From contig CAJHZI010000649.1 in NCBI GenBank assembly GCA_905160935.1, forward strand, positions 3,104,001 through 3,168,000: a DNA stretch of 64,000 nt. Direction: 5' to 3'. The DNA is from Enchytraeus crypticus. Its lineage: Eukaryota; Annelida; Clitellata; Enchytraeida; Enchytraeidae. The notes below the pieces were generated by a model. That model ran no database searches. It saw only the letters and a program-made list of their open reading frames with translations, and was not told where the DNA came from. This document shows, in pieces, positions 1 through 64,000 of the stretch. The position numbers and the translations under genes are program-made. Every line of letters starts with the position of its first letter. The first letter of the stretch is position 1.

Positions 1-79
1 CCTATGTTTTTGTGTGTATGTGTGTATATATTTATATGTGATGCATCTTGATCCAGTCTGTTTTTGACGAATAAAGAAA

Positions 80-82
<3 letters not shown>

Positions 83-117
<35 letters not shown>
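83..117. repeat. (AT)n microsatellite
   Basis: Uninterrupted AT dinucleotide run of about 35 bases. Confidence 0.95.
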
Positions 118-120
<3 letters not shown>

Positions 121-2180
121 TATTATATATATATACATGTATATCTCCCTCCCTCATTTTTCGTACATTCTAATCGTCTAACCATGGCATATAGGCAAAT
201 TATGCACATTAACTTGTAAGCAAATTTAGTCCTCAATTTTCCTTTTCATCTCTATATATGTATTTATTTAAAAAACATGAAAATAAAGTCCATATTGTAA
301 AAGATATATCAGTGCAAAGCATTAAGTTGACTAGAGTATCTATGGAATCCAGTGCGAGCGCTTACACCAATATGCAACTTACTCCGTCTGCAGCACGGTG
401 AATAAAAGAATCATTCAGTGTTAGTTCTCCACGATGTTTCTGAAATATTTTTATCTCAAATTATCAAGTTTATATCATTTGATATTTTTGTTGAGAGGTT
501 TTTAGTGAACACTACTTATTTTCAGAAGGGAAACTCGAAAAATCACAGTTTGCATAATTTACGCTTTCAGCTGCAGTCAGTGTTAAATTTTCTTTTACTT
601 TTTCATGAGAATAAAAGTACAAATTTACTCAACTTTCAAAATTCGCTTGAATTATTACTGAGTGTAGGTGAATTGAATTGTAATGCCCTAGGCAGAGACT
701 CCACACTGAGGACTTAGGATGTTTCTTTGTCTGTCAGCCGGATAGAGCTCTCCTCATTTGAGTCCTTCAGAGATAGCTTTATTGCGAATTGGTTGATTCA
801 ACAACATTTTGCAAAATCAAACAGGTTGTAAAACTTTTGGCATCATTGAATAAATCAGAGATAGTCGCACAACTCTAGAATTTTGATATTAACGATATGA
901 ACTATTAGAGACCATTTTATATATTTTGTTTTTCTTTTCAACATTAGCAATTTTAAAACACTAACGAATAAAAATAACTTATTATTGATTCTACTTCATC
1001 CCAGTTTTGAGTTGGTTAATGTTAACACTACACTCAGTACATGCTCCTGCTATATTTTATCAACGGAGACAACTAAACCATTTCTTTATATAACAGAACT
1101 TACCTTTTCTCTTATATCGCTTTTTACTATTGTCAGTCTTATAGGAGAAAAATATTATCAAATATAACGGAATTGGCTTTACTTCAATTCTTCCGAGCTA
1201 CTTTGAATCGAAACTTTCTTAAAAATCTTTAAACATTTGTTAAAATTTAATATTATTATTTATTTATTTAGCTAAAAAGTCAGTCACTGACTGAATTTTA
1301 AGCTGATTTTTCCTGTAAACAACTACTTTAACAATTGCATTTATTTTATGTCTATAATTAAAATCGTTAACTAAATATGGCTGAAATCCCTACTCCGGGA
1401 TGATCATAAATCCAAGCCTGGATCGGACTCGTGCGCTTGACTGTCCATGGATGCGTCATTAATCAGCTGGGAACAAGTCACCCGGAGTCGATAAGCGGAA
1501 ATGCGCCGCTTACTCTTCCAGTCGTTTCGCAGACGTTGATGGAATACCAGCTCTTCGCGCATTTACATTGAAATCTCTAGAGTTAGATGCCAAACTTCTG
1601 CCAGATGTGTGATTCAATTTTTTTTCGAATTAAAAATTGTACAATAAATGGAAGATAAGGAAATAATAAAATTTTTATGTGTAGCGCTCCACTATAATCA
1701 TATCTTAGATTTAATTTTCGTTTGTTTTCCTATTCCATTGTTAAAACTAAGAGTAATGATAAAAGGCTGAAAGCTTAGATAGACATCAGTTCTGGAGTAA
1801 CAAGAGTTAGCTGTCATAATGTTTCACGATACTCTTTCGCTATCTTCGAGAAACTCAATATCACCTCTTTCTCTACAGTGAAGAATCTCGATGTTATCTT
1901 AAATAAACAGTTAAACTTCCATGAACATATACTACTAAAACTTCACAGGCTCACATATTTCTTCCTTATGCGCAATCCTCGTCGAATGCGTCTAGATCTA
2001 TCACGTGCTTCTGTCGTTATCGATAAATGCTGCAACTCTTGTGACAAGCGGTTCAAGGAAGGAACGATTTCCATCTATTGCGCATGCGCACAAGAATCGT
2101 AATAAGAATTTTGTGTATGGAATTATGTTTTTCTAGTACGATATGTAGACATAATGTATTCAACTGTGTTCAAACAGAAG

Positions 2181-2260
2181 CCCGATAGTTTAGGGGTATA
2201 CAGCTAGGCGCTAGATCATAGGGTTCGGGTTTCTATTCTGGCTCGAGTCACTTTAAATTT
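2181..2260 (+). repeat. Possible degraded tRNA-derived SINE
   Basis: TAGTTTAGGGG at 2186-2196 fits the tRNA A-box pattern TRGYNNANNGG. GGTTCGGGTTTC about 35 bases downstream resembles a decayed B box (GGTTCRANTCC). No second copy was seen in the window, so this is tentative. Confidence 0.3.
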
Positions 2261-3963
2261 TTTAAGTTTAAGTTATTAAATTTTGTTAGTTCCTTAAGAA
2301 TATAGTTAGTTATGGCTAGAGTGAAGGGTAGGGGTTAGGATTAGGGATAGTTTAAAAAGTTAAAAATTGTAATTTTTAACTCAACATTTGCAACGTTGAC
2401 CCTGTCACACCGGTCATGGTGCATGCGCAATAGTTGGAATTTGGAAATGATTTCTTTCTCGAACCGCTTGTCTCTTGTGCAATCTAAGTTGGACTACTGC
2501 AATTCCCCTATTTTAAAATTTTAGCGCGAGTGGGATTAGTCGATGCTCACGTGTCATACCTGTTCTGAAGTTTTAGCACTGACTAGAGATGGAGCGTATC
2601 ATTTACAAGACTTATTCGCTAAATATTAGTCCATCACCACGCGAAGCAAATTTGTATGTCTAACTTGATTGCAATGGTACAGCCTTCTAAAGCTCGGTCT
2701 TTCAAATTAAGTACCATTGTCAAACCTACTGGTTTACTTGTAGATTACCTACAGGATGTAATCTATCTAATCGCTCCTAAACCTACATTTTCTGTCTCTA
2801 TTCCATTGAGTGTCCATGAGTTGCGACCAGTTTTTGAAGTTCCTTTTCATTAATTATCTATTTTTGTATTTAGGGATTGGCTCTTTTCCGTTTCCATATT
2901 TATTTAATAAATCAAAGGAATCGAGTGCAATGGGTATAATTGATAGCACTTACTAAGAACAAATGCTGTCAGAATATTAATTTATTTATTTAAAATTTCG
3001 ATTTGCATAGCAAGCATACAATATTGGAATATGTAAACTGAGACAACCAAGATGCTAATGAAGTGATGCATGGTAATGATTACTTTATTTCCTATAAAAC
3101 TTAATCGATTATATAAAAATGGTTAGACCTCATAGATTGTGTGAGAAATATTTTGCTTAAATTATTAAAACCGTGACAATTAACTTTTAATTATTTAGTT
3201 ATATATATATATATATATATCTAGTTATCTATCTCTCTTATAATTAGACTGTGTTATGTTTTCAAACCATCTTCACCGCTGTTACAGGCTAATAATAGTT
3301 AGCATAAAGACCTACAGCTGCTCGCTTTGTGTAAAAGTGATTAAAAAGTTCTTTCCCCTATCTAATTACTTATCACTTAGATCTTATAGAACTTACATGT
3401 ACTTATCACAGCTCACTGGAGTAAAACATCCTGCACGTGTAGCTGCAGCTGTCCCTTCATAACCAAATGTCGCTGCTCGTTTTTATTAGAAATCTTTGAG
3501 TATTTAAATTCAAACTTCGTTGAAATCAAACCTACTTGTCACATTAATTTAATTCTTTTAAGTGATCGATGGACGTAGATTGCGTCCTATCTTATTAACA
3601 CCGAGTCAAAATGTATTCTGTCAGCTTCAACATACCTTCTCTCTTAGTCATTCTCTCTCTCTCTTTCTTTTACTCTTTCCATTTCTCTTTTCTCTCTCTA
3701 TCCTCACTGTCAAAGCTGAATTCCAAAAGAATTGTCCAATTGTTATGAATATAAACATATTTTCACCTGCATTCTTTACCGAATAAAATATTAGGTAATA
3801 TTATACGTATCTGTGTCATTATTTTAAAAACATTTAGTATTATAAAGTACGTTCAAGCACGAACGTACTACATTCTACTGACTGAAACTGCTCTAACCAA
3901 GATCCACATTGAACTCGTAGAGCCATTGACCCACAGCAAGTAACTGCCCTTGTTCTTATACTG

Positions 3964-4092
3964 GCTGGAGCCAGTGGCGATGTCGGTAAGATATTCGACC
4001 GCAGATCAGTATGTGCGGGGTTCAAATCCTGGGCTTGTCCGGCACTGACGTAGCTTCCGAGTGAGGAAACTGACGTTAACGTTAGCTCTACC
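3964..4092 (+). mobile_element. SINE family A, copy 1
   Basis: tRNA-derived SINE. A tRNA-like head starts near GGAGCCAGTGGCGATG, followed by a perfect Pol III B box GGTTCAAATCC (4019-4029). The 3' tail, GAGTGAGGAAACTGACGTT, resembles the end of the L2-like LINE at 26733-27442. Other clear copies lie at 30460, 46508, 49631, 54451, 56125 and 63461. A LINE reverse-transcriptase relic starts directly downstream. Confidence 0.75.
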
Positions 4093-4097
4093 AGCTT

Positions 4098-4540
4098 TTC
4101 TATTGATATTTACGTTGCCTTTGACACGATTAACTACGACATTCCTATCTAGACTTAATTCTTGTCTCGTAATCTCTGACAAGGCTCATTGCCCACTCTA
4201 GTCATAGGGTACCTCTCACAGCGCCCTCAACCTGTAACTATAGATCAAACTCTATCACAGTCCTACTGTCTAACTTGTGGGTGTCTCAGGGTTTCGTGAT
4301 CAGTTTCCTCCTTTTCACATTCCATACCATTCCCTTAAGCCAATTGTTAACTGAATCATCATCGATATTTCACTTTTATGTTGATGATACCCAGATTTAC
4401 ATCTAGTTTTCTGTGCCGATTCTTTTTATGCTCTGCCCAAGCTAATGTCTTCTCTTTACGTCCATTTCCGGTTTTGCGCTAATCGCCTTCTTGTCAATCC
4501 AAAGATTGAATACCTTACAAAACTGTTCATAACTTCTCAT
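4098..4540 (+). pseudogene. L2/CR1-type LINE reverse transcriptase relic
   Basis: Degenerate plus-strand RT fragment read across several frames. AFDTINYDIP near 4120 matches RT motif A of L2/CR1 LINEs (AFDTIDHD type). HFYVDDTQIYI at 4371-4403 is the catalytic YxDD motif, and a decayed RLLVNPKIEYL follows. Stops and frameshifts interrupt it, so it is not functional. It is 5'- and 3'-truncated and directly abuts SINE copy A1. The family assignment rests on the RT motifs only. Confidence 0.75.
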
Positions 4541-4977
4541 TCGCACTACACAGCATCATGACAGTGCCTTGTGGCTATATATCAGACGTTAAATTCTTGT
4601 TTACTGATTGATTGCCTGGATTTCAATCATACGCAATGATTAAATCAATTATATAATGCTATGATTAATCTTTCATATTAGCTTCGTAATGATTCGTCAA
4701 GCATTAATTTCATGCATTGAAACTTCATAAGATCTTTGCATAAACGAAGAGCCTTCGTTTCCAGAAGTTAAAATGTTAATCCAAAAGAAGAGCCCAGGCG
4801 ATATTTGTTGTTTCAAATTATAAAAAAACTAAACTACATGACCATGTATTTGTAACTATAAACACGACAACCATTCGAAACTCTTCAGCTTATATACTAA
4901 TAGCTTTTCCGTACGTAAAATCATAAAATCATAAAATAATAATTCTATATTGCGAAATATAAAAAGCAAAAATAGTA

Positions 4978-5110
4978 GGAGTTTAACGTCAGTTTCCTGT
5001 TCGATAACATATCGCAAGACGGCGGGCTCTGTATTTAAACCCTGCACTGTACGCTGTCGAACAACATGTGTGCCAACAAGCCACCAGCTCAGCCCTCGGT
5101 CAAATAACAC
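4978..5110 (-). mobile_element. SINE family A-related, divergent copy
   Basis: Reverse-complement copy with the diagnostic tail (GTTTAACGTCAGTTTCCT on the + strand) and a decayed B box (ATTTAAACCC on +). It is much more diverged than the other family A copies. Confidence 0.5.
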
Positions 5111-6822
5111 TCATAATTATATCGCTCGTCTATCCTCTACTTTCAGCACTTCCTCTAAATTACGAGCCCATAACTATAAATGGAAAATTCAGTTGCAAAA
5201 GCTCGACTCCGCTTATTTCTTTCGTCCTTCGCACTATATCAATTCATATTAGTCCCCGTCGTATTAAAATTTGCAGAAGCATCCTGGACTGGTTATAACG
5301 GATCATAGATGCTTTTTTAGCTACCAAGGCTTTGAACTTCCGAGGACATGATCTACGGTTATTTCCAAGGATATTTTATATATCTGGACTGGCTACTATT
5401 TGCCAAAGCTTGGAGCCTGCATGGTTTCTGTTTACAACTACAATAGGCCCATGCGTCACTGCTTTGTCTTTGCACGCATTGTTAGCATATACATGTAATG
5501 CGTAGAATGTACCATGTACCTATCCTATAATATACACCTGAGGTGTTTTACGATATGATAGTTGTTATATCAGGCCTATTTATAAAATACAAAAAACACT
5601 CATTATGTCTGATCAATAGAAAATCCTTGGTTGTTTTTCCTTTATTCACATTCCAAACACTCTATGTAACCTTACATAATTTTTGAGCAGTACGAAAAGA
5701 AATGCGATCTAAGATGGGTCAACATTACTTAGACGCAGATATTATCAAACATAGATTCTACATTAGGTCTAAATCTTACAGTTTCTGACTAAACAGCCTA
5801 AGAAACAAGATAAATATTGGGGCACCCATCACCCGCCCCCCGCCCTCTCTCATCCAGTCGGCCCAGGACTGGCTTTGTCCCAGCTCAGGCTATGAGGGTT
5901 TTACGAGCCGGAACGACGCTATCGACCCAGTTTTCATCAAAACTCTCCCGTGTATCTGGACGCCCTGGTAATCCTCTGCTGCTAAACGAGTCTATTTTTA
6001 TTCGGGATTGAAAAGCACCGATTTTTTAAATAAAAAGTTCGAGAAGAAGCATCATTGAATTGAAACCAACGCGTTTGGTATATCCCAGCCTAGTATACCG
6101 GATGAAGCACTAACTATTTTCTGCATACTCTTCTGCAGAAACATAAAATAACCCCGTGAAATTCCTTCATTGCATAAAGTATATTTAAGTTTTACGAAAC
6201 CATATTGACTGACCTGGGTTCAAAGCCCAGGTCAGTTAAGTAATGATGGATATCCCCTTGGGCCCATGGATGGTTAGTCGTGTATCTTAGATTGCTGCTG
6301 ATTGGAGCTATCAATAGCAAAGATATGATTAACCATGGAAAGGATTAATAATAACCTGCCAGGAACCTGTAAAGCGGTCTCGAAGACCGGACACTGGCCA
6401 TGACACCGCTATAGAAATTGTCGGAGGTTATTATTACTATTATTATTATTATTATTATTACTATTTTTATATATTTACTGTATTCATATTAATTACACTT
6501 TTTATATATTTTAAAACTTTAATAAAACTTCAAACTGAAGCACTCTATTTCTTTTTGTACTAGAAATACAAATTAATTGCCTTCCACAAATTACCAGTAG
6601 TAGTTTTATTTCGGGTTAAAATAAAAATAAAAATAGTAAATATTACAATAAAAACAATAATATTAATATAATAATAATAAATAGTAATAATGATAGTAAT
6701 AATAAATAAATCCGGTCAGGCGCCCCACACAGTGACGTCACCACTGGTCTTCCATCCTCATCTTAGAGTCCGTTTGTCTTTCAGTGTGAGGGATCAAGTA
6801 TGGATCTAAGACCCCCCAGTAG
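5111..6822. other. Non-coding region before the foldback block
   Basis: No gene was recognised. A GC-richer stretch at 5817-6011 stays open, but its translation is low-complexity and unrecognised. An 11-bp perfect hairpin lies at 6208-6236 and an ATT microsatellite at about 6423-6461. AATA-rich sequence precedes the inverted-repeat block. Confidence 0.5.
6208..6236. repeat. Perfect 11-bp hairpin
   Basis: ACTGACCTGGG (6208-6218) and CCCAGGTCAGT (6226-6236) are perfect reverse complements around a TTCAAAG loop. The shape resembles a tRNA T-arm, but no complete tRNA can be folded around it. Confidence 0.85.
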
Positions 6823-7479
6823 AATAGAGTAGTCTTACTTTCCTTAAATTGACCTTTGACCCCTAAGTGCATTAGTGAATCAAGCGCTGACCTAGTTAAT
6901 CCGCCCACACGTATGCTTGCCCGTACTAATTAGCCCGAAGTATTAGTGGATGTATGCGTCACGTGTGCACTAAAGTGGATGTTACTAATTAGCCAGAGCA
7001 ATCAGTTGAGCGATTGTCCTCGTTAAGTACGTCATGTGACAACCAGATGTTACTAATTAGCCCGATGTGAACACTTATGTGGTTGTTAGTAATTAGCCCG
7101 AAATATCAGTAGAGCAATTGTAAGTAGGTCAAACTATTTTTTGACAAACTAAATGATTCATTGTTATTAAGAGGAGCAGGGGCTTCTCACCAGATGATTC
7201 ACTATAAATATATTCAATAATTAAACTATTCATCCTGACTAAGTAGGTCAAAGTTGTAGAAAAACTGAAAATACGATTAAACTTGCATGAATCATTCATT
7301 CGCACAAATGTTTTCAATCTAATCGTCATGGCAGCTATTCAAATAAGGTATTATTTTATAACTTTTGCCTTTACTGTATTATTTTATTGTAATTCTTTTA
7401 CGAGTTACTGATCTTGTACAAATAATTTAACTGTTCGAAATAATTTGTCGCCTTTGTAATAATATTTTTATTTGTTTTA

Positions 7480-7690
7480 AACACACCTTCTTAATTTTAA
7501 ACTAGATAAAAACACACCCTCAAAGTGTTGTACTAGATAAAAACACATTCTCCTAATTCTCTAGTTGATAAAATCGCGCCCACATAATTTCAATCTTAAT
7601 AGAAACACGCCCTCATAATTTTAAACTTGATAAAAACAAATCCTAATAATTCTCAAGTTGATAAAACACACCCCCTAATTTCTAATTGAC
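7480..7690 (-). repeat. Tandem array of ~30-bp units in the left arm
   Basis: Roughly seven degenerate units on the minus strand of the form CTAGTTTAAAATTA followed by a GGGNGTGTTTTTAT-like run. The same unit is expanded at 11100-11730 in the opposite orientation. Confidence 0.7.
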
Positions 7691-7754
7691 CCGAAGAAAC
7701 AGAGCGCTCAGTAGATCATATGACTATAGCACTGAAACTTATTGTTCATAAATT

Positions 7755-7800
7755 TGTTTGATATAAAAGAGATGGCTCCCTGCACACACTATAAAAACCA
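7755..7800 (+). promoter_or_regulatory. Candidate TATA-box promoter
   Basis: TATAAAAG at 7762-7769 and TATAAAAA at 7790-7797 lie about 85-120 bases upstream of the ATG at 7881. The spacing suits a Pol II promoter with a short 5' UTR. Support is sequence only. Confidence 0.4.
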
Positions 7801-7880
7801 CAAACATTCTAACTAGAGGTCATTCGCAAAGTTACCTTCCAAAGATTCTCTATCTACAGTAGTGAAACTAACTTAGCATT

Positions 7881-8070
7881 ATGTCTACGTATCTGTCTGC
7901 TGATGACGTGGATGCTTTCGAAGAGTTCATGGCTGTTCTCAAACGCTACGAAGAGGTATGTAGAATTTTTAAATATACTTTTCAATGAATTTAAAATCAA
8001 ATTGACTATAAATTATATATAATTTTTTAACTTATAGAATTTAATATCAACCATGAATGATATAATAAAG
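7881..8070 (+). CDS. Candidate 5' exons of an unrecognised gene inside the inverted repeat
   Basis: Not recognised as any family. ATG at 7881 opens 25 codons with balanced, coding-like composition in very AT-rich surroundings, reading MSTYLSADDVDAFEEF then MAVLKRYEE, and ending at a good donor (GAG|GTATGT, 7956). A TTAACTTATAG acceptor at 8037 would start a second in-frame exon of 11 codons (8038-8070, NLISTMNDIIK) ending AAG|GTTTAA. The predicted peptide is acidic and probably helical. No later exons were found. The inner right arm keeps the exon-intron junction but has lost the promoter and start. It may be the element's own gene, a captured cellular first exon, or spurious. Confidence is low because only 36 residues are visible. 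Confidence 0.35.
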
Positions 8071-8179
8071 GTTTAATGCTTGCTTCCTTTACTATGAAGG
8101 ATAAATACTGGATAATATATTTCCTAAATATATTTAAATCTATTCGTATGTGTGACAAAATATTATTTAAAAGTTTTAG

Positions 8180-8977
8180 AAATTCTATAAGTTAAAAAAT
8201 TATATATAATTTATAGTCAATTTAATTTTAAATTCATTGAAAAGTATATTTAAAAATTCTACATACCTCTTCGTAGCGTTTGTTTTTATCTAGTTTAAAA
8301 TTAAGAAGGTGTATTTAAAGCAAATAAAAATATTATTACAAAGGCGACAAATTATTTCGAACAGTTAAATTATTTGTACAATTTTAGCAACTCGTAAAAC
8401 AATTACAATAAACTAATACTGTAAAGGCAAAAGTTATAAAATAATGCCTTATTTGAATAGCAGCCAGGACGATTAGGTTGAAAACATTTGTGCGAATGAA
8501 TGATTGATGCAAGTTTAATCGTATCTTCAGTTTTTCTACAACTTTGACCTACTTAGTCAGGATGGAATAGTTTAATTATTGAATATATTTATAGTGAATC
8601 ATCTGGTGAGAAGCCCCTGCTCCTCTTAATAACAATGAATCATTTAGTTTGTCAAAAAATAGTTTGACCTACTTACAATTGCTCTACTGATATTTTGGGG
8701 TAATTACTAACACCCACATAAGTGTTCACATCGGGCTAATTAGTAACATCTGGTTGTCACATGACGTACTTAACGAGGACAATCGCTCAACTGATTGCTC
8801 TGGCTAATTAGTAACATCCACTTTAGCAGAAGTGACGCATGCATCCACTAATACTTCGGGCTAATTAGTACGGGCAAGCATACGTGTGGGCGGATTAACT
8901 AGGTCAGCGCTTGATTCACTAATGCACTTAGGGGTCAAAGGTCAATTTAAGGAAGGTAAGACTACTCTATTCTACTA
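8180..8977 (-). repeat. Inner right inverted-repeat arm
   Basis: Near-identical reverse complement of the left arm. It runs from AAATTCTATAAG (8180) through the decayed exon junction (CCTCTTCGTAGCG), the TAATTAGCC motifs and ACTACTCTATTCTACT (ending about 8977). A deletion relative to the left arm removed the segment corresponding to 7501-7938. About 140 bases separate the two arms. Confidence 0.85.
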
Positions 8978-9947
8978 GAGTTATGCACGGAGACGACGCA
9001 TTTGGCGTTTAACTTGATAATTTACGTTTAATAACTATAACGAATGATTGAGCGCTACAGAATTGAGAGGGCATGAGGATGAGTGTTAGTGACTTGAGAG
9101 GGACCTTTGGAGGAGTGCAACATGGTTAAGAGAGGCACGAGAGATTGGTAAAATTGTTTCATGGAACGAAACTAGGGAAGAGTGGATAGCTTAGTTTGAC
9201 AAGAGAATTACGACAAAGGTAAAAACATGTTCCGATTTGGAATATAGAGTTTTAAAATACATGGAGAGAGTGAGAGAGAGAGAGAGAGAGTAAGAGAGAG
9301 TAGGAGAGAGGTAGAATTGTTTGACGGAACGTGATTATGAAAGAGAAAATAGCTTAGTTTGATATGCAAAATATGTGAAATGGTAAAATAATGTAGCAAT
9401 TTGGAAGAATGACATAAGGTAGGCTACATATTCTAGACAAATAGTGACTACGTATTTTTACATTTAAGTTACTTATTTACGTTTGTTAAATAATTATAGA
9501 TATTAGAGACTACATATTTTCTTTTAAATTGCTATTTTCCCTTTTTGTTTACATAATTATACACGCATAGACTATATATTTGCCGTTCTATTTACTTTTA
9601 CTTCACATAATTATAACCTATGGAGGAATGCTACACAATTGTGGAAAGTATGGAGACAGGTAGAGTTATACACGGAGACGACGTATTTTGCGTTTAACTT
9701 GATAATTGACTTTTAATAACTATAACGAATGAGGGAGCGCTACAGAATGGAGAGGGAATGAGGATGAGTGTTAATGACTTGAGAAGGACCTATGGAGGAG
9801 CGCAACATGGTTAAGAGAGGCACGAGAGATTGGTAAAATTGTTTCATGGAACGAAACTAGGGAAGAGTGGATAGCTTAGTTTGACAAGAAAAATTACGAT
9901 TAAGGTAAACACATGTTCCGATTTGGAAGATAGAGATTTGAGGAACA

Positions 9948-9999
<52 letters not shown>

Positions 10000-10075
10000 G
10001 AGACAGGTAGAACTGTTTACGAAAAGTGGTTATTGAAAGGAAGATAGGTAATTTTTGACATGAAAACATATGACA
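8976..10075 (+). repeat. Direct duplication with ~685-bp period
   Basis: The segment starting TAGAGTTATGCACGGAGACG (8976) recurs at 9661 as TAGAGTTATACACGGAGACG. About 330 bases are highly similar, including GGCACGAGAGATTGGTAAAA and CGAAACTAGGGAAGAGTGG. Both copies end in a GA microsatellite followed by a similar, more diverged GTAGAATTGTTT / GTAGAACTGTTT region. There is no coding signal. Confidence 0.85.
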
Positions 10076-10339
10076 ACAGTCATGTATTAATTAGGAGAAT
10101 GGCTTACCAGATGGAAGCAGGCAAGTAAAGAATGCTTAAACAATGATAAATGGGTTAAGAGATTAAATGAAGACAAAAGTGTGCATTTAGGATGAAAAGA
10201 AGTTCTGAGATGGTTTGCTAAAAGAAGGAATTAAAAGAATACAGCAGGGTTTTGGACAGAAGATTTATGTGTTATGCTGGTGCCATTAGACAGCTAAGAG
10301 ATAACAATTTAAAAAGTGTACAAGTATAGTGTAGAAAGT

Positions 10340-10643
10340 ATGCTAGTAGGAAATTTAAAATACATATATTGATGAAGAAAAGAAGGATGAGGATTGAAGA
10401 TTTAGATATTAAGGACCTGGCATTATACACTTAGGAGAAAAAAATTACAAAATAAGCATGTATAGGGCAGAAATAAGTTTACTAGGATGCGCAAGATACA
10501 TGTACATATATTGAGCTTGAAGAGTGTTGTGATTTAAGAGTTTAGTGTAATGGATCTGTTACTAGGCAGGTATAACGAAGGAATGTAGAAAAATTAAGAA
10601 AGTATGCATCTACTGGGAGGAAAAGACTGTACTAGGATGCACG

Positions 10644-10712
<69 letters not shown>

Positions 10713-11010
10713 GAAGAAATATAGAAATTTTAGTAAGTGTGCATGTAATGTGAGAAAAATACGCTAGTAGGATGTGAAAAATTCGTAGATTGAGAAGAAA
10801 CGAGGGTTGCATACTTACGATTTAGGTGCTAAGGGTCTGGCATTAGACACTTAGAGAGAAAAATTTAAGAATGTATGCAAGCAAAGGACAGAAATTATAC
10901 CTAATAGGATGCGCAAGATATATGCATTGAGCAGAAACAAGGGTTGAGATTGAAAATGTCGGTCTCATAGACCTGCCATTAGGCATATAGGGAGAAGACA
11001 GCAGCTATGA
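10340..11010. repeat. Degenerate tandem repeats with (AT)n insertion
   Basis: Recurring blocks TAGGATGCGCAAGATA, CCTGGCATTAGACACTTAG and GAAACGAGGGTTG appear at variable spacing, consistent with an old tandem array. An (AT)n run interrupts it at 10648-10709. No ORF of note. Confidence 0.6.
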
Positions 11011-11099
11011 AATAAAATGTATTTTTCACAACTATGGGGTTATGACTACAGAAATAACAACACGCTTAGGAGCATGTGGGGGAAAAGCACACTGTGTTA

Positions 11100-11730
11100 A
11101 ATTATAGCAGAGTGTTTTTATCAACTAGAATATTAAGAGGACGTATTTCTATTAAGTTTAAAATTACGAGGGCGAGATATTATCAACTAGAGAATTATAA
11201 GGATGTGCTATTACCAAGTTTAAAATTATGAGGGCGTGTTTCTATTAAGTTTAAAATTACGAGGCGTGATTTTATCATCTAGAGAATTATGAGGATGGGT
11301 TTTTTACCAAGTCTAAAATTATGAAGGTGTGTTTAAATAAACTAAACTTATTATGAGGACATGTTTTTAACTAGTACAACATTAGGAGGGCGTGTCTTTA
11401 TCAAGTTTAAAATTACAAGGGTATGTTTAAATCAACTAAAATAAGTACGAGGACGTGTTTTTTCAACTAAAAAGGTATGATGACGTGTTTTTATAAAGTT
11501 TCAAATTAAGAAGACACACTTTTAAAACGTTTAAAACTATGAAGAAGTGAATTTATCAACTAGGGAATTATGAGGATGGGTTGTTTATCAAGTTTATAAT
11601 TATCAGGGCGTTTTTTATATCAAGTTTAAAGTTACGAGGGTTTGTTTACTTCAACTACAATAATTATGAGGACGTGTTTTTATCTAGTTTAAAATTACGA
11701 GGGTGTGTTTAAATCCACTAAAAATATTAT
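11100..11730 (+). repeat. Expanded ~30-bp tandem array in the outer right arm
   Basis: About twenty degenerate units of the type TTTTTATCAAGTTTAAAATT plus ACGAGGGCGTG. Homologous to the shorter array at 7480-7690 but inverted relative to it, so array length differs between arms. Confidence 0.75.
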
Positions 11731-11739
11731 TATAAAGGG

Positions 11740-12375
11740 GACAAATTATTTGTGACAGTTAAATTATTTATACAAGTTCTGCAACTCGTAAAATAATAAC
11801 TTATTATAAAATAATGCAGTAAAGGCAAAAGTTATAAAATAATCACTTATTTGAATAGCAGCCATGTCGATTAGGTAGAAAACTTATGTGTGAATGAATG
11901 ATTGATGCAAGTTAACATTGCAAGTTAACTCGCATTTTCAGTTTTTCTGTAACTTTGACCTAATTAGTCAGGATGAAATAGTTTACTAAATTATTATATT
12001 TAGAGTGAATCATCTGGTGAGAACCACCTGCTCCTCTCAATAACAAGAAATCATTTAGTTTGTCAAAAACTAGCTTGACCTACTTACAATTGTTCTACTA
12101 ATACTTCGGGCTAATTAGTAACATCCACTTAAGTGTTCACATCGGCCTAATTGGTAACATCTTGTTGTCACATGACCTGCTGAGTGAGTGCTCTACTGAT
12201 TCTACGGACTAATTAGTAACATCCAACATTTACTTAAGTGGTAAAATCACATGACACACACAAGAGCTCTACTAATACTTCGGACTAATTAGTACAGGTA
12301 AGCATGTGTGTGGGCGAATTAACTAGGTCAGCGCGTAACGCACTAATGCATTTAGGAGCTCAATATCAAATGTGT
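11740..12375 (-). repeat. Outer right inverted-repeat arm
   Basis: Diverged reverse-complement copy of the left arm. Shared landmarks are ACAAATTATTTGTGACAG-like sequence, GAATCATCTGGTGAGAA, several CTAATTAGTAACATC motifs, and GCGAATTAACTAGGTCAGCG near the end. It has the same orientation as the inner right arm. Confidence 0.8.
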
Positions 12376-12539
12376 GGAAGTGCCGGCCATTATACTGCTA
12401 CTCACCCCGAATGTGGCCACGAAATCTGCAAGAGTATCACAACAAAACCATTCGACTGATCTGGCCGTTTAGGCATGACCGCTGACCATTGTAGCTTATA
12501 GTAGAAATTGAAGACAGAAAGTCTTCACGCTTCAGAACT

Positions 12540-12665
12540 GCCATAATAATAATTATTATTATTACTACTATTACTACTACTACTACTATTACTACTACTA
12601 CTACTATTACTACTACTACTAATAATAATAATAATAATAATTATTATTATTATTATTTTATTTTT
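12540..12665. repeat. ATT/ACT microsatellite
   Basis: Compound ATT/ACT trinucleotide tract followed by a T-rich run at the 3' side (relative to its coding strand) of the minus-strand LINE relic. Confidence 0.9.
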
Positions 12666-12779
12666 TTATTTTTTTATTTATTTTTTTAAAAGAAAATTAC
12701 CCCAGTGTAAATAACCTGGGGTTTGATAAAAACGATTCAAGCAATACGTGCTGAATCGCCCCCCCTTACTCGAGGTCAC

Positions 12780-13325
12780 CAATCGGCTTAAAAGAATTGT
12801 TGAAGCAGACTGCATGAAATCTTTGCAAAGTCATGGAAAGCCTTTACCAAAGAAAAGATGTCTCTCGCATATTGCCGGTTTGTTCTGCAATAAGTCTGCC
12901 TATGCCATTAATAAAGTCAACTCCTTCGGGATTCATCGGGCCCATGGTTTCAATGGCCACCGGAACAACTTCATATCCTGAGGACAGATCACGGTATTTA
13001 TCCAACTTCCTAGAGGCGGCATGAACAGCAGCTCCACCGGCTGTGACTGAAGTCGTATTCAGGTAGGAGTTTGCCATAGTGTCAATGACCGTGACCATAC
13101 GGCACATTTACCGTTGCACCAGGGCACTAAAGTCATGCCGTCCGGACGCTTGCCGTCTGATCTGGACAACCCACTTGGTTCCTTTGAGGAAGGGATGCCT
13201 GCTCTTGAAAGTGCTCGCCATATTAAGTCATTTAAATTGTGATGGCGAGACAATCTACCTGAGCTTCGTTTGCAAGAGAGGCCGTGGAGACCTAAAGCGT
13301 CGACTTCATGACCGCAGGGGCACAT
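12780..13325 (-). pseudogene. LINE C-terminal Zn-knuckle and endonuclease-like segment
   Basis: Two overlapping minus frames continue one ancestral protein. The first reads [17 protein letters not shown], a C-C-H-H-C cluster, then [13 protein letters not shown] and GKCAVW. A frameshift near 13095 shifts the remainder ([10 protein letters not shown] ... GPMNPEGVDFINGIGRLIA) to another frame. The RPD ... W(D) spacing resembles a PD-(D/E)XK nuclease core. The break prevents function. Confidence 0.7.
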
Positions 13326-13403
13326 GTGAGGCTCGCAAGTTGCTGCTTCTTTTGGTTGATACAGCTAAAAGTCGTGCTCTGTCTACTGCATTGGACTGGG
13401 ATT

Positions 13404-13649
13404 CTAAGAGACTGTTATAAATCCGAACGAAAATAGGGCGGTCCCATGATTTCTGGTTACTGACTGAGGTAGAAGGTGGAGCACTGGAGTTGAGGTTTTC
13501 GGATCAAACTGACAACTCAACGTCAATGGATCTATCGGCAGAAAGGGAGCACTTATGAAGGATGGCGTCTTGCAGCTGCCTCGTTCCCATCGCTGATGCC
13601 AAGAAGGCTGAAGGCGCGATATGGGAAACAATACGAATTCCAAGACCAC
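13404..13649 (-). pseudogene. LINE linker segment after the RT core
   Basis: Minus-strand sequence whose translation in a shifted frame contains GGLGIRIVSHIAPSAFLASA, a run common between the RT and the C-terminal cluster in this LINE type. It is separated from the RT core by a stop and shows frame changes. No independent gene is implied. Confidence 0.55.
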
Positions 13650-13707
13650 CCTTGCTCACCCGGTAGATTGGCTTGCTGCCACTGCAAGTCAGACAAATCT
13701 GCGTTGA

Positions 13708-14475
13708 TTACGGCGCACAAGCATAGTCTAAAAGCCGCGGATTAGAGAAACTCGGACTAGAGCGCTGAATGTGCATTAGTTTAGGTGCACTTAATGAAAA
13801 GCGAAGGATTGTCAAAGCATCATGAGCGGCTAGCGACTTCAAGCGCGATGCTGTACGTTTGAGATCCTCCAAGCGACTAGATAAAGCGGTGGTAGTAGCT
13901 TCTTCTCCAGAGAGTGGCGCGCCGAGTAGAGAACTAAGGGAGAGGCCCATTGGCACAAAGTATGACAAAACTGAGTTGCCCGGAGATTTGCAAACTGATG
14001 ATATGACTTCGCACTTGGTACGATTCAACTGAAGCCCAAATTCTTGGCCTCTGTCGATGATAGTCCGTACATCATTTGCAATCGACGACTCGCAACCACC
14101 TAGAGTAATGTCATCTAGGTAACCCGCCGTGAGAGCGCTAGAGAGAGAATTAAGGAGAGGGTGAATAGCCAAGCAAAACAGCATGGACCCTAAGGGATCC
14201 CCTTGTTGGACTCCTTCCTGTGACTCAATGCACCAGTCTCCGAACTTCAACCACGAAGGGCTTGAGTAAGCTAGATGGCAGAAACTATTCAGCTCTGATA
14301 TCCTGTGATGAATTTCGCTGAGCATTCGTGATCTACTCAAGTAATTAAAGGCATTACAGAAGTCTAGCTTTACCACGAAGTGATCAGCTGGCATTGACTC
14401 AGCGAAACGGCGAGTTGCGTGAACAGCTGCCTCACAGCCACCTGGAATACCAGCTCCAAGTTGAATTGGGCTCAA
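13708..14475 (-). pseudogene. LINE reverse transcriptase core
   Basis: About 255 codons open. RT motifs in order: QLGAGIPGGCEAAVHATRR; VVKLDFCNAFNYLSR (motif A, catalytic Asp); EGVQQGDPLGSMLFCLAIHP (motif B); GYLDDITLGG (motif C, the catalytic YxDD); then CEVISS near motif D. The reading frame is cut from the upstream part by an in-frame TAA just before LSPIQLG (about 14475) and by a frameshift further up. Confidence 0.85.
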
Positions 14476-14575
14476 TTAATCACTGAGTGCAGACACTGCA
14501 TAGCGATTTGCGCATTTAGCGGCTAAACGACGTCCAATGTAACCCACTGCAATGGGGCGAATGCCACCAGATTTC

Positions 14576-15217
14576 TTATTGAGAGCAAAAGAGTTTACCA
14601 CCAAACAGCACCGGTTGGACCTTAGTGGGGCAAACACCTCTAAGCAGGAGATTCACGAAAGAAGTCAGAGCGGTCAAAAATGTCCCAGCTGACTCTCTAC
14701 AAGTCACAAGCTCCAGAAGATGCTGAGGGCGAAGGCCATCAGGACCACCGTCTGAGCCTGCTGGAAAGCTACGTACAGCTTTGACAACATCCTGCTCTGA
14801 GACTTGAATGGGCGGAGTCTCCATTGAGTCCGGAAGGTGTGCCATTATACTGCTACTAGCTGCGGGTGGGTGCTTGGCCGTCGGGATATTGAAAGTGTTT
14901 AAATTACATTGCGCTGGGCTTTCGTCTGAATAGAGGATGCGTACAGCTGCTGAAACATTTCCATCTTCCATTTTGGACCTGACTGCTGAGGCACGGGAGT
15001 CATGAGAACGATGAGCTCTTTTAATTCTATCTACGACCGGCTCAGTTGGAGCACCAGTACCTAGGCCCTCCAAACTTTTCTTAATTAACGAGCTTAGATT
15101 TTGCCTTTTACCTGTGCGAGCAGGGACTTGCAAAACTGAAGATGCGAAAAGCAATAAATCTGACCAGTATGATAAAACTGAGGGATCGCTTTCGATCTTA
15201 CGGAAGGCATCAGTCAA
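14576..15217 (-). pseudogene. LINE 5' segment of the RT protein
   Basis: Open segment containing VVKAVRSFPAGSDGGPDGLR, the typical entry to the RT domain in this LINE group (SFPxGSxxGPDGLRPQHL). It ends prematurely at LFGGKLFCSQ. An extra T in a run of four near 14589 shifts the frame, since the downstream frame resumes KKSGGIRPIAVGYIGRR. The 5' end is truncated by the ATT microsatellite. Confidence 0.75.
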
Positions 15218-15255
15218 GGCTGCTGAACACGCAGGTCTGGCTGATTTGGGTGCTG

Positions 15256-15256
15256 A

Positions 15257-15311
<55 letters not shown>

Positions 15312-15374
15312 AGTAATAATAATAATAAGTATTAATATTATTATTGCTATTAAGATTATTATTATTATTATTAC

Positions 15375-15420
<46 letters not shown>
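15256..15420. repeat. (ATT)n microsatellite
   Basis: Long ATT tract with a short interruption near 15310-15355. It encodes only poly-Ile/poly-Asn artefacts in all frames. Confidence 0.97.
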
Positions 15421-15422
<2 letters not shown>

Positions 15423-15460
15423 GTGCCAAACAGTGGTTACTTGATTCGTTTTTATCAAAC

Positions 15461-17040
15461 TCAGAGATTATTTATTAACACCCGGAGTAGAAGTTAAATA
15501 ATTAAATATATAAAATTCTGAAATCAAACTAAATAAAATAATACTAATAAACACAATAATAAAAAAATTTAACATTTTTTATCACTGTAGGATAAATGAG
15601 ATTATGAGAGCATACCTACGCCAACGGAACAGATAAACAGATTCTATTGAATCTATTGCAAACCTTTTTGGTGCGAAATAATTAGGTCCTAAAGAAGGGC
15701 GGTCTACTGAACAAAAGCTACATTAATGTTAAATATGTCATTACAGCCTAACAGAAGCGAATAGCGAGAATCAAGAAGAGACGTGCGACAGCCAATAGCT
15801 GTACATCTGAATTAAATACAGCGCCCACATGGACTCTACAGTCTACATGTATGTCTCATTTTAGGCCTATATTGGCCTTACGCCTCTTGAGGTGATACTA
15901 AACTTTTGGAATATCGAGAAGTTACCACAAAAATAAAAACTTTTTCTTAAGTTTAATAGGAAGATCTGAAGCAACTAACATTCAATTAAAATGTATTCTG
16001 AATAAGATAAATATTTTCAAGTCAGTATAATTCTTGTATTTGTTAGAGAAACATGGCAATTGTTATAAATTTTCTCATGACGTTGTATTAACTAAAGTAA
16101 ACAACTAAATTTGTTGAAATCATTGATATGAGCTTAAGCCACTCTTATCTGGATAGGAATTACGAAGGCTCGCAGAGAGATTAGAAAAGACGGGCTGGTC
16201 GGATTATCAAGTTCTTGGCTTGAACAATTATCGATAAGATATGGACTTGCCCTGAGTCACTTGAGACCGATTTATAAATGCGACAAACGAGTGCGTCGCT
16301 CGGCTGCTGCTGCTAAGTTTTCTAAGCAAACAGTTGAGAGCAAGAAGTGTTGGAGAAGATCTTCTGAATCTTTTTTGCAGAAACCTTGTAATCTTTCTTT
16401 TCTAATTCTATTATTGATTTTATTACCGCCCTGGCTGCTCTGTAAACTAATATATCCTAGGCAAATATGACGTTTGCATGTTTAAAATCTAACACCTACA
16501 AAAGTTATAATATACTAAGTAAATGGAGACTACACGTAGCATATAGATTAATTTTTCCTTGGCCAGTCTGTACAAATCCAATTGTACAAATCCAGTATTC
16601 ATCCCGCCACTGGCTGCGGAAGGAAACTAACATTAAGCTAATATTTAACCTTATCATCTATCCATACAGTAGTATTCATGATCTACCTGTGCAGTCTATG
16701 CTAAAATCATACTTAATTATTTTATTTTTTAAACAGAAACTTTCTCCTTTATCGCTACGTTACTATTGATTCCTGTTTCATGTTATTCTTTTTCAGTAGA
16801 GTCATGAAGAATTGCCGTTCAACCTGCATTCTTACAATCTCTATCGCTTTGACATTCTGATGACTTATAATTAATTTATAACTGTTCTCATCATCCATCA
16901 ATAGCCTCTTTCAGTGTTTCATCACGGTTTGTTTATTTATGCAGAGCTAATATATCAACCAACTTGTTGGTCTGATCTCGAGTAGTGCTCTTTACTAGAA
17001 GCAATAGCATAGCAAACCTGCTGACATGCTATCATGGAAA
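15461..17040. other. Non-coding region
   Basis: No gene, splice-paired exon or recognisable repeat seen. Open frames near 16261-16769 have no recognisable motif. A GA-rich microsatellite (17060-17111) begins just past the end. Confidence 0.5.
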
Positions 17041-17117
17041 ATGCCAAACAAACTTATACATAGAGAAGAGAGAGATAGAGAGAAAGAAAGAGAGAGAGAA
17101 GAGAGAGAGAGAACAAC

Positions 17118-17240
17118 AACAACAACAATACGATTAGAGTGTTACAGTTGCCCATGACAAAATCTAACACTGTAAAACCAAATTAAAATCGATGAGCAGA
17201 GTGAGGGGTCTATAAACGGTGCGAGCCATAATCCGGGTAA
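17118..17240 (-). mobile_element. Dispersed repeat family D, copy 1
   Basis: Starts in an (AAC)n run, then ATTAGAGTGTTACAGTTGCC, and later GTGCGAGCCATAATCCGGGTAATCAGTCC-like sequence. Related copies lie at 35735-35905 and 57728-57880. Seen from the minus strand the copies end in (GTT)n, as expected for a retroelement 3' end. Confidence 0.5.
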
Positions 17241-17471
17241 TCAGTCCAAGGAAGTATGTGATAGGTAAAGTGTCTACGGATGCATCAGCTGATCCGTGCA
17301 AATAAGAAATAAAGCGATCAGTTGTCAAATTAATTAAGCCGCTTACTTATTATATAAAGGTTTGCTATTCTAGTATAGAGCCTACTATCTTTGTACCATT
17401 GTACTGAATTTTGGATTTTGCTTCATTTCGGGATCTTGTGTTTTTTGCTCCATGACTTGCATTGACCGCAG

Positions 17472-17515
17472 CAGTACTCGATGCTGTCATTGACAACAGT
17501 AACCCTCTAATTCAG
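17472..17515 (+). mobile_element. Family D 3'-end fragment
   Basis: CTCGATGCTGTCATTGACAA followed by a CTCTAATTC end matches the minus-strand reading of family D. Similar short ends occur near 59733 and 61155. Confidence 0.45.
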
Positions 17516-17524
17516 TGATACCTT

Positions 17525-17715
17525 GTTGATTGCTTTCATTACCGGTTCGGTATCGTTTAGGATCTCCTTTCTTTCTTTTCAGCACATGTTTTTTAAATCA
17601 TTTGGGTGTTTCAATTGGTAGTGACGTTTTGGGGACGTCCCTGATAGTACCTTTGTATGAGGAAACAGACGAAAACCTCCATTACTATTGTTATTACTAT
17701 AATAATAATAATTAA
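17525..17715 (+). mobile_element. L2-like LINE 3' end
   Basis: Non-coding 3' end of the LINE family seen at 26733-27442. Shared blocks are CGGTTCGGTATCGTTTAGGA, TTTCTTTTCAGCACATG, GGGGACGTCCCTGA and TGTATGAGGAAACAGACG. It ends in an ATT/ATA tail. Confidence 0.75.
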
Positions 17716-20040
17716 CTGTTGCTATTATTATTTTACCTTATCAGTAGTTCACTTTTGACTTCATATTTTTTAAGAATCTTTGCGATAAGCCAAGACGCAG
17801 AGCGCTGTGGTTAGATCACTTTGAATTAATTTATCAGATTAGTGTTTATAAATATGCGATAATATTTGCGTAATAGAATGGCAATTTCTATCAGAATCTT
17901 AGCTCTCGAAACAATTAATTTAGTGTGAAGGATTGGAGATCTAATATAATTTAAATTTATTATAAAGGCCTATTTGTAGACTTAAATTTAAAAAAATTAA
18001 TTTAGGTTCACTTAGGTTTGAGCAAAGCATCTAGCTCTTGAACTATTTTATTTGTATTTATTTCTTTATTCTATGTCAAACCACAACAGAAATGTATAAC
18101 CAAATGTAATAAAAGACATAAAAAGTATTGCTAACTTATAATAAAATAATACGAACATTCATTCAAATTTCTTATGAGAGAAAATACTTCTACAACCTTT
18201 AACCAGATAGACTTGAGCCCTAATATGGCTAGGCAAGGTTTTCATATGAAGACCCATAAATATCAAACCTACTAAACCGTCCAAATATTTGTTACTTATA
18301 TTAATACCTTTAATATTGTACATCGATATAAAATTAATATATAGCATGACAAAGATTTAAATATTTTCAAAACTTATTATTCTCTATAACTTCTTAAAAG
18401 TTTAGGTCTGAACTTCTTCAGAACTTGATTTAATTTTTCGCTGCATTCCACAGTTCAAACAGAATCACCACTAACCACACAAGCAGTATGCTTCTGGTCC
18501 ACCACTTGATGTCTCCGACACTATCTCAAATTTTCAGTCAGAACGCATTTAAAAAGAGTATAACTTACGTGCATAGGACAAAGGGATTAGGTCTACTCTA
18601 CATTAACAGTGCTTTTCTTAGTTCATCAGAATGCTATTGAGAGAAGCAGCTCTTAGTTTTGACATTTTAATTACAGCTAACTCGAGGAAATTTCAGACCA
18701 CGTTTCCTTGGTTTATAAGTTGTGCGATGGGAGATCGGAAGCCAACTAATTGCTTCCCTACGAGGCAATTACTCTGAAACATTTGTATCACTGTTGAAGT
18801 TACATTCCGTCTGCAATAGCCTTAAATATGTTTTTGCTAAAGCTCTTTTCATCGGATAAATATATATTGGCAATGGCGAAGAAACAATTCCTCATATTGG
18901 TCCTGAAAGAATTATAACTCTTTCAAAACTAAGATATTTAATAAATACATGAATTATTAATAACCCTATAATATGACATACAAGATGTAAATATCCTTTT
19001 GTAAATATCCACACATCTAGGGAACATTGGAACTTTTAATTGAACCTGGATTTGAATCGGAACCTCTCAATCCTAATGTAGACATTCTAGCAATGTAACA
19101 TACGACTCTCTAAATTAATATATAGAAATTTTTTATAAATGAAAAAGTTGCTTTAATTGCAAATTATATATATATGTAGATAAGATTAACCTTTTACTCG
19201 ACATAATTTAGAGGGACAAATGACAGAGTTGTAATTGTCGTTAGTATTTAGGAACATTATAAAGTTATAAGTATGACGCCATGATTAAATTTAAATATAC
19301 ACGCCATAAACTAGGCTTACTCTCGTCAACTGACAGAGCTGTCTCTAAATTCGTAGTACTAGCTATTGCTTCAGGTAAACACAAAAACACTGCAGTACAT
19401 GTCATGTAATTAATGAATTTTCACAATAGACAATAAGAGGAGTAATATATCAATAGAAGCCTTTGGCACAACAATCGAAAGACATTACGAATAGCATGAA
19501 TTAACGGATCTATAAATTACATGCATCTAATTGATTTGATAATTTTTTGAATAATTAATTACAATTTTACATTAGTAGCTTTTAAAAGTAGTTTTCTATT
19601 TATATTAATAATTTTACTGTGACGTACCGGCGGTTGTCAGAAGTTTCTAAATTTATACATTAGCTTGCAAGTTCTATTAACATCAAATTTCTTCATACGA
19701 GTCTTTCATAGTACTCACTCCACATTTAGCCTGTCCAAACCAATTTTCTACTTTAAATCAGCTGACTCTTGTTACTCCACTTCATCTGACAAGCCGTATA
19801 ACCATGGAGACGATCTGTATTACGAATGTAAAAAGAAAATAAAATGCTTTTTATAGTTCATTTTCTCTCTTGTTCTTTACTTTGCTCTTTTATGGCGTTA
19901 AATTTGTATATCAGCAGTTTCCTGGCTGGTCCGGGTGCGGATTTAAAATGAAATGAACGCAAAAGTTCTTTAAGTATTTTTTCTTTAACTTGGTATCTTG
20001 TTGTTTTTAAACCTCTGTTAAGTTACAACATAATTTACAT
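17716..20040. other. Non-coding AT-rich region
   Basis: Nothing recognisable in either strand. Scattered short frames lack motifs and codon bias. Confidence 0.5.
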
Positions 20041-20094
<54 letters not shown>

Positions 20095-20125
20095 GTATAT
20101 ATATATATACATATACATACACATG
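20041..20125. repeat. (AT)n microsatellite
   Basis: Long AT run followed by imperfect ATATAC/ACATGT repeats. Confidence 0.95.
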
Positions 20126-21495
20126 TATATATGTACATGTATAATTAGATATAGAGAAATATGTAACTGTACGTGCTATTATCAAAATCATTTACATAAT
20201 TTTGTTGGGTTTATGTTGGACATCATGAATGAATAAAGCAAATTATAAATTCATTTTACAAATAATATAATGATATATACTATATTATATTTATTTTTTA
20301 TTATGTTATATATGCAGACTCATATATTTTCCTTACTTGATTTAATACACTCGCAATTTAACTTATTCCTGAGAAGATAAAGTTTATTTTTTATAATGTT
20401 TGTAATTGCATTGCTATGCTGTTGAACATAATTGTTGAGTAAAAAAATAATATAATATATGTTCTGTGGTTTTTCAGGAAAGGGCTAAGTATTATTATTA
20501 GTGAAGTTAGCGTAAATGTGAATTGAAAAAGTAGAAAGCTATTGAGGCATAGCTATATTAACAGCTACAATCTGTTCAAAATAATTTGAAAGTTCCATAA
20601 TGCAATTTTTAAGACATCTGAATTCCGTTCTTTAAATTAGATTTAACAGAGGATGGGTAGTGACGGTAGCTATTCTTTACGAAATCTATTAAATAGGCAT
20701 AGGGCCTACTACACTTTTGCCTCTGTCAGTATGTATTGCTGAAATGTGAATACAGTATTTGACGAAATGTTTTCAATATTTTATTATCATGGACTAGACT
20801 AGGGAGGACTAGGGGGATATGCCCCATAAATTTAGTGCTCAGTCGCCCATCCTCAACTTTCAGCTCCTTATTTTTTTTAATATATAAGGGCTAGAATTAA
20901 GCCCAAATTAACCCCCCCCCCCCCAATTAGCCCCTCTGTTTCATGACCTTATATACTTTCATCTCTAGCCATTATGCAAGGTATTTAACATAACATTGCA
21001 ACAACTTCTTTTATTCCATTATTGTTGAATTGGAAAATTAACTTTTTTAAATTGAATGATGTAGTTTCATTATTAACCCAATAGTTTTACTATTACTTCC
21101 AGAGTTCCTGATATTATATCTCCAATTTTTTTATTTCCAGTAAATGTTGACTGCATTACGTATGCTTCTTTTGCAATAAATTTATATGCACGTGGTGGAT
21201 CTAATTTTAATGTCGACAACTTTCAAAAACTGGAATCTTTGATTGATATCAGTGTAAATGGAAATAGCTGACATGATTGTAAACGACATGATACAACATT
21301 ACTTCTATTTATTAATGTATTTATTTATGAACTATATCACCTGTAAGTGGATTAAATACTTATATGTGTTTGAATATCGTAATAAAAATTGTTATTTAAG
21401 ATTAGCTATAGTGTAAATTAAATATTTTCAGATAAACATTAAAAGTCGGAATCAGCAGTTTTAAAGCGTGTTACGTTATTTTACTAAATATTACA
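20126..21495. other. Non-coding region before the mariner ends
   Basis: No gene seen. A poly-C run lies near 20911-20925. Otherwise AT-rich and unremarkable. Confidence 0.5.
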
Positions 21496-21551
21496 CAGGG
21501 TGAGTAAAAAATGATTACACCTGCGAAAAGTTTGAATATCTATTTCTCAAA
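21496..21551 (+). mobile_element. Solo mariner terminal repeat
   Basis: CAGGGTGAGTAAAAAATGAT followed by CACCTGCGAAAAGTTTGAA closely matches the first ~45 bases of the mariner inverted repeat at 21819, in the same orientation. It is probably the remnant of a second insertion. Confidence 0.7.
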
Positions 21552-21552
21552 T

Positions 21553-21663
21553 AGGGGATTGGCTGGTGGTGTGGTGTAGGACAGAGAGGCTTCGAAACAG
21601 TCTATTTGTATCCCGACCCTGGTTAAACTGGGATTCAAGGGAGGAGGAGGATGACGATGATGG
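21553..21663 (-). mobile_element. ATC-headed repeat family C, copy 1
   Basis: The reverse complement starts with ATC-rich sequence, then CTTGAATCCCAGTTTAACCA, GGGTCGGGATACAAATAGA and CAATCCCCTAT. Same family as 28495-28735, 43170-43355 and 52617-52955. Confidence 0.75.
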
Positions 21664-21665
21664 TA

Positions 21666-21710
<45 letters not shown>

Positions 21711-21741
21711 TACTATATATATAGGCCTACATACATATTTA

Positions 21742-21809
<68 letters not shown>

Positions 21810-21810
21810 A
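21661..21810. repeat. (AT)n microsatellites
   Basis: Two long AT runs separated by a short unique stretch (TAGGCCTACATACATATT). Confidence 0.95.
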
Positions 21811-21818
21811 CGTATATG

Positions 21819-22759
21819 CAGGGTGAGTAAAAAAAAGATAACACCTGCAAAAAGTTTGAATATCTCAGGCTATTGTTAATATTTTACAATAAAACTATTA
21901 CCATTTACTAAAGGTCTAATTGAGGATGGGGTGACCAATTTTCATCAATTTTGGTACATAGATGGGCCAGTTATGAAAGTTTCAGAAGAACAACCCCCAT
22001 TTTTCCCTAAAAATGGCTTTTTTCTACAACGGTAAGGGCAGATTGCACTTCATTGACGAGAAGGTAAAGGTGAACTCTCAGTATTACGTCAACACTTTGC
22101 TTCCGGAGTTGTTTGATGATTGCAATGCTCTTCTACCAAATGGTTTCATTTGTCAGCAGAATGGTGCTCCGGCTCATGCATCTCGCCATGCACAGGAATG
22201 GATCAGCGAGAGAAACCCGGATTTCTTTAAGAAGAATGAATGGCCTCCAAACTCTCCCGATCTAAATCATCTGGATTACTATATCTGGGGAACCATGCTG
22301 CATCTCTATCAGAAAAACAAGCCGAAGCCTAAAGGCAAGACAGAACTGCAGGAAGTGCTACAATCAATCTGGGAGAGAGTGCCCCAAGCTGGAATCAACA
22401 AGGCTGTTCTAGCGTTCCAGAAGCCACTGCAGTCCTGCGTAGCAGCGGGAGGAAAGCTTATCGAATAGTCAGCAATGCTGGCAAATACAACCGGTTCTTT
22501 CTGAACCACTACAACGGCCCTTTGCAGGGCCAAAATAAAAATACAATTAACTATAATGTATATTTACAATACATTAAGAAATGGGGGGTCTACTGAAACT
22601 TGCATAACTGGCCAATCTATGTACCAAAATGGATGAAAATTGGCCATCTCATCAGAAATCCGTCCTTTAGTGTTTGGTAAAAGTTTTATTGGAAAATATC
22701 ATAAATATCCTGAGATATTCAAACTTTTTGCAGGTGTTATCTTTTTTTTACTCATCCTA
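21819..22759 (+). mobile_element. Internally deleted mariner-type transposon
   Basis: About 185-bp terminal inverted repeats flank a truncated transposase. The left repeat (21819-22006) starts CAGGGTGAGTAAAAAAAAGA. The right (about 22570-22759) reads, in reverse complement, AGGATGAGTAAAAAAAAGAT. Both continue through AACACCTGCAAAAAGTTTGA and TTTTGGTACATAGAT. Both sides lie in TA-rich DNA, so a TA target duplication cannot be delimited. The ~940-bp element lacks the N-terminal two-thirds of a usual ~345-residue transposase, so it is non-autonomous. Confidence 0.9.
22013..22468 (+). pseudogene. Truncated mariner/Tc1-superfamily transposase, C-terminal half
   Basis: The 151 codons are open and cover the end of the DDE/D catalytic domain. 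CQQNGAPAHAS at residues 48-58 aligns with the QDGAPAH motif holding the second catalytic Asp, but residue 50 is Asn here (AAT, 22160-22162). EWPPNSPDLNHLDYYIW (residues 76-92) carries the third acidic position; Asp88 lies 37 residues beyond position 50, a DD37D-like spacing. The helix-turn-helix DNA-binding region and first catalytic Asp are absent; the open frame begins right at the end of the left inverted repeat, pointing to an internal deletion. The missing N-terminus and D-to-N change both predict no transposition activity. Confidence 0.85.
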
Positions 22760-24660
22760 TATATAAATGGGATTATGCTTCACTTCACCTTCCGTAGTGA
22801 TTTCATTTGTCAAATCATCTGTATCTATTCTTTTGAAGAAAAGAATAGAGATAAGAGGACAGATTGCTTTAAATACCCCAAAATCAATCAATTATTAAAA
22901 TCCGAATCAATGACTCCAAACGTTGACAATATTACTTCGTACATTCGACAACAGTACAATTATGCAAATTCAATTTTAATCAGAACAAATTCCATTTTGA
23001 ACTGCATATTTAAAACAGAAGATTTAATTTGTGAAAGTAATGTCATAGAATACATATTTCTTGATACAGGTACATTTAATTAAAAGAATAAAAAAATACT
23101 TTTATTTACATGACTACTGTTGTTATAAAAATGATTTTTGTAATAAAACGATCGCTCCAGGTAGGGTTAGCTAAAGAGAGGCAAAATCATAATCGAATAG
23201 TAACTGATAATAATTACTGGCAGTAATTAATTTCAATTACGCTGAAGTAATTGTTTTAATTACGTTGAACTATTGTAGGAGCATTTCACTTTATTATTGT
23301 CATGTATGAGGGAAAATTTAAATATATTTTGCTTCAAAAGTTTTGCTTCAAAAGTTTCCTTTCCGTTCAATTTTGTAATTTATTTTCATTTGTATAATTT
23401 TAACAATATAATGTAATATTTTAGTCATGTTCCTACAAAGGTACATACAGTATATACTTGCAGTGCTCGATATATTGATTAGACTACAAAGCTGCACCAA
23501 AAAGTGAGAAAATTATCTTATAGAATTTCTCGATTTGATGCACAAGCACGCACTTTGGACCTCTGTGCACCACTTTCATTTGTTTATTGCTTCATTCGCA
23601 AACTTTCTCTCTCATTAAAGAGAAACGTTCTAGCTCCCATACCACAGCGGAAGCCGAAAAGGTCGTATCCTGCGGATTTTTATGTTTATCTCAATTTCGA
23701 AAAGAAATTGTCGTGTGAATATTTAGATGACATTTCTACTGGATTGTAGAATGATTGTGGAGAACAATTATCTCGTGCTGCGCTCGTAGCGAGTCCATCG
23801 TTCTTGTATTGATGGGATTTTTAGAGCCTGAAATGAGTATATCAATCGTCATTACGTCTGCCATAATTGCGTCATTTTCTTAGAACTGAAATTTCCACGG
23901 GATACTAAACTGCAGAGTAACTGATATAAATGAGACGCATTGTTTTCCTATTGATCGCTTACGATTTTAACAAAAGATGTTTAAAATTCAACGGACTTTT
24001 TAAACCCAATGATTTAACTGGAAACAAGTTTTGGTGCCAACTTATTGCAGATAACGAGGAAATTAGACTTTCAATGCAAGTTAATGTATTCAATTTAAAA
24101 TTCCTCGTTCTCTTTTTGGTTTAAATATTTAATCACGTGTATGTATTCTTACTAATTGTCGCTTTCATGATCTATAAATAGCGCTCCGTAAACCAACAAG
24201 TTGATCCTGCAGAAATGAGTGAAGTTTTGCCTTTATCATTTCTTAATACAGTCTGTAGAAATAGGCATACAACAGCTACATGTAAGCTTTGTAGTTTACT
24301 AACTCAATCAATCAATTACAATGCGTTAACGCGGAAGACAGTTTATAAATTCATAAAAGTTCTACAAACAATCTACATGTATTTTCGATTACGACTCCAC
24401 ACACGGATTGGCCTGAACTTGTAGCTACTAGCATGTTTTCATACGCTCGTATACAATATTGACCCATCTGGACCCTAGATAGGGAAGGTCAGCCTCGTTT
24501 GTTGTGAATGCTCTCTGCGGATGCTGTCGTCGAGTGATTCAAACATTTCTTATCAAGCGTCAAACACTCCACAGATGAGGATTACAGATATTGCCACGTG
24601 TCACGCGATATTGTAAATGTGCAGAGCTAAGTCTTCATCTTTTTCCGGCCTCATGATGCA
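22760..24660. other. Non-coding region
   Basis: An open frame crosses the transposon end (22640-23083) but reads AT-rich sequence without motifs. Another at 23504-23749 is also unrecognised. Nothing else supportable was seen. Confidence 0.45.
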
Positions 24661-25262
24661 ATCCCTGTGATATAATCTATGATACAATCTATGATACGAT
24701 CTATGATATAATTTATGATACAATATATGATGCAATCTATGATACAATCTAGAATAAAATCTGTGCCATAATCTATGATATAGTCCATACTATAATATAT
24801 GATACAATTATGAAAAAATCAGTGGTTATTCTGTGATACAATCTGTGCTACAATCTACGATACAATCTATGATATAATTTATGATACACTCTATGCTACA
24901 ATCTATGATATTTTCTATGATATAATCTATGATACAGTCTATGATACAATCTATGATACAATCTATGATATTTTCTATGATATAATCAATGATACAGTCT
25001 ATGATTTAATCATAGATTTATGATAAAATCCTTGATGCAATCTTTGACGCAATCTATGATATAATCTATGACACAATATGTGTTACAATCTATGATTTAA
25101 TCGATGATATAATCTATGATACTGTTTATAATATACTCAATGATACAGTTTATGATACTATCTATGATATAATGTATGATAAAGTATATGATACAATCTA
25201 TGATACTATTTAAGATATAATCTGAGATAATCCATAATACAATCTATGATACAATCTCTAGG
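24661..25262. repeat. 12-bp minisatellite, ~600 bp
   Basis: About fifty degenerate units of the form ATCTATGATACA (variants with TATA, TTTA and similar). Units drift gradually, so the array is old. No gene overlaps it. Confidence 0.92.
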
Positions 25263-26504
25263 TAACTATTAATGTGATACAATTCATCGATTTTATCTCA
25301 ATGGTACAATCTCTTTGATGCAATATCTTTGTAACAAAGACTCCCTCCTTCTTAAAACTCGTTTACTTTCATGATTTTTTGTGAATAAAATCGCTTGATT
25401 GGTGTGAGTGCTCGGGTACAAGTTTCAGACTGATAGTGCGAACGTTTCACGTTGATTCTGTGCTAGCTTTAATTAAACTAGAATCATATCGTTAATATAT
25501 CGTTAATACGGGAGGGTATTAATTTCGATTCCAAATTGAAAACCTTACGACATTTTTATTGTGACACAGAAAAAACGTTACAATTTAAATAAACTGGTAA
25601 AATAATTGCCAACGCTAATCTTTCCTCTCTAACTCACTCACAAATTCTCTTTCACTCTCAAAATACAATTAAGAATAGTGAAATATACACGGTTTCTGTC
25701 ATGATTATTCGCCTCTTAACCCATTCTGCACTGCAAAATAAGTTAAATACCATAAAAGAAATGAATAAAACTATATAAATATTCATTTTAAACAATTAAA
25801 TAAAGAACAGCTAAAACAATCAAATAAGCTCAATGTTGTCTATTGCAGAGAACCATAAAAGTTAAAGTTACTCATCCGGATGTTTTGATAAGGATGAATA
25901 AATTTAGGTGCGGTAACCATATTGAGCATCCACTTCGCTACAAAGTCGATCGCTACAGATTTATTGGCGATCACTTTGATTACTCTGATGAATTCTATGT
26001 GACCTGAATGCAGATGACGTAAATCAAAACTTTCACCTGAGTTACCCAAAGTCAATTTCTTTCTGGAAAATCAAATTTAAAATACCGAGAGTTGAGGTCC
26101 TGCAACATTCTTACCTTTGGGGATAAAATATGATAATTGATAGAAATTTAGTAAATTGCTATATAATGTAGTGTGCTCAAAATAATACAATTATTTCTAT
26201 TTGTATTCATTTAGCATGCAATAGCAATAATAGTTGTAATATTTATAGTTGCAAAGAAAATATGTTAAGAGTAATATTATATTATTATAAATATATTAAT
26301 TTTTAACATAGGACTTAACTTAGCATATTTTATACAGTACATTATAATGTCCAATGTTTACTGTAGGGCCAACTTATTGTGTTTGTTTTCATATATGCGA
26401 CAATATTTTTTTAATTACAAATAGTCGGAAAAAACAGTACATGAAACATGAAATTCTTTTACAAATTAAATAAACTTAGAACACTTGCTGTGTTTGGCGT
26501 CTGT
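25263..26504. other. Region without a firm gene
   Basis: Mostly AT-rich. One possible minus-strand exon (25840-26061) with a candidate acceptor is discussed in the findings; it is not strong enough to call a gene. Confidence 0.4.
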
Positions 26505-26590
26505 TGATGCAGAGTCTGCTAGAGACGTCCCTGATATTGCCATATGACGAGGGATAGGCCGTTAAATTCTTAATGATTGATTGCTGATTA
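26505..26590 (+). mobile_element. L2-like LINE 3'-tail fragment
   Basis: GAGACGTCCCTGATATTGCC and ATGACGAGGGATAGGCCGTT match the family tail (GGGGACGTCCCTGA ... TATGAGGAAACNGACGTTAAA) with substitutions. It faces the longer LINE copy starting at 26733. Confidence 0.5.
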
Positions 26591-26732
26591 TTGATTGGTT
26601 AAGCGGGATCTTAATTTTAGGATTAACCGCATGTGATGAGTACAACATTTTTGCACAATTAAATTTTGTAATTTGACTCATAACACTGACAAAGTCTGCG
26701 GGATGAATTAATTCTAATACTACTACTACTAA

Positions 26733-27442
26733 TAATAAAGGTTTAACGTCCGTTTCCTCATACAAGGATGATGTCAGGGACGTCCCCCATCACATGTCAC
26801 TACAAATCGATTCACCCCAAACGATCTGAAAAAACACGTGCTGAAGAGAAATAAAAGATCCTAAACGGTGCCGGTCCGGTGATCAAAAAAACAGTCAGGC
26901 AAGATGAAATAAAATCTAAGGTGGGAAGAGATGTGTTTTCAACTTACAACGGAAAGTGGAAGTAGTAGAACATGAGCGAAGATCAGGAGGCAGAGAGTTC
27001 CAAACAGTAGGAGCGGAGAAAGAAAATGAACGTCTACCTAACGAAGTGAGAATATTAGGAATTTGGAGCAGTTTGGTATCGGAAGAACGAAGCTTACGAG
27101 AAGGTTGATATTGGATTAGGAGATCAGAAAGGTAAGAAGGTTTACCAAAAAGGAGTGTTTTGAAAGTTAAAAGAACAATTTTATACTTAATTCTTTGAAC
27201 TACAGGAAGCCAATGAAGGTTTTTAAGCAAGGAAATAGAGGTGGCCTGAAGCCTCGAGGGTCGACAGACAACACGTGCTAGAGTATTTTGAACGCGTTGC
27301 AAAAACATGAGAGAAGAAGAAGGTAAGCCATATAGCAATGAATTGAAGTAGTCAAGTTTAGAATGAACTATTGAGTTGGCAAGAATTATGGATGAATTTT
27401 TATCAAGAGATGACCGTATCTGTCTAATACTACTCAGAATCT
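26733..27442 (-). pseudogene. L2/CR1-type LINE: RT C-terminus plus 3' end
   Basis: Minus-strand 5'-truncated LINE. About 170 codons stay open (27442-26916), reading NSIVHSKLDYFNSLLYGLPS, LQRVQNTLARVV, LKNLHWLPVVQRIKYKIVLL, LLFGKPSYLSDLL and APTVWNSLPPDLRS. This is the characteristic thumb/C-terminal block of L2/CR1 LINEs. The 3' UTR follows with CCGGCACCGTTTAGGATC, GGGGGACGTCCCTGACATC and GTATGAGGAAACGGACGTTA, ending in an ATT/AGT tail (26733). The upstream RT is missing, so it is dead on arrival. Confidence 0.85.
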
Positions 27443-28494
27443 AATTTTTTGTCGGCATTAAAATGTTTAATTAGATAGAGCCTCGACAATTTGTATTAAT
27501 AATACTTCTCAATCATGAAAATACATCTTGATTTTATTGTTTTTATTTCGCTTTCTTTTGATGTTTAATATGTTTTGTATTCATGCATACTGTGCTATAC
27601 GAGGTTTGTTACAAGAGCAGCAACAAAACTAACGCAACATTGCAGCATTATACATAAAACTAATAATAATTTTTGGAACCTAATTTTCTACACTCGAAAA
27701 ACTTAACAAGAGGCCTAATGTAACCGCAAATGTTTAGAACGAGCCGGAATAACTTATTCTATTGAAGGCAACGAAAACCCACTTCAAACGCCTTAAATTA
27801 TATAGGTGTATGATTGTGTCAGATATTTGTGAGGTAGTCTACATGCATGTGCAAATCAGTGGAGTGCTCATTAATGAGCGTAATAGCATATTACTAGAAG
27901 TGTGATTTAAAGGTTGAAAAAAATAAGTGTGGAATGCATAGCAAAAATTATATAAATTAAAATAATAATATATACATAAAAACACAACAGAGATAAAAGG
28001 GTTCTCCAGTGTCCAGAATACTCGTTATGTTCATTCATGGACGCATGAGACGAAGTGGTTTTGAGGGGAGGGGTGCTTGGGATAGGCGCCTGACCTGTAT
28101 CAATAAAGGCTCGTTTAGCCAATAAAGCAAGCTTCTCGCTTCTTTGCCTCAGGGAGGGACTTGCTTTATTACGCTTTCGTGCAGCTAAGCTGCCATCTCA
28201 CTCCGCTGTTTTACAGAAGAATATAAAAAATAGCACATTATATGCTCTCTTTATCACTTACAATTTATGTCTATGATTTTATTACACGGGTGAGATCTGG
28301 TGATTTATTCTAAAGTTTTGTTAACAATTATTTGATACTTTTGTTATAATTTACTTGAAGTTCCTATAGTTTGCTTATTCATTTTTTCTATTTTGTCAAT
28401 TCTTCTTGGAACGACATTTAAGCAGTTTTTGCTGAGTTATCAGAGAGAAAAAAGCCGTTAAGAAGTCGTGTACTTCAATCATAAAATAGTAATC
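27443..28494. other. Non-coding region
   Basis: No gene seen. An 11-bp inverted repeat AATAAAGCAAG (28121-28131) / CTTGCTTTATT (28160-28170) occurs near the end of a GC-richer patch of unknown origin. Confidence 0.45.
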
Positions 28495-28735
28495 ATCTTC
28501 TTCTTCTTCTTTCCTTTAGTCCGAGTTTAACTAGAGTCGGGATACGAATAGACCTTCTCCACTGCTATCTGTCCCACACCATATGATCAGTCAATCCCCT
28601 ATAAGCTAATCTTGTCGTCTTAAAATTTATTAACAATTTCTGGAGCATGGGCGCTAACCAACCGAATGCCCTTCTTAGTGCTTTAATCGCCTTCTAAAGC
28701 ACGTGCAGTCAACGGTTGGTTTATTCTTCAAGCAA
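28495..28735 (+). mobile_element. ATC-headed repeat family C, copy 2
   Basis: (ATC/TTC)n head, then AGTTTAACTAGAGTCGGGAT, CAGTCAATCCCCTATAAGC, CAATTTCTGGAGCATGGGCG, CTAACCAACCGAATGCC. Longest full copy together with 52617-52955. No Pol III boxes or ORF were found, so its class is unknown. Confidence 0.75.
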
Positions 28736-30459
28736 CCCGAATAGAACACGGGAAATCATAAATTAATACTTTACAAAATTTTTATGATTAGTATTAATTA
28801 TTGGGTTACACTCCACCGACATCGGTTTTAATTTAGCTTAGTGTCGATTCTACACTAAACCTTATCTACTCTCATTGAAAATTCATTTTCGCTTTCAGGC
28901 CCAATTGCATGTACATTTCATATTTTATTCAACGATATTATCTAAATGTTTTCAAATAATTTGTGAATGCACACATTGTCAGTTATTAAACTGTTTTAAT
29001 CCCTTTTCCACGGCTAGTAAAAATAGGTCTGATATTATATAATTTCAGTACGGTTGTTGTGGAATATTAAAACGACTTTGAATTCTATCTAACCATTCTA
29101 ATTTCGGTTTTTAGATCAACCTTATTTGCAACCTTATTCAGATCAACCTTATTAAATCTCACTGTTGCGGAAGTTCATTATGCAAATTTAAACTAAGATA
29201 TTAGTTAAGCATTCCGTAGTCTACAAGGCGGGTAATTTATCATAAATCTTAAAGTCCAAAATTGTCTCATAATTTCATAGGCCATCTAGCGCTTTAAGTA
29301 TGCAGGCAAAAAAGTCAATAATTTAAACACTCTATGCACTATACAGAATATTATTTCTTGCAATTTCATGACTTCCTAAGGAATAACATTCAGAGCTTCA
29401 GCCACACAATATACGAGCCAAACTGACGAACATGCTAACCAACGAACCACATAAATAAACATTTAGAATAGTCTCGGACTATTGTTACTTCCTGGATGAA
29501 ACACAATACAGGAATCGTAGAAGTTACCAGAATTTACCAGAACTGCTACCATCTTTCGTTATTCCAATCCTTCTTCAAACTTAAGTAGCAGTAACAAGGG
29601 AAGAAAGCCAAGGGCTTATTTCAATCCCCAATCATACATGAATACAACATCCAGCTTGTTTCTAAAACTATTCAATTTAAATTTAAATTTAGATCCAACG
29701 GTAACCCTGAGATTTATCTGCTATTTTTCTATGATGACTAACGCAAAGTCACACAGACAAGTACAGTTGATTTGACGGCTGGGACGGCTTGGTGCCCAAT
29801 GTCTCGAATAAATTACATGACGTGTCGCCTTCGGAGAGTCGTGGATGATGAAGTAGGTGAGACCTTTCAGAAAGTTAATTGACATCTAGCACTGCGCACC
29901 GCCCAGCCATTGCTAACAGGATTCAGTCTGTTTAACGGTTATTATATTCTAAGCCTGTAATTTTCAAACGATTTCATGGTGCAACGAAAAATTAATCACA
30001 AACCAAATTACAGCATCTTTACTTCCTCTTCTGTGTTTTCTATATCGTTATATTCAATATTTTATCATACTACTTCACTGAAGATTATTAAATGGATTTC
30101 TGATAATAACGCATTCTATTTTCTATATTCAGAACAATAGCAAGGCCGTGGCCAACATTTATTTCCAAGACGACGACTTTTATTTTTACGACGCTGCCCC
30201 GACTGTACAACACTTTTAATGAATTCGAAATTCTCTTAATTTAAGTAGGTTTTACTTCGTAAATATAATAAAAACCAGCTACAAATGTGCAAGGATGTAA
30301 TTCAATTCACAACACATTTTGGTACTTATGCTCGTAGAGTTTAGCATTTCTTCTAATTTACGTGTAACGTACATGTACGTTACAAATGAAAACAGAGATT
30401 TTAATGTGACTGTACGGTTAAACACAGAGAGTCTTAAATCAAGCTCTTTGTCTTGGTCA

Positions 30460-30600
30460 CTGGCCTCAGCCAGTGGCAAAGTCGGAAAGATACTCGACCG
30501 CGGATAAGTATATGCGGGGTTCAAAGCCTGGGCTCGCTCATCACTGATATCGCTTTCGAGTGAGGAAACTGACGTTAAGCTTAGCCTTAGCCTTGCCTTA
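30460..30600 (+). mobile_element. SINE family A, copy 2
   Basis: Head CAGCCAGTGGCAAAGTCGGA, B box GGTTCAAAGCC (one change), then TCGCTTTCGAGTGAGGAAAC and the shared tail TGACGTTAAG. Ends in a short TTAGCC repeat. Confidence 0.75.
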
Positions 30601-31734
30601 GCCTTTTGTTAATCTTGATAGGTTATCTTCCACCTTACTACCGAACATCTGAATTCCATACACACATATCATAATTTCAACCTTGCTTGAATCGTTCCGA
30701 CAACTTACAAATTGTTGTCTTTTTAACTTAAAATGTAACAACCCGAATCCAGAGCAGACACAATTAGATCAACTTCTTTCTTGAGCTATTTTAAGAGACC
30801 ATCCCTTCAAGGAATAAATCTGGTCTATTAGCAGCAAGAATAAAAACAATCTATCGTAGGATATGAGACAGATATACCGTCTTCGTCTGAGCTATTAGAT
30901 TTTCTTTCCTTCACTGCTCCGGGTTAAGTCTCAGCCCGAGCGCTCAGTGGAACCCGCTTGAGTTCGATGGCATGTAATGGATGAAAGAAATTGCTCAATC
31001 CGCGTCCTAACAATATTCTGCTTGTAGACGAAACCCATTCCAGGTCATCCGGGCTCGACGGACGCGTCGTTAATGGGACTGTAAGCAGATTTACGACAGA
31101 TCCGGATCGCTCAAGCAGTAAAAAATAGTTGCAGGCGTCAAATCGACTGGAAGTTAATACGTCGCCATAATGTCATTGGAGAGCTCGTCTTCTGCTGGAA
31201 GAAAAAAATCCAGTATCGTTTTTAAAGCTTGTTAGGTGTGAGAGCGTTTGAAATGTTATATCTGTGGTTGAACTCAGGTGACTTCGAAGTGTGTACTTAC
31301 ACATTAAAGCGATAGACAGATCGTAGCAGGAAAACTTATGCTAATAATAAACGCTCACACCTACAGAGAGACATTAATTTGTATTTAATATTATACATGG
31401 AAGAAATCTCCTAGTTTGTGTAAAAGTGAGTTCTCCCTTCCGTAAGAAATTGTTATTTATATTAATATTGAAAAATGGTGGAGCAGGATAATTGTTTTTT
31501 GTCATTGTTATTTCTTTGAAATCTCTATAAACATTAGTTTCCCTTGCTGTTTCAGGACCATTGAAAAACAGAATAATCATAAGCACTTGTCGTAAAAGGC
31601 TACTAAGCAAGAACTAAGGAATAGAACGGAAAATCAACTCCAAAGACATATTTTCAATTTAAAGTTTGCTTAAAATTGGACAAAGGCTTTTCCTTTGTGA
31701 TGTCATTCCATCAAAAATAATTTTTAGATAGAGT

Positions 31735-31809
31735 GCATCTGGATTTTCAGCAAGAGTTGGACCACCACTTGGCAAAGCACTACAGGGAGAGGGGGAGAGA
31801 CAGAGACAT

Positions 31810-31850
<41 letters not shown>
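31735..31850 (+). repeat. RTE-like 3' end with (GA)n microsatellite
   Basis: GGACCACCACTTGGCAAAGCACTACAG-type sequence runs into a GA tract at 31805-31848. The same junction (GGATCTACCACTTGGCAGAAC then GA) recurs at 59464, and a related one at 48058, suggesting that GA tracts grew from a retroelement tail. Confidence 0.5.
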
Positions 31851-32553
31851 ACATAGATAGCTATTTTTTACTGATATTCTTCTTGAAATATTCTAATATT
31901 ATTAGTCGTCACGGTTTTGGCTGTTTAGCGATACTTTTCAATTAGTAATTTTAAAATTGAAAAAGTGCGTAATTTTAGTGACAAAATATTGATTATTTAA
32001 CACTCTACTCTGAATTAGCGTTTTGTTATACAGTCAATGGAAAGTTGGAAATAATGATAATATTCATAGCTTGTATGTAGATTGCACTTCACATTGAAAT
32101 AATATCATGTTAAATACCTCCTATAATACATGTCTAAGATATGACTAACATAAACATTTCAGATGTAGGTTTCAGGTACACTTTAATATTTATAATTACT
32201 GGCCTGCTTAATTTCATTTGGGTTACCCAATAAGAACTTTCATTATTTTTCTATTTTTGCAAGTTTCAATATTTTGTGTTAATTTGAGCTTTACAATTTT
32301 GATTTGTTTACAATTCTAACAAAATAAAGCAAATGTAAAGGCATTCCACTCTGCTTCTTGCACGTGTGGTGAATATGTAAGCCTTGGGATTATGCGTATA
32401 CTTATACATTGTAGGCCTAGTTTGCATTAGCATTTTCATACCATTCAGCAGTGCATATTTATAAGGTTTTCAAATTAATACATATAACAGTTCGGCGAAA
32501 TTTCCTATCACGACCACTGTCAATCTCTGTACTCGCATTACTTTTATTTTCAG

Positions 32554-33602
32554 GCTATGGTCACAGCACGCCTAAGACAGCGGCCGGTAAGATATTCTGC
32601 ATGCTCTACGCTATGGCAGGCATTCCACTCAACCTCGTCATGTTCCAGTCGCTCGGCGATAGAATGAACGCTCTGGCCACTCATATCGTTCGATCAATCA
32701 AGAAATGCTTTCACTTTAGAAACGTTGGCGTCTCGCAGACGTTTCTAATCATCATCTCCACGCACATGTCCGCCATCGTTTTGTTCGGCGGCGCTTGGGC
32801 ATTCAGCAGTTACGAGCTCTGGTCCTATCTCGACTCGATCTACTACTGCGTCATTACGCTCACCACTGTAGGATTCGGCGATTTCGTGGCTCTACAGAAG
32901 AATCAGATGCTGCAGAAACAAACCGGATACGTAACATTTAGCATATTCTTCATCTTGTTCGGTTTAACTGTCGTTTCGTCAGCCATGAATCTACTGGTGC
33001 TGCGGTTTCTTACTATGAACACAGTCGATCAGAGGCGAGATGAACGACTAGCAGCTATTCGTCGCTCCACCATACAGCTGGCCAGTGGTATCATGTCCAT
33101 CAACGGAGGAGGAATGCTGCCTATGGGAGCTGTGCTACCTCAAGGCACCTCGTTCCAATCTAGTGGAGTAGGCACCTCGTTCCAAGCTAGTGGAGTTACC
33201 ACTAGAACGGCCAAGCTCAGCACTACATCTGCTTCATTTGCTTCAACTGCTTTTGCTGAGTTGGAAGAAGAGAAGAAAAGCTTTTCCTTTGATCCAGTCT
33301 GCCTTTGCTGCGCCTCACTTTGCGGATTAGAGAGGCGGCAGCGGTATCGGGTGACGAGACCTCCTGTGGACACAGTTGATCGACTGCTGGAGCTCGGTGT
33401 ATCCTCTGAGCTCTCCAGTCCTCATGGAAGTCGTGGAGGTCTTCTAGACAAATCTACTTCTCATGGAGTTACACAACGAAATGAGTGCTTCCGTCAACCA
33501 TGGCAAGAGAACAGTATTCAGATGAGAATATTTGGAGCCAGTCCTCCGCCTGTGAATCGTCGCGCCTCCAGTGCTGAGAGATCGGCTCGCTACTCGTTCT
33601 AG
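32554..33602 (+). CDS. TASK-type two-pore-domain potassium channel, last coding exon (partial gene)
   Basis: Potassium leak channel of the plasma membrane, setting resting potential. The exon starts after TTTTATTTTCAG, completing the first Gly codon of the filter GYGH; this P1-filter intron position is conserved in K2P genes. The ~349 residues contain filter 1 (GYGH, with the His that senses external pH in TASK channels), an M2 block ending LVMFQSLGDRMN, M3, pore 2 with ITLTTVGFGDFVALQ, and M4 ending in VLRFLTMN, close to the TASK gate motif VLRFMT. The cytosolic tail has an imperfect repeat (GTSFQSSGV/GTSFQASGV), a Cys cluster CLCCASLC, and a C-terminal RRASS resembling a kinase or 14-3-3 site. 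Exon 1 (M1, cap, P1 helix) was not found. The ATG at 32451 is intronic. TASK subgroup is well supported; orthology to KCNK3 or KCNK9 is not resolvable. Confidence 0.92.
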
Positions 33603-34074
33603 AAATCATACCGGTGCTTCCATTTCCTGCAAATATTTCATTTTTATGACCGCTTCATTGGTGTCCTTAATTGTTCATGAAATATCGCTTTACTTACACT
33701 TCTGATAAATTGTGCAGACCAGCAAGACAGCCAAAAATTGTAAATCAAAATGAGTGAAGAAAATTTGCATCTAATCGAATGAAGAAAATTCGTAAATTTA
33801 AGGCATACGAAAATACTCAAGTCAAATTATATATCTAAAAGTTGAAACTGGAAAATCTATCGAAAATCTTTTTTCTCTTTTTCTTTCTCTAACTCACTCT
33901 CCCCCCCCCCCTCTCTTCCTCAATTTATATTTATATATACATGTGTATACTTGCATATATAACATATATATGAAACTTTTTATATATTACTATATTTCTT
34001 TCTCTCTTAACGAAATTGCTCCTTTCCTTCTCGAGCTCTCTCTATCACACCTTCTCATGTACAGTGCATATATG

Positions 34075-34077
<3 letters not shown>

Positions 34078-34143
<66 letters not shown>
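34078..34143. repeat. (AT)n microsatellite
   Basis: Uninterrupted AT run of about 65 bases. Confidence 0.97.
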
Positions 34144-34147
<4 letters not shown>

Positions 34148-34542
34148 AAATAAATCAAAAGTAATTTTTCTAACTCTAGTTTCTCAACCACTTCAATGAG
34201 CGGTACATCGAGCCGATGATTGATTAAATCACAAAGAGTTAGGCTACGGTTTCAAACTTCTACAGTCTCCCTGATTAGTTCTTTTCTAGTCAATAGGCCT
34301 AATTGTGTATTTTGAGACGAATTCCCGTTGCTTCTTTTGAAAGCTGGCGAAATCATAAATTAGAGGCGGACCTCTAATTGTTCGATAGTTCACAACAAAA
34401 GGACATTTAACAAAGACGGATCATAAAGCTAGTGACAGGGTCATGATCTCTAATTAGGATGTGCATGGGGCTAAATGGAGACTTAATGCTAGCCCCAAAA
34501 TATTTATACTAACAAGAGGTTGAATGTTAGGGTGCTCAACTC

Positions 34543-34575
34543 CGAATTTCGGGGGCTTTAGCTCCCCGAAATTCG
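34543..34575. repeat. Perfect 12-bp hairpin
   Basis: CGAATTTCGGGG (34543-34554) pairs with CCCCGAAATTCG (34564-34575) across a 9-base loop. It is embedded in a GGGGCT/AGCCCC-rich patch (34470-34600). Confidence 0.85.
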
Positions 34576-35734
34576 CCTTAGCCCCCCCCCTAGCCTCCAT
34601 AGTCTCCTCCCTACCTAGGGAGTCCTTGAAATCTATTAAGGCCGCAGCTTTTACACTTTTCATTATAAGTTACCATCAGCCCAGGGATCAACATTAATCA
34701 AGAAACTTCTGAGTGAATGTGCCATGAAAAACTCAATCAATCAACTAATCTATAAGAATTTAACGTCCAATTCTGCTGCTTCATCAGACACCAACGCATC
34801 ATACGAGGACAACTGAGTAGGTCTGTATTTTGTAAGCTAACTGAAATAATTAATACTTTATTTATTTAGAATTTAAATGAACTTGAGCACAATTAAAAAT
34901 TAAATATTCACTACCGGAAACAAATAGAGACATACATTTGGTAACATATAAACAAAGTAAATTAGACAAATTAGAGATAATAAGCATGGATGATGAAAAA
35001 AGCATTAAACTGTAAAAAACAAAAAGATTACAGATCAACCAGAACAAAAAACCAAAGATTTGTAAAACAAAAAATGCACTAAAATTAAAGAAGGATTCAA
35101 ACAAAAGTACAGGCAAGACTAATGTTAGGCGACATAACTCCTGAACGATCAGAGGTTATTGACAGGAAGACATTGTGTAACTCTAAATATAGGAAATCAC
35201 CTATAAGTGTCGATTATAAATGCAGTTTGTACATTTTGTTAGAAACTGATTCAGTACCGCAGGTCTTGATTTCACTGGGATATCATCATCAATGGAGTTG
35301 AAAAAAGTGTGTTTGGATTTTTGTAACGGGTAGGCCTAGGCCTAATTATGGCAGTTTTAATACGTGTAAAAAGCTGATCCTATACTATAATACAGCATAC
35401 CCAATATGCTAGTGTGCTACTGTCATCCATAAGTTGGAGAATAACAACATCGATCACTAGTATGGCAGATCCCAGTTTTCGTACTTAGATTGTTTATGGT
35501 CCATGTCTACGAAAAAGATGTACTATGTCGGGTATGCCCTCAGCCTAAATTTTAACGTAGGCTTATAGCCTTTAATTTGAGCAAATTGGCAATAGGGCTT
35601 GCGGTGTGGATATCCATTTCCCTATTGCTTTGTCGCCTGTAAGCTGTTGGTTATTAACTTTATACTAACATTTTATTTTCAGTATCTATAGTAGGCATAT
35701 GCACGAGCATATACATGTAAATGCACATAACGAC

Positions 35735-35905
35735 AACAACAACAATTAGAGTGCTACAGTCATCAATGACAACATCGAGCACTATTGAGACAAAATCAAG
35801 CCGGCGAGCAAAAAAGAAGGTCCAAAAACGGTGCAAATTCCAAAATCCAGAAATTCAGTCCAAAGTAAAGGGAGTTAAAGAAAAGGTGGTTTAACAACAA
35901 TTAAC
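35735..35905 (-). mobile_element. Dispersed repeat family D, copy 2
   Basis: (CAA)n head, ATTAGAGTGCTACAGTCATC, AATGACAACATCGAGCACTA, AATCAAGCCGGCGAGCAAAA, TCCAAAATCCAGAAATTCAG and GGGAGTTAAAGAAAAGGTGG. It matches 57728-57880 along its whole length. No coding content; likely a retroelement 3' end, the 5'-3' sense being inferred from the (GTT)n tail on the minus strand. Confidence 0.65.
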
Positions 35906-36591
35906 AACGCTAATTAAAAAGGATGTATTAGCTAAATTAAATAAAACATGCATATGGCGTTAAAATTTCCGGGGAAGTGGGGGCTCGACTTCCCACCTCC
36001 TTTTTCGTGTCCATGCAAGTTTACGTGAGCAATATTCATAGATCTTTAAAATAGGGTTTTCTTTATTCTATGGCATATTAGCCTATGTATGTTAAAATCC
36101 AGGTGCATTGAAAGCAATTATAAGGAGAAGTGCTCTCAATTAATCCTCGAACTCTGTTTTGGAGAACTTAAAGATTTTAAAATAAGGATTTTCACAATTG
36201 TCATGTGATATTAAATGATATAAAAAATGCGATTAATTCACAACAAAGTAATTATTTATTCTTGCAGACTTCAGAAATATGGTTTGAAGAAAAAGTGTGG
36301 GCTCGTCTTCGGAAGTGTCAATTACTATAAATATGAGCGAAACATAAAATTCTAGTAAGCATTCTATTTTCGACTTAATGGCGTAGATTTACAATTTTGC
36401 AATGCAACAACTGGCGAGATTTGGTAAAAATGAAACTCTTAAATAATAAAATAAATCGAAAACTTAAGAACTGAAAAAAGTGTTTTGTTTATATTTACGT
36501 TTTCATTAAATACAACGTGATTTGGATTTACTAAATTTCTTTTTAAAATTATCAAAATTGCGTTGTTCTTCTAGATAACAGATTAAGTAGG

Positions 36592-39500
36592 ATGAAAGTC
36601 AAAGTTCTTTCTCGTAATCCGGATGATTACTTACGTGAAACAAAGAACGATATTCATATTGGTAATACATTAATTTTTTTATTTTGTTAAGTGAATACTA
36701 TAAATTGTATATAAATTAGGTTTTAGACCAAATAGAATTACAATATGGCTAACTTTTCTACAGTAGTCTTTTAATGTAAAATATAATTTCTAATGTGAGT
36801 TTTTTGGTAATTTATGATTTATTTCAGTAAAACTAGGAAGGATTATTGGGATCGTCTTTCAGTGTTCTTGTAAGTGGTTGGTTAAACTTACATCTTCCTA
36901 ATCCATTTCACTCTTCGTGAATTGCATTTCATGGATCAACAAGTTAATCACTCCTCAAAAGTCTATGCATAATCTCACTTTAATGTAGCTTATAGCTTGG
37001 AGCTAGGAAAAATTTAGCTTTTGAGATATTTCCCTTAGCCTTCCTCATTTTAAACTTAGTCGCATATTATGATACAGGCAGTCTACCGTTGATCTGAGCT
37101 TTATATTATGTTTACTGTGTGTAATATATGCTCATACAACATTCTCAGTATTATTGTAATTTTTTGTATATCCTATTCAGAGCCGCGGAACTATGATCCA
37201 AATCTACATCCAATGGAGTCTGCGCGAGAGTACCAGAGAGCTCTTAATGCCGCAAAGCTACAGAAAGTGTTCGCTAAGCCATTCCTAACATCACTGGATG
37301 GACATAGGGATGTGGTTAGCTGTATGTGTAAACACCCAAAGCAATTATCTGTCATTTTATCGGGAGCTGCAGACGGAGAGGTTGTAATGTTAACTGCAAA
37401 TGCTTATTTTAAATATATATCTGATTGATACTTACGCTAATTTTTAACTTTAAATATTTTTAGTTTTCGCAATTCAAAGGTGACATTTTGACAAGAACTA
37501 TGCATTAGTTTTTCTACAAATCAGTTTTGAAAATCTATCATTGAAAGCAATAATTAGTATTAAAATATTTTTTTTATGACTCTAATGAACATCATAGATA
37601 AAAGGTTCGTAGAATTCAGAAAACCTTTACGAAGACATTGTGTTCTGATTTTCGAATTGATCACATGCTTACCTGCAAAACAGGATGCCATTGTTTTCGG
37701 ACACCATTTGAATTATCTCTGAAAATATTCAAGTTTGAGATATGGATTCATACATTATACTTAGCTTTAGCTTAGATTTAAGATGAGATACATTGTTAAT
37801 GATTACTCATATGTGGATATGAAAAGGAAAGTGGAAGACAGAGAACAGTGGAGGCGTTATATACCATGGACCTGCCGGCAATGAGAGAGAGATATTGTTA
37901 AAGGATATATATTGGCACCCCTCCAAAAAGAAGCAAAACAACTAATAAAACAATTTCTAAAACATGTTCTTCCTCATTCTGGTACCGCTAAAAATCTTGA
38001 AGTTATATTTGATGAAAATCTTAGTTTTTAGTCTCACATCTTGTTTGTGTGTCATTCTTCTAAATTCTTTTAAATTTGTCAGGCAGACAAGTTCATCCTT
38101 TAGTATAAAGTAGGTAATATTCTAAGGGTTACTGTCTTCTCTTGGCTGTATGCACATGCCGAAAATTCTGTAGCACAAGTTGGTTTCAAGCCCTCCAGAC
38201 TTCAATTTCACTCTCTTCCTTTCTTTGCAATATTCATAATCTTCACCTGTGTATCAGTGCATAAAGTATAAAATTACTCTGTTAACTTTCAAAACTATGC
38301 CCCTTTGGCAAATTACTACATATCCTCATTAAAATAATTATATTAAATAAGTAATTTAATAATTATATCATCCCTTTGGCAAAAAACCTTCATATCTAAA
38401 GTTTTTTTTCTATCATCCTGTAGTTTACTTCATTCCGCCGATGCGAAACTCTCATCATTAGGCAGACGTTCCTTCTATTTTACAACTCAAGGAGCCTGGA
38501 AGTCTTTACGTCTTACTCTTCGCTCTTGTTCTTCTCTTTCAACAGTCTCTGGCAGGCTTATGACACTCCTCTTCCCTCCGTACTTATCTTACCATCTTGT
38601 GATCACGGGACCAGCATCTTTTACGACCTTACTTACCTTCAGACATACATGTGTATTTGCAATTTGGTGTGAGTGAATTTGTCTGTAGTGATGTGTGCTG
38701 TGGGGACGTCCCTGACATTTTCCCTGGATGAGAAAATGAACATTAAACCTGTATTTTTTTATTTCTATTATTATTAGTAGTAGTATAGCAAGCTAAGAAA
38801 TCTGTTTTCCTAAATTTCATCTCTATATTTTGCTGAATTTCTGAGAAAAGAACTTTAAATGGATTTAAAGTGAACTTCATGTACTCACTTATGTACATGT
38901 GGACTGTGTGTGCAGATAAAACTGTGGAATCTCACTCAGAGGAAATGCATAAAGGGCTTCACAGCTCATGAAGGTAACGTTAGAGGTATTTGCTTCAACA
39001 GACAGGGCGGATATTATTTCTCGGTTTGTACTACCTTTTTATATGCGACTAACCTGTGTTGTGAATAGACTACCTTATAACTATTGATACCTTTAAACTG
39101 ATATATATACTATCTCTTTTGTGTACCCTCAGTGACAGTTCACAATTCGTAATATTTAATGCTCAGTCTTGTATCAAGTTCATTAGTATATAATTTATTG
39201 ATCAACAAGTTGACTTCATGACCAGAGCTCTATCGTTGTAATGCACAACATACTACTTGCAAGCTTTACCAAATTCTCAATTAATTTATAATTTCCTAGA
39301 GCCCAATATGGGATATAAAGTTACCCAGCTGTAGAACTAATAAGGTCTTTATGTATACCCAGCTGTAGACCTAATAAGGTCTGTATGTATACCCAGCTGT
39401 AGACCTAGTAAGGAGCTTAAATATGCATATTGATTAATCACTTACAAGCTTCTTAAAATGTAAGTAATTTGATCAGTTTGAACTGCAAGGTTTATTTTGT

Positions 39501-42500
39501 GATTTTATTTCATCTATTTAGACAAGGGCTCTTTGTATTAAAACAGCCTAAGCTGTGGTATTTTGGAATTTTGCATTAATTATGTTTTTAGATCTATTGC
39601 ATTTATTTTTCCATTCTTTTATCAATTGCTGCGTTGTTTTGTGCAGTGTGGTAACGATAACATAATAAAGCAATGGAGGTGTGATGCTGAGGACCCAACT
39701 GCCGAAGAGTTTGACGAACCAATGAATACTATTCTAGGAAAGGTTTCTTTCTCTTTCATTGAATGAACCACTGGCTCAGAAAATAGCTGTTTAATTATAC
39801 ACGATTTTCAATGTTTGTAGCACCTGTATTTATTGCATGGTGAAGACGTCTGCAGTGCTGTTGAAATTTTGTAGCATACTTTTATACTGAGAATATTTGA
39901 AAATTGTTGCTTTTATTTTTAACTCTTAATTTGACGCTATTTTATATTTAGCTGAAATCTCTTTGAAATCTCTCACTTAAATGTCTGATTGTAGTTTTTT
40001 TCTTTACTGCATATTTTAAAATGCAAATTACTTTGTGAAGTATAACTGGCATATATCTGAATATTTAAAGAGTCATTATGTATTTATTTAGACCTGACTA
40101 CAGACAGAGTAGGTTTTGCACTCTGTCGCTAATCAGAACTCCTTGTTTCAAATTTATTTCAGTAATTGCGTAATGTGACGTTTTTATTACAGTCGCCATT
40201 CTACGGCATAGACCATCACTGGACTGAGAACATGTTTGCGACGTGCGGCTCCCAAGTGGAGATCTGGCATGAGGACAGAGCGGAACCAATGAGAACCTTC
40301 CAGTGGGGAGTGGACAGCGTCAGTTCTATCCACTTCAATCCTGTCGAGGTTTCTATTTCTTCTTTCTGTCTGGATATTTATTAACTCGTAACCTGTGCAC
40401 TAAGAAGCGTTACTATCGACGAGTCGGCGATATTGTAACTTTTCTTAATTTATTCTAAACCTAAATAGAGATGATTTCTGTGACATCATTGGTTACATTT
40501 AAGCGACTTTGTCATCTTTAATTTAATCAGGTAGTCACGATTTAGTTGTTCAGATACCTAGATTTTCTATCATTATGCCAACTGTTTTTTTTTGCATTGC
40601 TGGAATATTTTCAGTAGTGGAGAATACCTAACTAATCTCTTCATCATCTTTATTATTTTCATACTTAGTAGGATAGATTAGCATAAATATTTTTAATAAG
40701 CGTCTTGAAGTACTACTTCAATGTAGGAATAATGTTACTTTTGTTAATTACATATAATTACTAACTATAGTAATTGAACTGTGCTATTTTTGAATTTTAA
40801 TCAATCACGTTATCTCACTGTAACCAGTCTGTTTATAAATATTTACTGAGTGGGCCAATATGAAACAGATGTTGATTCTTTTATTAATTATACTTCTGGT
40901 CAATTGGTTATAAGTGTGAAGTGCTTTTATATAATATAATAGCTTATTTTACTTATAGCTCTGTACATGTACTGTTACTATTGTGTAATAGCTTATAGAT
41001 CAATGCCGTTTTTTTCGTACAATAGCTTAGAGCTCAGTAATGTTATTATTATTCAGGTAAATCTCGTGGGTGCAACGGGGTCTGATAGAAGTATACTGTT
41101 GTACGATATCCGCGGTTCTACTCCTCTCCGCAAGGTTTGTAAATGGCAGAAAATTAATAAAATACATAAATAAAGAGAAGTAAATAAAGTAGTGCAAATA
41201 TTTTATAGAGATTTTATGATGCTGCTGCGGCAAAACTTTGACGACAACTCTTGTTTGTAGACAATTAAAATTACTTTTTTCAGGAACGTTATTTAGATGT
41301 GACAAGGACAGAATATTGTGATGAGATATACTTGTTAGGTTGATAAGTGTCATCTCATAAATTAGCTGCAAAATTTTAATTTTTGATTTTGACCTGCTGT
41401 CTTTCAGAACGAGTATGTAGAATGTGAATATATGGGTTATGTGAATATATTTGTGGTTTTCAATTATCCTAAACCATTAAGAGCATCTAAATCAAATTTT
41501 TATGATTTACTTTAGTAAGATCAACATTTTTATTATTTATGGAAAAATGCACAATTGCACATATATATAGACTTAATTATGACTTGTTGGAGCTGATGTT
41601 TTTATAACTTACAAGTTTTTATAAAAAATGAATAACTCTCTTAATAACTCAATGTAGTACTGTTAAATCTAAACTTGATGACTGGATTGTTGTTTACTTT
41701 ATGATCAGGTTGTACTAAAGATGAGGTCCAATGCTCTGGCTTGGAATCCCATGGAAGCGTTTCACTTCACTGTCGCTAATGAAGACTACAAGTGAGCTAT
41801 TTTCTAATAACTCTTTTCCGATTAGAGATTCAGTTAAATTTATTGATGTACGAATATAGAACGATATTTATACCAATTTTCATACTAAATCTCGTAATTT
41901 TCGAGACAGTTTAGAGAAGTTTATTTTAAACTAACGAAGTTGCTATTTAATATAATTAATTACAATGAAAACAAGTAGTTGAAACTGTTAAAGTCGTTGC
42001 CTTTGTAGGTGATAAAAGTAAAAATAATGCATTCTGAGTATGATTGCTAATTACTGGAATAAATGATTTTCTTGGTAGCAATAAATTTAGCTTACATATG
42101 TGTAAAATTTATATCCTATATTCCCAAAACTGAATGAATTATTTGCAGATTTTTGTATGCATATGTAAAGGGTTACTTAACTGTTTAATTAACTTAAACA
42201 ATGACTTCTATAACTGTTCTGCATAGGAATATTTTCTATTTTGTTCATAATTTTATTCACATTTTACTTTTCAGTCTGTACACTTTTGACATGCGCAAGT
42301 TATCCGCTCCTATGAATGTTCACATGAATCATGTGCTTGCTGGTGAGTAGATTTATATTCTGTAAGGTCGAACAGTCTATTTGTATATTCTGGCACTATA
42401 TTTACAGTATTGTAACATACATAGCTGTATTAAAAATAACAAATAAGCATTATTAAATTGTCTACCTCAAAAGGGTCAAAACTTTGTGCGGTGATGCGAT

Positions 42501-44635
42501 AAATATTTGTAATGTCTAATAAAAGTCAGTTCACTAATTACAAAATTTTCTATTACACTTTTTCTAAAATAATTATCAAAACTAAACATGTATACAAAAA
42601 TAAAGTAAACATCAGAGTGCGTAAAGGAAAATCAATTATGTATCTAGTGCGCTGGCTTGCATATTATTTGCTTATTCGAATTTTATTCTTTATTTTCTTA
42701 ACGTTTTACTTTTTTAGTGGTATTACATGTAATTACTTGACGATATTAACAAAATGAAGAAGCTATAGAATTGTGTTCAGGAATTTCATTTTGTATGAGT
42801 CCAATGTGAAGCTTAAATTTTGGTTTTGCGATTATGTTAATTATTATATAGAAGTGAAGTCAAAACTGACTAGTTTAAAATCAGATCACAGTTATTAATT
42901 TTATGACTCACTGAAGTATTTTATAATATTTCAGTGCTTGATGTTGACTATTCACCCACGGGCAAACAGTTTGTGTCAGGCAGCTATGACAGGACTATCA
43001 GGATATTTGATGTCAACAAAGGGCACAGCAGGTTTGTTGCTTTCGATATAATATATGTCTATATATTATTGCTGGTTGATGATTTGATTGTATATTACTG
43101 ATATAGATAATTTTCAGCGCTTAGTTATTTAAAATGTTAACAGTATGATTTATTTACTAGTAGAAAATTATCATCATCATCTTCCCTTGAATCCCAGTTC
43201 AACCAGGGTCGGGATACGAATAGATTGTCTCAAATCCTCTCTGTGCTACATCACATCTTCAGTCAATCCCCTATGTGAGGCTTTTCCATTCGTTAAAATT
43301 TTTGTAGCAATTTCTGGAGCCTGGGCGCTCACCAACCGAATGCCTTTCTGACGTCGGTATTTACTTGTAGAAAATAAAACCTAATAATTACAAGTGATGT
43401 AACTTAGTGATTATATGCTACCCAGTTTAGCCATTTCTTGCACATTGCATGTTTTTTTTGCTATTCAATTGTAAAGTCATAAATTGTGAAGTTATAAAAT
43501 CGATTTCGCATTCTTATCAAAATAATTTGATTATATTATACGAATATTGAAATTTAGTCGCAATTTACAATTTTTAAGATAAATTTTTCTTAATTTAGTT
43601 TAAAAAATGCAACTTTTAATAATTAATTATTCATCATCATAATCTTCCCTTGAATCCAGTTTAGCAAGTGTCAGGATACAAATAATTAATTATTGTTACT
43701 TTAAATAGAAATTGATCACTGTTAGGAAATCATTAAGGCGATTCTGCATTTTATTTTTTAGTGAAGTGTACCACACGAAGAGAATGCAGAGAGTTACCGG
43801 TGTGATTTGGTCATGTGACCACAACTACATCCTCTCTGCGAGTGATGAAATGAATCTACGCCTCTGGAAGGCCGATGCATCCAAGAAGCTTGGCGTGGTA
43901 TGTACCGCTGCCTCTGCTTCATACTTTAACTGAATCATCATTTTTTGTACTTCGATTTGACAATTAAATCTATACAAATTATTGGTATACCAACGCTATA
44001 TTGAAGATAATTATAATAGATGTTAATCACTGTAGTATAATGATTCATGCTTAATTGGAATTATGACACCTTATCAATACTTTAGCATATTATCTGAAAC
44101 GCTTGGCGTGTATCATTTTCTTGTGACTGTGGTTTGTTTGTAGCATTATTCTGCGACAAACAAATTACACAAATTAGATTAAATTTATAAAATAATAATA
44201 TTAATAATGCAATAATTTGATCAAATAATAATGCAATAATTTGACTAAATAATTCGACAAATTATCTTTACAAAAATCAGAACCTACTTTAGCGTGTTCC
44301 TAAAATATTACTAATAGTGATTTTAACATTATTTTGGTGTAAAGTTAATGTGACAAAAAGTATTGTAACTATTGCTCTAACAGCTTCGACCCAGGGAGAA
44401 GGTAGCGTTCAACTACGGGTCCAAGTTAAAGGAGAAATACCGCAGTCATCCAGAGGTGCGCAGAATTCTCGACCATCGTCATCTGCCAAAATCAATTTAC
44501 GCAGCTACAAAGGTTCAGCGAGTGAGCAGAGCTGCCGCCAGTAGGAGAGAGGCGAATAGGAGGGCTCACAGCAGACCAGGGGCCGTGCCTCATATTCCTG
44601 AGCGCAAGAAACACATTGAGGAGGAAATGGAGTAA
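36592..44635 (+). CDS. DCAF13 (WDSOF1/Sof1): SSU processome WD40 protein, complete
   Basis: Nucleolar U3 snoRNP protein needed for 18S rRNA processing; in animals also a CUL4-DDB1 substrate receptor. Coding exons: 36592-36661, 37181-37380, 38916-39023, 39647-39742, 40193-40348, 41057-41134, 41709-41791, 42275-42342, 42935-43031, 43762-43897, 44384-44635. Phases agree throughout, giving 447 residues; human DCAF13 has about 445. It starts MKVKVLSRNPDDYLRETK, followed by NYDPNLHPMESAREYQRALN. WD40 repeats span about 65-355 (SLDGHRDVVS, IKLWNL, YDIRGSTPLRK, ANEDYNLYTFDMR, VLDVDYSPTGKQFVSGSYD, SDEMNLRLWKADASKKLGV). A basic Sof1 C-terminal domain follows (365-447, LRPREKVAFNYGSKLKEKYR, HRHLPKSIY). 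Six of ten donors begin GTT. Exon 2 could alternatively end at 37383. Poly(A) signal candidate: 45030. LINE debris lies in intron 2. Confidence 0.97.
37805..38765 (+). mobile_element. LINE debris in DCAF13 intron 2
   Basis: Two joined fragments. 37805-37895 is an RTE-like 3' end (GTGGATATGAAAAGGAAAGT, TATACCATGGACCTGCC) matching 48003-48075. 37960-38765 is a degenerate L2-like LINE: KNLEVIFDENLSF and LLTFKTMPLW-like RT C-terminal remnants, then TGGGGACGTCCCTGACATTT, a GAGAAAATGAACATTAAACC tail and ATT/AGT repeats. Confidence 0.7.
39323..39413 (+). repeat. 34-bp tandem repeat, ~2.7 copies
   Basis: ACCCAGCTGTAGAACTAATA / ACCCAGCTGTAGACCTAATA / ACCCAGCTGTAGACCTAGTA at 39323, 39357 and 39391, in DCAF13 intron 3. 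Confidence 0.95.
43170..43355 (+). mobile_element. ATC-headed repeat family C, copy 3
   Basis: (ATC)n head, CTTGAATCCCAGTTCAACCA, GGGTCGGGATACGAATAGAT, CAGTCAATCCCCTATG, CAATTTCTGGAGCCTGGGCG, CTCACCAACCGAATGCC. Lies in DCAF13 intron 9. A short fragment of the same head lies at 43628-43685. Confidence 0.8.
43628..43685 (+). mobile_element. ATC-headed repeat family C, short fragment
   Basis: ATC-rich head followed by TTCCCTTGAATCCAGTTTAG and GTGTCAGGATACAAATA, the first ~55 bases of family C, then truncated. Same intron and orientation as copy 3. Confidence 0.6.
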
Positions 44636-45029
44636 TCGTCGAGTTGTTGTTTATCCTAATGGCCGTAGGATAATGTTGAATAATGTTGCATATAACAGTT
44701 GCTGATATTGTATATATTGGTTACTTTAATTTTATAAATGATTATTAATAATATAAATATTAGCAATTACTGTTAATTTTAAACAGTTATAGTGATTGGT
44801 TACAGCAATGTCTTTAGTATTTATAATTTATAATAATGTAGTGTATGAAATAGTTATATAGTTTTATTTATAATATGTAACAGTTATAATAAGTAATAAT
44901 TAAAATATTGGCTTGATAATAATTAAAATATTGAGCTTTTAAATGTAATATGGTAATGCTATATCCTTTTTTAAATAATTAAAAATAATTAAATGTAATA
45001 TGGTAATAATTATAATTTTTGTTACTACA

Positions 45030-45035
45030 AATAAA
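45030..45035 (+). terminator. Candidate poly(A) signal of DCAF13
   Basis: AATAAA about 395 bases after the stop codon. It is the first canonical hexamer I noticed downstream. Confidence 0.4.
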
Positions 45036-46507
45036 AGCAAATCAAATAGCATTGCTATGAATCTTTTTTAACTGTAGCGATAATTGTAATGATTGTCGTT
45101 AATAATATTGTCATTTTGCTTTTAATCTACATTGATTTCAGTGACTGAAATATTAATAATAACTTCATTCGTTCAGAATCTAAACGATTGTTAATGTTTA
45201 CAGTTGCAGGTAACAGTCATAAATTATAATCAATTTGAAAGCTATATTCAATCTATAAAGGCAACTAGAGTATTCTTAATAGAGTTCATCGCTCGGATTT
45301 ATATTCTTCCAATTAATGCTTTAGAACATTTATGCGAAATATGAATCAGTTGTAAAATATTGTTCATATTGGATTAAACAATTTTGCATTCGCTTGATTG
45401 GAATATGAAGGCGGATAAAAGCTTTGTTGGATATAGTATCCCTATAAAGAGTTTAATTAAGCTAACTCATTTCGAGAGTATTTTTGTCAAAGTCTACTGT
45501 TGAGTACACGGGTGAGCTCTGCATTGTTGACAAACACTGATTCCACCAGAAGAGTGTTGCTTAAGAAAATTCATTTCTCTCTTAAATGAAAAATTATTTC
45601 CATTTGTATTCTACACTCACGGCTCTTAGAACATATAACAACAGTACGTTATGCGCAATTTTAAGTGGATCCATCTCACTAACATAACATATATAAGTAA
45701 TTGTAGACATCTAAATTGATCTAAAACTAATTCTTATGTTTATTTATTTACAAAACTTTCAACGTAGAGCTTCAATTAGTCTTAGAATTCTCGAGATAGT
45801 GTCGGGGCATTCAACTCCACCCCCGTCTCTGTTTTCCTGTTCATGTTAAAAATGAGTGAAATATTACACTTTCTTGTAAAGTTTGGTCTCATGAACTCTC
45901 TAAACCCCTCACCCTAACTCACTTTAGAACATGCTCTAACATGTCATTTATTTACCTTCACCACGCACGCCCAGTCACACGTCTAAATATTTCTAGTTGC
46001 ACGGCAAATTACGACGAGTCGCCTTATGGTGCTGCTGAAATTTCCATGTAAGTTTCTAGAGGTGTTCCGGTGTGATCGGATTCCGGCACTTCTTGCAAAT
46101 CCGGTTCCGGAAAATGCTAAATCCGACCGGTTTTTTTAACCGGATTTGGCAATCATTTTAATATAAAGAGTAATAAATTTATATTTCAAAATGTGCTGAA
46201 AATTTACCTCAAAGAAGAAGAAAATAAGACTTAATGATGGTTGTTTGAATGTAAGCCTATTATATTAAAATCTACAGAATTTGAGCAAAAAACAGTGAAG
46301 CCGATATTTAAACTCTGGCTTTGCATATTTCGCTATTTTCATACAAGTAGGCCTATTTGTATGAAGAATATAGCGCTGGATTCACCGATTTCTAGAAATA
46401 TTAGTTGAATATAAATTTTATAAAACTTTATATCCCCTCATTCTAGCACAAATCCCCACTTCTGTTGACAGTTATTGCTAGTATGGGAAGAACCGTGTTT
46501 TTGTTGT

Positions 46508-46620
46508 GCTGGAACCGGTGGCGATGTCAGTTAGACTGTCGCTGCGGATGTGCTGGGTTCAGATCCTGGGCTCGACTGTCACTGATGTCTCTTTCGAAAG
46601 ATGAAACTGACATTAAAAAT
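46508..46620 (+). mobile_element. SINE family A, copy 3
   Basis: GCTGGAACCGGTGGCGATGT head, B box GGTTCAGATCC, GGGCTCGACTGTCACTGATG and a TTTCGAAAGATGAAACTGAC tail. A few deletions relative to the other copies. Confidence 0.75.
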
Positions 46621-47045
46621 GTCTATTAGCGTTTTGATTAAATATGTACCAAAGGAATATTTAGCATAAGTAGATAGATGGCTACGGATGGGGATATAAA
46701 ATACTTCCCTTGCAAGTGGCCAACACTTTCGATTAGACCGTAACTATGAACGATAGCAGATTGTTCCCATTCGTGCAATAATTGACAAATACAATTTCAA
46801 TAACATTTCTAGAATTGCGCTTCCAGTTACAGAAATACTGCCGAAGGTTGCCGATCAGCGCGCTGATTGGCTGGCACTGAAAGCTGCAAGGTTATCGACA
46901 GCGCAGCTGGGAGGCAGCAATCAATAAAGTGTCATCTGCCTGCTTGCTTCTCGATACATGGAATTTTTATGTAATTTGAGGCCTATAACATAGTAAAGTA
47001 TAATTTATTTTTCGTTACAAGTTTTACAAAGGATCTACCAGCGTC

Positions 47046-50000
47046 ATGCCGAGATTGGAAGAAATAGCCTGCACTTACAGCGCCCTTATCCTAGCTGATG
47101 ATGATATTCCCATAACGGCAAGTACAGACTTGTGTATGAGGATATATGATATATGTAGCCTATATGAGGATTGTGTGTTAGTCTGTAAAGACTACAACTA
47201 CCCCATTACAGTAGAACTGCTACAAGTTCTGATATGGCCTCTGAAGGCCGTTATTCGTTTTTTTGACGGTCATTTCTCTAGCCATGTCATGGCCGATGAC
47301 CGATTTTCGATTCTACTTTATGGGTAGGCCTACCTGACTGATTTCTTGGTTATTTCTATGATTACTTGTATATGTGCTGCTGAAGATGCAGTTTGGCTAT
47401 ACTAATCAATTAAATAATTCGTAGTATATTCAATTTATTCAATCATAAAGCAATGTTTCTAGATGATTGAGGCTAAACGACCGAGACACAAGTGATTGAT
47501 TTATAGTTGTTTGCCAATGTAGTCCGTAATAGTCAATGCAAGTCTGCAAGAGCATCGTAGACCTTATTGCACACAATTCTCCTGCATTCTAATGTTAGAG
47601 TTTTAAAACTATTATGCACTTTATTATGCAGTAGTGAAATATATTTTTATGCTATACAGTCAATAAATAAGATAGTTAAGACCTTGGTATGGACCACGAA
47701 ATTAGATGGATGTGAAACTTGGACCTTAACGAAGGAAGCTATTAAGAAACTAGAGGCATTGGAAATGTGGATATGGAGAAAAATGGAAAGGATTAGCTGT
47801 ACTCAAAAGGTTACAAATGAGGATGTTCTGAAGAGAGTTGGTACAGATTGACAGTTGATAAATTTATTAAAAGAGGAAGAAGAGCTAGATAGGACACATT
47901 CTAAGGGGGGAGTCTACTAAAAAAGTCAAGAAGGGAGACTGGAAGGAAATAGAGGTAGAGGCAGGCCGAGATTAGGAATGTTAGATGATTAAAGATCCAT
48001 ACATATGTGGACGTGAAAAGGAAAGCTGAAGACAGAGAAGTGTGGCGACGTTATGTACCATGGACCTGCCAGTAGGCAGTGCACTAAAAGAGAGATAGTC
48101 AATCAACTGCTGTAGATTAGACAAGGGGTTTCTCATTAGCATAACGTATAATATAAAAAATAAATACCAATAAAACGATTGTAAGTAGTATACAATTATT
48201 ATCGTTCTGTCTGTCAGTGGAACGAGGGCACTTCATAATGTCTTAAACATTTGAGTGCAGGCTTGAAATGAACAAGTTTTATTCTTTGCTACACGCAGGG
48301 TCGGATCCAGAAATTCTTTAAGGGGGGGTCCGAAATTTTTTGAGAGTACACATTTTTTGCATATGGCCCCCCATTCTGGACATATGACGCAACCAGAGAA
48401 ATGCTGTGAGGGGAGGGTTCAATTTTTTTTCACTACTGCTTTCGGCTCATGGAGTGAGTGTATTGGTTAATTTTTCACCTCTGAAGAAACTCAGCGGATC
48501 TGGACGAATGCAAATGTGACCTAATATTTGGCGGTGGGAGGGCCTAAGTCCCTCCCAGCCAAGGCTGTTTGCAGTTTGCACCACTACTCCGGGTCCCAAT
48601 TCACATTTTTTACTTTCACCCTTTATTCCTCTTATAAAGTGGTTAAAGTGAAAATTAAGAGCTAGAGAAACAATTAATATATTTTGGGCCTCTTCATACA
48701 GGGCTCCTAGTATGCCAAATATGGGCCCCTAATCCCATATTTGAAAAAATTGAGCTAGTGGAGTACTGAGTTTCCTCTCGTACCACCCCCCACACGTAGA
48801 AATTGCCATAGAACCAACAAAAATATAATTTAAAAAAGTTTCGCCGGGCCTAAGGGGGGCCCCCTGGGCCCCCCTGGATCCGCCACTGGCTCCACGTCAT
48901 TTTTAGAAATCGATTATTAGTTTAGATCCTTTGTGAATTCTTTGATATTTAGTTTTTATATCAATCTATGCAGTCTCTAAGTGGCATACTGTAAATTGTA
49001 TTCTGATTTCTAGCTTATTTCAACTTACATAGAAATTTCTTTGTCATTTGCTGGGACTAGCAGGCAGTTTAGCAGTTTTTCTCTAAACTCAATAAAAATG
49101 TAGAAATACTCAGTTGAACTGATTTACAATTGATTGGTACTAGATATAATAATATAGATCCTATATGGCCGGAGACAATACTCTAGTGTATATAATTTAT
49201 TGTAATTTTGTTAGTATAAGTTAAGTAGGACGAGATTTAGAGGATTAGATCAGTCCACTCTTCGCCTATCAGAAATCGCTATCGTTTACCTTTCCATTGT
49301 GCATAAATTTAACACTACAATTAAGCTTGTAGCCTAAATTTTAGATTGGAATTTATCTCATATTTACCTTTTCAGGTGCGCCTTAAGCCCTACAACTCTT
49401 ACTTATTTTGAGACTTGACTGTTGTGCTCCTCCAATGGTAAAATTATCGCTTAATTTGCAACTGCCATTCATTGATTTACAGGCAGAGAAGATTAATACT
49501 ATCCTGAAAGCTGCCAATGTCAGTGTGGAATCAATATGGCCAAGTAAGTCACTTCTATGTATATTCACCTATTTCATGCAAAACCTTAAAGTGCATTGTA
49601 TTTCTTGTAGAGTTCTTATCTAGATTTAAAGCTGGTAAAGCTAAGGTTAACGTCAGTTTCCTCACTCGAAAGCGATGTCAGTAACGGGCGAGCTCAGGAT
49701 TTGAACCCCGCACATACTGATCCGCGGTCGAGTGTCTTACCGACTTCGCCACTGGCTCCAGCCGATTTTTCATGCGATTACTTTACGCGATTAGATTAGC
49801 CTAATGGTGCACTTAAGTTAAATTTAACGGCATTACCTTTCTTTAACTGTTAATTTCTAAAGTCTTTTCTGATTGATGGATATTCAATATAATTCATCTA
49901 TACCAGTAGGCGTATTACATATGCATTATTACTTGGCTTGGTGCGCGGTTAAAACCTAGCGCTCTCTCCGTCAGTGACATGCTATTCGAGCAGGAAACCG

Positions 50001-50296
50001 ACGTTAGACCTATTTTTCTTTTTATTGTCTTTTGCCACCTCTTAACTCTTAATTTAAGATTTTTAATTGCAGATCTGTTCGCCAGAGCGCTTGGCAGCGT
50101 TAGCGTCAAAGATCTCATCACAAATGTTGGCTCGCTAGCAGCTGCTGGAGGTGTGACGTCATCAGCAGAAGCGACTAGGTCAGCAGCTGTAGGTGGCGCA
50201 GCTGTAGGCCCTGCGGCTGAGGTGAAGAAAACGGAGGAAAAGAAAAAAGAGGAATCGGAAAGTGAAGATGAAGACATGGGATTTGGTATTTGCTAA
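47046..50296 (+). CDS. 60S acidic ribosomal protein P1, complete
   Basis: Component of the ribosomal stalk (P0-P1-P2), which recruits elongation factors. Coding exons 47046-47117, 49483-49543 and 50073-50296 give 118 residues. Residues 1-24 (ACTYSALILADDDIPIT) match the P1 N-terminal dimerisation region; AEKINTILKAANVSVESIWP and NLFARALGSVSVKDLITNVG complete the helical domain. An Ala-rich hinge (LAAAGG onward) and a charged tail EEKKKEESESEDEDMG follow. Intron 1 uses a GC donor (ACG|GCAAGT), the only in-phase junction found that joins the conserved halves. The last residues are MGFGIC, whereas most P-proteins end MGFGLFD. Poly(A) signal AATAAA at 50311. Intron 2 holds two SINE copies. Intron 1 holds an RTE relic and a hAT MITE. 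Confidence 0.95.
47655..48105 (+). pseudogene. RTE-type LINE, RT C-terminus and 3' end
   Basis: In RPLP1 intron 1. Reads DGCETWTLTKEAIKKLEALE, MWIWRKMERISCTQKVTNED and VLKRVGTD, then stops; the decayed continuation includes EIEVEAGRD and VDVKRKAEDREVWRRYVPW. The YGxETWxL ... RLxAFExWxxRRxLxIxW signature is typical of RTE/BovB-like LINE C-termini. It ends CCATGGACCTGCCAGTAGGC then AGAGA. Heavily truncated at the 5' end and interrupted by stops. Confidence 0.8.
48296..48888. mobile_element. Non-autonomous hAT-type transposon (MITE), 593 bp
   Basis: Terminal inverted repeats: CAGGGTCGGATCCAG at the left, and CTGGATCCGCCACTG at the right (reverse complement CAGTGGCGGATCCAG), each followed by a G-rich run. 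Flanked by an 8-bp target duplication, GCTACACG (48288-48295) and GCTCCACG (48889-48896), with one mismatch. Eight-base duplications and a CAG...CTG terminus are hAT hallmarks. No transposase ORF. Confidence 0.88.
49631..49765 (-). mobile_element. SINE family A, copy 4
   Basis: Minus-strand copy in RPLP1 intron 2, with GGTTAACGTCAGTTTCCTCA, CGAAAGCGATGTCAG, B-box complement GGATTTGAACC and the GCCACTGGCTCCAGC head. One of the best-preserved copies. Confidence 0.8.
49931..50012 (+). mobile_element. SINE family A-related fragment
   Basis: A GGTTAAAACC decayed B box, a GTCAGTGACATGCTATTCGA block and the tail GCAGGAAACCGACGTTAGAC. Lies just upstream of RPLP1 exon 3, with its end only about 60 bases before the acceptor. 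Confidence 0.55.
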
Positions 50297-50310
50297 ATTT
50301 TCTCTAAAGC

Positions 50311-50316
50311 AATAAA
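50311..50316 (+). terminator. Poly(A) signal of RPLP1
   Basis: AATAAA 14 bases after the stop codon, implying a very short 3' UTR, usual for ribosomal protein genes. Confidence 0.75.
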
Positions 50317-50510
50317 ATTCTTTAAAATCTTCGGTTAATTTTTATCCGTGTTCAGCTTCAGGGGAAGACTGCAGTATATTTAGTTTAACATAAAGTTTTG
50401 TTTGTAAAATTCGTATACGTTTGTTAATGCGCAATGGCAGAATGTGTCAGTCTTTTACAATGAAGAGTAGTTTTTGTTTGCTAGAGATGGTAAACTATTA
50501 TAAAGCACTG

Positions 50511-50511
<1 letters not shown>

Positions 50512-50581
<70 letters not shown>
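50512..50581. repeat. (AT)n microsatellite
   Basis: Uninterrupted AT run of about 70 bases. Confidence 0.97.
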
Positions 50582-50583
<2 letters not shown>

Positions 50584-52616
50584 CTAGACTATTCCATAGA
50601 TGACGATACCTGTGAAGTAAAGGTTAACGGTTTGACCATCTATTATGTTTATACGGATATTAGGTGAGTCTAACCGCGCTGAAATATGATACTACAGTTT
50701 TATCTCTATTTAGTGCTCGCTTACATAATCAGTGCAAAGCATAGATTCATGCGCAGTCTTTCACCTTGCTAGAGAAAGAGCATATCTTCGTATAACATTT
50801 CGCTAATCTTACCAGTTTAAAGCCTTTCTTTTAAGTGGTATCAAATCTCGAATGAATCCTTTTTCAGAAGAGAAATTAAGGCTTTGACTGTGATTTGCAT
50901 CGAACAAGACGAGGCAGATGCGATAAAAATTGGAGTACGAAAAATGACTAGAAGAGAATTGCAGAGCTTTGTAACAGCATGCTAGAAATGACGATTAGAT
51001 ACATTGCATACTTGCCTCCTGAAAGAATGCTACATCTCTGATGAGTAAGTATACCATACATAAGTGATAAGTGATAAGTGGTGATAAGTATACCCTACTG
51101 CCGAAGGTTGCTTCGCTTGTATCAAACAAGGCGCGTAATGTTGAGCATGATAACTGACTAAATGTTCTTGCAAACAAAACGAAGCCATTTTTTTCATTCC
51201 ATTTGTGGTCTGAACGTAGCTGAATTATTACTTCTAATTCTCTACATTCAACATAAATAGTCTGAAGTTTTCAACTGTGCAGTAGATACATGTAGGGTAA
51301 TATGCTAAAGAAATATATTTTCAAGTAATGAAAATTATTTTATATTTGCTCTTGTATTTCAGGTCTATTCGACTAAGCTTATGGAAAAACGCACCTGATG
51401 GATTCAGTGGCCACTCAAGCTCTTACTCTTTACAGAACAGCTGACATAGTTCAAATTGCACTAGCTTGATAGAAAGTAATGAAGCAACTGATTTGAATGA
51501 TCTTCTTGTGGTGCGGAAGCAGGAGTTAAATTTTTCTTACAATTTTATTTAAATTAATTTAGTCATTTGTATCGTTTTGTCTTCTGTAATTCTCATTCTC
51601 GCCTCTCACTTTTCTATTTCAACCATAATGCAGATATCATATGCTCTCTAGATCTTAACGTAATATCATTGTAAATAGCCGCTGTAAATATTCCTGTCAA
51701 ATTTAAAAGCATATGAGTCTGTTATTGTACCAGTGAATTAACTAAAACATTTGAGGATTACTTATTTAAAACTATTTAAAACCCATTGCCAATCATGATT
51801 TTTCTTCAAAATAAGACTTTGAAACAGAAGCTCAAATCTTAGCCTCAGTAATGTGCTGCAATTTCTTGATCAGAGATCTCTGATTAGAAGTATTGAAAAC
51901 TGAAGTTAAATACAATTAATATAATTCATTTATTCAATATTATTTCTGTAATTGAACGCCTTTTGGTGTTATTTAAGTTAAAAGTTTCAGAGTTACTTAT
52001 TTAATTCATAAAATATTGACAAATATAGGACTACATAATGTAAAGAGTACATGTAAATGTAATTTGTTTAGTCGTAGAACTGCAGTTTGTGCGTTTAATG
52101 TCATTGCTCAATAGTTATCATGACATTTAAATTTGCTAACGATGTAACGAAAATGTTACATTTCAATCTTAATTTAAATTTTAGATATTTTAAAAATTTT
52201 GGGAAAACTTGCTATTAATAGATCAGTTGTGTGAAATGTTTATTGTAATGTCGTATGTAAACTTATTTATTGTTTTCTACTCAAGATACTCGTTACTAAA
52301 GCAATAATAAACTAATTCTTATTTGCTCAAAATTGTTCACTCGATATTGCTCTGATTTTTTTACGAAATTGCTAAAGGATTGATTTGATTTGCTTGATTA
52401 GATAGATTTGATTTTGATTTCATAGATTGGTTTGTGTTTGGTTTGCTAACGGATTATCACTGATTATCTCAATAGTTACAGATAATCATATAAAGGATAA
52501 TTAATAATGGTACGTTTCATGTTTCTTCAACGATCAGATCTTTTGCTACTAATTGTTATAGTGCATTTATTAATATCGAATACTTTTTGTGTTGCGCACT
52601 AGTCAGCCTCTATTAA

Positions 52617-52955
52617 CTATCATCATCATCATCATCATCACAATTATCATCATCATTATTATCATCATCTTCTTCTTCATCATCATTATCATCATCATCA
52701 TCTTCTTCTTCTTCTTCATCATTATCATCATCACCATCTCTCCTTGAATCACAGTTTGACTATGATGGGGTTGCGAATTGACATTCTCCATTCCTCTCTG
52801 TCTCACAACGAATTTTTCCATTCGCTTAAGAAACTATTGTAGCTTTGAGGAGCCTAGACGCTCACCAAACGAACAGCCTCTCTGACATTGGTTTGAATCT
52901 TAGTGCTTTGTCGCCTTTTACTACTGTAGTCAACGATTGGTCTTCCTCTATTAAT
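52617..52955 (+). mobile_element. ATC-headed repeat family C, copy 4
   Basis: Long (ATC/TTC)n head (52617-52733), then CTTGAATCACAGTTTGACTA, GGGTTGCGAATTGACATTCT, CTTTGAGGAGCCTAGACGCT, CACCAAACGAACAGCC, TTAGTGCTTTGTCGCC. More diverged than copies 2 and 3 but extends furthest 3'. Confidence 0.75.
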
Positions 52956-54450
52956 TATGAATTTTAGAAATTTCAGTACAGTAATGAATGCTCCCAAAAA
53001 TTGCGAAGTTTTGCTAATACCCGACAGAGAGCTCTTCAGTATATTTGTCAAAAGTGGCCGCCTTAACATGGCATAGATAACAATTGTCCGTTAGAATGAC
53101 CCATACTGATTAATTTCTTAGCTGCCGCTTCAAAGATTTAAAAAGCCCAACATATCATTAACGATACAGTCGAAATTAATCGATCATCTTTGTGTTCCTT
53201 AAGTTAATGTAGACATAAGCATCTACAATTCTTTTGTAATTCTTATGTTTCTGCTGCGTTAATATCAAATCAAAGTCAATTTGAGAGATTGCGCTTTCTT
53301 CAGTTGCTATGAATTTGCCTTGGCGTCACATTTCATTATAATTTCAGATTCATGTTCTATTTGTCAGTTGGGTTTGTAATTAAGAATAAACAAAAAAGCC
53401 CGTAGGCGACAAGTGGTTAATAAAATTGCGTACATAAAAGAATATTTTCCGTTCAGGCGTACCTCTCATTTAAATTGTCACGACTAGTCCACAGAGGCCG
53501 ATGTTACATTGCGAAGGCGTTAACAAGTACATTGCTTTCAGATCAAGAAGAAAATGTTAGTTTTAATTGCTAGACTGTTCAGAAATTCAATGGACTGGTC
53601 GGCCTCGATTGTAAGGTCACTCTGTAAGAAGTAATTAAACTGCGTAAATTATTCTAAAGCAACGTTTGCATCAAAAACATTTTATTATCATTATGGCATT
53701 AAATTGTTTCATGAGTTATTAGACGATCAGATCAATTTGATGATGAATCTAATCAGATCATCAGATTTATCTATCAGATTTATCTGACAATGAATCTGAT
53801 CAGATGATCAGATCAATCTGACGATGAATCTTATTGGATGTTAGCTAAATTTTATTTGAATTATCGAATTTATTTTTGATCTTATTTAATAATAAGTTGG
53901 GCAATGCACGAGCAACTTCGAAGATTTTTTGGAAAAGGTAATAAATTTAAAGTCATCACCAGCGAGAGAGAGAGAGAAAGAGAGCGAAAGAGAAGAGAGT
54001 GCGTGAAGTGTATACCAAAAATGATATTTTAGCCTTCATTTTAAGGTATTCCAACCTCTAAGTTAAACACTAAAAAGCAATGTTCAATTTTTTGCACTCA
54101 AAATTATATTCAGCCAAGTTAACATCCCAAACATACCTGAAAGTTATTTTTATTAACGTACGCTATATCGAAGAGGAACTACAATTCAGAGGTAAATGCA
54201 GTTATCGCACTAACTTTCACATTTCCTAAACATTGTTTACAAAGAATATACAACCGATGATAGTAATGCATTATCACGACAATGCAAAAATATTTTTGTC
54301 TTTTAGCACAAGTAAAGACTTGGTGGTGATCATGCAGTGGCTCACCCAGTATATAGGCTTAGGGAGACACTCTTTTTGGGGAAATATTAGCATACACTTT
54401 AAAAACTTAATGTACCAGTACCTATATTTTCAACTAAGGCCTAATAAAAA
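52956..54450. other. Non-coding region
   Basis: Contains a short local repeat of GATCAGAT/ATGAATCT units (53720-53830) and a GA-rich run (53964-53998). No gene seen. Confidence 0.5.
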
Positions 54451-54585
54451 GCTAAAAAAAACTAAGGTTAACGTCAGTTTTCTCTCTCGAAAGCGATGCA
54501 GTAACGGGCGAGCCCAGGATTTGAACCCCACACATACTGATCGGCGGCCGAATATCTTACCGACGTCGCCACTGGCTTCAGCCAG
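54451..54585 (-). mobile_element. SINE family A, copy 5
   Basis: GGTTAACGTCAGTTTTCTCT, GGATTTGAACC B-box complement and CGCCACTGGCTTCAGCC head complement. Open frames crossing it on both strands are SINE-derived, not genes. Confidence 0.8.
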
Positions 54586-55219
54586 TGTCGACGTCGTACA
54601 AATAAAAACTTTACAAGTATCAGTGGGAGACATATCTTCCCCTTCTCCCATTTAACTGCCACCATGACCTAAACAAAGCGCCATGCGTACCTACAGTACC
54701 GAGTACCGTCACAGGACGAGACGGATGTGGTTCACGCCCTCAGATCCGATGAATGAGGAGTGGATTTTACCCCCACAATTTGTCAGCTTTAAGTCTCTCT
54801 TACTTTTAAGATGTGAAACTGCAAGATAGTATAAGTTGTGCACAATTTCAACATTTTAATTTTTCAGTTAATTTAATGAGTCTCGGCCATACTCGTTCAA
54901 TAGCAACTCTTAGCATAGTCTGCAGTTAAGTGCTGAACTATGGCTGAACCAGTTCTACATACAATAAGAATAAGAATTATTGTGGAAGAGCTGTACATTT
55001 ATATTACGTATGATGCAAATGCCATGAATTAAAAATAGCTAACGATTAATGTTAGATAGTAAAATAATAGCTTTTGAGAGTGTATTTTGTGCACTATCAA
55101 TAAGTCAAGTTGAAAGAATACACATAAAATAAGGAATTTTGTATTAAATTAGTCAGTCCGTAACAGAGAGAGAAAATTCTAAGATCAGAAAACGCTTAAG
55201 TCCAAACAGCTTTCTCTCG
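54586..55219. other. Non-coding region
   Basis: No gene or repeat recognised. Confidence 0.4.
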
Positions 55220-55365
55220 GTAGTGTACACCACGAAGCACTAAGCACACCACGAAGTTCTAAGCACAGCAAGAAGCACTAACACACCACGAAGCACTAAG
55301 CAAACCACGAAGCACATCACGAAGCACTGATGACATCATGAAGCACTGATGACACCACGTAGCAC
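55220..55365 (+). repeat. ~19-bp minisatellite
   Basis: Degenerate units of CACCACGAAGCACTAAGCA, then CACGAAGCACTGATGACAT variants, about eight copies. Confidence 0.9.
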
Positions 55366-55374
55366 CATGTATAT

Positions 55375-55379
55375 ACATG

Positions 55380-55451
<72 letters not shown>
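55375..55451. repeat. (AT)n(GT)n compound microsatellite
   Basis: AT run joined directly to about 24 GT units. Confidence 0.97.
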
Positions 55452-55453
<2 letters not shown>

Positions 55454-55598
55454 TGCATATATATGTAACATTTATTACTAAAATTATTATTATTATTACT
55501 AATGTTGTTATTAGAACTACTTAATGGATTGCATAAGTTAGTTTAAGGTAACAAATCGGTTTATCAATTTCTAAAGTGTACTTATTTTAACATTACAG

Positions 55599-55642
55599 CT
55601 CCCTCCTTTGAAATCGCCTTGCAGCAGTCGCTACGAGGACAG
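55599..55642 (+). other. Candidate upstream exon (44 nt) of the L1-like gene
   Basis: CATTACAG acceptor, a GC-richer 44-base segment, then GAGGACAG|GTAAGT donor (55643). A second donor GACAG|GTATGC lies 21 bases further (55664). It precedes the ATG exon by about 0.9 kb and might be a 5' UTR exon. Splice signals are its only support. Confidence 0.35.
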
Positions 55643-56124
55643 GTAAGTAGGCTGATTGGACAGGTATGCTGTAGTCTGTGACAGCAAGAAAAAGACAAGG
55701 ATTACAAATTCAGCGGATGTTTGCCTGGTCACGCTCTGTGAGTCATAAGAGATGCAGAAACATGATGACTGTCTGCGAAGTTACAATGTGAGTCATTAGC
55801 AAAGCACTGCGAGTAAAGACTATAGGTAATTATTATAACATGATGCACATAATACTATATGCGTTTAGGATTAGTGTATACTATAGTTACAACGATATGC
55901 TCAATCATATATGTCATGGTACGATTCAGTTTTAGTAGGAATTTCGGTGTAATGAAAGAATGTGTTGTAAAAATTGAAAAAAGCTAAAGTTACAACAACG
56001 AATATTCATATAGCATTCTGCCTAAAATAAAGCAATGAAGAATTGATAGATGCAGTCAATATTAACTTCTAGGTACAGTCAACATTCGCTGATAGATAGA
56101 GGCAATAATAACTGATAGATAAAA

Positions 56125-56261
56125 AAGCTAAAGCTAAAAAAGCTCCTGTTAGCGTCAGTTTCCTCACTCGAAAGCGATGTCAGTGACGGGAGAGCCCAGA
56201 ATTTGAGCCCCGCACATACTGATCCGCGGTCGAATATCTTACCCACATCAAAACTGGCCCC
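56125..56261 (-). mobile_element. SINE family A, copy 6
   Basis: GTTAGCGTCAGTTTCCTCAC, CGAAAGCGATGTCAGTGACG, B-box complement GAATTTGAGCC (decayed) and GATCCGCGGTCGAATATCTT. The head is truncated. Confidence 0.75.
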
Positions 56262-56528
56262 ATGTAAATAATATGTAATAAAAAGATGTAAATAAATAAT
56301 AATAGTAATAATAAATAATAAATAAAGTAAATAATGGCTGATAAATAAAGCAAATAACAGCTGTTAGATACAGTCAATACTAGCTGATGGATACAGTTAA
56401 GGTTAAAGAAAATTGACGTTGTATTTTGTAGCTAGGCACAATAGTACGATACTAGAAGTTTGCAGGATGAATCTGTAAATATATTCAGGAATAATATTGC
56501 TATTATTGGTGAAACTGAAATTTTAAAT

Positions 56529-59485
56529 ATGAAATTATTCGCATTAATTTCGTTGAACGTTGTTGCTGCATTATCATCAGGATTAATCGCTGGTCTAGCC
56601 CAAAGTGCAAGTAAGTAAATAATTATTTTGATGTTTTTAAGGCCCCAACCAGTAATGTATTGGTATACATGTAGGTAAACTATATAAAAAATCGAATTAA
56701 CTATTAAAGTTTACACATGCCTAATAGAGAATTAATCCTCTCCAACAGCATTCTAATTTGATAGCACTGACTAATCCGTTAAGCGGTCTATTTTTCATTT
56801 ACCTTTTCGGTGAAAGTCGGAGATATTTTTCACATCAGAATGCGAACCCGACAATCTTCACGATGAGCTATTCGGACACTCACACATTTTACGCATTCAG
56901 CAGACACTGGACTCAATACTAATCAGACAAACTGATACTCTACATGAATAAACCGTCAGTTATGCCGATCGATAAAGGTTGACTAACCATTTTGAATTAA
57001 ATTCGAATAACAAAATTAGGCCCTACTTTACTAAATATCCAATCATTCGAAGCAGTAAATAGATACTGACATGGGCTTAATGACGTTTTTGTGATGTTTT
57101 TGTTTTCTAGATATTCCACCATCCCTCATAAAGAGTCTACCACCGGAACCCGTTTACTTCTACAAAACTCTAAATCTTTACTGTTTAGCCAGTGGAACGT
57201 CCCAGAGATTAGTGTAAGTAAAGTTTAGAACATAAAAATGTAATACAAGGCATGCAGGCTACGGCATGAATAAGTTGATGACACAATAGAATGTCTCAAT
57301 AGCGCAATGGTTAAGGGTGTAGATAACGTCATGAAGTTTTAAATGACTGATCCTGAGATGAATCGAACTCTCGTGGGTTTGAATCCCAGCCGCACTGATC
57401 TGAGAGTAAAATCTTGGACATTCACTGGACTGGTTATACGGAAAATGTAATAAATTGCCTAACGGTTTAAACATGTGGTATTAAAAGTGATAGATATCAA
57501 CATAGTTGATCATTTCACTATAATGCGTGTTATTATTATTACAATGGATTATATTACTTGCAGAATTAAACTCATCAGCTTAATGGTTATAATCTGCTGG
57601 TTTACGTAAATCTTAGTAGTGTAGGCCTACATGTTAGGTAATACACACCATATTTCGTGTTTTGCAGCATGCTTATACAAATACTACATAGTATTTACAT
57701 TTATATTAACTTAACATAGCAACACTTAGATTACTACTACTGTCATCCATGACAACATCGAACATTATTGAGACAATTGCAAGCCGGTGAACAAAAAGAA
57801 GATTCGAAACAGTTCAAATTCCAAAATCCAGAATTCAAATGCTAAAGATAAAAGGAATTAAAGAAAAGGAGGTTTACTAATTCGCTTTTGTCAACTGCAT
57901 GTGATTATTTTATTATGATTATTAATTATTTTTATTGTATGACAACTGAGTTTCACATGAAATAAAATAACTTATTTATTATATGCATTCTTATAGAATC
58001 GTCTAATAATTGTTAGTGTAGTCAGCATTTAAATAAATATGCATACTCAAGAAAGCGCTTAATAGTTTATTAAATTGCAGTGTTTTACGAAGTTTTTTTA
58101 AATCTTACACAAAATAAGCATAATGCAAAAACATTTAATTTCATTGCTGAATACTGTTAGTAAACCAGCTTCATAAGTAGCCTACTTAATATTTAAACAC
58201 TCGTTTAGTGAGCCTATTGCATCTTCTGAGAGTTCTATTTTAGATATAACTGGTATATAAACGGTGATCCGCTAGATACGAACAAATATGCTGCCAGCCA
58301 CGACACCACCACCGGTCAGCTAACCATCACTGAGCCTGTTCCCGAGGGATACTATCAGTGCAAGGCTAAGAATGATTTCGGGACTGCAGTTTCGTACATT
58401 ACCTTAGTAAAGCAGATTCGATTCACAGCCGACCCGAGTGATCGTGATTATCCATTATCGGCAAGATTAGGGGACAGATTCGTGATGCCTTGTAACACAA
58501 CGGGAGCGCAAATAGTTCCAAGTGCTGTCTACTCCTGGCAGTTGGTAAAGAATCGACAAGATACAAACTTCAAAAGAATAGATACGGATAGAAGACTACA
58601 AATCGATGAGCAAGGTTTGCTAATTGTGCATCTGCTGTGTAAATAAGTTCTATCGTTAAAGTCTAACCGTTTTATGATAACGCTGAACGCAACAAATGCA
58701 TTATTTCTAGTATTTATGGATTTTGTTATGTTCATTGAGGCAACTTATGGCTGTGCATCATCCACAAAGTTGAAATAAGAGACAAAAGATGGCCGATTGT
58801 ATACACGAGAGTGAACAACGACATCGTGGCACTGGCAATTGGTTAGAACTGCATGTGCAGGTTTAATGCGATTAAAGTACTTAGATAAAGCAATCAATTC
58901 GGATATAGACTTTAACTGAAGCAAATATTTGTCCAGGTTAGAGATACAAGTTAATCCTTTATGGTTAGTAATGACTATAACCTAATTTGATTAGTTTATG
59001 AGTCACTTGTAGATTAGTTTTCTATGTGTCATACAAAGCTCGATTATTGCATGTCTTGTGTTATAATTGTGATTTAGTGAATCGTAGTAAGTTGGCCTGT
59101 AGTGATTGAGCAATGTGTTTGACTAATATATTTAACAACAATGTGGTGAATGATGTGTGAATAATTAATTAGTAAGATTGCATACCAATCCAGTACTATA
59201 TAACTGCCTGTGTTGTGTTGTTATCCGCTGCTGTGTTCTGGCCATTCAAGAATAGACCAACCATATACTGCACGTGTCGTGAGAGCGACTGGGAGAGAAA
59301 TGAGGAAGGTGGAGAGAAATAATCTCAGAAACCATATTATTCTCATACTATAGGTGACATGAAGATGCTGATTAGGCATAGCCTTTTGTGAAGGAGTATC
59401 GTATCGACGGTGTGTTCTTTATTGAGCGTGGAAGCAAAATATGAATATGATATATGTATGTCATGGATCTACCACTTGGCAGAAC

Positions 59486-59531
<46 letters not shown>

Positions 59532-62500
59532 TAAAGAGAGTGAGAGATATGCCTGCTTACTCTTGACTATTATTCGCAGGAAATTTACATTTCGCTTACG
59601 TCATGCAGTCTGATGATCAGGTGGGGGCGGGTAATCTGATGTATAGATGTAATCTTATCAACACACTGGACAACTCAAGATCTATATCCCTGTCATTCAC
59701 TTCACTACAGGTCGTGGGTCCCGCAGGTTAGTGCTCGATGTTGTCATGATGGACAGCTCTCATAAGCGTGTTAATAACGATTAAACTCTAATTGCGTGCT
59801 ATTGTTGTTAGATGACTTTTATTTTCTTGGTGTCTCAGAAGCTACTTGCAGGCCTAGATGCGTGTTTTTGATCAAAAATACTTCAGAGAGTGTTTTCATT
59901 ACTTTATATTCAACTGGTTTTTAGATCATTTGTATCTCCATTCTTTTCAGACTCTTTTTCTTCGTCCTTTGGTTTTGGCTTCATATTGCTTAATGTTTTT
60001 ATAATAAAACTTTTATATTATATTTGAGTAACTTTAGTGTTTGTTATGGAACAATAGTTGCTCCTAGTAATTATAAGTATATAAGCCTGCTTTGGTATGC
60101 ATTGGGTTTGAATCATCGATAACTGCTAGTTTTTAGAAAGCATTTTTAAAGCACATCTTTGAAACTATTTTGGAAATTTGCACTTTTCCTTTTTTCATTT
60201 GTAAACTAAATCTATCGATACGTAGTAGGCAACCATATAAAATATAATTAAACTCGCTATTATTAATCTGTATGCGTGCATCCTGCTTTTAATATCATGT
60301 CTTCGTCACCAAGGCGTTGTTATTACATTAATATTAAACTGTTAAATTTAATGAACCAAATCTAGCACGTACACAAATATTATGAAAACTGAAATCCCTA
60401 TATTCCATTCATGATTCACGTGTACTTTTTGTGTGTGTGACAAACAAATTGTTCGCAGTGTTATCAATCAATGCAGAGATTCGTTTACTATGATTTACTC
60501 AAATTCTTGTTGGTCCACAAAGGAGTTCATCGATAAACATGAAAGAATGTAGACCAAGTAATTTACCATAATTGTCAAACAATGCAATAATATTTGTCTA
60601 CCAGGTTAAGTTTATGAAACTTTGGTATTACTTTTCTTACGCGATTCACAAATAAGTTAATCTCTAAATTCATAATTTATGATATTTCAACTGATCCAGT
60701 CCTTTATTCCCTTTATGTCTGGAAGCACTCTAGGCTAAATTTAACTATAAATGCATTCTCTCTCAGTGTTTCTGTGTACCTCCCAGTTAGTCAGTGTATC
60801 TCTCTGTATGTGCTTCACTCATTTTCATGCTAGGGGTTTCAAAGTTTTATTCTCCGTTTTGAATCATAACTGTCGAGTTTAACTCCGGTTTCCTATCCCA
60901 CAAAATCAATGTGTGGCAGGACGGGCCCTGGATGTAATTTTTACACCTGCTAATCCGCAGTGGGTCACCTAACCATATGCGACCAGCTCAGCCTGAATTA
61001 TGTAACGTCTGAATCAAACACTTTACCATAATAATTTCGAATTAGAAATTTATTATCATCATCATTAGAATCTTTCTTTGAATTCTTATTTAAATAAGGT
61101 CGGATTGGACAATTTTTTAGAAATTTCTAGAGCTTGGATTTTTCTCAATTTTGTTCGATGTTGTCCTGGACTTCAGTAATACTCTAATTATTGTTATTGC
61201 ATTTAACAGTTTCGAATCAAGAATTAACTGCAGTCTTTGTTACTCCTTCTCCAGTTACTGGATTGACGGGTGGAAAAGTCACCTTGCGGTGTTTCTTTGG
61301 AGGAAGGTAGGCAATTAAACCGTTACAGAGGTGTAACCTTCAATATTACATTTAGTAAAAACTATTATTTTATGTCTTCAATTTTAGTATATCGATTACG
61401 ATATATTTAGGTCTATTTGAATGTGTTATATAATTTTTTTGTAAATTGTTTGGCGTTTACTCTTCTAGAAATTAATTGTGCAATTATATTTATTAATTAT
61501 AGACAGTATTTGTGCTGTTAAAGTGTATTTCATTTCGCGGCACATAAATCACAAATAATAATTTGTAATAATAATAATAATTTGTAATAATAATAATACA
61601 ATAATTATAGTATTATTATTATACAATAATTTATATAATTGTCCACAGGCCTGATATAGGAATCAGCTGGAGAAGGGCTGACGGAAAGACGATGATAGGA
61701 AGTCGCTTTGTTACTGGAAACCCTATTTCCGATTCCGGATGGTTGACTATTAATGCTCTACAGCTGGATGACGCCGGAAGTTATGTTTGCTTTGGACGCT
61801 CGGACACCGCCCCTCCTCTCTCCGTTGAGAGAACAATAGAGCTCAAAGTTGAAGGTTTCGGTTTATAATTTCTCCTTACTTTGTTTTGCTGGAACACAAA
61901 TAACTGCTTCTGAATGTACCAGCTCTTCTATGTGAGTGTACATATTGTGAATGTACACAATATAAAAATTTGTGTACAGGCCTACACAATGTTAATCCAT
62001 ACATTAGATAAAGAACATGAACGTAAACTATTTTATTAACCGGTATTTAGAGTAATTAATCCGGGCACAGTACTAATGTCATGAATTCTAGTATCGATTA
62101 ATTAAAAAAAATTTGAACGCACTCTTAACCAAAAAACAAAAGTTGATTTTAATCTCAACTGGACAGTATCACGTGCGATATCACGTGTGGTATCAAGTGT
62201 GGTATAACGTATGGTGTCACGTGTGGTATCATGTGTGATATAACGTGTAATATCACGTGTGATATCACGTGTGATATCACGTGTGATATCACGTGTGATA
62301 TCACGTGTGATATCACGTGTGATATCACGTGTGGTATCACGTGTGGTATCACATGTGATATCACGTGTGGTATCACACGTGATATCACATGTGATACCAC
62401 ACGTGATATTACGTGTGATATCACGTGTGGTATCACCTATGGTATCATGTGTAATATAACGTGTGGTATCACGTTTGAGATCACGTGCGGTATCACGTTT

Positions 62501-62981
62501 GATATCAAGTGTCGTATCACGTTTCGCATGTAGAGGATATTAAACTTACCTTTTTCTCTTACTTACATGTATTAAGTTATCTGCATTAATGTTTATTTCG
62601 ATTCCGTGCTTTAAAATTCACCCAATCATCGAACAAGTTGAATTCATCATATTGCATGCCAATTTTTCAAAAATTAATATAAAAGTTATAAAATAAAATT
62701 GTCATATGATATATGTTATATATTCCTATGCTTATATGACTGTCATTGATTGATAATTTTTTTATTAAGTACGTGTCTTATTTCGTAGTTCACTGACTGG
62801 TTAAATTTCACAGTTTATCTAAATTCTAATTTTTCAGCCTCTCCATACTTTAAGGACTCAGTGCAAGCTCCAAGAAATGTCGATGGAACTAGAGGAAGAA
62901 GTTTGACGATCAACTGCAACGCCACGGCTGTTCCTGAAGTTAGCCAAATTACCTGGTATCGAAACGGCGTTGAAATTACAA
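56529..62981 (+). CDS. L1CAM/neuroglian-family cell adhesion receptor, 5' part (Ig domains 1-4)
   Basis: Neural-type Ig superfamily adhesion receptor, secretory and then plasma membrane. Coding exons: 56529-56610, 57111-57213, 58244-58614, 59580-59726, 61210-61306, 61649-61854, 62838-62981; phases agree, giving 383 residues before the last visible donor. A signal peptide (MKLFALISLNVVAALSS) precedes Ig1 (LNLYCLASG ... EGYYQCKAKNDFGTAVS, a typical L1/contactin first-domain signature), Ig2 (FVMPCNTTG ... IDEQGNLHFAYVMQSDD ... LMYRCNLIN), Ig3 (VTLRCFFGG ... LDDAGSYVCFGR) and the first half of Ig4 (ASPYFKDSV ... LTINCNATA ... ITWYRNGVEIT). The VE-ASPYF join matches the L1-family domain 3-4 boundary. 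Later Ig and fibronectin III domains, transmembrane segment and tail lie beyond the window. A contactin cannot be excluded. The ATG fits the signal peptide. Confidence 0.92.
57291..57541 (+). mobile_element. SINE family B, copy 1 (tRNA-derived)
   Basis: A-box-like TAGCGCAATGG (57300-57310) and B box GGTTTGAATCC (57376-57386) give a good Pol III promoter. The 3' body is AGTAAAATCTTGGACATTCA, GACTGGTTATACGGAAAATG and GTGGTATTAAAAGTGATAGA, ending in an ATT tail. Lies in intron 2 of the L1-like gene. Confidence 0.85.
57728..57880 (-). mobile_element. Dispersed repeat family D, copy 3
   Basis: CTGTCATCCATGACAACATC, AATTGCAAGCCGGTGAACAA, TTCCAAAATCCAGAATTCAA and GGAATTAAAGAAAAGGAGGT, closely matching 35755-35905. 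Lies in intron 2 of the L1-like gene. Confidence 0.65.
59460..59530 (+). repeat. RTE-like 3' end fused to (GA)n
   Basis: CATGGATCTACCACTTGGCA, GAACACTT, then a GA tract to 59527. It sits about 50 bases before exon 4 of the L1-like gene (59580). Confidence 0.6.
59733..59767 (+). mobile_element. Family D 3'-end fragment
   Basis: GTGCTCGATGTTGTCATGAT followed by a GGACAGCTCT end matches the minus-strand reading of family D, immediately downstream of the exon 4 donor. Confidence 0.35.
60872..60995 (-). mobile_element. SINE family A-related, divergent copy
   Basis: CGAGTTTAACTCCGGTTTCC tail complement, GGCAGGACGGGCCC block and CCAGCTCAGCC end, aligning with the divergent copy at 4978-5110. Confidence 0.45.
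61052..61145 (+). mobile_element. ATC-headed repeat, diverged fragment
   Basis: ATTATCATCATCATTAGAAT head, CTTTGAATTCTTATTTAAAT, AAGGTCGGATTGGACA and AATTTCTAGAGCTTGGA follow the order of family C with many substitutions. A family D-like end (TTCGATGTTGTCCTGGA) follows near 61155. Confidence 0.4.
62163..62526. repeat. 12-bp CACGTG minisatellite in intron 6 of the L1-like gene
   Basis: About thirty units of GATATCACGTGT with T/G/A variants. Each good unit contains the palindromes GATATC and CACGTG. Because 12 is divisible by 3, all frames stay open and give artefact peptides. Confidence 0.95.
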
Positions 62982-63072
62982 GTAACTATCAACAATAATT
63001 CTACTCTTCATGTTGTCTGAAAGATATATTATTTTTCAATCAGTAAATAGTGGCATTTAAGGAGTCTCAATA

Positions 63073-63385
63073 ATGTCTCAATAACGCATTGGATGGAGAC
63101 GTTAAAATAACGCTGTGAAATTTTAAATGACAGAACCTGAGGTGCATGGCATCCTTCTTCTCTCTGTTGATTCATTCTTGACTGTTACACAGATAAATCA
63201 ATCAATAAAACTCTCTTGGGTTCGATTCTCATGCGAGCTGATCTGATAGCAAAATCCATGGACATTAACAAGACTGGTTACCCGGAAAATGGACTATGTT
63301 GACTAACGGTTGAAACAAGTGGTATTAAAAGTTATAGATATTAACTTGTTAGATAATTTCACTTTAACACGTGTTATCGTTATCT
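63073..63385 (+). mobile_element. SINE family B, copy 2
   Basis: ATGTCTCAATAACGCATTGG (decayed A box), GTTCGATTCTC (B box), CAAAATCCATGGACATTAAC, GACTGGTTACCCGGAAAATG and GTGGTATTAAAAGTTATAGA. Compared with copy 1 it has an insertion of about 70 bases between the boxes (63150-63215). Confidence 0.75.
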
Positions 63386-64000
63386 TTATAAAACTATCCT
63401 AACTCATATGCGCCCACTGAGGTCTACGCAGATATTGTGAGTCACGAAATATAGCGCAGAGCTGGTAAAGCTAATGTTAACGTCAGTTTCCTCCCTCGAA
63501 AGATATGTCAGTGACGGGCGAGCCCAAGATTTGAACCCCGCACACACTGCTCCGCGGTCTAACATCTTACCGACATCGCCACTGGCTCCAGCCAAAATAT
63601 AAAAATCAAATATTCTGCGCAGTTACGAGATACCTTGCAACTCTAAAATTTGATTTAACATTATTATTGGTCTATAATTTGGAAAATGAAACTACAGGTG
63701 TTAGATTAAAAATTTGTTAACTGTTATACTTAAATTGCACCCTAAGTAAACGAGTACAGTAGTTGTATATTGGTTCTTTCTCGAATTTTTCTGTATCCTA
63801 AAAGAGAAACTCTCTCTCAAATAGCAGACTTAAGGCAATTTATTACAAACTGTCGATTAACGATTACATCAACTAGTGCGCATATTAATGAGCCACCACC
63901 TGATAACTCTGGATATAATAAATCCTTGCTTTTGTAATACTCATAGTCATCACCTTTTAGTTCCTGCCATTTTAGTAACTAGAAATTGTGGTTAAAATTT
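63386..64000. other. Intron of the L1-like gene
   Basis: Contains one SINE (63461-63593). No further exon recognised before the window ends. Confidence 0.5.
63461..63593 (-). mobile_element. SINE family A, copy 7
   Basis: TGTTAACGTCAGTTTCCTCC, B-box complement AGATTTGAACC, CTCCGCGGTCTAACATC and CGCCACTGGCTCCAGCC. Confidence 0.8.

Follow-up and report, generated by a model that had tools for sequence, protein, structure and literature searches.

To our knowledge, it is an open question whether Polintons (Mavericks) have a free linear genome as their replicating form, and by what route short copies derive from them. Palindromic derivatives of protein-primed linear DNAs are known, such as the derivatives of yeast pGKL1 and the defective genomes of adenovirus. 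In PMC8097293, vertebrate Mavericks are described with a 6-bp target duplication (TSD), ends of the (AGT)2//(ACT)2 type, terminal repeats of 46–1447 bp, and sizes of 12.7–24.6 kb. For Galileo of Drosophila mojavensis, PMC3573991 explains TIR1-F1-F1-TIR2 structures by one end copied onto the other, and also mentions inverted-repeat expansion reported for Polintons (its references 12, 43, and 48; 12 is Jurka 2007). Among the matches listed in our literature searches, no paper on palindromic linear-DNA derivatives was recognized, and titles and abstract openings named no same-end fold-back Polinton, which does not imply absence from print.

The window element and its family

The window, the whole stretch of 64,000 nucleotides of Enchytraeus crypticus DNA that was analysed, holds a 5.6 kb element at 6818–12402, limits slightly wider than the 6823–12375 of the initial annotation. 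Its termini are AGTAG...CTACT (AGTAGA/AGTAGC). The flanking TSD agrees at five of six bases and is also C-rich, which weighs against our best explanation. When the two flanks are joined, alignments run across the join at 38 or more other places in the genome, which is all of those listed (40 of 78 candidates scored); the window element is therefore one insertion into a dispersed repeat, and its termini are those of the Polinton/Maverick family. The copy has no long frame and only an apparent first exon, and integrase, ATPase, and protease genes are absent, in line with the earlier remark that no transposase was recognized. An Rfam search of the window gave no match. The parts of the copy are listed in Table 1.

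Table 1. Parts of the window copy and its flanking target duplication
Feature	Position	Strand	Evidence or remark
Left 6-bp TSD copy, CCCCCC	6812–6817	.	5/6 match to 12403–12408
Arm 1 terminal inverted repeat, L-type (polymerase-side end)	6818–7479	+	Genome-wide copies, end typing
Arm 1 31-bp tandem array, 6.6 units	7479–7685	+	
L-end-specific segment	7690–8042	+	At least 40 genomic matches (40 of 68 candidates scored, all matched)
Arm 2 continuation past the arm 1 stop	8039–8180	-	Inverted match to next-inward segment of longer copies
Arm 2, second, inverted L end, ~1 array unit, ends at terminus 8976	8180–8976	-	
R' interior, 684-bp tandem units, 1.6 copies	8977–10072	+	38 genome matches (27 of 27 candidates scored)
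R' interior segment, no long frames	9901–11105	+	Common to C435, C244, C661, C377, C746, and others
Arm 3 31-bp array, 19.2 units	11112–11711	-	
Arm 3 terminal inverted repeat, R' type	11710–12402	-	Closest to C661; to C368 in 2 of 3 blocks
Right TSD copy, CACCCC	12403–12408	.	5/6 match to 6812–6817

The genome search for other copies, ends, and target duplications that the initial annotation had proposed was productive. The arm has at least 41 matches (40 of 255 first-look candidates scored), and nine further inverted arm pairs, 5.9–14.3 kb apart, occur among the scored matches. Matches below 80 bp or 120 bp, depending on the comparison, were dropped before counting, as were, in the comparison of ends, non-array matches below 90 bp and any that a better match overlapped; stretches of N in L029 and L034 were excluded from the reading. 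A 6-bp TSD agreeing at five or six of six bases was found in 14 of the 18 both-ended copies examined, window included, with a scan tolerance of 25 bases. For C377 and C212 the top-scoring row was an internal site and the rows at the terminus were used, C212 being counted via a known terminus with one changed base. When the test was repeated at fixed termini, a copy's own flanks agreed in 14 of 15 cases, versus 2 of 210 for flanks taken from different copies as a control; C710 and C115b, with their right ends truncated or beyond the sequence piece, stood outside this test. Of 15 copies, 7 have AGTAGT at both termini, and the remainder differ at one base or more.

Coding copies between the same arms, as the initial annotation had suggested looking for, exist elsewhere in the genome. 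These longer copies (8–14 kb) carry a chromodomain integrase (rve 38.3 bits, cut-off 32.6; Chromo 39.8, cut-off 25.1), an A32/IVa2-like packaging ATPase (Pox_A32 23.9, cut-off 22.8; Adeno_IVa2 21.5, cut-off 21), and a putative adenain-like protease, the last seen as a Peptidase_C5 match under the cut-off (E 9e-4, 19.4 bits, cut-off 21.3). The C115 piece matched neither the packaging ATPase nor the adenain-like protease. Profile scans of the longer-copy pieces gave no match to a DNA polymerase family; the polymerase region has polymerase-like motifs and is a candidate for a protein-primed DNA polymerase B, and PF03175 is abundant elsewhere in the genome. For a 448-aa ORF at the capsid position, neither Pfam families nor PDB sequences gave a match; across the PDB searches with this ORF and with two pieces of the polymerase region, the sole hit was weak and irrelevant. 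A polymerase-region piece found no relative by tblastn against phages or in a viral-contig scan, and in PHROGs the integrase alone matched (four families, three named transposase). We conclude firmly that the arms belong, as terminal repeats, to a Polinton/Maverick family with many copies, although profiles matched no polymerase or capsid gene.

Arms of the same-end copies

We classified 19 both-ended elements, window included, drawn from search hits rather than at random. The family includes an array-rich end type (R'); the right end of C622 and the left ends of C368 and C212 were typed from array and repeat similarity alone. The window copy has two inverted L ends and one R' end. The other same-end copies are one L/L (C593), one R/R (C202), and three R'/R' (C746, C377, C368). 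C212 had been tried as L/L, and was relisted as R'-like/L when its left end grouped with R' ends.

In the L/L and R/R copies the outer repeats have diverged and the inner arms are nearly identical. In C593, 14 of 15 substitutions lie within the outer 257 bp and the next 953 bp are identical (P 3.4e-8 for clustering in the first 300 bp, a cut picked after seeing the data). In C202, differences number 38 in 300 outer versus 5 in 340 inner positions, and the inner part falls in the R class; with its left terminus lost and no TSD present, this copy may owe some of its outer divergence to decay. Among eight control copies without fold-back, an outer surplus occurs in two (C622, 52 in the outer 300 bp versus 38 in the rest; C794, 15 versus 6) and the remaining six show the reverse. 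The same-end state of C593 and C202 probably arose when one terminal repeat was repaired by inward copying from the other element end. A snap-back origin had been our first idea for C593, and the divergence step argues against it.

The R'/R' copies show no such step: they are alike along their whole arms, with TSDs at 5/6 to 6/6. It is conceivable, if unlikely, that these three, and perhaps the L/L portion of the window copy, are integrated defective genomes, snap-back products of extrachromosomal protein-primed replication.

In the window, self-alignment confirmed that one arm occurs three times, forward at 6818–8042 and inverted at 8180–8976 and 11112–12402. The arms hold about 7, 1, and 19 units of 31 bp. 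The earlier count of about 7 versus about 20 thus stands for the outer two, and the middle arm, which it had not included, retains 38 bp of array where tandem-repeat calling gave none. Arms 1 and 2 match as inverted pieces at 94–99% identity (6818–7520 versus 8275–8976) and 99% (7940–8042 versus 8180–8282), arm 2 having no equivalent of ~7520–7940. Arm 3 reaches 82–90% outside the array, for the pieces listed, and 71–88% inside it. Direct reading of 7690–8042 found a TATA-like sequence, an ATG at 7881, and a GT at 7956, and this segment may be a promoter with a short first exon.

Origin of the window copy

We infer that the window copy is a non-autonomous, rearranged Polinton/Maverick copy, and we consider it fairly likely that its history was one of nested insertion, deletion, and gene conversion. 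An L...R' copy would first have been inserted by the family's integrase, and a second copy in opposite orientation would then have entered the 684-bp repeats of the first copy's R' end, which would account for the exact terminus at 8976. A deletion would have joined the two L ends by their inner sides, at 4–7 matching bases near 8039–8045, where the fold-back junction lies, and gene conversion between the arms would have evened out parts of them. In favour of this history, arm 2 ends exactly at a terminus and is fused there to R' interior, and the six bases at 8976 (AGAGTT) do not match those preceding 6818. Substitutions between arms 1 and 2 are patchy, with none at 301–452 and 13 of 24 at 453–596, and in block 450–662 C115b is a closer match to arm 1 (95.3%) than arm 2 is (93.4%). 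Partial conversion between two source copies would be expected to leave this pattern. On the other hand, along most of its length each of arms 1 and 2 has the other as its nearest relative (identities of 96.9 and 99.3% for two blocks; other typed ends at most 96.0%), so duplication of one end fits too. The left TSD copy expected for the second insertion is absent, and this weighs against nesting; it would have been deleted, and nesting therefore rests on the exact terminus.

A second possibility, which we regard as improbable, is that, while the free linear element underwent protein-primed replication, a strand switched near the L end onto its complement and made a palindrome with two identical L ends, which was joined to an R' fragment and integrated, much as in the palindromic derivatives of yeast linear plasmids or the adenovirus defective genomes. 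Arm 2 ends exactly at the terminus, as expected if a linear molecule had been copied to run-off, the outer TSD and the empty sites indicate that the composite sits as one insertion, and the uniform R'/R' copies agree with such a process. The patchy window arms, with one block of arm 1 nearer to another copy, do not, and C593 and C202 resemble copying primed in the terminal repeat.

In gap repair in place, a broken end would use a terminal repeat as primer and copy inward from the opposite end. This route has the step pattern of C593 and C202 behind it and is also proposed for Galileo in PMC3573991. For the window copy we find it slightly more doubtful still: an integrated template would presumably carry copying past the terminus into host DNA, whereas arm 2 halts exactly there and R' interior is fused directly after. 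This internal terminus disfavours gap repair, and nested insertion followed by deletion fits it better than the route of C593 and C202.

Near-identical inverted repeats are easily misassembled, but an assembly artefact or an ordinary inversion is very improbable given the dispersed copies, TSDs, and empty sites, the unequal arm lengths, and the 3.4% arm divergence; a unique segmental inversion, for which the initial annotation expected no other genomic copies, is ruled out by the arm copies found elsewhere. Long inverted repeats with variable tandem arrays had suggested a Foldback/Galileo-like element of the P or MULE superfamily, of which the fold-back form and mobile, multi-copy nature hold, but that family assignment is scarcely credible: the 6-bp TSDs and AGTAG ends, and the retroviral-type integrase with chromodomain and adenovirus/poxvirus-like genes of longer copies, place it with Polinton/Maverick, while that rve integrase and the lack of a P- or MULE-type transposase match in the pieces scanned between TIRs led us to reject Galileo and the P element.

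Comparison with known systems

Because the family has ends that can be recognized, arms that can be dated, and same-end fold-backs of several kinds, two routes, repair in the chromosome and strand switching during free replication, can be separated from sequence. Snap-back palindromes, if such they are, would provide evidence, from the genome itself, that Polintons replicate as free linear molecules in the host.

As in the vertebrate Mavericks of PMC8097293, the family has 6-bp TSDs, ends equal or close to (AGT)2//(ACT)2, and terminal repeats within 46–1447 bp, and several copies are near the published sizes. Its retroviral-type integrase, ATPase, and putative protease are also those of Polinton/Maverick. 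Unlike Mavericks, the window copy is 5.6 kb long, is without these genes, and carries its L end in duplicate, and the family has R' ends. Galileo (PMC3573991) resembles the family in its long terminal repeats, which contain tandem arrays of variable length, but has a P-superfamily transposase. That terminal repeats are repaired from one another is suggested by C593 and C202; the mechanism was put forward for Galileo in the Discussion of PMC3573991 and is visible here as a divergence step in two copies. The structural label Foldback-like, long inverted repeats holding tandem subrepeats, applies to the window copy as a resemblance of form only. The same-end inverted duplication is shared with pGKL1 derivatives and adenovirus defective genomes; those palindromes are free molecules, whereas the ones in this family are integrated copies, two of them probably formed by another route.

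The Polinton/Maverick family and its end types

The initial annotation proposed looking for further copies, and a search of the genome (524 Mb, 802 contigs) gave at least 41 matches to arm 1 (40 of 255 first-look candidates scored); among the matches listed, nine further contigs carry two inverted arm copies 5.9-14.3 kb apart. Open frames are present between the inverted arm pairs of other copies, and gene matches were pooled over several family copies, no single copy having them all. In profile searches, these frames matched an integrase of retroviral type (rve at 38.3 bits against a cut-off of 32.6) with a chromodomain (39.8 bits, cut-off 25.1) and an ATPase (poxvirus A32-like, 23.9 bits, cut-off 22.8; adenovirus IVa2-like, 21.5 bits, cut-off 21); a putative adenain-like protease scored below the cut-off (19.4 bits, cut-off 21.3). 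The equivalent ATPase and protease stretches from C115 matched no profile, and a 448-aa ORF at the capsid position gave no useful match to Pfam profiles or PDB sequences. No polymerase family matched in any scanned piece of family copies, and the polymerase-like region is a putative one, read from its motifs. Judged on sequence, by its established genes plus its ends, the family is Polinton/Maverick. PF03175 (DNA_pol_B_2) gave at least 206 matches spread over many contigs of the genome, with 79 of the 475 candidates scored; open frames of 1350-1420 codons hold many of the matches listed, and the genome seems to contain further polymerase-B elements in a less decayed state.

Inward from the L (polymerase-side) end, the order is terminal repeat, 31-bp array, probable first-exon segment, and polymerase-like region, followed by ATPase, integrase, capsid-side frames, protease, and the R end, whose terminal repeat lacks an array. 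In a third type, R', tandem units of 684 bp are followed by a stretch devoid of long frames, then by a long array and the terminal repeat. The 31-bp arrays sit between terminal repeat and first gene, and may be binding sites for element proteins. Inner terminal-repeat sequence groups L ends with R' ends (mean identity L-L 87.0, R'-R' 90.0, L-R' 87.8) and puts R ends in a second class (R-R 88.9, L-R 81.8, R-R' 83.5). Nineteen both-ended elements (18 fetched copies and the window), not a census because they were taken from search hits, divide into eight L/R, three L/R' (including C212, R'-like/L), three R'/R' (C377, C746, C368), one L/L (C593), one R/R (C202), two left unassigned (C794, C661), and the window copy, L + inverted L + R'.

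Termini and target sites

Family copies start with AGTA and end with TACT, except that C212 has its outermost base changed at one end; 7 of 15 copies have AGTAGT at both ends. A 6-bp target site duplication (TSD) was found in 14 of the 18 both-ended copies examined, window included. It is exact in C188, C435, C601, C323, C622, C713, and C794, exact within a simple repeat in C377, exact in C212 if the changed outermost base is allowed, and 5/6 in the window, C593, C368, C746, and C625. Flank comparison found none in C115 and C202; C710 and C115b are among the 18, but their right ends are truncated or lie outside the fetched piece, leaving no comparison. As a control with fixed termini, agreement of 5 or 6 bases was seen between a copy's own flanks in 14 of 15 copies, against 2 of 210 pairings when the flanks came from different copies. 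Vertebrate Mavericks have end motifs and 6-bp duplications of this kind according to passages of PMC8097293.

When the window flanks were joined without the element (200 nt), at least 38 other genomic places aligned (40 of 78 candidates scored), all 38 listed alignments spanning the join at 80-87% identity, which shows the window element to be one insertion in a dispersed repeat. The host flanks of C115 are inverted copies of each other and represent either a palindrome in the host or an inverted duplication of larger extent, and the arrangement at C710 is another rearranged neighbour pair.

Coordinates of features in the window and in fetched pieces (L009, L010, L031, L032)
Feature	Position	Remarks
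Window element	6818-12402	
Arm 1	6818-8042	forward; 31-bp unit, 6.6 copies
Arm 2	8180-8976	inverted; 38-bp array remnant, ~1 unit
Arm 3	11112-12402	inverted, less similar; 19.2 units; 82-90% identity in listed pieces outside array
Arm 1/arm 2, outer	6818-7520, 8275-8976	inverted; 94-99% identity piecewise
Arm 1/arm 2, inner	7940-8042, 8180-8282	paired; 99% identity
Reverse-transcriptase gene remnant adjoining element	13708-14475	minus strand; RVT_1 1e-12, profile search
Same remnant	14576-15217	minus strand; profile search without match
12-bp minisatellite	24668-25257	~50 copies
Ion channel gene fragment	32451-33602	two Ion_trans_2 stretches, 1.6e-21; suggestive, though no proof, of an animal host
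12-bp minisatellite	62167-62522	~30 copies
C115 inverted host flanks	L009:40-392, L010:6254-6586	~350 bp
PC4 (p15), a single-stranded-DNA-binding domain, in first frame inside R end of C115	L009:1054-1455	E 9.8e-15; 54.2 bits, cut-off 25
Integrase, also IS481 transposase-like	L031:5037-6089	NCBIfam 53.2 bits, far under cut-off 224
C710, oppositely oriented terminal-repeat fragment lying ~90-110 bp beyond the L end of another copy	L032:3410-3760; 3870 on	

History of the window copy

Self-comparison of the region bears out the initial annotation's three occurrences of one arm and its arrays of unequal length (about 7 versus about 20 units); its description of 6823..12375 was right, with the limits now moved to those in the table. 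With no genes of its own, the element resembles other non-autonomous transposon copies, and its ends could be recognised by the family integrase, provided they are still functional.

Arm 2 ends in an exact element terminus at 8976, fused to R' interior, and the bases past this joint do not match those preceding 6818. At the fold-back junction, the two matches share 4 bases (8039-8042), and similarity between the arms may be read as extending to ~8045. The substitutions separating arms 1 and 2 are unevenly spread, with none at 301-452 and 13 of the 24 falling at 453-596; in block 450-662, arm 1 has C115b (95.3%) as a closer relative than arm 2 (93.4%), and in the other two blocks arms 1 and 2 are mutual closest relatives. 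We suggest that a second family copy would have inserted, nested, into the R' repeats of the first, that a deletion would have joined the two L ends, and that partial gene conversion between the arms would have come in addition; these steps would account for all of the features just described. Less probably, a palindrome formed in free replication and was then joined to an R' fragment. In-place copying of one end onto the other does not explain the copy well, because its template would be an integrated end and the copy should therefore have continued into host DNA.

Origin of the same-end copies

Over 1.22 kb, the two arms of C593 show 15 substitutions. The outer 257 bp hold 14 of these, and inward of them lies a run of 953 identical bp; finding 14 of 15 within the first 300 bp has P 3.4e-8, with the cut picked once the data had been seen. 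The TSD of C593 is mutated too (5/6). From this crowding and the mutated TSD, the insertion looks older than its inner arms: in the already inserted element, one terminal repeat would apparently have served for copying the other end inward. The R-type sequence of C202 has a similar step (38/300 outer versus 5/340 inner differences), part of which may be decay, because the left terminus is lost and the TSD absent. Among eight other copies used as controls, six differ less in the outer 300 bp than in the rest of the repeat and two differ more (C622, 52 versus 38; C794, 15 versus 6); compared over 600-670 bp, none has a long difference-free inner part as in C593.

The arms of C746, C377, and C368 are 0.7-5.2% different by block, and block-by-block comparison found no step comparable to that of C593 or C202, which suggests that these copies may have been palindromic already at integration; they count against a single origin for all same-end copies. 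The copying considered here for C593 is the mechanism proposed for Galileo copies of the form TIR1-F1-F1-TIR2 in passages of PMC3573991, which also mention inverted-repeat expansion in Polintons.
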